Under the pieces are notes generated by a model. It ran no database searches. It was not told where the DNA came from and saw nothing but the letters and a program-made list of their open reading frames with translations. This document shows, piece by piece, positions 1 through 36,938 of a stretch of 36,938 nucleotides of DNA. The DNA is from Treponema sp. Its GTDB lineage: Bacteria > Spirochaetota > Spirochaetia > Treponematales > Treponemataceae. The position numbers were made by a program, and so were the translations under genes. The stretch is taken from the NCBI GenBank assembly GCA_024680155.1, contig JAILCM010000176.1, positions 1-36,938 on the forward strand, in the 5' to 3' direction. Each line of letters starts with the position of its first letter. The first letter of the stretch is position 1.

Positions 1-633
1 AAAAAGTTTTATCAATTGTGCCATTAATGCTGCCGTTCCGCTTCCGATTATAATTTGTTCGGGGGAACAGTCTATTCCTCGATGATTATACAGATAATTT
101 GCAATTGCCTTTCTGAATTCAATATCACCGCAAAAGTTTCCGTTCTGTCCCAAAATTGATTCGTTCGTTGTTGAAAGAACCTGCCTGTAAAGTCTACGCA
201 AAGTATCGTATGGAAATAGAGAACTGTCTGTAAGGTTTGCAGAAAGATTTAGAATTGAGTTGTTTGTATTTGTTACTTCATTCCTGCCACCAGCGAAAAC
301 TTGCTTTTCACGAAATCTATCTTTTTTATCTTTTGCATCTTTGTTTTTTTCTTCATTTACATTTGAAACATTCCAACTCTTTTTTTCTCTAGCACCTTCA
401 TATTCCAGATGAATCAAATCTTCATCAAAATCAGCTACATAAAAACCGCTCTTTTCCCGCGAATAAATATATCCTTCTTCTAAAAGCTGATTGTAAGCGT
501 TCTGCACCGAGTTACAGCTAATCCCATTTTCGTCCGCATATTTACGAATAGAAGCAATTTTCTCCCCCGGTTTAAGCTTTCCACTTCGAATGTCATCAAT
601 TATTTTTTGATAAACTTGTCTGTAAATAGTCAT
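1..633 (-). CDS. MocR/PdxR-type GntR-family regulator (partial, C-terminus off the window)
   Basis: The minus strand reads open from an ATG at 633 to the window edge, giving 211 codons. Residues 1-70 form a GntR-type winged helix: the start MTIYRQVYQKIIDDIRSGKL is followed by PGEKIASIRKYADENGIS and then NSVQNAYNQLLEEGYIYSR. After a charged linker (about 85-120), an aminotransferase fold type I domain begins, with LSANLTDSSLFPYDTLRRLY, GDIEFRKAIANYL and EQIIIGSGTAALMAQL. This is the MocR architecture, in which a PLP-binding aminotransferase-like domain senses ligand. The PLP lysine would lie beyond the edge. The gene diverges from a pyridoxal kinase gene, so control of vitamin B6 salvage (PdxR role) is the natural inference. 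Other MocR members regulate GABA, taurine or other pathways, so the ligand is not proven. Confidence 0.88.
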   Translation of the reverse strand, partial: MTIYRQVYQKIIDDIRSGKLKPGEKIASIRKYADENGISCNSVQNAYNQLLEEGYIYSREKSGFYVADFDEDLIHLEYEGAREKKSWNVSNVNEEKNKDAKDKKDRFREKQVFAGGRNEVTNTNNSILNLSANLTDSSLFPYDTLRRLYRQVLSTTNESILGQNGNFCGDIEFRKAIANYLYNHRGIDCSPEQIIIGSGTAALMAQLIKLF

Positions 634-659
634 TCCCGCCACCATCACCCGCTAATTGT

Positions 660-677
660 TAGCAGATTACACAAATT
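660..677 (-). promoter_or_regulatory. Left arm: candidate -10 region/operator for the mocR-like gene
   Basis: Read on the minus strand the arm is AATTTGTGTAATCTGCTA, holding a TGTAAT -10-like hexamer about 25 bases before the ATG at 633. It is the mirror copy of the arm that holds the pdxY -10. Matching arms in both promoters are what a shared MocR operator would look like, but binding is inferred. Confidence 0.4.
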
Positions 678-792
678 AATTGTATGTATGTGAAAAAAAT
701 GAGAAGTGGGACGCAGGCAAAAATTAAGGAGGGGCCCTTTAGGGAGGATACCTTGATATTTGCCGTCGCTGGGACCCGCTTCTCATTTTTTA

Positions 793-827
793 TTCATCTG
801 TACTCATTAAATTTGTATAATCTGCTA
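793..827 (+). promoter_or_regulatory. Candidate promoter/operator for the pyridoxal kinase gene
   Basis: TGTATAAT gives an exact -10 TATAAT at 816-821, with a TG one base further upstream than the usual extended -10. A weak -35 (TTCATC, 793-798) sits 17 bases upstream. The -10 lies inside the right arm of the palindrome. The start codon follows 42 bases after the -10. No good Shine-Dalgarno is seen before the ATG at 864. Confidence 0.5.
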
Positions 828-863
828 CTTTTAATAAATACAGTTTACCACTAAATTATCCCT

Positions 864-1727
864 ATGAAAAGAATAATTACAGTTCAGGATATTTCTTGTG
901 TAGGAAAATGCTCTCTTACAGTTGCGCTTCCGGTTATTTCGGCAATGGGTGTTGAAACTTGTATTCTACCGACGGCTGTTCTTTCAACACATACTATGTT
1001 TAAAGGTTTTACCTTCCATGATTTGACGGCGGAAATCACACCGATTACCGAACATTGGAAGAACGAAAAAATCCATTTTGATGCAATTTATACAGGCTAC
1101 CTTGGCTCGTTTGAACAGCTTGATCTTATGAAAAAACTGATTGACGATTTTGGTGGAAAAGACACACTTGCAATTGTTGACCCTTGTATGGCAGATAACG
1201 GCAAACTTTATACAGGATTTACGCCTGAATTTGCACTTGCAATGGCAAAACTTTGTTCAAAAGCTGATGTTATTGTTCCAAATCTTACAGAAGCAAGTTT
1301 TATGCTTGGAATTCCTTATGCAGAAAAAGGCTACGACAAAGCTTACATAGAAGACCTTCTTAAAAAACTTGCCGCTCTTGGTGCAAAAAAAGTCGTTCTT
1401 AAAGGCGTTGAATTTGAACAGGAGCAGGAAGGCTTAAAAGGTATTGATGGAAAAATTGGAATTGCCGCTTATGATTCAGCTACACAAAAGTTCAGCTGGT
1501 ACTTCCATAAAAAAATGCCTGTTTCCTTCCACGGAACTGGTGATATTTATGCGAGTGTGCTTACTGGTGCATTAATGCGCGGACTTCCTTTTGAAAATGC
1601 TTACTCACTTGCCGCTGATTTTGTTGTAGAATCAATAAAGGAAACATTAAGTCACAAAGATTACAATACATACGGTGTAGATTTTGAAGCTGCAATTCCG
1701 TATCTTGTAAAACGACTTGAAAAATAA
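864..1727 (+). CDS. pdxY: Pyridoxal/pyridoxamine kinase (PdxY/PdxK type)
   Basis: The product phosphorylates B6 vitamers with ATP in the cytoplasm, making PLP in the salvage pathway. The 287-residue length is usual for the family. The N-terminus IITVQDISCVGKCSLTVALP matches the pyridoxal kinase start (S at the vitamer pocket, then GKCS), followed by the conserved PTAVLSTHT. The ribokinase-superfamily motif GTGD is at residues 224-227, with D227 the expected catalytic base. The DPCMADNGKLY stretch matches the family's DPVMGD(N/-)GxLY. The neighbouring divergent PdxR-like regulator supports the assignment. PdxY and PdxK cannot be told apart firmly by eye; the family call is secure. Confidence 0.93.
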   Translation: MKRIITVQDISCVGKCSLTVALPVISAMGVETCILPTAVLSTHTMFKGFTFHDLTAEITPITEHWKNEKIHFDAIYTGYLGSFEQLDLMKKLIDDFGGKDTLAIVDPCMADNGKLYTGFTPEFALAMAKLCSKADVIVPNLTEASFMLGIPYAEKGYDKAYIEDLLKKLAALGAKKVVLKGVEFEQEQEGLKGIDGKIGIAAYDSATQKFSWYFHKKMPVSFHGTGDIYASVLTGALMRGLPFENAYSLAADFVVESIKETLSHKDYNTYGVDFEAAIPYLVKRLEK

Positions 1728-1775
1728 AATTTCAAAATTTGCCTTTAGACGATTCTTTTATTATATTATTATAGT

Positions 1776-4220
1776 ATGAAAAAGAATAATTCTAACGAAA
1801 ATAATATAATTCCAACTGAGCAGCTTTTACCAAGCAAACTCGTAATCATTCCGCTTCAAGGCAGACCAATCTTTCCGGGCATTTTTACTCCGCTTATGAT
1901 TTCTGCCTCTGATGATATTCATGCCATTGAAGAAGCCTACGAAAACGACGGATTCATTGGCATTGTAATGCTCAAAAATGAAGTTGAATCTCCAACTGTG
2001 GCAGATTTATATCGTGTGGGAACTGCTGCTCGTGTAATCAAAAAGGTAAATCTTCCTGACGGCGGATTGAATGTTTTTATTTCGACTGTAAAACGTTTCC
2101 GCATAAGAAAAGCTCTGCATCAAAGTTCACCAATGGCCGCTGCTGTTGAATATCTTGAAGAAGAAGAGGCTGATTCTTTTGAAGTAAAGGCTTTGACCCG
2201 TGCTCTTATCAGCGAAATGAAGGAAGTTTCCGAAAATAATCCGCTTTTTTCCGAAGAAATGCGCCTGAATATGGTGAATATCGACAATCCTGGAAAAATT
2301 GCTGATTTTATTGCTTCTATTTTGAATGTTGACCGTGCTGAACAGCAGAAAATTCTTGAACTTACGAATGTACGCCAGCGAATGGAGCAGGTTCTTGTTT
2401 TTATTAAAAAAGAGCAGGAACTTTTGCGAGTTCAGAAAAAAATCCAGATGGAAATTAACGACCGTGTGGAAAAAAATCAACGGGAATACTTTTTACGCGA
2501 AGAATTAAAATCAATTCAGGATGAACTTGGCGAAACTCCAGACGGAAACGACACCGACTATCAGAAATTTAAAAAGAAGATTTCAGAACTTAATTTTGAA
2601 GGCGAAATCAAAGAAACTGTTGAAAGCGAACTTTCAAAACTTTCGATGATGGAACCAAATTCTTCGGAATGGATTGTAACGCGAAATTATCTTGAACTTA
2701 TTTGTCAACTTCCTTGGCGCGACACTCCATCCTGCGATTTTAATCTTTCGGATGCTAAAAAAGTTCTTGAAAAAGATCACTTTGGACTTGATGACGTTAA
2801 AAAAAGAATTATAGAATATCTTGCCGTTCGTAAAATGAAAAATGACAGTAAAGGTTCTATTCTTTTGCTTGTTGGACCTCCGGGAGTTGGAAAAACTTCG
2901 GTCGGAAAATCAATTGCAAATGCAATGAATAAGCCGTTCTACCGTTTTTCTGTTGGTGGCATGCGTGATGAAGCCGAAATTAAAGGTCACCGCCGTACTT
3001 ATATTGGTGCAATGCCTGGAAAAATTATTCAGGGACTCAAAATTACAAAAAGCATTTCTCCTGTTTTTATGATTGACGAAATTGACAAGATGGGCTCAAG
3101 TCATAACGGAGATCCTGCTTCTGCATTGCTTGAAGTTCTGGACCCTGAACAGAATGTTTCTTTCCGCGATTCTTACCTTGATTTGCCGTTTGATGTTTCG
3201 AATGTGTTCTTTATTCTTACTGCAAATACGCTTGATTCAATTCCAACGCCTTTGCTTGACCGTGCAGAAATTATTCAGCTTTCGGGTTATATCGACCAGG
3301 AAAAACTTGAAATTGCAAAAAAATATCTGATTCCAAAGAATCTTGAAAAGAACGGACTCAAAAAGAATCAGGTAAAATATACAAAAAATGCTCTGTTACA
3401 GATTGCCGAAGAATATGCCCGCGAATCAGGTGTTAGAAATTATGAAAAAGCGCTTGATAAGATTCATCGTAAAATTGTAACGGAATTAGTTACAAAAGAG
3501 GAAGTTGACGCCGGACAAAAAGAGGTCGGTGCTGAAAAAACTGTGCAGAATTCAAGTGTAACTGAAAAATCTGAGGTGTTGGAACCAATTCTCATCGACA
3601 CTCCAGACCTATTTAAATATCTTGGAAAGCCTGTTTTTGATGAATCGGAAATCAAAACTGCAAATGTACCGGGAACTGCAATCGGACTTGCCTGGACAAG
3701 CATGGGCGGCGACACACTTTTAATAGAAGCAACTGCTTTTGCAGGAAAGGGCGGACTTGTTCTTACCGGACAAATGGGCGACGTTATGAAGGAATCAAGT
3801 CAGATTGCTTTTGACTGGGCACGCAAATTTGTGGTAGACCGTAAAATCAGAAAGCCGGACTGGTTCGACAAAAATATAGTTCATCTTCATATTCCGGAAG
3901 GGGCTACTCCAAAAGACGGACCGAGTGCTGGAATTACGATGGCAACAACTTTTGTTTCTTTACTTACAGGAAAAACAATCAAACCTCATCTTGCAATGAC
4001 TGGTGAACTTTCTTTAACAGGACAGGTTCTTCCAATCGGTGGTTTGAGAGAAAAAACTGTTGCTGCAAAAAGAAATAAAATCAAGACAATCATTATTCCA
4101 AAGGCAAATGAGCGCGATCTTGAAGATATTCCAGAAATTGTAAAAAAGGGAATTACTTTTATTCCTGTTACAAATGTGATGGAAGTTTTGCACGAGGCGT
4201 TAAAGATAAACTTGAAATAA
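1776..4220 (+). CDS. lon: ATP-dependent protease Lon
   Basis: Lon is a cytoplasmic homohexameric AAA+ serine protease that removes damaged and regulatory proteins. The 814 residues run in order: N-terminal substrate domain (about 22-215), coiled coil (about 215-280), AAA+ module with Walker A GPPGVGKT (367-374) and Walker B FMIDEID (D434, E435), then the protease domain with catalytic Ser717 in DGPSAGIT and Lys760 in GGLREK. The Ser-Lys spacing of 43 matches E. coli Lon (679/722). Residues around 570-610 hold an acidic linker rich in E, V and K that is longer than in the E. coli protein. The gene follows pdxY by 48 bases. The upstream stretch is very AT-rich (TTATATTATTATAGT) and shows no Shine-Dalgarno, so translation may be leaderless or depend on low structure. 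Confidence 0.97.
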   Translation: MKKNNSNENNIIPTEQLLPSKLVIIPLQGRPIFPGIFTPLMISASDDIHAIEEAYENDGFIGIVMLKNEVESPTVADLYRVGTAARVIKKVNLPDGGLNVFISTVKRFRIRKALHQSSPMAAAVEYLEEEEADSFEVKALTRALISEMKEVSENNPLFSEEMRLNMVNIDNPGKIADFIASILNVDRAEQQKILELTNVRQRMEQVLVFIKKEQELLRVQKKIQMEINDRVEKNQREYFLREELKSIQDELGETPDGNDTDYQKFKKKISELNFEGEIKETVESELSKLSMMEPNSSEWIVTRNYLELICQLPWRDTPSCDFNLSDAKKVLEKDHFGLDDVKKRIIEYLAVRKMKNDSKGSILLLVGPPGVGKTSVGKSIANAMNKPFYRFSVGGMRDEAEIKGHRRTYIGAMPGKIIQGLKITKSISPVFMIDEIDKMGSSHNGDPASALLEVLDPEQNVSFRDSYLDLPFDVSNVFFILTANTLDSIPTPLLDRAEIIQLSGYIDQEKLEIAKKYLIPKNLEKNGLKKNQVKYTKNALLQIAEEYARESGVRNYEKALDKIHRKIVTELVTKEEVDAGQKEVGAEKTVQNSSVTEKSEVLEPILIDTPDLFKYLGKPVFDESEIKTANVPGTAIGLAWTSMGGDTLLIEATAFAGKGGLVLTGQMGDVMKESSQIAFDWARKFVVDRKIRKPDWFDKNIVHLHIPEGATPKDGPSAGITMATTFVSLLTGKTIKPHLAMTGELSLTGQVLPIGGLREKTVAAKRNKIKTIIIPKANERDLEDIPEIVKKGITFIPVTNVMEVLHEALKINLK

Positions 4221-4260
4221 AAATCTTAGCGGAACTTACTGTTTAGACGAAAAAAATAAA

Positions 4261-4289
4261 TAGACAATTTGCTCTTTTGCGTCGATAAT
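4261..4289 (+). promoter_or_regulatory. Candidate promoter for the secreted protein gene at 4317
   Basis: TAGACA (4261-4266) and GATAAT (4284-4289) are separated by 17 bases, giving a plausible sigma-70 promoter in the 96-base gap after lon. The start codon follows 27 bases later. Confidence 0.4.
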
Positions 4290-4316
4290 ATATTGTAAGA
4301 TTTTATTGGAGTTTAT

Positions 4317-5000
4317 ATGAAAAAAATAAAAATTTTGCTTCTTGCCGGTATTTTTGCATGTTTTGCAGTTTCTCTTTCTGCTTCTCCAGCCGGTCAATAT
4401 ATGCATTCTCAGATTCAGGAGCTTAAAGGCTGTAAAAATATGGGACTTTCTGATTCCTGTGGTATGATTATGATGGAAGGTGGAAATGGTTTTTCTGCTT
4501 ATGGAATTCCAAAAGAACTTTCTGAATCGCTTTCAACTTTAAATGCAGAAAATAAGGCAATTTATGATGTTTGTCTTACAGAATCCGGTTATTGGTATAT
4601 TGTTGGTGACACTTTGCGTGGTCGTGGTGCTCCAAAATTTATTTATGATAAGGTTGCAGAACTTTGTGCGGCTGGAGAACATGTTCTCTGCGTAAATTTT
4701 AACGATAACGGAATTGGAATTGTTATTACCGAAAAATCCATCAGCTGTAACGATAATGATATTTTGAATGCGCTTGTTGATGGCGGAAAAAAATACGGAA
4801 AACTGATGTCGGTTTGTTTGCGTAATAAAGGTCTTCTTGCTGTGTATGAAGAAGGTTTCCGCAAAGTTGGCATTGTTCCAGATGATTTGGTTTCTTTCTT
4901 GATGGATACTGACCTTGATGTTGCTTATGCAAAATTCACAGACGGTGGTTCTTGGTTTGTAGGAACCGAAAATCAGACTTGTTCATACGTTTTTAAATAA
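4317..5000 (+). CDS. Small secreted protein with weak internal repeats, function unknown
   Basis: No family is recognised. The 227-residue product starts with a clear Sec signal peptide (MKKIKILLLAGIFACFAVSL, cleavage near SLSAS). After residue 80 a motif recurs at about 40-residue spacing: VCLTESGYWYIVGD, VLCVNFNDNGIGIVITE, SVCLRNKGLLAVYEEGF and VAYAKFTDGGSWFVGTEN. Each has a hydrophobic strand, a polar turn with Gly, and a second strand, which suggests a repeated beta-meander or small propeller. Several cysteines are present (for example C39, C48). A GGAG Shine-Dalgarno lies before the ATG. It stands alone, with lon upstream on the same strand and a convergent gene downstream. Periplasmic location is most likely. 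Confidence 0.8.
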   Translation: MKKIKILLLAGIFACFAVSLSASPAGQYMHSQIQELKGCKNMGLSDSCGMIMMEGGNGFSAYGIPKELSESLSTLNAENKAIYDVCLTESGYWYIVGDTLRGRGAPKFIYDKVAELCAAGEHVLCVNFNDNGIGIVITEKSISCNDNDILNALVDGGKKYGKLMSVCLRNKGLLAVYEEGFRKVGIVPDDLVSFLMDTDLDVAYAKFTDGGSWFVGTENQTCSYVFK

Positions 5001-5030
5001 TTTGATTTTGTTTGAATTAATTGGAGCATC

Positions 5031-5050
5031 TAGAACTTAGAACTTAGAAC
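5031..5050. repeat. Heptamer tandem repeat TAGAACT x2.9
   Basis: Three near copies of a 7-base unit sit between two convergent genes. The last bases run into the stop codon of the RluA-like gene (5044-5046). The unit AACTTAG differs at only two positions from the AACCTCG heptamers at 17907-17948. Confidence 0.8.
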
Positions 5051-6522
5051 GGCGGTTTGCAGGTAAAATGCATTGGTTCGCCGCTTGTTGGATGAAAGAA
5101 CGTGATTTCTTTTGCGTGAAGCATAAGTCGTTCACCTTCTTCCAACGTTCCATATAAACTGTCGCCGATTATTGGCATATTAAATCCATGAAAATCACTG
5201 CTGGCAAGCCTTAACTGGTGAGTGCGCCCGGTATGCGGAATAAAAGTGATTCTCGTGGATTTCTTTTTTTTACCGGTGATGGGATTTACAAAATATTCCG
5301 TGCCCATTTTCTGCCATTCGGTAATTCCTTCTTTGCCGTTAATTTCATCATAAATCTGGTGTGGACGGTTTTCTACATCAAGGCGGAACTTTAATTTCAT
5401 AATTCCTTCTTTTTCTCCATTATGAGGTACGTTTAATCCGTCGGCTTTTTCTAAAACTCCGTCCAAAAGAGCTTCATATTTTTTGTGAACAAGGCCTTTT
5501 TCAAACTGCATGTTTAAGTTTTTGTGTGCCTGCTCTGTGAATGCAAGAACTAAAATGCCGGAAGTTTCCATATCAAGACGATGAACGGAAGGCTGTTCAA
5601 TACAATCTGGAAAAAGTGATTTTATTCTGTTTACAACACAATCCTGTTTGTTTTCACCACGGCCAGGTACCGAAAGCAATCCAGAAGATTTATTTACAAC
5701 CACAATCTGACTGTCGCGGTATAAAATCTCAATGCCAAGAATTGAAGGAAGAATGTAGCCGCAGCGTTCATCACAAGGAGGGTAGGAAAGTCCGTTTTTT
5801 TTGTTGGGAGTGTCTTTACCGTAAAAAACTTCGTCCATACTAACAATTTCAAGCCCATGCTCAAAAGCGTAAGAAAGTAGTTTTGGAGCGCAGCAATCCC
5901 CAGTTCCTGTTGGCGGAAGTTTGCCACCGTGTTCTTTTATAATTTGCTGCAGTGTGATTTTTTTTCCATCAAAACGCGTGAACTCGTAAAGGTTAAAAAC
6001 TTTCTGCAAAGATTCGTCGGTAAGAAGCGTACGTTCGTGTTCCAGTTGAAGACGCTCTGGGGCGTTTTTGGGAAGTTCGTTTATTTTGTATGTAAGTTCA
6101 TGGATTTTTTTGTCGTGGGCAAGAAGGGCGGCGGAAATTTCTTTTTCGGTAGCAAGCGGCGGAACGATGATGTATTTTGTGCCGTTTTGGATGAACGAGT
6201 GGTCGGCGTGGGCGAGGTCGGTGCCATTTTGTACTTTCAACTGTACGCTAATTCCCGAAACTGCAAGAAGTACAACCCGTTCCTTTGTCGTTTTATCCCA
6301 ACCCACAAGGCACCCGAGCATAATTCCCTGGCCTTTTCGTTCTTCGCTTTCTTTTGTAAGACGCTCCAGCTTGAAGTAAGAAGTTCTGTCTGTGCTTGCG
6401 GCTTCGCTTTTGTTTGAAGTGCAATCTTTTTGTGAACCGCTGGTGGAAAATCCATCTTCAAGCCGGGCGATTGTGTTTATTATGTATGAACGTGCAATTT
6501 CTTGCGGGAAGGGCGGGAACAT
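5044..6522 (-). CDS. RluA-family pseudouridine synthase with an extra N-terminal domain
   Basis: The C-terminal half (about 275-490) is an RluA-type synthase that converts uridine to pseudouridine in RNA. It carries IVVVNKSSGLLSVPGR, the catalytic motif HRLDMETSG (Asp317), HKKYEALLDG, and the closing HTGRTHQLRLAS and GDSLYG. The N-terminal 270 residues include a helical charged stretch and a cysteine-rich motif GTGDCCAPKLLSYAFEHGL (about 205-223), followed by YPPCDERCGYILPSILG. That pair of motifs is known from long RluA-like proteins of other bacteria, not from classical RluA/C/D. The RNA target is unknown; C-C...C...C spacing hints at metal binding. It is the last gene of the minus-strand run, 47 bases after rpiA. 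The start at 6522 is the only plausible ATG in this frame. Confidence 0.9.
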   Translation of the reverse strand: MFPPFPQEIARSYIINTIARLEDGFSTSGSQKDCTSNKSEAASTDRTSYFKLERLTKESEERKGQGIMLGCLVGWDKTTKERVVLLAVSGISVQLKVQNGTDLAHADHSFIQNGTKYIIVPPLATEKEISAALLAHDKKIHELTYKINELPKNAPERLQLEHERTLLTDESLQKVFNLYEFTRFDGKKITLQQIIKEHGGKLPPTGTGDCCAPKLLSYAFEHGLEIVSMDEVFYGKDTPNKKNGLSYPPCDERCGYILPSILGIEILYRDSQIVVVNKSSGLLSVPGRGENKQDCVVNRIKSLFPDCIEQPSVHRLDMETSGILVLAFTEQAHKNLNMQFEKGLVHKKYEALLDGVLEKADGLNVPHNGEKEGIMKLKFRLDVENRPHQIYDEINGKEGITEWQKMGTEYFVNPITGKKKKSTRITFIPHTGRTHQLRLASSDFHGFNMPIIGDSLYGTLEEGERLMLHAKEITFFHPTSGEPMHFTCKPPF

Positions 6523-6569
6523 AGCGGTGCCTTTTTTGGGATGCGCGTAAGCTCTAAAAAAATAGTGGC

Positions 6570-7292
6570 TTAGTGCCAGTTACGCTGTTCTACAGTTCCG
6601 TCTTCTTTTGCAATAAATACAATCGGCTTGTTTTTTGTAAAAAGTCCGTTTTCTACAACGCCAACAATACCGTTAATTTTATCTTCCATTTCTGGAACAT
6701 TGATTGGTTTTTCCCAGGTACAGTCAAGAATCTGGTTTCCGTTATCGGTAATTACAGGACCACATTTACGAACGCCTTCACGAAGTACGCACTTAGCGCC
6801 AAGTTTGTTCAAAGCGTTTGTAACAGGAATTCTTGCTTCGCCGATAATTTCAACTGGAACTGCAAATTTTGTACCGATTGTTTCAACTGCTTTAGAAGAA
6901 TCTGCAATTACAACAAAAATATCAGAATTATATTCAACAAGTTTTTCGCGAACATGTGCTGCTCCACCGCCTTTAATACAATCGCAGTTAGGGTCAACTT
7001 CATCTGCACCGTCAATTGCAAGGTCTAAGTGTCCGCCGATAATTTTATCATTCAAAGAATAAACTGGAATTCCGTAATCCTGGCAGGCATTCTGAGTCTG
7101 GAAGCTTGTAACAACGGCTTTTATATCTTTAATTTTTCCAGCCTGAATCTGTTCTGCAAGTCTTTTTACGGCTGGCATAGCAGTTGAACCTGTTCCAAGT
7201 CCAATCTTCATTCCGCTGAAAATTTTTCCTTTTTCGATGAGTGTGTCTATGGCTGTAGTTGCAACCAAAATTTTCTGTTCTTTCTGATCCAT
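6570..7292 (-). CDS. rpiA: Ribose-5-phosphate isomerase A
   Basis: The enzyme interconverts ribose-5-phosphate and ribulose-5-phosphate in the non-oxidative pentose phosphate pathway. The 240-residue length is slightly above the usual 220. Motifs are GLGTGST (31-37), DGADEVD (94-100, with the catalytic acids) and KGGGAAHVREK (107-117, with the conserved Lys and Glu). It lies 20 bases after aroDE, which suggests co-transcription. The stop codon region forms a short TGGC/GCCA hairpin followed on the minus strand by seven T residues, a weak possible terminator before the pseudouridine synthase gene. Confidence 0.96.
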   Translation of the reverse strand: MDQKEQKILVATTAIDTLIEKGKIFSGMKIGLGTGSTAMPAVKRLAEQIQAGKIKDIKAVVTSFQTQNACQDYGIPVYSLNDKIIGGHLDLAIDGADEVDPNCDCIKGGGAAHVREKLVEYNSDIFVVIADSSKAVETIGTKFAVPVEIIGEARIPVTNALNKLGAKCVLREGVRKCGPVITDNGNQILDCTWEKPINVPEMEDKINGIVGVVENGLFTKNKPIVFIAKEDGTVEQRNWH

Positions 7293-7312
7293 ATTTTATC
7301 TCCAAAATAGTT

Positions 7313-8806
7313 TTAGTAATCCAAGCCTGTAAAAAGCTTAAACTGAGCATAGCCCTGATATTCAAGCATTTTGTATCCATTGCAAACACGGCATCCTGCA
7401 AGAGAAGCTCTCTTCATTACCGGTGTGATTGCAGGTTTATAAATAATATCAAACAAAAGTTCGTCGCCGCGGAATTTGTAAAAATACAACGGGTCTGTAC
7501 TTTCTGGTGTAGGATCATCAGTTGTCATTCCTACAGAAGTTGTTTGAATAATCAATTTAGAATATTCGTCAAGAACCGGAGCGCATGAAGGGTCGAGAGA
7601 GCAATATTCAAATCCGTATTTTTCGGCAAGCTGTTTTGCAGAAGAAACTGTTCTGTTGAATACGCAAACTTTTGCTCCCATCTGTTTTAAAACAAATGCA
7701 ATTGCTTTAGAAGCTCCACCGGCACCAATCAGGGCAACTTTTCGTCGTTTGATTTTTACTGGACCAAGGAATTCTTCCAGAGCCTGTTTAAATCCAATTG
7801 CATCCGTATTATAACCAATCCATTTATTATCACGGCGGACTACAGTATTACATGCTCCAATTTGAACAACTTCCGGCGACTGGTCATGCAAATAATAAAG
7901 AACATTTTCTTTGTGCGGAATTGTAACCGAAAGTCCCTGAATGCCCATATATTCTGCAAAATTAAGCGTTTCAGAAACAAGAGATGAACGGATTGGAATA
8001 TAAACTGCGTTCAGCTTATGCTTCTGGTAACCGTAATTGTGAATTTCCGGGCTTGAAGTTTTTGTAAGCGGATAACCAGTAATTCCGTAAAGTTTTGTGT
8101 TTGCATCAATTGAGCGGAATTTGTAAAGATTATTTATAGTCATTGGGTCAATATGACCGATTGCGTTCATGTTTGTAAGAGTTTCTTCCGGCGAAACAAA
8201 AGTAAGATATGAATTTGAACGTTGAGCAAGAATTCGAGAAGGAAATCCTTCTGCACCCATTGCACAGAAAATGTGATCGTATTGGGTAATTGCCGAACCT
8301 TCTTTAAACAAATTCACCAAATCAGAGAGCTTTTTTGGCATAAATGCAATTTTTGGAATTTCGTAACCGGTTCGTCGCATAGATTCACATTTTTCGCGCA
8401 AATTATAAACTGGTTCTTTCATGCTGTGGCAGCTTCGGATAATTCTTACACCAAAAGCAAGAGCCGCATCCTGAATACTTGGAATATTAAAATCTTCCTC
8501 AAAATCTACATAAGCAAAAGTTCTGGAATTATTCTGTTCAGCAAAAGCAAGTGCACGTCCAAAAAGATTTGTACGCGAAAATTCACCGCCATCAAAAAGT
8601 CCGCCATCAATATCACGACGGATTGTAAGAATACACGGAAGCCTTATAAGACTTGGAAAACGTCTTACACTTAAAAGTTCCTGTTCTTCAAGGTAATCGG
8701 CCCTAAGTTCAACAAGGTCAACAAATTTTTCATATTTACGAACGAGTGCAACGTCTTCTTCAAGAGTTTTGCCCGTAAGAGTCATACAAATAAGCGGTGA
8801 GTTCAT
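7313..8806 (-). CDS. aroDE: Bifunctional 3-dehydroquinate dehydratase / shikimate dehydrogenase
   Basis: One 497-residue chain joins two successive shikimate-pathway steps in the cytoplasm. Residues 1-225 are a type I dehydroquinate dehydratase: ELRADYLE, catalytic His127 in RSCHSM and the Schiff-base Lys152 in PKIAFMPK. Residues 235-497 are shikimate dehydrogenase: GITGYPLTKTSSPEIHN, catalytic Lys299 in SVTIPHKE, Asp335 in NTDAIGF, and the NADP-binding GAGGASKA (361-368) with FNRT. Both active sites look complete. The same fusion order is known in plants and in some bacteria. The gene starts 15 bases after the PASTA gene and is followed after 20 bases by rpiA, so it is probably in one operon with them. 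Confidence 0.95.
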   Translation of the reverse strand: MNSPLICMTLTGKTLEEDVALVRKYEKFVDLVELRADYLEEQELLSVRRFPSLIRLPCILTIRRDIDGGLFDGGEFSRTNLFGRALAFAEQNNSRTFAYVDFEEDFNIPSIQDAALAFGVRIIRSCHSMKEPVYNLREKCESMRRTGYEIPKIAFMPKKLSDLVNLFKEGSAITQYDHIFCAMGAEGFPSRILAQRSNSYLTFVSPEETLTNMNAIGHIDPMTINNLYKFRSIDANTKLYGITGYPLTKTSSPEIHNYGYQKHKLNAVYIPIRSSLVSETLNFAEYMGIQGLSVTIPHKENVLYYLHDQSPEVVQIGACNTVVRRDNKWIGYNTDAIGFKQALEEFLGPVKIKRRKVALIGAGGASKAIAFVLKQMGAKVCVFNRTVSSAKQLAEKYGFEYCSLDPSCAPVLDEYSKLIIQTTSVGMTTDDPTPESTDPLYFYKFRGDELLFDIIYKPAITPVMKRASLAGCRVCNGYKMLEYQGYAQFKLFTGLDY

Positions 8807-8821
8807 TTTTTAATCCTATTT

Positions 8822-10168
8822 TTACTCAACAAGTTTTTTTGCTTTAGCCTTATCTGCAACATACAAAACAAGAGTTGTTCCGCGTGGAACTGCATAAGGT
8901 ATAGTCAGGTTTCCGCCAGGATGATTAAAGTTCAAGATTGTGTAGGCATTTCCTTCAGCTGGAATTGCTTCAATTCGCATTGCAATTGGGTATGGATATG
9001 AAGTTAAGTTTTCGTGGAAGATTCCGTATACGTTTTCGTCCACTGGTTCAGAAGGCATTGCCATTTCAATTGCAACTCTTGTATAGTTTGGTACAAATTC
9101 GCTTTCAATAGTTTCCTGTGAAGTTACGGTTCCTGCTTTTTCGTCATCAGTTGCATCATGTGATGTAATGTCGAATACAATCTTGCTTCTTGCAATTGTC
9201 TGGAGCAAATCGTTTACGTTTTGACCGATTACATAAGGACGACGTGTATTTTCGTAGTTTGGACCGCGGCTTACAACAAGCTGAACTGTAACTGGAGAAG
9301 AAATTCTAAATCCTTCTGGTGGATCCTGTTCAAGAATTGTTCCCGGGTCAGAAGTATCTGGAATATATTTTGGAGTTGCAAGAACGATAAGCGGTTCAAG
9401 CTGACCTGCAAACAAAGTCTGTAAGCTCATCTGAACGTCATCAAGATTTCTTCCAACGTAATCACCAACTGAATCAACAACAACACCACGGCTAACAACA
9501 AGCGAAACTCGGCTATAACCTTTTACAATTGTTCCAGCTTCAGGATCCTGTTCAAGAATTGTTCCTTTATCTGCAGGATTATTTGAGTATCGCAAGTTGA
9601 TTTTTGGATAAAGTTCCTTTACTTGCATTTCTATAAGTGCGTCTTCAAGTGATTCACCAACAACATTTGGTACAAGGACCTGTTCCGGGCCTTTTACGTT
9701 TGCAAAGAAAACTGCACAACAAACTCCAATCATAACAATAAAGGCAATTGCACAGGTGATGATGAGGGCTGGTACGCTAGATTGCAATTTTTCGTAGCCT
9801 TCGCCAATGTTTACGCGCATTTTTTTAACTTTTTTTATATCTTTTATGTCGAGTTTTTTGCCTTTTGATTTTTTTGATGATGAAGCATCTGGAGTTTTAG
9901 AAACTTCTGCGCTTTTTTCAGGTGATTCTTGTTCTGGTTCAGGCTTTGATTCGCTTGTTTCTGATTCTTCAGATGACTTTTCTTTTGTTTCGGCAGCAGA
10001 TTCCGCTGTGTTTTCAGAGGTCAGTTCAGCGTCGTTCTGATTTTGAGCTTCAGATTGAGATTCAGTTTGAGTTTCAATTTGAGATTCTGTTTGAGTTTGT
10101 TCAGATGACTGATTTTCGTCTTGATTTTCTATTATTTTTTTTGTGATTTCGTTTTCGTCGCTCATCAT
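8822..10168 (-). CDS. Single-pass membrane protein with three PASTA domains, no kinase domain
   Basis: Residues 1-130 are an acidic, Gln/Ser/Glu-rich cytoplasmic tail with repeats such as TQTESQ and TESQSE, ending in a Lys-rich patch (98-118). One membrane segment follows (about 133-157, ALIITCAIAFIVMIGVCCAV). Three PASTA domains then lie outside: about 164-230 (VPNVVGESLEDALIEMQ), 233-305 (VGDYVGRNLDDVQMSLQ) and 311-378 (RPYVIGQNVNDLLQTI). PASTA domains bind peptidoglycan fragments and are usually attached to Ser/Thr kinases or penicillin-binding proteins; neither is present here. A role in sensing or anchoring cell wall is inferred. A GAGGAA Shine-Dalgarno precedes MMSDE; either Met could start. 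It is 26 bases after fmt. Confidence 0.9.
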   Translation of the reverse strand: MMSDENEITKKIIENQDENQSSEQTQTESQIETQTESQSEAQNQNDAELTSENTAESAAETKEKSSEESETSESKPEPEQESPEKSAEVSKTPDASSSKKSKGKKLDIKDIKKVKKMRVNIGEGYEKLQSSVPALIITCAIAFIVMIGVCCAVFFANVKGPEQVLVPNVVGESLEDALIEMQVKELYPKINLRYSNNPADKGTILEQDPEAGTIVKGYSRVSLVVSRGVVVDSVGDYVGRNLDDVQMSLQTLFAGQLEPLIVLATPKYIPDTSDPGTILEQDPPEGFRISSPVTVQLVVSRGPNYENTRRPYVIGQNVNDLLQTIARSKIVFDITSHDATDDEKAGTVTSQETIESEFVPNYTRVAIEMAMPSEPVDENVYGIFHENLTSYPYPIAMRIEAIPAEGNAYTILNFNHPGGNLTIPYAVPRGTTLVLYVADKAKAKKLVE

Positions 10169-10194
10169 TTTTCCTCTTTCGTTTTATTGTAGCA

Positions 10195-11160
10195 TTATTG
10201 TAAAACAGAGCCAACAAAATCACGGGCTCCATTCATAAAATCTTTATAATTCATTGTTTTTTTGCCCTGACGCTGAAGTTCTTTTACAACAAGAATTCCT
10301 TCCGCAGTTTTTATGTAGATTCCTTCGCTTTTTACAAATTCCAAAACTTTTCCTTCTGGTTCTGAATTGTATTTTGATGCGCGTTGGTCTGCGACGTCAA
10401 TGAATCCTGCTTTTAAAATTCTAAGAGGAAGTTCATTTTCTACACACCAGCAGCCAGGATCCGGGTAATAAGCCCTGATTTTTGCTTCTATTGTTGCAGC
10501 ACTTTCTTTCCAGTTGATTTTGCCATCATTTTTTGTGATTATTCCGGTGTAAGAAGGGGTGCCGGTTTGTTCAGTTCCATTTGGAAGAGTTTTTGTTTTT
10601 GACGCATCTTTTAAAAGCGAGCAGATTAGTTCTGCGCCGATTTTTGCACTTTCATTTAAAAGAGATTCGCCTGTTTCTGTGCCGTCAAGAGTGAGGATTT
10701 TTTGTGCAAGAATATTTCCTTCGTCCATTTTAAGTGCAAGAGTTTGAATTGTAACGGCTGTTTGTGTGTCGCGGTTTAAAATTGCCGCAGAAACCGGGGT
10801 GCAGCCGCGGTATTTTGGAAGCAGGGACGGATGAAGGTTGATTCCGCCCATTGGGAACATTGCTAAAAACTTTGGACCAAAGATGTGGCCGTATGCAAAA
10901 CTTATAAGAAGGTCTGCACCAAGGGGAGTAATTTGTTCGCGGGCTTGTGAGTCCAGATGTTCCGGGGTAAAAACCGGGATATTTTTTGAAATTGCAAGTT
11001 CTGCAACCGGAGTAGGGGTAAGTTCTTTGTGGCGGCCTTTAGCGGTAGGTGGATTAGAAAGAACTCCTGCAATTTCAAAACCGCATTCAGTCTGATTGTT
11101 GAGAAGGATTTCTAATGTATCTGCCGCCGCCTGTGGACTTCCTGCAAACAGGATTTTCAT
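10195..11160 (-). CDS. fmt: Methionyl-tRNA formyltransferase
   Basis: The enzyme formylates initiator Met-tRNA using 10-formyl-THF. With the start at 11160 the protein has 321 residues. Catalytic residues fall at N108, H110 and D146, two above E. coli numbering, in GGINLHPSLLPKYRG and MDEGNIL. The start MKILFAGSP is chosen over an in-frame ATG 45 bases upstream (11205) because AAGGCGG lies just before it and the extra 15 residues do not match the family. It follows def by 98 bases, the usual def-fmt pairing. The gap contains a small GAAA-loop hairpin (TGCCA/TGGCA near 11239-11252) but no convincing terminator. Confidence 0.96.
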   Translation of the reverse strand: MKILFAGSPQAAADTLEILLNNQTECGFEIAGVLSNPPTAKGRHKELTPTPVAELAISKNIPVFTPEHLDSQAREQITPLGADLLISFAYGHIFGPKFLAMFPMGGINLHPSLLPKYRGCTPVSAAILNRDTQTAVTIQTLALKMDEGNILAQKILTLDGTETGESLLNESAKIGAELICSLLKDASKTKTLPNGTEQTGTPSYTGIITKNDGKINWKESAATIEAKIRAYYPDPGCWCVENELPLRILKAGFIDVADQRASKYNSEPEGKVLEFVKSEGIYIKTAEGILVVKELQRQGKKTMNYKDFMNGARDFVGSVLQ

Positions 11161-11258
11161 TTTTACCGCCTTGTTAGATTTCCGGGGTAAGCCCGAAAAT
11201 GACACATTTTAATTGCCAAAATGACATTGTTTTGCTGCCAGAAATGGCACTTTTATTT

Positions 11259-11840
11259 CTAAATCTTGCCTTTCTTTTTGGCTTCTTTTGCTGCAAGTTT
11301 TGCCGCTATTTTTGCCTGCTTAGCTGCTTTTGCCTTTTCTTTTTCGGCTGCACGTTCAGCACGTTTTTTGAACTGCGCTTCTGTTTTTTCTGCAAACGCT
11401 TTATCTCCGCGGTCAATATAAAGAATGCCGTCAAGATGGTCGTATTCGTGCTGAATTATTCTTGCCAAAAATCCGTCTGCTTCCAAAGTAAAAGGCTTTC
11501 CTTTTTCGTTCAAAGCCTGAACAGTTACTTTTGTAGGACGTGTAATTGTTTCATAAACCTGAGGAATACTAAGACATCCTTCATCATAATCGCTCATTTC
11601 TTCCGAAGTTTTAATAATCTGAGGGTTAATAAAAACGCGTCTTACATCATCGTCTGCAATAAGAACGAACATTCTTAAAGGTTTTCCAACCTGAGGGCAT
11701 GCAAGTCCAACACCTTCCGCTGCAATCATAGTTTCAAACATGTCTTCTGCAAGCTTGCGGATTTCGTCGTTAACTTCTGCAACCGGCTGAGCTTTTTGTC
11801 GTAAAATATCTTCGCCTAATTTTGTAATTTCAAGAATCAT
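11259..11840 (-). CDS. def: Peptide deformylase with Lys/Ala-rich C-terminal tail
   Basis: The enzyme removes the formyl group from nascent protein N-termini. All three metal-site motifs are present: GVGLACPQVG (43-52), EGCLSIP (87-93, metal ligand Cys89) and HEYDH (131-135). The first motif has Cys where most members have Ala (GxGLAAxQ). After about residue 155 a tail of roughly 38 residues is almost only Ala, Lys and Glu, helical and strongly basic at the end. That tail is not part of the catalytic fold and could bind the ribosome or RNA, which is inference. AAGGAAG precedes the ATG. Confidence 0.95.
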   Translation of the reverse strand: MILEITKLGEDILRQKAQPVAEVNDEIRKLAEDMFETMIAAEGVGLACPQVGKPLRMFVLIADDDVRRVFINPQIIKTSEEMSDYDEGCLSIPQVYETITRPTKVTVQALNEKGKPFTLEADGFLARIIQHEYDHLDGILYIDRGDKAFAEKTEAQFKKRAERAAEKEKAKAAKQAKIAAKLAAKEAKKKGKI

Positions 11841-11855
11841 TTTTTCTTCCTTTAA

Positions 11856-11886
11856 TATGTTCTAATCTGCTACTGTATGTTCTAAT
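11856..11886 (-). repeat. Two direct copies of ATTAGAACATA, 20 bases apart, upstream of def
   Basis: On the minus strand ATTAGAACATA occurs at 11886-11876 and again at 11866-11856, ending just before the def Shine-Dalgarno. The 20-base period equals about two helical turns. It could be a regulator site or a simple tandem duplication. Confidence 0.5.
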
Positions 11887-11904
11887 TCAAGCTACCTGAA
11901 CTGT

Positions 11905-13272
11905 TTATTTTTCAATTCTGATTCTTGCAGCTCGAGCATGTCCTGCCAATCCTTCTGAATCACCAAGGAATCCTGCCGCAACTGCACTTTTTACTATGCC
12001 AGATTTATTATTTTCTACGCGCAAAGTTGTAACTGTTTTAAGGAACATTCTTACGCTAAGTCCGCCAGTAAATCTTGCTGAACCAGAAGTCGGCAATGTG
12101 TGGTTAAGACCTGCTGCATAATCACCAAAAACTTCTGCCGCATAGTGGCCTACAAAAAGAGAGCCGTAATTGTGAACTGCTGCTGCAACTTTATCGCGGT
12201 CTGCTCCTGCTTCCATTGCAAGTTCAAGGTGTTCTGGAGCCTTTTGGTTTGCGGCTTCTACTGCCTGTTCAAGAGAATCTACTATTATAATGCGTCCCTG
12301 AGTGTCTATACTTTGAGATGCAATTGTTTTTGTAGTAAGAGTTTCAAGCTGCTTTTGAATTTCGGCCTGAACTTTCTGTGCAAGCTCCATATCATCAGTT
12401 ACAAGAATTGGCTGAGCAACAACGTCGTGTTCTGCCTGTGCAAGAAGATCTGCCGCAACCCAAGAAGGATTTGCAGTTTTGTCTGCAATTACAAAAACTT
12501 CTGTAGGGCCTGCAATCATATCAATTCCAACAATTCCGTAAACTGCTTTTTTTGCAGCGGCAACAAATTTATTTCCAGGACCAACAATAACATCAGCCTT
12601 TGGAATAGATTCTGTCCCGTAAGCCATTGCACCAATTGCCTGTGAACCGCCGACTGCATAAAGGTGATTTACACCGCAAATATAAGCGGCCGCCATAATT
12701 CCTTCGTCAGCATAAGGTTTTCCGCCTGCATAAGCTTTACCCTGAATGCCGCTTCCAGATTTTTCTGCTTCATCTCTGTCATCCGGGTGAATGCGAGGTG
12801 GTGTACACATAATTACGTTTTCAACACCAGCCGCAATTGCAGGAGTAACTGTCATAATTACAGTTGAAACTAGCGGGAATCGGCCAGCTGGAACGTAACA
12901 GCCTGCAGTTTTTACAGGGATTGTCTTCTGGCCGGTAAATACGCCCGGTACAAGTTCGTCTTCAAAATCAGAAAAAGATTCTCTCTGGCGTTTTGCAAAA
13001 CGGAGTGCTAAATCGTGTGAATAAACGATTGCATCATAAACATCACGCTTTTGAATCTTAAGTTTTTCTGCTGCTGCTTTTAGATCTTCCTGTGGAACTT
13101 CAAAAACAGACGGAACAGAAACATCAAACTTTGCACCGTATATTCTAAGGGCTGCATCCCCTTTTGCTTTTACTTCTTCAAGAACGGAGTTGACAACTTC
13201 ATCCGAATTACCGAACGAACGTCCTTCAAAAAACTCTTTTTCAACTTCGCTGTATTTTTGTATTTTAATCAT
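11905..13272 (-). CDS. hisD: Histidinol dehydrogenase
   Basis: The enzyme carries out the last two steps of histidine synthesis, oxidising histidinol to histidine with two NAD. The 455-residue length is slightly above the usual 430. Family motifs are VPAGRFPLVSTVIMTVTPA, GGSQAIGAMAYGTESIP, VDVIVGPGN-like KADVIVGPGNKFV, IAGPTEV, LLAQAEHD (zinc ligands Gln/His region), KAPEHLEL (catalytic Glu-His) and NHTLPTSGSARF. An insertion around residues 160-185 (RDEAEKSGSGIQGKAYAGGK) accounts for the extra length. It lies 46 bases after the hisA/IE fusion and 64 before def. AGGAAG is present before the ATG. Confidence 0.96.
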   Translation of the reverse strand: MIKIQKYSEVEKEFFEGRSFGNSDEVVNSVLEEVKAKGDAALRIYGAKFDVSVPSVFEVPQEDLKAAAEKLKIQKRDVYDAIVYSHDLALRFAKRQRESFSDFEDELVPGVFTGQKTIPVKTAGCYVPAGRFPLVSTVIMTVTPAIAAGVENVIMCTPPRIHPDDRDEAEKSGSGIQGKAYAGGKPYADEGIMAAAYICGVNHLYAVGGSQAIGAMAYGTESIPKADVIVGPGNKFVAAAKKAVYGIVGIDMIAGPTEVFVIADKTANPSWVAADLLAQAEHDVVAQPILVTDDMELAQKVQAEIQKQLETLTTKTIASQSIDTQGRIIIVDSLEQAVEAANQKAPEHLELAMEAGADRDKVAAAVHNYGSLFVGHYAAEVFGDYAAGLNHTLPTSGSARFTGGLSVRMFLKTVTTLRVENNKSGIVKSAVAAGFLGDSEGLAGHARAARIRIEK

Positions 13273-13318
13273 CGTAACTTCCTAATTTTTCTTAAAAAAC
13301 TATTGGTGGCTCGCAAAT

Positions 13319-14611
13319 TTAAGCTTTATGCCGTTTGTCGAGCTCATCGTATACGTCTTTCCAGGTTACGCCTTCTTTGTACATCAGCACGTTTACAAAG
13401 TAAATTAAATCGGCTGCTTCCCAGATAACGTCTTCTTTTGTTTCAGCCTCGCACAATTCTTCTGCTTCTTCTTCAACCTTTTCGCGAACTCGTTTTGAAT
13501 CAAGTGTTGCAGTGTAAGAACCAGGGCGCGGATTTGCAAAACGGTCTGCAATTACGTTGTAAAGACGACCCATGTTAGATTTTTCCTGTGGGTCTGTAGT
13601 AAAGCAGGTCCAGCTTCCTGTATGGCAGCTAGGTCCAGTTGGAAGAACCGTTGCAAGAACACAATCACGGTCACAGTCAGCACGCATTCTAACAAGTTCT
13701 AAGAAATTTCCGCTTGTTTCGCCCTTAGTCCAAAGTTCATTACGAGAACGACTCCAGAAAGTAAGCTTTTTAGTTTCAAAACTCTTGCGGAAAGCATCTG
13801 CATTTGCAAAACCCTGCATCAAAACATCGCCGTTCATACTCTGCGCAATCACAGGAATTAAAGGCATTTTTTCAAAATCAAGGCAGGCAACAAAAGAATC
13901 AGTAAGATTAACCTTGTTTGTATAAAGTGCCATTCCAAGCTGAACATCACAATGCATTTTTTCAAGTTCTGCAATTTCTTCAACGCTCGAAATTCCACCA
14001 GCCGCAACAACTCGACAATGGACGGCTTCACGCAACTGGCGAACGTAGTCCATGTTTGTGCCCTGCATGCAGCCTTCTTTTTCTACACAAGTGAACAAAA
14101 GTTCCGAACAGAATTTTTCAGCCTGTTTAGCACCTTCAACCAAAGGAATATCAACAGTTTCGGTCCAGCCTTTTACAGCAATTTTTCCGTTTATAGCATC
14201 AACCGAAATTATAATTCTGTCCTTACCAATTGCTGCAGCAAGTTCGTTTAAAAAATCTTCGTTTAAAACCGATTCGCCTGCTTTAGGTTCACTTTTCCAT
14301 GCAGCCGAACCAATGATAACTTTTTCTGCCCCAAGACTTACAAGTTCTTTTGCACGTTTTACAGAACGAATTCCGCCGCCAGTACGAACGTTTCCATGAT
14401 GGAGAAGGCTTTTTAAAAGAGGAGTGTTTACAGTGTTTCCCTTTGCATCAACATTACCAAGTGCCGCATCCAAATCAATTACAGCAACTTCACCATACAT
14501 ATCAAACTGGAGAATCAAAGACTCAGCATCATCGCGCTGAAGCACCAGTTCCTTTCCGTTTTTAAGCTGAACAACGTGTCCATTCTTTAAATCTATAGAA
14601 GCTATTACCAT
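13319..14611 (-). CDS. HisA-like / phosphoribosyl-AMP cyclohydrolase / phosphoribosyl-ATP pyrophosphatase fusion
   Basis: Three histidine-pathway domains are joined in 430 residues. Residues 1-245 are a HisA/HisF-type TIM barrel with IASIDLKNG (Asp7), VIDLDAALG, VRTGGGIRS, ISVDAINGKIAVKGWTE (Asp138) and VAAGGISS; Asp7 and Asp138 match the HisA acid-base pair, so isomerase activity is plausible. Residues 250-338 are HisI with WSRSRNELWTKGETSGN, the metal-binding ADCDRDC and zinc Cys at about 313, 329 and 336. Residues 349-430 are HisE, a MazG-like pyrophosphatase (EEEAEELCEAE, EAADLIYFVNVLM). It is followed by hisD. Fungal His4 has the same order, with an N-terminal barrel relic, HisI, HisE and HisD in one chain. 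The start at 14611 has no clear Shine-Dalgarno. Confidence 0.92.
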   Translation of the reverse strand: MVIASIDLKNGHVVQLKNGKELVLQRDDAESLILQFDMYGEVAVIDLDAALGNVDAKGNTVNTPLLKSLLHHGNVRTGGGIRSVKRAKELVSLGAEKVIIGSAAWKSEPKAGESVLNEDFLNELAAAIGKDRIIISVDAINGKIAVKGWTETVDIPLVEGAKQAEKFCSELLFTCVEKEGCMQGTNMDYVRQLREAVHCRVVAAGGISSVEEIAELEKMHCDVQLGMALYTNKVNLTDSFVACLDFEKMPLIPVIAQSMNGDVLMQGFANADAFRKSFETKKLTFWSRSRNELWTKGETSGNFLELVRMRADCDRDCVLATVLPTGPSCHTGSWTCFTTDPQEKSNMGRLYNVIADRFANPRPGSYTATLDSKRVREKVEEEAEELCEAETKEDVIWEAADLIYFVNVLMYKEGVTWKDVYDELDKRHKA

Positions 14612-14635
14612 GCGGACATTTTAGCAGATTTTTAA

Positions 14636-14752
14636 GGTTTGTACAAATGGCGTGTGTTTGGGAGGGGAAAGTCTCCCCCTCGCTCCAGCCGTAGCCACGG
14701 CTTTCGCTACCCCCTCGCCTAAGGGCTCTGCCCTTAAAATCCCGTGTAAACC
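14636..14752. repeat. GC-rich multi-hairpin intergenic element
   Basis: A GC-rich island in AT-rich flanks. It contains GGGAG/CTCCC near 14660-14678, the hairpin AGCCGTAGCCACGGCT (14687-14702) and a perfect 7-bp stem TAAGGGC-TCT-GCCCTTA (14720-14736). Imperfect outer arms GGTTTGTACA and TGTAAACC close it. On the minus strand it would be the 5' leader of the histidine genes, 25 bases from their start. It is either a leader structure or a dispersed repeat. No histidine-rich leader peptide was found. Confidence 0.6.
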
Positions 14753-14803
14753 AGTTTTTTATAATCTTATAGCTATAATAATATTAAATAGTTATATATT
14801 GAT

Positions 14804-14832
14804 ATATTGTTTGCGTTTTAGTATACTATAAT
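14804..14832 (+). promoter_or_regulatory. Candidate promoter of the structured RNA
   Basis: An exact TATAAT stands at 14827-14832 directly before the 5' arm of the long-range stem. The -35 is weak: TATTGT at 14804-14809 with a 17-base spacer. Transcription would start near 14838, at the edge of the 5' arm. Confidence 0.5.
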
Positions 14833-14834
14833 CC

Positions 14835-15132
14835 GGCATTCGCAATTGATGGCGGTCTTGTCTCTGAAATTCGACTGTTCTAGGAAACTGGAATGGATTG
14901 CTAAATTAGGAGGCAGCTATGAGTCTGTTTGAACTTCTTAGTTTGCTGTTAGAAGCAATTAAGGTAATCATCGACATTATTCAGCGCCTTCTCCGTAGAC
15001 GGAAAAAAGGTAAACGAATAAAAAAATAGCGCCCGCCTTATAAAGTGTTACGACCCACTGGCGGGCGCATGGTCTAGGTAACTAGACAACCCCTAGAGGC
15101 AAGACGCTTAATTGCGAATGCCTTTCTTTTTT
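14835..15132 (+). ncRNA. Candidate structured RNA/mRNA with paired ends and an embedded peptide ORF
   Basis: The two ends of this 298-base stretch are complementary. GGCATTCGCAATT (14835-14847) pairs perfectly with 15110-15122, and GTCTTGTCTCT (14855-14865) pairs with 15095-15105 over 11 bp with one G-U. The 3' arm is followed at once by a T tract (15123-15132), so the closing stem can also act as terminator. Inside are the peptide ORF (14919-15029), a GC-rich hairpin (GCGCCCGCC at 15029-15037 with 15060-15068, extended by AGTG/CACT), and a hairpin GTCTAG-GTAA-CTAGAC (15072-15087) with a GNRA loop. No known RNA family is recognised; motifs of tmRNA, 6S RNA and RNase P RNA were looked for and not seen. 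Confidence 0.7.
14919..15029 (+). CDS. 36-residue hydrophobic/basic peptide, candidate type I toxin-like
   Basis: An ideal Shine-Dalgarno AGGAGG (14908-14913) lies five bases before the ATG. The peptide begins MSLFELLSLLLEAIKVIIDI and ends with a tail that is almost only Arg and Lys (RLLRRRKKGKRIKK). The first 25 residues form an amphipathic or membrane-seeking helix with acids at positions 5, 12 and 19, and the last 14 carry about ten positive charges. This composition is typical of small membrane-acting peptides. The stop codon overlaps the first base of a strong GC hairpin. The ORF sits inside an RNA whose ends pair, as in some type I toxin mRNAs. No antisense antitoxin promoter could be identified. 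It might instead be a regulatory leader peptide or a phage relic. Confidence 0.65.
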   Translation: MSLFELLSLLLEAIKVIIDIIQRLLRRRKKGKRIKK

Positions 15133-15180
15133 AATATAACACACCTTTCCATCCGTGGCAAGGTTAATTAATTAAATCTA

Positions 15181-15217
15181 AATTATGGAAGAATCCCTTC
15201 ATAATTCTTTTTTATTT
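15181..15217 (+). terminator. Hairpin plus T tract between convergent genes
   Basis: AATTATGGAAG (15181-15191) pairs with CTTCATAATT (15197-15206) with one bulge, followed by CTTTTTTATTT on the plus strand. It would stop plus-strand transcripts that pass the structured RNA. The T tract overlaps the end of the convergent metalloprotease gene. Confidence 0.55.
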
Positions 15218-16048
15218 AGAAACATAGTCGCTTGGTTTGAAGCCCCATTGCTGTACGGTTTTGCTGGAATTTGTAAGGCCGATGTAATATGCTGTAATTT
15301 CTGTCAAAGCGTTTGGAACGTTGTCGTAATCATAAGAATCTGTATTTGGGAGTAAGCCAGCTCTGTAACCCATAATGTCGTTATTTTTTGAAGATTCCAA
15401 ATAATCAATAAATTTTTGTGTAATGTCGTACATTCCTGGTGTGTACAAATCTGGAGCTCCAAAGGTATGCAGCATTTCGTGGGCGAACATTGCAGGAACT
15501 TCAACATCGTTGTCGCATCTCATGAACATATAACAGATTTCTTCATTAATAGGATAATCTCTTGACCAAGGATCTGTCATACTTGTTACAGTATTGCTGT
15601 AGTGTGTATTAAAGCAGGCCAAATAAATAATACCGTTTGCACCAAGAGATTTTTTAATTTTCTCACTGTCTATGTATTTTTTAATAATAGGCTGAACTTC
15701 AGAATAAATATCTTCGCTTTCATTTGTTGCGTCTATACGAATTTTTGCTCCGCTGAAGTACAATTCATTATATTTGTCCCAGTCCCATATAAAATTAACT
15801 TTTCTACCATATTCTTTACATGATTTTGTAATCCAGTCACAGGCAACCTGTACATCGTAGTAAGCGTAATCATACATTTCAAGATCTTGCTTTTTCTTAA
15901 AGTTCCATGAAGTACGAGTATCATCCAGGAACATAGTAACAACAGCAATGTTACCTTCAAGTTTACCAGATGAGCCGAATCTTGGAATATTTTCAGCAGC
16001 AAGACTAGAAAGAGAAAGCATCCCCAAAACAAAAAGATGCCAGAACAA
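15212..16048 (-). CDS. Secreted zinc metalloprotease (HExxHxxGxxD), start region frameshifted
   Basis: The motif HEMLHTFGAPD (190-200) gives the metzincin-like HExxHxxGxxD set: H190, catalytic E191, H194 and D200. A possible Met-turn follows in NNDIMGYRAGL (about residue 229). The N-terminus FWHLFVLGMLSLSSLAAEN is the hydrophobic core of a signal peptide. The frame opens only from a TTG at 16048. A better start, ATG at 16065-16067 preceded by GAGGAG (16079-16084), lies just upstream but is out of frame by one base across seven A residues (T7 at 16058-16064 on the plus strand). Losing one A would give MKKSTKLFWHLFVLGMLSLS, a textbook signal peptide. So the gene is a phase-variable gene in the off state, a young pseudogene, or carries a sequence error. 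The substrate is unknown. Confidence 0.78.
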   Translation of the reverse strand: MFWHLFVLGMLSLSSLAAENIPRFGSSGKLEGNIAVVTMFLDDTRTSWNFKKKQDLEMYDYAYYDVQVACDWITKSCKEYGRKVNFIWDWDKYNELYFSGAKIRIDATNESEDIYSEVQPIIKKYIDSEKIKKSLGANGIIYLACFNTHYSNTVTSMTDPWSRDYPINEEICYMFMRCDNDVEVPAMFAHEMLHTFGAPDLYTPGMYDITQKFIDYLESSKNNDIMGYRAGLLPNTDSYDYDNVPNALTEITAYYIGLTNSSKTVQQWGFKPSDYVSK

Positions 16049-16102
16049 TTTTGTAGATTTTTTTCATAATAAAAACATCTCCTCGTTTTTTATAATCGTT
16101 CT

Positions 16103-16131
16103 ATTATATATATAGGGTGATGTGTTGACAA
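16103..16131 (-). promoter_or_regulatory. Promoter of the metalloprotease gene
   Basis: On the minus strand TTGTCA (16131-16126) and TATAAT (16108-16103) are 17 bases apart, close to consensus. The -35 overlaps the -35 of the divergent acetate kinase promoter inside a palindrome. Confidence 0.6.
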
Positions 16132-16134
16132 CAC
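16122..16134. promoter_or_regulatory. Palindrome GTGTTGACAACAC over both divergent -35 boxes
   Basis: The 13 bases form a perfect palindrome around a central A. It contains TTGACA on the plus strand and TTGTCA on the minus strand, so one bound protein could block both promoters. No known regulator site is matched. Confidence 0.5.
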
Positions 16135-16151
16135 GGCGATGAAGTTATGAT
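16125..16151 (+). promoter_or_regulatory. Candidate promoter for acetate kinase
   Basis: A consensus TTGACA (16125-16130) is followed after 15 bases by TATGAT (16146-16151). The spacing is shorter than ideal. The start codon is 107 bases downstream, leaving a T-rich leader of about 100 bases. Confidence 0.45.
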
Positions 16152-16258
16152 AGAGTCTTATTGGTCATGTTGGAATCGCCGTTCGATTCGATGTATTGAA
16201 AATCATCTTTTTTTCTTCTATAATTTTTCTACTTATTTTTTTTTATAGGAAGCTTATT

Positions 16259-17599
16259 ATGGTAATCTTAACATTGAACTGTGGTTCATCATCTGCAAAG
16301 TATCAGGTTTATGACTGGGATAACAAAGAAGTAATGGCTAACGGTGTTGTAGAGCGCATCGGAATTGAAGGAAGCTGCATTACTCACAAGGCTAAGGGAA
16401 AGAAAACAGAAATCGAAAGCCCTTGTCCAACTCACAAAGAAGCTATCGAACTTATCATCAAAGAAATTACTGACCCAGAAGTTGGTGTTATCAAATCTAT
16501 GGACGAAATTGGAGCTGTTGGTCACCGCGTACTTCATGGTGGCGAAAAGTTCACAAAGTCTGTACTTATTACTCCAGAAGTTTTGGACGGATTCCGCGAA
16601 GTAGTAGACCTTGGACCTCTCCACATGCCAGCTAACATCATGGGTATTGAAGCTGCTCAGAAGGTAATGCCAAATGTTCCTCACTCAGCTATCATGGATA
16701 CAGCATGGCACCAGACAATGCCGGAAGAAACTTTCCAGTACGCAATTCCACGCGAATGGTACGAGAAGTACGCTGCACGCCGCTACGGTTTCCACGGAAC
16801 TTCATTCCTTTACACAGCAAAACGCGCTGCAGTTCTCCTTGGAAAAGATCCAAAAGACTGCAACCTTATCATCTGTCACATCGGAAACGGTTCTTCTATG
16901 TGTGCTGTTAAGAACGGTGTTTGCTACGATACAACAATGGGTATAACTCCTCTTGAAGGTCTTGTAATGGGTACACGTTCTGGAGACCTCGACCCGGCTC
17001 TTCCATTCTACATCATGCGCAAAACCGGTATGTCAGCTGACGAAATGGACAAAGCATTGAACAAGAAGTGTGGTTGTCTTGGTATTACTGGAAAATATTC
17101 AGACCGCCGCGATATCGAAATCGATGCAGCAAAGGGCGACAAGCTCTGCCAGCTTTCTATCGAAATGGAAGCTCTCCGCATTAAAAAGTACATTGGTGCA
17201 TTCATGGCAGAACTCGGTCGCGTAGACGCAATCGTTTGGACAGCAGGTGTTGGAGAACGCGGACCAATCACTCGTATGAAGGCTTGTTCAGGTCTCGAAA
17301 ACTACGGTATCAAGATTGACGAACAGCGCAACGAATGGTCATTCACAGGCAACGCTGAAACATACATCCACGCTGACGATTCAAAGACAAAGATTTTCGT
17401 AATCCCAACAGACGAAGAGCTCGTAATGACAGAAGATGCATACGCTCTTATGAAGGGAACTTACGACGTTCATACAAACTTTAAGTACAGCTTCCAGGAT
17501 CCTAGCTACGTAAACAAGGCCCGCGAAGAAGGACTTAAAGGAGATTTAGTAAAACGTCCTAACATCGCAAAAATTCTCGCTCGTGACTTGTTGAAATAA
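16259..17599 (+). CDS. ackA: Acetate kinase
   Basis: The enzyme makes ATP and acetate from acetyl phosphate and ADP, the energy-yielding end step of sugar fermentation. The start at 16259 follows ATAGGAAGC; the frame is open upstream from a TTG, but the family N-terminus is [19 protein letters not shown]. Active-site residues fall at N7, R90, D147 and H179, almost the numbering of the Methanosarcina enzyme. Further motifs are [22 protein letters not shown] and AGVGERGP. The protein has 446 residues, about 45 more than most; the extra part is a C-terminal tail ([20 protein letters not shown] onward). Codons are richer in C-ending forms than in neighbours, fitting high expression. No pta gene is adjacent. 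Confidence 0.97.
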
Positions 17600-17621
17600 G
17601 ATTTTATATATCTAAAACTAT

Positions 17622-17663
17622 AAAAAGATTTCTGTTCACAATTGAACGGGAGTCTTTTTTTTT
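17622..17663 (+). terminator. Rho-independent terminator of ackA
   Basis: A stem of about 16 pairs (AAAAAGATTTCTGTTC with GAACGGGAGTCTTTTT, some G-U pairs) closes the loop ACAATT and runs into a T tract. Confidence 0.85.
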
Positions 17664-17798
17664 GTTTGATTCTAAAATCAGCCTTAATTTTCCTTTAAAA
17701 ACTTATCAAAATCAAAATCTTCAGAAACCATCCTTTCCAAATTCTAAAATATTTCAAAAATTCTAAACTAGCAGTTCAATATTTTTTTAGAAATCCAA

Positions 17799-17826
17799 TT
17801 GATAATTTTTTGTTGTGACATACAAT
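17799..17826 (+). promoter_or_regulatory. Candidate promoter upstream of the OmpA-like gene
   Basis: TTGATA (17799-17804) and TACAAT (17821-17826) are 16 bases apart. A transcript starting near 17833 would carry a 280-base leader with the heptamers and the hairpin, or end at that hairpin as a small RNA of about 225 bases. Confidence 0.45.
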
Positions 17827-17906
17827 ACGAATATGAATAGAAAATTGCAGAAAAAAAGTAACATACCATTCTTTCTATTGACAAAAAAAAGTACTAGAGG
17901 AACGCT

Positions 17907-17948
17907 AACCTCGAACCTCGAACCTCGAACCTCGAACCTCGAACCTCG
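17907..17948. repeat. Six perfect tandem copies of heptamer AACCTCG
   Basis: The unit AACCTCG is repeated six times without change, between the candidate promoter and the terminator-like hairpin. Such arrays change copy number by slippage. Its relation to the AACTTAG repeats at 5031-5050 suggests a family. Confidence 0.95.
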
Positions 17949-18003
17949 GTATAAATCTATTCAAATCTTCAGTTTATATTCTCAACACAAAAAATGTATG
18001 GAA

Positions 18004-18058
18004 CGGCATTGTTGGCTCAATCATTTATTTGGTGCAGCCTAATAGATGCCGCTTTTTT
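18004..18058 (+). terminator. Terminator-like hairpin in the leader of the OmpA-like gene
   Basis: CGGCAT (18004-18009) pairs with ATGCCG (18046-18051), with an inner GGCT/AGCC stem, followed by CTTTTTTC. It sits about 60 bases before the gene start, so it could act as an attenuator or end a small RNA. Confidence 0.5.
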
Positions 18059-18114
18059 CATTTAACTTTGGTATCTAATTTTAAAAAGATAAAAAAAAGT
18101 ATAGGAGTGATTCT

Positions 18115-19896
18115 ATGAAAAAAAATATCATCGTCCTTTCGGGAATTCTGTTTTTTCTAGCACTGCCGGTAATGGCGCAGGAAAATGCAGAAACAGGGGT
18201 GGGGCCGAACGAAACATTTGCTTTATTCAGCGAAAAAGTTCCGGTGTATACGGGCTTTGCTGCAGGTGCATTTTTTGCAAATCAGTATGCACTTGGTGAA
18301 TGGAGCAATTATGCGGTAACAAATTTTGCCGGTGGACTTGATGTTGAATACACATTTCCTCGTTTTTTGTTTGATGAGATGGATTTGGGTGCAACTATCC
18401 ATGCAGATTTCGGACATACAATTCCAAAATCTGGTTCAAACTTAGTAAGCCATAACGACCTCAGACTTTATGCAGGTGCATTTTTGCGAATTCCATATTT
18501 ATTTTTGGGACACACATTTGCAGTTCAGCCGGAAGTTGGATATGGACTTAATATGAGTCACACTGTAGGTGTAAAAGGAACTAAGGCAAACGGTATTTAT
18601 CTTGACCAGTTGTTCTTTATTTCTCCTGCAATTCGCTATATTGCACCGGTAGACGCTCTTAAAAATGTTGAATTTGAATTTTCACCATACTGGACATTAA
18701 GTCCTGAGCAGGAAAATAATTCAGTACACGATATTGGATTCCGTATTGGTGCAATTTTCCATATCACAGATACAATCAAGAGAATTAAATCTAGAGCAGA
18801 AGAAAAACGCCTTGCATTGCTTCAAGCTCAGCAGGAAGAAGAAGCACGTCGTCTTCAGGAAGAAAAAGACAGGCAGAATGCCGAAATTGAACGTTTGAGA
18901 AAAGAAGCAGAAAAAGCTGCCGCAGATGAAGCAGAAAAAGCCCGCATTGAAGAAGAACTTCGTAAGGCAGAAGAAGCAGCTCGTCTTGCAGAAGAAGCTA
19001 GACTTGCAGCAGAAGCAGAAGCAGCCCGTATTGCAGAAGAAGCCCGTAAAGCTGAAGAAGAACGCCTTGCACGCGAAGCAGAAGAAGCTCTCCGTACTCA
19101 GATGCAGGCAGAACTTAGACGCATACTTAAAAATCCAGAATTATTCCTTGGTGTTAGCAAAGAAGAAATTAAAGACTTTACTCCAGATGGAGACGGTGTA
19201 AAAGATCAGGTTGTATTCCATCCTGCAACAAAATACATGAGTGATGCTCCAGAAAACTGGACACTCAGAATTACTGACCCTAAGGGTAAAGAAATTAAAT
19301 CTTGGTCAGGAGAAGGTTATCCTCCAGCAGAAATTGTATGGGATGGTAGAGAAAATGACGGTTCAATCATATTCAGCCGTGAAAACTATCCAGCTTATCT
19401 GAGCGTTACAGTTTGCGAACTTGACCGCGAACGCCTTGGACGCAGTACTTTGGAAACAACAATCGACGGTAACGTAAACATCGAAACAGGTATTATTCTT
19501 AACCAGACAGCAGAAAACGAATGGAAGATTTCTTTGACTTCTGTAAGTTTTGACCCTAATGCTGCAACATTCAATAAGCTTACAAGAGCTAAGCGCAACG
19601 ACTTGAACAACATGCTTGACGAAATTGCTAAACGAGCACTTGCAATTGAAAACATGAACATTACTGTAGAAGGTTATGCAAATAACGTTTCTGGAACAGA
19701 AAAAGAAGATAGGGAAGAACTTATTCCTTTAAGCCAGATTCGTGCAGAAGCATTTGCAAAGATGCTTGTTGATCGTGGCGTAAGTCCAGACATTATTAAA
19801 GCAGTCGGAATGGGTGGTGCAAATCCACTTGCCAGCCGCGAAGACCAGGAAAACTGGTGGAAAAACCGCCGTATTGAAATTGTAATTAGAAAATAG
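18115..19896 (+). CDS. OmpA-family outer membrane protein with long A/E/R helix
   Basis: Domain order in 593 residues: signal peptide (1-21, cleavage after PVMA), a beta-rich region resembling a small outer membrane barrel (about 30-220, with FAAGAFFANQYALGEWSNYAV and GLDVEYTFPRFLF), a helical stretch of Ala, Glu, Arg and Lys (about 222-332, AEEARLAAEAEAARIAEEAR), a FlgD/Ig-like strand region (about 350-465, DFTPDGDGVKDQVVFHP), and an OmpA C-terminal domain (about 472-593) with ITVEGYAN, SQIRAEAFAKMLVDRG and NRRIEIVI. The last domain binds peptidoglycan, so the protein likely ties the outer membrane to the wall through a long helical spacer. AGGAG precedes the ATG. It heads the four-gene surface unit. 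Confidence 0.9.
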   Translation: MKKNIIVLSGILFFLALPVMAQENAETGVGPNETFALFSEKVPVYTGFAAGAFFANQYALGEWSNYAVTNFAGGLDVEYTFPRFLFDEMDLGATIHADFGHTIPKSGSNLVSHNDLRLYAGAFLRIPYLFLGHTFAVQPEVGYGLNMSHTVGVKGTKANGIYLDQLFFISPAIRYIAPVDALKNVEFEFSPYWTLSPEQENNSVHDIGFRIGAIFHITDTIKRIKSRAEEKRLALLQAQQEEEARRLQEEKDRQNAEIERLRKEAEKAAADEAEKARIEEELRKAEEAARLAEEARLAAEAEAARIAEEARKAEEERLAREAEEALRTQMQAELRRILKNPELFLGVSKEEIKDFTPDGDGVKDQVVFHPATKYMSDAPENWTLRITDPKGKEIKSWSGEGYPPAEIVWDGRENDGSIIFSRENYPAYLSVTVCELDRERLGRSTLETTIDGNVNIETGIILNQTAENEWKISLTSVSFDPNAATFNKLTRAKRNDLNNMLDEIAKRALAIENMNITVEGYANNVSGTEKEDREELIPLSQIRAEAFAKMLVDRGVSPDIIKAVGMGGANPLASREDQENWWKNRRIEIVIRK

Positions 19897-19901
19897 TTGT
19901 T

Positions 19902-19924
19902 ATTCCCGCGCTCGTCGCGGGAAT
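19902..19924. other. Perfect intercistronic hairpin ATTCCCGCG-CTCGT-CGCGGGAAT
   Basis: A 9-bp perfect stem with a 5-base loop starts six bases after the OmpA-like stop and ends four bases before the next Shine-Dalgarno (AGGAGG). No T tract follows, so it is more likely an mRNA processing or stability element, or a REP-like repeat, than a terminator. Confidence 0.75.
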
Positions 19925-19937
19925 CATAGGAGGTACT

Positions 19938-22900
19938 ATGAAACATAAATTTTTAGGAGTTGCTGCAATACTTTTTGCCGTAGTTTTTGCAAGCTGCTCT
20001 CACATGATACAAGATTTAAAAATCGCGGAATTGGAGTTAACCGTAATTCAAAGTTCAATGGTTAATCCAGATAACGTAGTAAAAGTTACGGTTGAAGATG
20101 ATATTCCTGATTTTCCAAAGCCAACGGCAACTTACAAACTTCCTGACGGAACAACCAAAACCGTAGAAGGAACTGTAACAACAGACGAAGACGGAAAAAA
20201 AGTTATTATTTTTGACTTGACTCCAATTAGTAAGGTTCCGGGCGGTGAGTTACCTGTAGACGTTAATGTTCCAGGTTATAAACCAACAACAATAACCGTA
20301 AATTACATTCCTCCTGTAGTAGTTAAACTTGAATCAGACGGTATAACTTACACAGCCGGCGATGACGTTCTGGTTTCTTCAGATGAAAATGGAACAATTA
20401 GTGAACCTGTTGTAAAAACAAACTATACAGAAGATGCAATTAGTGTAGAAAAGAAATACTACATTGAAGGTAGCTCTGTGCCTGTAGACTGGAGTGCAAT
20501 TCAGGATTATCTTAACAATCCAGAAAACAAGGGTAAAAAAGTTACTGTAAAAGTTGTTGCAAAACCAACACCAGATACAAACCCTACAAGCGGAAAAACA
20601 TCTAAATTCTATGTTTCAAAGACAGAAAAGCCATTCATTAATATAACAGGTACAGAAGTTAAGAACCCAGAAGGAATAATTATTGTTGATATTGACGATG
20701 ATGACATTCCTTATACTCCAAAACCAACTGTAACTTACAAATTGGAACCAGATGGAGAAGAAGTTGAAATTCGTGGAACTGTAGAAGAATACGAAGATGA
20801 AGATGACCTTGATGAAGATGGAAATCCTAAGAAAAAGAAGAGAATCATTTTTGATTTGAAGCCAATTAATCCTCGTATGCCTGTTGGAAAACTTCCTATT
20901 GTTATAAAGGTAGAACCAAATTACAGACCTACAAGCGAAACTGTAGATTTCTACCCACCTGTAATTACAAAAGTTACTTATGATGACGAAGAATACGAAG
21001 ACGGAGAAGAAATCAAGCTTGATGATGATGACGATATTGAAACATTGCCAGAGCCTGTAATTACAACAAATTACGATGATGACAAAGTAGAAATCGTAAC
21101 TACTTACGAAGACGAAGATGGAAATCCTATTGGAGACCTTGACGGCGACGGAAAGCCAAGTTGGGGTGATGTAAAGAAATATTACAACGACCCAGAACAT
21201 CCAGAAAACAAGGGTAAGAAAGTTAAGGTTAAGATTGAAGGTACTCCAAAACCAAATACAACTCCAAGCGGAAAAACAACTACAGAAATTGTAATTGTTC
21301 CAAAACCTGTAGTTAAGACTGGAAAACCAGAGACTAAGGAACCAGAAGGAATCGTTTATATTCCTGTAGATGATGATATTCCTGAAACTCCAAGACCAAT
21401 CCTCACTTACGAAAGCTACCCTGATGGCGAACCAGTAGAAGTTCCTGGAACTGTAGAAGAATACTACGACAACGAAGATCTTGACGATAATGGAAATCCT
21501 AAGAAAAAGAAGAGAATTAAGTTCTGTTGGATTCCAAGACCACGCGGAGGAGATGTTCCTGGTACAGTTATTGTTGAAGGTTACCAGCCAACACCAATCG
21601 AAGTTCCAGACTACAAGCCGCCTGTAATCATCAAGATTGAAGTTGATGGTAAAGAATATGAAGAAGGTGAAGAAATCGTTACAGATAAGGATAACTTCCC
21701 TGGAAAACCAAATATTCACACAAATTACGACGAAGATGACGTTGAAATCAAAACAACTTACGAAGACGAAGACGGAAATCCTATCGAAGACAAAGACGGC
21801 GACAGTGACAAAGACTGGGATGCTGTAAAGAAATATTACGAAGACCCAGACAACGAAGGAAAGAAAGTTAAGATTAAGGTTGAAGTAACTCCAAAAACAG
21901 ACCCAACAAGCAAGAAGGTTTCAGAATTTGAAATTACTCCAAAGCCTGTAGTGAAGGTTAACAAAATTGAAGAAACTGAGGAGCCAGCTGGAGTTATTGT
22001 TTATACAGATGATGACATTCCAGAAAATCCAAAACCTATCATCAGATATAACCGCTACCCTGACGGTGAACCTGTAGAAGTTGAAGGTACTGTAGAAACA
22101 TACACAGATGATTCTGAAGAGCCACCTGTAGAGCGCAAGAGAATTATATTTAAGTATAATCCTAAACCTCGTGGAGGAAAATTACCTGTTCAGATTGAAG
22201 TAGAAGGATATAAGCCTACAGAAATCGAAGGAGTTGAATATCATCCACCTGTAATTATTAAGGTTAATTTCGACGGACATCCTTACGAAGACGGAGATGA
22301 AATCAAAGTTGAAGATGACGAAGATATTGACGAGTTTGAACCAATCATTATTACAAACTACAACGATGAAGATATCGAAAAAGAAACTACTTACGAAGAC
22401 GAAGATGGAAATCCTATTGGAGATCTTGACGGCGACGATGATGTAGACTGGGATGATGTAAAAGAATATTACAAGAAACCAGAACACAAAGGTAAGAGAA
22501 TTAAGATTAAGGTTAAAGTAACTCCAAAACCAGACACAACTCCAACTGGAAAACAGGAAGTTACAGTTGACTTTGTTCCAAAACCTGTTGTTAAGATTGG
22601 TCAACCAGAAACTAAGGAACCGGAAGGAATTATTTATTTCCCTGTAGATGATGACATTCCAACAACTCCAAGACCAATTCTTACTTACGAAGGCTACCCT
22701 GACGGTGAACCTGTAGAAATTGAAGGTGAAGTAGAAGAATACACAGATGATTCTGTAGAGCCTTCTGTAATTCGCAAGAGAATTAAGTTCAATTGGAACC
22801 CAAGACCTCGTCCTGGTACAGTTCCTGGAACAATCATTATCGACGGTTACAGACCAACCCCTGTTGAAGTTGAAGGCTATAAGCCACCTGTAATCATCAA

Positions 22901-23510
22901 AGTTGAAAAAGACGGAAAACCTGTAGAAGATGGCGAAGAAATTGTCTTTAGCGAAGATGAAGACGAATTCCCAGGAAGACCAACTATTACTACAAACTAC
23001 GACGATGACGATGATGATGACGATGACGGCGTTGAAATTGAAGAAGAGTATTTTGATAAGGACGGAAATCCTATCGAAGATCTTGACGACGATGGAAATA
23101 AACCAGATTGGGATGATGTAGTAATCTTTACTAAGGATCCAGAAAACCACGATAAGCTTCCTGTTACTGTAATTGTTCACGGTAAACCAAAAGGAAGTGA
23201 TGATCCTGATTTGGAAAAAACATTCACTTACAAAATTGGTGTAAGAACAGTAGTAATTGATATTACGGTTGAAACTAATCTGTTTACTCTTACTGCAATT
23301 AAGCACGGAGATACCGTAGACTTTGTAGTTACAACAAATATTCAAACAAGTTCTTATGTATGGCTTATTGACGGCGTACAGCAGCCACAAACTTCTGAAA
23401 GCTTGACTGTTGATACAACAACAATGGAGCCTGGTGAACATACAGTCACAGTAGTAACTGTTAAGAATGGAATTCCGTATTCATCGGAAGCATCTTTGAC
23501 AGTTAATTAA
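19938..23510 (+). CDS. Large acidic lipoprotein with five ~215-residue repeats and EF-loop-like motifs
   Basis: The family is not recognised. A lipoprotein signal (ILFAVVFASC, Cys20) leads into five tandem repeats of about 205-225 residues, starting near bases 20010, 20629, 21304, 21944 and 22583. A typical repeat runs KPVVKxxxPExKEPEGIIY, DDDIPxTPRPILTYE, YPDGEPVEVxGTVEEY, KPPVIIKV, YEDGEEI, TTYEDEDGNPI, and then an Asp-rich loop before W and DVKKYY. That loop (DLDGDGKPSWGD in one repeat) has acids at positions 1, 3, 5 and 12, like EF-hand or dockerin calcium loops. It is present in the last four repeats and absent in the first. A C-terminal Ig/PKD-like domain (last 80 residues, YVWLIDGVQQ to YSSEASLTV) is shared with the next gene. 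Surface or periplasmic calcium-stabilised rod is inferred. Confidence 0.85.
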   Translation: MKHKFLGVAAILFAVVFASCSHMIQDLKIAELELTVIQSSMVNPDNVVKVTVEDDIPDFPKPTATYKLPDGTTKTVEGTVTTDEDGKKVIIFDLTPISKVPGGELPVDVNVPGYKPTTITVNYIPPVVVKLESDGITYTAGDDVLVSSDENGTISEPVVKTNYTEDAISVEKKYYIEGSSVPVDWSAIQDYLNNPENKGKKVTVKVVAKPTPDTNPTSGKTSKFYVSKTEKPFINITGTEVKNPEGIIIVDIDDDDIPYTPKPTVTYKLEPDGEEVEIRGTVEEYEDEDDLDEDGNPKKKKRIIFDLKPINPRMPVGKLPIVIKVEPNYRPTSETVDFYPPVITKVTYDDEEYEDGEEIKLDDDDDIETLPEPVITTNYDDDKVEIVTTYEDEDGNPIGDLDGDGKPSWGDVKKYYNDPEHPENKGKKVKVKIEGTPKPNTTPSGKTTTEIVIVPKPVVKTGKPETKEPEGIVYIPVDDDIPETPRPILTYESYPDGEPVEVPGTVEEYYDNEDLDDNGNPKKKKRIKFCWIPRPRGGDVPGTVIVEGYQPTPIEVPDYKPPVIIKIEVDGKEYEEGEEIVTDKDNFPGKPNIHTNYDEDDVEIKTTYEDEDGNPIEDKDGDSDKDWDAVKKYYEDPDNEGKKVKIKVEVTPKTDPTSKKVSEFEITPKPVVKVNKIEETEEPAGVIVYTDDDIPENPKPIIRYNRYPDGEPVEVEGTVETYTDDSEEPPVERKRIIFKYNPKPRGGKLPVQIEVEGYKPTEIEGVEYHPPVIIKVNFDGHPYEDGDEIKVEDDEDIDEFEPIIITNYNDEDIEKETTYEDEDGNPIGDLDGDDDVDWDDVKEYYKKPEHKGKRIKIKVKVTPKPDTTPTGKQEVTVDFVPKPVVKIGQPETKEPEGIIYFPVDDDIPTTPRPILTYEGYPDGEPVEIEGEVEEYTDDSVEPSVIRKRIKFNWNPRPRPGTVPGTIIIDGYRPTPVEVEGYKPPVIIKVEKDGKPVEDGEEIVFSEDEDEFPGRPTITTNYDDDDDDDDDGVEIEEEYFDKDGNPIEDLDDDGNKPDWDDVVIFTKDPENHDKLPVTVIVHGKPKGSDDPDLEKTFTYKIGVRTVVIDITVETNLFTLTAIKHGDTVDFVVTTNIQTSSYVWLIDGVQQPQTSESLTVDTTTMEPGEHTVTVVTVKNGIPYSSEASLTVN

Positions 23511-23537
23511 TTAGTCTGAAGATTTATAGGAGGTAAT

Positions 23538-24926
23538 ATGAAAAAAATTACATTAAAAAGAATCTGTACGATAATTTCAGCTGCTGCTGTTAGTTTAGTA
23601 CTTACTGCCTGTTCAAATATATTTGATTCCGGCTCTAAATTTGAGACAGAAACTAAAAAGAAATCAAGCGGAGACACTGTAGTAATTCGTCTTAGTTTAA
23701 ATGATGAAGCTCGAACAGCGTACCCGACTGTTATTTCTTTTAAGAGTTTTAGCCTTGTTGGTGTTTCTGCTGATTCTTCAATTTCAGATGTAGAATGGCA
23801 TACAAACGAATCTGAAGATGCAAAAAAACAGCTTAATTCGGCAGAAATTACTGTTCAAAAAGGTGCAACTTATACATTTACACTTACTGCAGAAACTACA
23901 AGCGGTTCAATTTATAAAGATACTACTGTTCCAATCACAGTTCAGGAAAACGGAACAAAGCTTTCATTTGCACTTACTCTTGTAAGCCTTGGTGGAACAG
24001 GAGTACAGGGAAACGCTTCTATTGGAGTACAGCTTCCTAAAGACGGTTCGGTAAACAAGGTTACAGTAAGCGTTTATTCAGTAAATGATGATGCAACACT
24101 TGCAAACGACCCTGTTTCTGCGGCTCTTACAGACAAAGTTGTTCCTATTGTAGATGGTAAAGCTCAGTTTGATTCAGGAAACCTTAGTGTAGGAATGTAT
24201 TGTGCAGTATTTACACTCTGGTCAGAAAACGAAATCAAAACCTCAAGCGTAGCAGTTGCAACATGGCGCGAATACTTTGTAATTGCAGGCGGTCTTACAA
24301 GTACTTCTACATTAAATCCTAATGGTGATGATTTGAAGACTGATAAAATTTATACAATTACATTCCATACATACGGTGGTTCAGAACCTGCTATCAATGA
24401 ATTCAGCAGAAATACAAATATTCAGGCAAGTGTTCTTCGCTCTACAAGAAGAGACGGAAGTTTTACAATTGATTGGTATTTTGACGAAGAATTTACACAG
24501 CCATTTACTTCTACAAGCGGAATTAAAAAAGATATCGACTTGTATGCAAAATGGCCGAAAGATGTAGAAACTTTTGCAATCGTAACTGTTGAAGAACCAG
24601 AAGAGCAGTACTATGCCGAAGAAAAGTATTCTATGAATTATTATACAGAAAACGAAAAATACGTATTCACTGTTCAGACATCTATTGCAAATCCTGAAGT
24701 ACGATGGTATGTGGACGGTGTCCTTGTTAGTAGCGATGCTGGAAGAACTCTTGAAATTCCAGCTGAAGAACTTTCTGCTGGAGTTCATGTTGTAGAAGCA
24801 AAAACTTTATACAGCGGTACAGAATATTCTTCAAGCGCCGAAGTTGATGTTCTTGCAGAAGGCGAATTCTATATTGATTTTGCCTTTGATTTTGAAGAAG
24901 GCGGTTTGCGCGAGGATGCACAATAA
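23538..24926 (+). CDS. Lipoprotein with InlB-type repeat and Ig-like C-terminal domain
   Basis: A lipobox LVLTAC places the lipid on Cys25 of 462 residues. The N-terminal half is beta-rich (residues about 45-250, with VVIRLSLNDEARTAYPTV). Residues about 275-340 form an InlB B-repeat/Flg_new unit: ITFHTYGGSEP through WYFDEEFTQPF to DLYAKW. The C-terminal part (about 370-450) has EVRWYVDGVLVSSDAGRTLEI and SAGVHVVEAKTLYSGTEYSS, the same domain as in the preceding gene. Function is unknown; the architecture suggests a surface-exposed or adhesive lipoprotein. The gene follows 27 bases after the repeat lipoprotein with GGAGG before its ATG, and 12 bases separate it from the next gene, so the genes are co-transcribed. 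Confidence 0.85.
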   Translation: MKKITLKRICTIISAAAVSLVLTACSNIFDSGSKFETETKKKSSGDTVVIRLSLNDEARTAYPTVISFKSFSLVGVSADSSISDVEWHTNESEDAKKQLNSAEITVQKGATYTFTLTAETTSGSIYKDTTVPITVQENGTKLSFALTLVSLGGTGVQGNASIGVQLPKDGSVNKVTVSVYSVNDDATLANDPVSAALTDKVVPIVDGKAQFDSGNLSVGMYCAVFTLWSENEIKTSSVAVATWREYFVIAGGLTSTSTLNPNGDDLKTDKIYTITFHTYGGSEPAINEFSRNTNIQASVLRSTRRDGSFTIDWYFDEEFTQPFTSTSGIKKDIDLYAKWPKDVETFAIVTVEEPEEQYYAEEKYSMNYYTENEKYVFTVQTSIANPEVRWYVDGVLVSSDAGRTLEIPAEELSAGVHVVEAKTLYSGTEYSSSAEVDVLAEGEFYIDFAFDFEEGGLREDAQ

Positions 24927-24938
24927 GGGAGATAATGT

Positions 24939-27900
24939 ATGAAAAAAATAAGAACGATATTTAAAAAACTTCTTGCAGCCGCTCTTATTGCGGGTGCCGG
25001 AATGGCCGCTTGGGCTGAAACAAAAACAATAGACCTAAGCAAGGGTAGACTTACTATTCGGTCTGATGGTTACACCCAGGGTGGTAGTACTGGTCATTCT
25101 GAAAGTGATAAGGTTTCTGCTGTGCAATACACAGGAGATTATGTTCTTACAGGTTCTTGTACAGCAAACCCGGCATTGCAAATCCGAAACTGGTCGGGTG
25201 AAAAGATGACTGTCAATATTACATTGGACAATGCTTCGATAATAGGTGACAAGTGGTGTTCTGCATTTACTGTTGGTGGAAATGCTGATGTTGATCTTTA
25301 TTTGACAATAAAAGGAAATTGTAGAGTTAGTGCTTACAATCATGGAGCAATTCAGCTGTTTGCCAATACGACTTTGTATGTAAATATTACAGATACAGAG
25401 GGTAGTTCTTTCTCTCTTGAAAGTCGTTATGAACCACAAAACCATCCTAATTATGAGGTACCATCCAATTATCCTGGTGGGGTAATCATTTTTGAAAGAA
25501 ATGGAGTGGTTCAGGACAATAAAGGTAATACACTCACCAAGAGTTATGTTATTTTCAATACTAACGGTGGTTCAAGCGTAAAAACTCAGCAGATTGAAAA
25601 AGGAGCAAAAGCTACAAAACCAGATGATCCTACAAAAAATTATTTGGACTTCCTTGGCTGGTATGCAGATGAAGATTTGACAACTGAGTTTAATTTTGAC
25701 ACTGCAATTACAGAAAATGTAACTCAAGTTTACGCAAAGTGGGCTGAGGCTGTTGCAAGTGTATCAAACGGAACGACGACATCATATTATGGTGTATTTA
25801 GCGATGCTCTTGCTGCCTGGACAGAGGAAACTACACTCAAGCTTCTCAAAGATGTAGAGATTTCGAGCACAATCACTGTTCCGAGTGGTAGTACACGTAC
25901 GCTGGATTTAAACGGGTATGGTATCAACGGTAATAAAAAAGTTATAACTGTAATCGTAGTCAACGGAAATCTTACGCTCAAAGATAGCAATCCTGGTTCG
26001 ACACATAAGTTTACAGTTTCCAACGTTGCATCTAACGGTGCGGGACTTGCTACGGTGAATGACGCTTTGACTGGTACCGAAGGAACTGATTATAAGACTT
26101 TTACTGGTGGCTACATTACTGGCGGAACAAGCAAAGGCGAAAATTGTGGTGGTGGTATCCGCGTTGTAAGTGGAGCTACGCTTAACATGGAAGGCGGTAC
26201 AATTATTGGTAATGGTACGGTAATCAATTATGATACAGGTATGCGTGGTTCAGGTGTTATGGTCCAGGGAACATTTAATATGTCGGGTGGCAACATTATT
26301 TATAACTACGTGTATAATGAGGGTGGCGGTGTTGATGTCTTAAGCAGCAGTGCTAATATGACAATGTCAGGTGGAAAGATATCTTATAACTACGCTAATA
26401 TGGAAGCTGGTGGTGTACATGGATGGGATAAACCGACGTTTACAATGTCTGGTGGTGAAATAACTTCAAATTATTCAAAAGGAAATTCCGGTGGAGTTGA
26501 TACAGGTGGCAATTATGGTACGACGAAACTCTCCGGAAGTCCCGTTATCAAGGACAACATAGCAGGTACTAAAGTGCAGAATTTGTACATAAAAAGTGGA
26601 TGCATTCAAATCATTGGCGAGTTAACTGATGAAGCAGATGTTTATGTAACCCTGCCATCCCCTGGCGTATTCACCAATAGCGCGAATAAGACTTACAACG
26701 ACGCAAGCAAATTCTTCAGCGATGATGCTAATTATACAGTTCTCAAAAACTCTGATGGACAGTTGAAGGTATCTGTTCCGCCAGTTGCCACCGTTACAAC
26801 CACTGCTGGTGTAACAACTGAATATGCAACATTCGCTTCTGCACTTTCTGCTTGGGTAGACGAAAGTACTCTTACTCTCCTAAGAAATTGTACAACAACA
26901 ACTACAATTGAACTTAAGGAAGGTACTCATACCCTTGATTTGAACGGTTTAGGTATTAAATATACTGGAGCTGCTCCTTCTAATAGCCAGACTAAGGCCG
27001 CTGTTTTGTGGGTTGAAAGTAATCTTACTATTACCGATAGTAATCCAACTAATACAGATACAGACGAAAATCGTCCAACAGATCCTTCTACAAACAAAAA
27101 GGTTGTTGGTGGCTTTATTACTGGTGGTAAGGGATGTTTAGTTGGTTCTGGTAATTCACAGTCAAAAGGTGGCGGTATCTATATTTCAACTAGTGGTACT
27201 GTTACTATGAATGCCGGAACAATTATCGACTGTCATGTAGTAAATAATGGAAATACTAACCATGGTGGTGGTGCTGTTTATATTGGTAACGGTTTGTTCA
27301 CTATGAACGGTGGTGCTATCCTTGGATGTTCAGTTGAAACTTCAGCAGGAACTGGTTGGGGTGGAGCTGTTTGTGTTGACGGTAATTTTGAACTTAAAGG
27401 CGGACGAATTGAACATAACTATATTACTGGTAACGCAGCATATGGTGCCGGTGTTTGGGCAAGAGATAACAATGTTGTAACTGGTGCTTCAATTGTAAAA
27501 AATAACAAAGCAAATGGTAAACCTAACAACTTCCAGGTAAATGGTGATAGCAGCAATACTACAAATTTACCAAAGATTTATGGTCTTACAGAAGGTGCTG
27601 ATGTTTATGTTTATACAACAAAGACACCAACACAAAGTGCAGATGTTATGTTTGCTAAGAATTCAGATCGGAATTCAATTAAATACATTCATTCAGACAA
27701 TGCCGCTTCTGCTAGTATTGTTTATGATGACGGTACTAATAACTGGGTATACTACAATGGCAAAATATTAAAATTAAGAAAGAATGCCTTTGCTCATACT
27801 CACAACGAAAAATCTCTCTGGCTTTCTGTTTTCGTAAGCGAAGCTAATATTGATCAGAATGTATTGAATGGAACCTGGTCTAAGTTTACTTATACTGGTG

Positions 27901-28670
27901 AAAAACCAAATGTACTTACAGCACATCTTATGTCTGACTCGGGAGAGGAGCTTGAACAGACTGACTTAACTCTTACTGGAGGCCAGAAAGAATTAACTGC
28001 TGATATTGCTCCATTTACAGAAGAAACAGAAGTTGTACCTGTAGTTAAAGCTTGTAAATACAACAAAACTTTGGACGCTATTCCAACAGAAGTTGGAGTA
28101 TATGCTCAGAATGTTGTACTTACAGTTGGCGGAAAAGATTATACACTTACATTTCCAAGAAAACTCCTCGTTCTTGATGAAAATGCAGATAATACTGCTG
28201 CAATTGAAGCCGCTGCTGAAGAAGAGTCAGTTGATATTTCAATCACAAGAACATTCGGTGCAAACTTCAATTCAATCTGTCTGCCATTCTCTTTGACAAC
28301 AGAAGAACTTATTGCTCTTGGTGTTAAGGCTTACGAGCCAAGTACAGTAACAGACAAAGGTTCATTAAGATTCAAGTTTACAACAGAAGAAGTTGCAAGC
28401 TGCGAAGCTGGTAAACCTTATCTTATTAAGTTTTCAGAAACTGGTACATGGGAATCTCAGATTTTTGCAAATAAGACTATTGTAAAAGTTCCAGTTATAG
28501 TTGATCTCTCTGGTCTTACTGTAAAAGGAACCTTTGCTCCTGTTGCTTCACCAAAAGCCGGCGACAAAACAAAGCTTGTTCTTAAAGCTGGTGGAAATGG
28601 CTTTACTTACATCAAAGTATGTGATGAAACACAACTTCGTGCATTCCGTGCTTGGTTTGAACAGAACTAA
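24939..28670 (+). CDS. Secreted beta-helix adhesin-like protein with InlB repeat and Bacteroidetes-like C-terminal domain
   Basis: A Sec signal peptide (cleavage near Ala26, AAWA/ETK) starts 1243 residues. An InlB-type repeat (about 205-270, YVIFNTNGGSSVKTQQIEKG to VYAKW) is followed by two long modules. Each begins with a YYGVFSDALAAW or EYATFASALSAW motif, then LDLNGxGI, and goes on with GG-rich parallel beta-helix turns such as MSGGKISYNYANMEAGGVHG and MNGGAILGC. This resembles polymorphic outer membrane proteins and other pectin-lyase-like adhesins. The C-terminal 180 residues contain ITRTFGANFNSICLPFSLT, a motif familiar from secreted Bacteroidetes proteins. No autotransporter barrel is seen. 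It ends the unit and two hairpins follow. Confidence 0.85.
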   Translation: MKKIRTIFKKLLAAALIAGAGMAAWAETKTIDLSKGRLTIRSDGYTQGGSTGHSESDKVSAVQYTGDYVLTGSCTANPALQIRNWSGEKMTVNITLDNASIIGDKWCSAFTVGGNADVDLYLTIKGNCRVSAYNHGAIQLFANTTLYVNITDTEGSSFSLESRYEPQNHPNYEVPSNYPGGVIIFERNGVVQDNKGNTLTKSYVIFNTNGGSSVKTQQIEKGAKATKPDDPTKNYLDFLGWYADEDLTTEFNFDTAITENVTQVYAKWAEAVASVSNGTTTSYYGVFSDALAAWTEETTLKLLKDVEISSTITVPSGSTRTLDLNGYGINGNKKVITVIVVNGNLTLKDSNPGSTHKFTVSNVASNGAGLATVNDALTGTEGTDYKTFTGGYITGGTSKGENCGGGIRVVSGATLNMEGGTIIGNGTVINYDTGMRGSGVMVQGTFNMSGGNIIYNYVYNEGGGVDVLSSSANMTMSGGKISYNYANMEAGGVHGWDKPTFTMSGGEITSNYSKGNSGGVDTGGNYGTTKLSGSPVIKDNIAGTKVQNLYIKSGCIQIIGELTDEADVYVTLPSPGVFTNSANKTYNDASKFFSDDANYTVLKNSDGQLKVSVPPVATVTTTAGVTTEYATFASALSAWVDESTLTLLRNCTTTTTIELKEGTHTLDLNGLGIKYTGAAPSNSQTKAAVLWVESNLTITDSNPTNTDTDENRPTDPSTNKKVVGGFITGGKGCLVGSGNSQSKGGGIYISTSGTVTMNAGTIIDCHVVNNGNTNHGGGAVYIGNGLFTMNGGAILGCSVETSAGTGWGGAVCVDGNFELKGGRIEHNYITGNAAYGAGVWARDNNVVTGASIVKNNKANGKPNNFQVNGDSSNTTNLPKIYGLTEGADVYVYTTKTPTQSADVMFAKNSDRNSIKYIHSDNAASASIVYDDGTNNWVYYNGKILKLRKNAFAHTHNEKSLWLSVFVSEANIDQNVLNGTWSKFTYTGEKPNVLTAHLMSDSGEELEQTDLTLTGGQKELTADIAPFTEETEVVPVVKACKYNKTLDAIPTEVGVYAQNVVLTVGGKDYTLTFPRKLLVLDENADNTAAIEAAAEEESVDISITRTFGANFNSICLPFSLTTEELIALGVKAYEPSTVTDKGSLRFKFTTEEVASCEAGKPYLIKFSETGTWESQIFANKTIVKVPVIVDLSGLTVKGTFAPVASPKAGDKTKLVLKAGGNGFTYIKVCDETQLRAFRAWFEQN

Positions 28671-28689
28671 CGGAACACATTTAATCTTG

Positions 28690-28729
28690 CAGTAAAATAT
28701 AAATCAATTAAATGATTTATGTTTTGCTG
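28690..28729. other. Long perfect-arm hairpin after the adhesin gene
   Basis: CAGTAAAATATAAATCA pairs with TGATTTATGTTTTGCTG around the loop ATTAAA, about 17 pairs with one mismatch or wobble. It lies directly before the terminator and may protect the mRNA 3' end. Confidence 0.6.
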
Positions 28730-28736
28730 TAATTCT

Positions 28737-28774
28737 GGGCTGCCTGAAAAAAAAATCGGGCAGCTCTTTTTTTT
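28737..28774 (+). terminator. Rho-independent terminator of the surface gene unit
   Basis: GGGCTGCCTGA pairs with TCGGGCAGCTC (two G-U pairs) around an A-rich loop, followed by eight T residues. Confidence 0.92.
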
Positions 28775-28859
28775 ATAACAAAAACTTTAAAACCTGCCGA
28801 TAATTAAAGAGGTAGCCTATAAAAAAATCTTCAGGTAATCCCAATTTTTAATGTAAGAT

Positions 28860-31800
28860 ATGAAAAAGTTTTTTGTTTTATTTGTTTTATCTCTATTCGC
28901 AATAGCTGTATTTGCTAAAGAATCTGTAAAAGTTAAGCATTCACAGCAAAATGAAACTTTTTCATGGCAGCCTGTTGAAAATGCTGGAAAATATCAGATT
29001 ACAATTGAAAAACTCAAATCGGACGGAACTTGGGAAAAAGTAATTTCGCACAAAACTCCTTCTACGTCTTACAGGGCGTCTCTTGCCCCCGGTCACTACA
29101 GAATGGCGGTTAGTACTTTTAATATTCTTGGAAAAAAAGGCGCAACTTCGGAATGGACAGAATTTAAGGTTCTTGATGTTTCGATTCCGTATCTTTTTGA
29201 CAATTATTTTGAAAAATCAAAAGAATGGAAATCGCCGGTTTTGTATATAAATTTAAAAAATGAAGATTTGTCGCAAAATCCTGATTCCAAAAAATACATT
29301 CCTGCCGTCGAAAAATTTGGCGAAAACACTTTTTTTGTAAAAGGTAAAAATATTTTTACGACCGACACTCAGTTTTATCTTATTCCTGAACCCGATACAT
29401 CCAAAAATGCCGCTAGTTTTATTCCGTTTTATGATAATCGGGAATCGGTTTCTTTATCGGTGGTAGAACGTAACGAAAAAAAGAGCGGAGTTTATCTTAG
29501 CTATAATCCCGAACAACTTTCTTCGGGGTATTATCTGTTGCAGGCTAAAAAAAATGGAAACTGTAGTGATTCTATAGAAATTCTTGTTCTTGCCGAGCGT
29601 CCTTTGGAATTGCGACCTTCCGATTTTAAAGTTGATACAAGGTATAAAGTTAATGCTCTAGAAATTGACGGTTCTTCGCAAGTTAGTTTTTATGCAGAAG
29701 GCCGCGGTTTTTCACAATTAACGGAATTTACTATGCAGCCAGCTGATGGTGCAATTCGTTATGCTTATGCTTCTGAACAGGAGCGTCAGATTGTTCCGTT
29801 AACAATTGCTTCAAAACAAAATTCTGCTTCAAATGGAATGTTAAAACTTTCTTTTGAATGTGACGGTTCTCTCTTAAAAAGCGGCTACTACAATGTGGTC
29901 GCTCGTAATTCCGAAACCGATTCTTCTCGTTTTCTTATTCTTGTAAAGCAGCAGATTCCAAAAAGTGCAGAAGAGCGAATTCAAAAAGTTTCTTCAAAGT
30001 ACAATAAACGCACAAAAAATGTTGATTTTACGCTTGCCGCTGATGATATTACAAGCGACATGAAATTTACGCTGATTTCGGCTTATCCGGAGCAGGGTGG
30101 TGAACAAAGAAGAATTCCGCTTTATTTTACAAAAGTGCCGGCCAAGAAAAAATATACGGTTTCAGTTCCGTCGGAAGACCTTTTGTTTGATGATTATATG
30201 CTGCTGGTAGAAACTTCCGATTCAAGTTTTTCAAAATATTTCTCGCTCGATAATCATTATTCAATACATCCAAAAAATTATAGCGAAAGTGAAGTTGCCA
30301 AACTGTTTTTACCTCACGAAAATGAGGAAGATTCTTTTGAAGTTACGCTTGATACAGATGAAACTGGCATTGTAACGTACAATTCTTCAAAGGTTGAAGT
30401 TATTTCTCTTTTCCCAAAAATTATGCCGTTTTTAAGGCCTACAGCTGGTGTTAATGATAATTTTTTTGGAGATGTTGATAAGGCAAAAGAGGCAGCTCAA
30501 AGTGCTACAACTCAGACTTCGTATGTACAGAATAATGATTCGCATATTCACAGCGATCTTAGATTCCAGTTTGATGTAATGAATTTGTATTGGTTTGCAC
30601 TTGGGGCCAATTTAAAATTCAATCCTAATGTAATAAATAATGTTACTCATTTAGATTTTGCTCCCGAAATTACTGCAAAATTTTTGGTTGATGAACGAAT
30701 CTCGCCGGGTTGGGAACTTTTTACGCCTTATATTGGTGCCGGACTTGGTTATAACATTGTTGACAGAAACTACGATTCACCTTTTTATAATTTTGACCAT
30801 GATTTGTACGCTTTTGCTTTTGCAGGTTGTACTTTGCTTAAACTTTATGAGCTTTCGTATCAAATTGAATACCATAATCTTCAAAATCCTTCTCTTGCTT
30901 ATTTAAATATGCTGGAATTTAATTTTGGTATCAGGTTGCCAATCAGACGAACTTATTATTCTCAGAAAGTTTTGGCTCGAAGTGCCGAAATTGCTAAAAA
31001 CGGAACTGTAATGGTTAACGAATACGAAGAACTGAATGCCCGTGATATTAATACAATAATAATTACGGATGGTGCAAAATCAGTTGGTGGAATGGAATCT
31101 TACAAATACGTGGAAAATGTTCAAATTGGAAAATCAGTTGAAGAAATAAAAAAAGATGCGTTTAGTAATTGTTCAAACTTAAAAGAAGTAAGATTTTTGT
31201 CAAATAATAACTTAAAAACAATAAGAAATGGCGCATTTGAAAACGATACTCGTATTTTGAAAATTATTATTCCAAATTCCGTGCAGACCATAGAAAAAGA
31301 TGCGTTTAAGGGATGGACATACGGGCAGCAGATTATTTTTACTGGTGTTTCAAAGTTCCAGGCTGAAGAAAGAGATTTTGAGGGCTTAAAAAATATTGAT
31401 GCAATGGTCGTTTTTGGTAATTATACGGAATTTAAATCAAAAACTCCTTTTGAAGATTGTCGCAATTACATGAATACGAAGGAAAAATTATTTACATCCG
31501 AATCTTTTTATGATGCAGATTCTGATTCTTATACTCTTGCTCTCAAAATGGAAGGTTACGGCACAAGTATTGAGTCTATGTTAAATCATGATTATTTTTC
31601 GGGAAATAGCTGCAGGTCGTCGCCGGAACTTTTGGAATATTTTAAATCTGGAAAAGAGCTTTCGTTTAAAGTTTACGGGGATGGAAGAGCTTACGTTTTG
31701 TATGTAAGAACGCAGGGAGACGGAGTTTTTTCAACAAGATTTACAACAAAAAAGAATAAAGTTTCGCAATTAAGTTTTGAATATAGTGACCTTACAAAAG

Positions 31801-31916
31801 CCCGCTGTTCAAAAGTTAGAAAATTCAAAAAAGATGAAGTTGTTTGTGTTACTTTAGTTCCAATTTATGACGGAAAACGTAGTAATTCATATTTTTATGA
31901 TTTTAAGGTGGAGTAG
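28860..31916 (+). CDS. Exported multi-domain protein: FN3-like, beta-barrel-like and BspA-type LRR regions
   Basis: A signal peptide (cleavage near VFA/KE, residue 19) starts 1018 residues. Residues about 22-105 look like a fibronectin type III or Ig domain (ETFSWQPVENAGKYQITIEK, WTEFKVLD). Several beta-sandwich stretches follow to about 540. Residues about 560-710 have strands typical of an outer membrane barrel (FQFDVMNLYWFALGANLKF, PYIGAGLGYNI, YELSYQIEYHNL, LEFNFGIRLPI). Residues about 725-860 are BspA/LRR_5 repeats (VENVQIGKSVEEIKKDAFSN, LKEVRFLSNNNLKTIRNGAF, IIIPNSVQTIEKDAF). A final domain of about 150 residues is unassigned. It is followed after 3 bases by the cyclase gene, so translation is coupled. 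Start region has only a weak Shine-Dalgarno. Confidence 0.82.
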   Translation: MKKFFVLFVLSLFAIAVFAKESVKVKHSQQNETFSWQPVENAGKYQITIEKLKSDGTWEKVISHKTPSTSYRASLAPGHYRMAVSTFNILGKKGATSEWTEFKVLDVSIPYLFDNYFEKSKEWKSPVLYINLKNEDLSQNPDSKKYIPAVEKFGENTFFVKGKNIFTTDTQFYLIPEPDTSKNAASFIPFYDNRESVSLSVVERNEKKSGVYLSYNPEQLSSGYYLLQAKKNGNCSDSIEILVLAERPLELRPSDFKVDTRYKVNALEIDGSSQVSFYAEGRGFSQLTEFTMQPADGAIRYAYASEQERQIVPLTIASKQNSASNGMLKLSFECDGSLLKSGYYNVVARNSETDSSRFLILVKQQIPKSAEERIQKVSSKYNKRTKNVDFTLAADDITSDMKFTLISAYPEQGGEQRRIPLYFTKVPAKKKYTVSVPSEDLLFDDYMLLVETSDSSFSKYFSLDNHYSIHPKNYSESEVAKLFLPHENEEDSFEVTLDTDETGIVTYNSSKVEVISLFPKIMPFLRPTAGVNDNFFGDVDKAKEAAQSATTQTSYVQNNDSHIHSDLRFQFDVMNLYWFALGANLKFNPNVINNVTHLDFAPEITAKFLVDERISPGWELFTPYIGAGLGYNIVDRNYDSPFYNFDHDLYAFAFAGCTLLKLYELSYQIEYHNLQNPSLAYLNMLEFNFGIRLPIRRTYYSQKVLARSAEIAKNGTVMVNEYEELNARDINTIIITDGAKSVGGMESYKYVENVQIGKSVEEIKKDAFSNCSNLKEVRFLSNNNLKTIRNGAFENDTRILKIIIPNSVQTIEKDAFKGWTYGQQIIFTGVSKFQAEERDFEGLKNIDAMVVFGNYTEFKSKTPFEDCRNYMNTKEKLFTSESFYDADSDSYTLALKMEGYGTSIESMLNHDYFSGNSCRSSPELLEYFKSGKELSFKVYGDGRAYVLYVRTQGDGVFSTRFTTKKNKVSQLSFEYSDLTKARCSKVRKFKKDEVVCVTLVPIYDGKRSNSYFYDFKVE

Positions 31917-31919
31917 AAT

Positions 31920-33767
31920 ATGGCAAAAAATGAAAAAAAACGTAGAGTTAAGTTTACAATCAGTTTTAAGCTGGGAACTATTTTTTCTTTGCTTGTAATT
32001 TTTGTACTTGGACTTACAATTTTAATGGTTTCTACTCTTGTTAGGGATGATGAACGCATTAAAACCGAAGAAAATAATCATACAATTAATAGCCGAACTG
32101 CCGATACTGTTCAAATGTTTGTTTTAAATGTTCAGACAAGTGCAAACGGATTTTTGAACGCGCTCCAGCTTATAAAAAATGAAGATTCTTACGAAGAAAA
32201 AGCCGATGCCTTGTTCGGTGATTTTTGTGAACGCAATAAAGATACGCTTTTTATTTACAGTTCCGAGCTTGGAATGTTAATTCAACCTGATTTTTTAAAG
32301 CAGTTTACTAAAATAGAAGAAAAATTTCTTTCGTGGATAGACGTTAATTCTGCGGTAAAAGACTCTGCGTTAAAAGGCAATTTTGAAATTCACAATATTT
32401 CGTCTTTTTTTACGCAGCCGGTTCTTTGTATCAGTTTTTCGCGCCAGAATAAGGAATTTGTAACTGTCGCTTTTTCTCCAGATTCTCTTTCTTCAATTAT
32501 GAGCACCGGTTCTTACAATATGTCGTTCCTTATTAATAAAGACGGCGAAACTTTACTCCATTCCGAACATTCATATGTTATGCAGGCAAAAAATCTTTCG
32601 TATCTTCCTGCTGTAAAAGAAATGATGAATTCAAAAGCGGGAAACGGTCAGCTTTTAATGGCCGATGAAAATGATATAAAATGGTTCTACGCGTACCACA
32701 AAATAATTGGCGATATGTATTCAATCTCTTGTGTTGCCGAAGATGATGTTTACGAAGCAATTAATCATACAATTTTCAGAATTATCTTAATTTCGGTAGC
32801 GGTTCTTTGTCTTGCAGTTATCATCATCAGATTTTTTAGTAAAACGCTTACACATCCAATCGAAGACCTTGCCGATGCAACCGACAGCATTAATAAGGGC
32901 GTTTTCAAACTTAACTTAAAGCCACGAACTCATGACGAAATTGGTTTTCTTACCGGAAGTTTTATAAAAATGGCGGGCGGACTGGAACAACGTCAAAGAC
33001 TTATGACTTCTTTTTCAAAATTTACGAATAAAGTTATTGCAGAAAAAGCTGCTTTAGGTGAACTTCCTCTTGGCGGCGAATACAAACATGCTACAATTTT
33101 CTTTTCGGATATCCGTTCGTTTACCGCAATGTCCGAAAATATGACTCCGCATGATGTCGTTGAATTTTTGAATGATTATTTTACGCGCATGGTAAATTGT
33201 GTAAATAAAACTAACGGAATTGTAGATAAATTTGTTGGTGATGCTGTAATGGCGGTGTGGGGTGCTGCAACTACCAATGGTTCTGCCGAAGCCGATGCCT
33301 GGGCTGCCGTAAAAGCCGCTTTAATGATGCGTATTGCTTTGTATGAATTTAATCAGCATCAAAAAGAAATTGGCGGACATCCTATTAAAATTGGTTGTGG
33401 AATTAATACCGGAATGATTGTTGCGGGGCAGATTGGTTCCGAAGATCACGTAAACTACACGGTAATTGGTGATGCAGTAAATCTTGCAAGCCGAACTGAA
33501 GCTTTGAATAAACCTTTTGCCACAGATATCCTTATTACCGAAAATACTTATGAATTAATAAAAGATAAAGTTGTTGTAGAAGCAATGCCGGGCGTTCATG
33601 TAAAAGGAAAGTCCGAGCCAATAAAAATGTACGCGGTTGTGAATGCAAAAGGGGCAAAAGGTCCTGAAGATATTCACAAATTAAGAAAATTCCTTGGATG
33701 GGACGAACCTGACCTGGGAAAGGTAAATACAGATGAAGAAGAAAAGAAATACAAAATCGAGGGTTAA
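31920..33767 (+). CDS. Membrane-bound class III adenylate cyclase
   Basis: The product is predicted to make cAMP from ATP. Two membrane segments (about 14-41 and 284-308) enclose an extracytoplasmic sensor domain of some 240 residues, probably a Cache-type fold. A HAMP linker (about 310-360) leads to the cyclase domain (about 385-570). Metal-binding aspartates are D397 in FFSDIRSF and D441 in FVGDAVMAVWG. K437 and T514 (YTVIGD) occupy the base-selecting positions in the pattern of bacterial adenylate cyclases, and N521 and R525 (NLASR) the transition-state positions. All catalytic residues are therefore present. It lies between an exported LRR protein and a FecR-domain protein, overlapping the latter by 35 bases, which suggests a common envelope-sensing role. 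Confidence 0.94.
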   Translation: MAKNEKKRRVKFTISFKLGTIFSLLVIFVLGLTILMVSTLVRDDERIKTEENNHTINSRTADTVQMFVLNVQTSANGFLNALQLIKNEDSYEEKADALFGDFCERNKDTLFIYSSELGMLIQPDFLKQFTKIEEKFLSWIDVNSAVKDSALKGNFEIHNISSFFTQPVLCISFSRQNKEFVTVAFSPDSLSSIMSTGSYNMSFLINKDGETLLHSEHSYVMQAKNLSYLPAVKEMMNSKAGNGQLLMADENDIKWFYAYHKIIGDMYSISCVAEDDVYEAINHTIFRIILISVAVLCLAVIIIRFFSKTLTHPIEDLADATDSINKGVFKLNLKPRTHDEIGFLTGSFIKMAGGLEQRQRLMTSFSKFTNKVIAEKAALGELPLGGEYKHATIFFSDIRSFTAMSENMTPHDVVEFLNDYFTRMVNCVNKTNGIVDKFVGDAVMAVWGAATTNGSAEADAWAAVKAALMMRIALYEFNQHQKEIGGHPIKIGCGINTGMIVAGQIGSEDHVNYTVIGDAVNLASRTEALNKPFATDILITENTYELIKDKVVVEAMPGVHVKGKSEPIKMYAVVNAKGAKGPEDIHKLRKFLGWDEPDLGKVNTDEEEKKYKIEG

Positions 33768-36700
33768 ATTTAAAGATATTCTGATTCTTGTTATTTGTCT
33801 TACAGGAATTGGAACCGCCCTTTTTTATTTATACAAGGATTTTACTGCCTCTCTTTCAAACGAAACTGCCGACCCTGTAGGAATTATTTATTTTAAAAAG
33901 AATTCAGCTCAGCGCCGTTTTGAAAACCGTAATCTTTGGGAACATTTAAAAACTTCAGCTCCTATTTATGACGGAGATAGAATTCGTACAGGAGCAGTTT
34001 CCGAAGCTTATGCAATGCTTGATAACGGTACCCGCATAGAAATTCACGAAAATACACTTATTCAAATTTTTACCGGACAAAATAGCACTGTTCATTTTTC
34101 AAACGGTTCAATTTCTGTAACTTCTTCCACAGATGATGCAATGGAAATTCAAAGTGGAGACAAACTTATTACGCTTTCGCAAAATACGGAAGCAATTATT
34201 AGTGTTCAAAATGTTCCGAGTGCTCAAAATGATTCTGGCGGTGTAGGGGTAACCGGTGGTGGTAAGAGCTCATCTGCCGCTGAATCAAATCAACCTAAAA
34301 AAGTTGAAGCCGCAATTCAAGTTTCTTCGGGACAAGCAAAAATTAAAGATATTTCTGTTGCAAAAAAGGATAATCAGTCTGGCAGAAAAGAAAATCAGTC
34401 TTCAGAAAGTGATAATTTGTCTTCTGGCAAAGTTCAATCTGTAAAGGCTGGTGAAGTTGTTTCTTTTGCTACAACTGTTATTCAGGAGCCCGAAATTCCA
34501 AAAAACGAAATTGCAAATCCTGTAAAAGATGTTGTTGAAGCTGTAAAACGTTTGCCGCAAAGTCTTACTCAAAATATAAGCGAAATTTCTGGAAAAAGTG
34601 ATTCAAATAAATCGTCGGGATTATCAGGTTCAGGGGAATCAGATAGGGCATCAGACTCAACAAAAAATGAAAACACGGAGTCGGGAATATCAGAAAATCG
34701 CAGTTTAAATCAGGACAATTCCACTCAGAATGATTCTGAAAATCGTAATTCAAATAGACAAAATTCTCAAAATGCAACAAATCAATCTGAATATGATCCT
34801 GGCTTTGCTGTTCTGCTTCCTCCGTCATATTTTACCGTAGTTCTTACGGATGAAGATAATTATCTTACTTTCTGCTGGAAAAATGCGCCGTCTTTGTATG
34901 TAGAAATTGCATCCGATCCAACTTTTAATGATTTTATAGATTACGGGGCAATTTTTTCTGACAACGGCTACGATAATGGAAGTGCAAAATACAAATTGCC
35001 GCCAAATTTAAGGGAAGGGCAGGTATATTGGCGAGTTTCATCATCAAATTCAAAGAATAATTATGTTTCGGGAATCTTAAATATCCGTCGTCAGCATGTA
35101 ATTCCTGCTTCTGTAGAATATTCACTTTCGGATGATATTATACAAACTAAACTTGAAGCTCAAATTGAAGAAGAAAGACGTAAAGCAGAGATTGAAGCAA
35201 AACTGACTGAACAAAGACGAAAAGCTGCTGAAGAAGCCCGTATTGCCGAAGATTTACGAAATGCAACCGAAGGTAAGGTGACCGCGTTAGAAATTCAAAA
35301 AAATGAAGAAAATATGTCCGATTCTCAAAAACTGATTTACGAAGAAACTTTGCAGATTGCCGAAGAAAAACGTAAAGCAGAAGAAGCCGCCATACTTGCC
35401 GAAGAACAACGAAAGCGTGAAGAAGAAGCGAAAATTGAGGAAGAAAGACGAAAAGCAGCGGAAGAGGCTCGCCTTGCAGAAGAAAAACGCAAACAGGAAG
35501 AAGCGGCCCGATTAGCAGAAGAAAAACGAAAAGCAGAAGATGCCGCTCGTAAAGCCGAAGAAAAGCGAAAACGTGAGGAAGCTGCGCGTCTAGCCGAAGA
35601 AAAACGTAAGCAGGAAAAAGCAGCCCGATTAGCTGAAGAAAAACGTAAAAAAGATGAAGCCGTCCGCCTTGCCGAAGAAAAGCGTAAACAGGAAGAGGCT
35701 GCTCGCTTGGCCGAAGAAAAGCGAAAACGTGAAGAAGAAGCTGCCAGAATTGCAAAAGAAAAGCAAAAGAGGGAAGAGGAAGCCCGTCTGGCAGAAAAAA
35801 AACGACAAGAGGAAGAACTCGCTCGTAAAGCCGAAGAAAAACGCAAACAGGAAGAAGCCGCCCGCCTAGCCGAAGAAAAACGTAAGCAGGAAGAAGCCGC
35901 ACGCCTTGCCGAAGAAAAACGCAAACAGGAAGAAGCCGCACGACTTGCTGAAGAAAAGCGTAAACAGGAAGAAGCCGCACGACTTGCTGAAGAAAAGCGT
36001 AAACAGGAAGAGTCTGCTCGCTTGGCCGAAGAAAAACGCAAACAGGAAGAGCCCACCCTCCTTGCCGAAGGAAAACGTAAGCAGGAAGAAGCAGCCCGTT
36101 TAGCCGAAGAAAAACGCAAACAGGAAGAAGCAGCCCGTTTAGCCGAAGAAAAGCGCAAAGCAGAGGAAGCTGCTCGTCTTGCAGAAGAAAAGCGCAAAGC
36201 GGAAGAAGCAGCCCGTCTGGCTGAAGAAAAACGCAAACAGGAAGAAGCAGCCCGCCTAGCCGAAGAAAAACGCAAAGCAGAAGAAGCTGCACGATTAGCC
36301 GAAGAAAAACGCAAAGCAGAAGAAGCTGCACGATTAGCCGAAGAAACACGCAGAGCCGAAGAAGAAGCCGCTCGAATTGCCGAAGAAAAGCGCAAGCAGG
36401 AAGAAGCCGCCCGTCTTGCCGAAGAAAAACGTAAACAGGAAGAAGAAGCGCGTCTTGCTGAATCACGCCGTAAAGCAGCCGAAGAAGCTCGTCTCGCCGA
36501 AGAACAGCGAAATGCCCAGAAAAAGCAGAAAGAAGAAGCCGCTCGTGCTGCTACCGAAAATAAAAAAACTGATTTACTCTCTCTAGCAGAAAAACGAAAG
36601 CTCGCAGAACAAGAAGCCGCCCGCAATTCGCTCGAAAATACTGCCAAAACAGATAATTCTGTAGCTCTTGCAGAAAAACGTCGCAAAACTGAGGAAGAAG

Positions 36701-36938
36701 CCATTGCCGCAGCCGCAAAACGTAAAGCCGAAGAAGAAGCTGCCCGTCTGGCCGAAGAACAACAAGAATCCGACTCTCTTTTTACCGATTTTACCGACGA
36801 TGACTCCGATTTTGATTCAACCCAGCCATCTTCGCAAGAAGACGAGTCTTTATCCGACCAGAATGCAATCACTCAATCAAATCAGGAAGAAAACGTTATT
36901 TCAAAAATTTCCGGCCTTACTCCAGTGTTAAAATCACC
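33733..36938 (+). CDS. FecR-domain membrane protein with long A/E/K/R helical repeat (C-terminus off the window)
   Basis: The frame starts with ATG at 33733, inside the end of the cyclase gene, and stays open to the window end (over 1068 codons). A Lys-rich start and one membrane segment (about 15-34, ILILVICLTGIGTALFYLY) leave the rest outside the cytoplasm. Residues about 50-180 match a FecR domain (PVGIIYFKK, APIYDGDRIRTGAVSEAYAM, DNGTRIEIHENTLIQI). A Ser/Asn/Gln-rich linker follows (about 180-350), then an Ig-like domain (about 355-455, FAVLLPPSYFTVVL to VYWRVSS). From about 475 to 1005 the protein is nearly continuous helix, mostly AARLAEEKRKQEE repeats. An acidic Asp/Ser-rich stretch follows. 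FecR domains usually act with sigma factors in envelope signalling; here the partner may be the cyclase. Genes with this pairing are not further assigned. Confidence 0.88.
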   Translation, partial: MKKKRNTKSRVKFKDILILVICLTGIGTALFYLYKDFTASLSNETADPVGIIYFKKNSAQRRFENRNLWEHLKTSAPIYDGDRIRTGAVSEAYAMLDNGTRIEIHENTLIQIFTGQNSTVHFSNGSISVTSSTDDAMEIQSGDKLITLSQNTEAIISVQNVPSAQNDSGGVGVTGGGKSSSAAESNQPKKVEAAIQVSSGQAKIKDISVAKKDNQSGRKENQSSESDNLSSGKVQSVKAGEVVSFATTVIQEPEIPKNEIANPVKDVVEAVKRLPQSLTQNISEISGKSDSNKSSGLSGSGESDRASDSTKNENTESGISENRSLNQDNSTQNDSENRNSNRQNSQNATNQSEYDPGFAVLLPPSYFTVVLTDEDNYLTFCWKNAPSLYVEIASDPTFNDFIDYGAIFSDNGYDNGSAKYKLPPNLREGQVYWRVSSSNSKNNYVSGILNIRRQHVIPASVEYSLSDDIIQTKLEAQIEEERRKAEIEAKLTEQRRKAAEEARIAEDLRNATEGKVTALEIQKNEENMSDSQKLIYEETLQIAEEKRKAEEAAILAEEQRKREEEAKIEEERRKAAEEARLAEEKRKQEEAARLAEEKRKAEDAARKAEEKRKREEAARLAEEKRKQEKAARLAEEKRKKDEAVRLAEEKRKQEEAARLAEEKRKREEEAARIAKEKQKREEEARLAEKKRQEEELARKAEEKRKQEEAARLAEEKRKQEEAARLAEEKRKQEEAARLAEEKRKQEEAARLAEEKRKQEESARLAEEKRKQEEPTLLAEGKRKQEEAARLAEEKRKQEEAARLAEEKRKAEEAARLAEEKRKAEEAARLAEEKRKQEEAARLAEEKRKAEEAARLAEEKRKAEEAARLAEETRRAEEEAARIAEEKRKQEEAARLAEEKRKQEEEARLAESRRKAAEEARLAEEQRNAQKKQKEEAARAATENKKTDLLSLAEKRKLAEQEAARNSLENTAKTDNSVALAEKRRKTEEEAIAAAAKRKAEEEAARLAEEQQESDSLFTDFTDDDSDFDSTQPSSQEDESLSDQNAITQSNQEENVISKISGLTPVLKS
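35353..36500 (+). repeat. About 30 tandem 39-bp repeats coding for LAEEKRKQEEAAR
   Basis: The unit is 13 codons, most often LAEEKRK(Q/A)EEAAR, with occasional 14-residue units (REEEAAR). Units near 35860-36050 and 36100-36340 are almost identical at the DNA level, indicating recent duplication. One unit is diverged (EEPTLLAEGKRK near 36040-36080). Confidence 0.93.

Follow-up and report, generated by a model that had tools for sequence, protein, structure and literature searches.

The locus at positions 14,835 to 15,132 of the window (the whole stretch analysed, 36,938 nt of Treponema sp. contig JAILCM010000176.1) probably represents a new spirochaete lineage of type I toxin-antitoxin modules, which resembles the holin-like-toxin modules txpA/RatA and bsrG/SR4 in layout and is probably related to them by descent. 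Comparison of sequences establishes four features on which this assignment is built: the existence of homologues, covarying pairing between the mRNA ends, an antisense promoter and terminator, and constraint on the coding sequence. The plus strand is predicted to give an mRNA of ~295 nt for a 36-aa peptide. On one side of the module is a hisA/hisI/hisE fusion gene, followed further out by hisD, and on the other an unassigned 278-aa ORF. A 316-nt stretch folds at -117.3 kcal/mol, compared with -76.8 +/- 4.9 for dinucleotide shuffles (z -8.3; 0/100).

Sense mRNA, end pairing and antisense gene

The sense promoter (14799..14827, plus strand) consists of TTGATA (14799-14804), a 17-nt spacer and TATACT (14822-14827), from which transcription is expected to start at ~14834-14839. 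Promoters of comparable type lie upstream of most copies and are absent from three array copies. The exact TATAAT that the original prediction placed before the 5' arm is present at 14827-14832, 2 nt from the stem, and overlaps TATACT; however, the spacing seen in relatives favours TATACT as the -10 element. The stems, T tract, AGGAGG, ORF and two internal hairpins of that prediction were all confirmed in place. The 5' arm (14835..14865, plus strand) pairs with the 3' arm (15095..15122, plus strand) through a perfect outer stem of 13 bp (14835-14847, GGCATTCGCAATT, with 15110-15122, AATTGCGAATGCC) and an inner stem of 11 bp with one G-U (14855-14865, GTCTTGTCTCT, with 15095-15105, AGAGGCAAGAC). 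The inner part of the 5' arm doubles as a leader anti-Shine-Dalgarno (aSD1), and the 3' arm is a mimic of the Shine-Dalgarno (SD) region (GAGGCAAGAC) that also forms a local GGCA..CGC/GCG..TGCC hairpin. Between the arms, on the same strand, are a leader hairpin (14875..14896) with compensatory changes among copies, the SD AGGAGG (14908..14913) and the ORF (14919..15029). A T tract, TTTCTTTTTT (15123..15132, plus strand), conserved among copies, is the predicted end of the sense transcript.

Pairing between the two arms is conserved and covaries. Cognate arms reach -40.4 kcal/mol against -35.8 kcal/mol for swapped arms (38 copies; 0/20000 permutations, relatedness uncorrected), and in 80 copies the cognate duplex reaches -44.0 against -34.9 kcal/mol for non-cognate ones (0/5000 permutations, relatedness uncorrected). 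Both comparisons bear out the compensatory changes in the closing stem that had been set as a test of the structure; for example, GGCATTCGCAATT/AATTGCGAATGCC in the window copy is replaced by GCACCCGTGACA/TGTCGCGGGTGC in copy L044. Most copies that keep the ORF also keep the pairing: the end duplex is stronger than -30 kcal/mol in 72 of the 79 ORF-bearing copies (shuffled mean -20.5). The weakly paired remainder consists of five units from a single array, three of them lacking a recognisable sense promoter as well, and two divergent copies (L120 and L126). RNAalifold did not find the end pairing on a MAFFT alignment, in which the arms are probably a little misaligned, and the cognate/non-cognate duplex test was used in its place.

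The minus strand carries a gene of its own. Its predicted promoter (15133..15161) has TTGCCA at 15161-15156, a 17-nt spacer and TATATT at 15138-15133, and precedes GGCATTCGC...; an antisense promoter of the form TTG-16..18-TANNNT occurs in 101/116 copies, compared with 7.8% of shuffles, the commonest version being 17-TATATT. The putative antitoxin RNA (15015..15127, minus strand) would run from 15127 to 15015, ~113 nt with three hairpins and a fold of -41.2 kcal/mol, and would overlap the 3' half of the mRNA and its stop codon with full complementarity. Covariance model R1 matches 15013-15129 with E 3.1e-17, the window copy being itself part of the model. The antisense intrinsic terminator (15020..15068, minus strand; GCGCCCGCC...GGCGGGCGC then TATTTTTTTATTC) is a conserved GC hairpin with a 9-bp stem (15029-15037/15060-15068), whose T tract coincides with the Lys-Lys-stop codons of the sense strand; it is found in all aligned copies, with compensatory changes at two stem pairs. 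Between promoter and terminator are the GGCA/TGCC hairpin and a middle hairpin (15072..15087, minus strand; GUCUAG-GUAA-CUAGAC when read on the plus strand, with a GUAA loop), the sequence of which varies freely and which recurs as a hairpin in most copies. The antisense RNA best accounts for both internal hairpins, with the GC hairpin as its terminator. Sequence conservation points to an antisense gene with its own promoter and terminator lying over the toxin mRNA, as in type I systems, and the antisense RNA whose search had been proposed as a check is thereby predicted.

The antisense unit also occurs alone: 36 of 121 units lack a toxin ORF. One of these (L002, contig C277, 163-293), in the genome from which the window comes, lies at the 3' end of a different gene, and all that it retains of the toxin are the Lys-tail codons. 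In L112, L114 and L115 the terminator hairpin comes immediately after the stop codon of ORFs that resemble the C-terminal end of PD-(D/E)XK/Transposase_31-type (Rpn-like) proteins. These ORF-less units could be solo trans-acting antitoxins or decayed modules.

Control of the Shine-Dalgarno sequence

The partner of the SD was followed by equilibrium folding, which ignores proteins and kinetics, in 28 copies. The SD is paired in all predicted states and changes partner between them. In nascent or 3'-truncated RNA it is paired with the leader (GCCTCC-type aSD1; 0.87-0.89), whereas in the full-length RNA it is paired with a segment inside the ORF, aSD2 (0.71), and the leader is drawn into ~26 bp with the 3' arm, a look-alike of the SD region (GAGGCAAG vs GGAGGCAG). 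In the window copy this change is predicted to occur once 15095-15105 has been transcribed. The predicted cost of opening the SD/start region is 8.1 kcal/mol for the full-length RNA and 12.3 kcal/mol once the antisense-covered part is removed, compared with 4.8 kcal/mol for the ordinary genes of the window. Removal raises the cost in 28/28 copies, and shuffled controls differ by 0.01; the increase arises because, without the 3' arm, the leader re-pairs with the SD. The aSD2 element (14984..14994, plus strand; GCGCCTTCTCC in codons RLLR) draws support from the leucine codons: Leu24 is encoded by CTT/CTC in 26/26 and Leu25 by CTC in 12/12, while the other Leu positions freely use TTG, CTG and TTA. 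Covariation with the SD is modest for aSD1 (87/5000 permutations) and not significant for aSD2 (452/5000), the weak signal being due to the SD hardly varying.

According to these predictions every state is locked, the end-paired full-length mRNA least and the antisense-bound mRNA most. End pairing therefore probably loosens the lock and the antisense RNA restores it, which is the reverse of hok and of aapA1 and aapA3 (PMC6733600). On this basis we tentatively favour, as plausible though far from secure, a switch in which end pairing is a release device and not a silencer. The 3' arm, on emerging, would capture the leader by end-to-end pairing, imitating the SD so as to pull the leader anti-SD off it after transcription, and the SD would pass to its weaker partner, aSD2. 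Sharing its initial sequence with the leader, the antisense RNA may compete for the 3' arm and bind it first, forcing the leader back onto the SD and so re-locking the message; the resulting mRNA-antisense duplex would be a substrate for RNase III, and loss of the short antisense RNA would release peptide synthesis. If this account is right, the locus is a three-way mimicry switch, and its family would be the first of the type I toxin-antitoxin class in Spirochaetota, the solo antisense copies being possible trans-acting antitoxins. Since the SD is largely paired in the full-length RNA too, folding alone leaves full release unexplained.

The main competing explanation is a type I toxin mRNA that works as hok and aapA1 do, the full-length message being silenced by end pairing and opened to translation by 3' trimming. 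The long-distance interaction between the 5' and 3' parts of the full-length mRNA is indeed there, conserved and covarying; several anti-SD sequences are present, as in aapA3 (PMC6733600), and the mostly paired SD makes the full-length mRNA costlier to open than an ordinary gene. Removal of the 3' arm, however, is predicted to raise the opening cost where such a mechanism calls for a lower one, and the conserved antisense gene covers the 3' half and ends at the stop codon, being directed at neither the leader nor the ORF start. We accordingly regard this explanation as rather unlikely. The original prediction had assigned the silencing of the full-length mRNA to end pairing, as in hok and aapA1, and in this respect it is not supported by the folding, in which leader or ORF holds the SD and end pairing lowers the opening cost. 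Its broader proposal of a translation-locked, type I toxin-like peptide mRNA in a treponeme gains support from the SD being paired in every predicted state, the compensatory changes in the closing stem and the predicted antisense RNA.

Peptide and family

The 36-aa product, MSLFELLSLLLEAIKVIIDIIQRLLRRRKKGKRIKK, is predicted to form an amphipathic or hydrophobic helix with a very basic tail, and in the family the consensus starts with M(S/T/N)xYExL.L... and is hydrophobic or amphipathic to about residue 24, before the basic tail. The median dN/dS of the ORF is 0.39, with values below 1 in 97% of pairs, and this estimate is conservative because RNA constraint acts on silent sites. The locus thus has the small (<60 aa) hydrophobic peptide ORF with an SD, under selection, that typifies type I toxins. 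The peptide is a putative membrane toxin; the hydrophobic part of the window copy carries charges (Glu5, Glu12, Lys15, Asp19), so this peptide may be amphipathic and not membrane-spanning.

The window peptide matched no family, Pfam Hol_Tox included. Its divergent relatives do match Hol_Tox (PF16935) in the same register, the best at 20.4 bits (E 4.7e-4; cut-off 23.3), and matches at E<=0.1, all sub-threshold, were obtained in 8 of 40 relatives, the Pfam gathering score being reached neither by any of them nor by the window peptide. Divergent relatives also match phrog_9488 (E 1.2e-6). A tblastn search with one relative retrieved Brevibacillus phage ORFs, one of them annotated as a putative holin-like toxin (E 0.8); the annotated protein clearly belongs to Hol_Tox (6.8e-13). 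We infer from these matches that the peptides are remotely akin to the txpA/bsrG toxins, a relationship that is putative in the case of the window copy, and the earlier view that the element had no visible relationship to known families is not supported.

BLAST with the element gave matches, many of them tandem, in 53 of 200 genomes of the same genus, and a covariance model of the antisense half was positive in 75 of 196. Beyond the genus, a 393-genome draw from the phylum yielded two weak matches only. Starting from one of them, L123, we reached a second subfamily, whose arms differ in sequence and which retains the end pairing and the antisense promoter; it is present in two other genera of the same family and in a single MAG assigned to a different one, an occurrence that is provisional because this MAG could be contaminated. 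A motif scan of named genomes added T. bryantii NK4A124 (with 5 antisense units), T. ruminis RU1, Treponema JC4, C6A8 and many rumen MAGs, the carriers being gut and rumen spirochaetes. The assembled set comprises 121 distinct antisense units; in 81 of them an SD precedes an ORF of 26-37 aa, and these ORFs encode 79 distinct peptides. A motif match in a Methylobacter MAG (L074), with neither ORF, terminator nor arms, was rejected as chance, and so were weak DNA matches outside the Treponema family, mostly on the A-rich Lys-tail stretch. No match to the window element was found in PADLOC or NCBIfam, in DNA-level searches of phage and plasmid collections, or in a motif scan of viral contigs.

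An amphipathic and strongly cationic product, encoded by paralogous tandem copies and diverging fast, could also be a leaderless secreted peptide (bacteriocin or modulin-like), the RNA structures only tuning expression. We consider this improbable in view of the conserved antisense gene over the mRNA, the multi-layer lock on the start site, the resemblance to Hol_Tox, the many copies that retain the antisense unit after ORF loss, and flanking genes that vary from copy to copy, none being common to most neighbourhoods. Lower still in probability is a MITE-like mobile element with an incidental ORF, in which the end pairing comes from terminal inverted repeats: the repeats at the ends, the multiple copies and the variable surroundings fit it, but we rejected it, as target-site duplications were found in 0/38 copies, conservation continues beyond the right repeat into the antisense promoter, the ORF is under purifying selection and the arms differ between subfamilies in a compensatory way. 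Equally hard to credit is a structured non-coding RNA (6S-, tmRNA- or sponge-like), which the strong fold, paired ends and two internal hairpins would suit, given that the window element matched no tRNA or tmRNA and no Rfam family at gathering (0 matches), with nothing meaningful at a loose threshold, and that 81 distinct copies retain the ORF with its SD. Identity with tmRNA or a known Rfam family was accordingly rejected, as was a loose-threshold match to suhB/mmgR (E 0.075, far under its cut-off).

The tandem array L032 (genome G176, contig C13, about 26.5-32.2 kb) contains ~10 units; in several, insertion of a ~75-nt hairpin repeat separates the leader from the ORF, and some have degenerate 5' arms and no recognisable sense promoter. 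ORFs of one cluster lie near the modules at 14 of 49 loci examined (raw count), for instance L009, L014 and L032, and two members of the cluster match PDDEXK_2 (E 2.9e-24) or, sub-threshold, Transposase_31. In the window, a dispersed repeat (CCCCCTCGCTCCAGCCGTAGCCACGGCTTTCGCTACCCCCTCGCC...; 14650-14760) with 14 matches in the genome adjoins the module, and a 1190-aa ORF (19938-23510) has repeated aspartate-rich modules after a lipoprotein-like N terminus.

Relation to known type I systems

A 2025 paper describes its cyanobacterial locus as the first type I system outside Proteobacteria, Firmicutes and Tenericutes (PMC12390103). We found no report of a spirochaete type I system in the open-access papers searched. 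If our assignment is correct, the range of these systems widens to include Spirochaetota, where they form at least two divergent subfamilies and comprise tandem arrays as well as solo antitoxin genes, and one locus would unite the antisense layout of Firmicutes with a fold-back mRNA of the Helicobacter style. The rich natural variation of the family makes the role of end-to-end pairing in toxin mRNAs directly testable.

The aapA/IsoA modules combine an end-to-end interaction, sequential anti-SDs in leader and ORF, and several modules per genome (PMC6733600). All three are displayed by the Treponema modules. IsoA overlaps the 5' part of the aapA gene and acts on the trimmed mRNA, whereas the Treponema antisense RNA covers the 3' half; similarly, 3' trimming activates aapA and is predicted to tighten the lock in Treponema. 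No sequence kinship between the two was found. In hok/Sok of E. coli plasmid R1, the mRNA ends fold back and the SD is controlled by structure (PMC6733600), as in the module described here, which differs in the position of its antisense RNA and has no Rfam match. Another parallel concerns fst/RNAII. This Enterococcus system has convergent genes, a short peptide with a charged tail and repeat sequences in both RNAs. The Treponema module likewise has convergent genes, a short charged-tail peptide and a sequence common to both RNAs, with no sequence kinship found; the shared sequences of fst are direct repeats, whereas in Treponema the inverted ends make both RNAs start alike.

In B. subtilis, RatA, SR4 and SR5 overlap the 3' ends of their mRNAs over 100-140 bp, and SR4 extends the SD stem of bsrG mRNA, thereby strengthening the lock (PMC6562991). 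The likeness to txpA/RatA and bsrG/SR4 extends to the convergent toxin mRNA and antisense RNA with a 3'-end overlap (here ~113, predicted), to an SD locked by base pairs and to the sub-threshold Hol_Tox matches of the treponeme-family peptides; as with SR4, folding predicts that the antisense RNA strengthens the SD lock, in 28/28 copies. RatA, for its part, recruits RNase III. The Treponema module differs in belonging to another phylum, in the large basic tail of the window peptide, which Hol_Tox does not recognise, in its two anti-SD elements and SD-mimicking 3' arm, and in the starting sequence shared by leader and antisense RNA. In Brevibacillus phage Osiris (L219, 540-800), the mRNA of the annotated holin-like toxin is likewise predicted to fold with pairing between leader and 3' part, with a z of -6.0.
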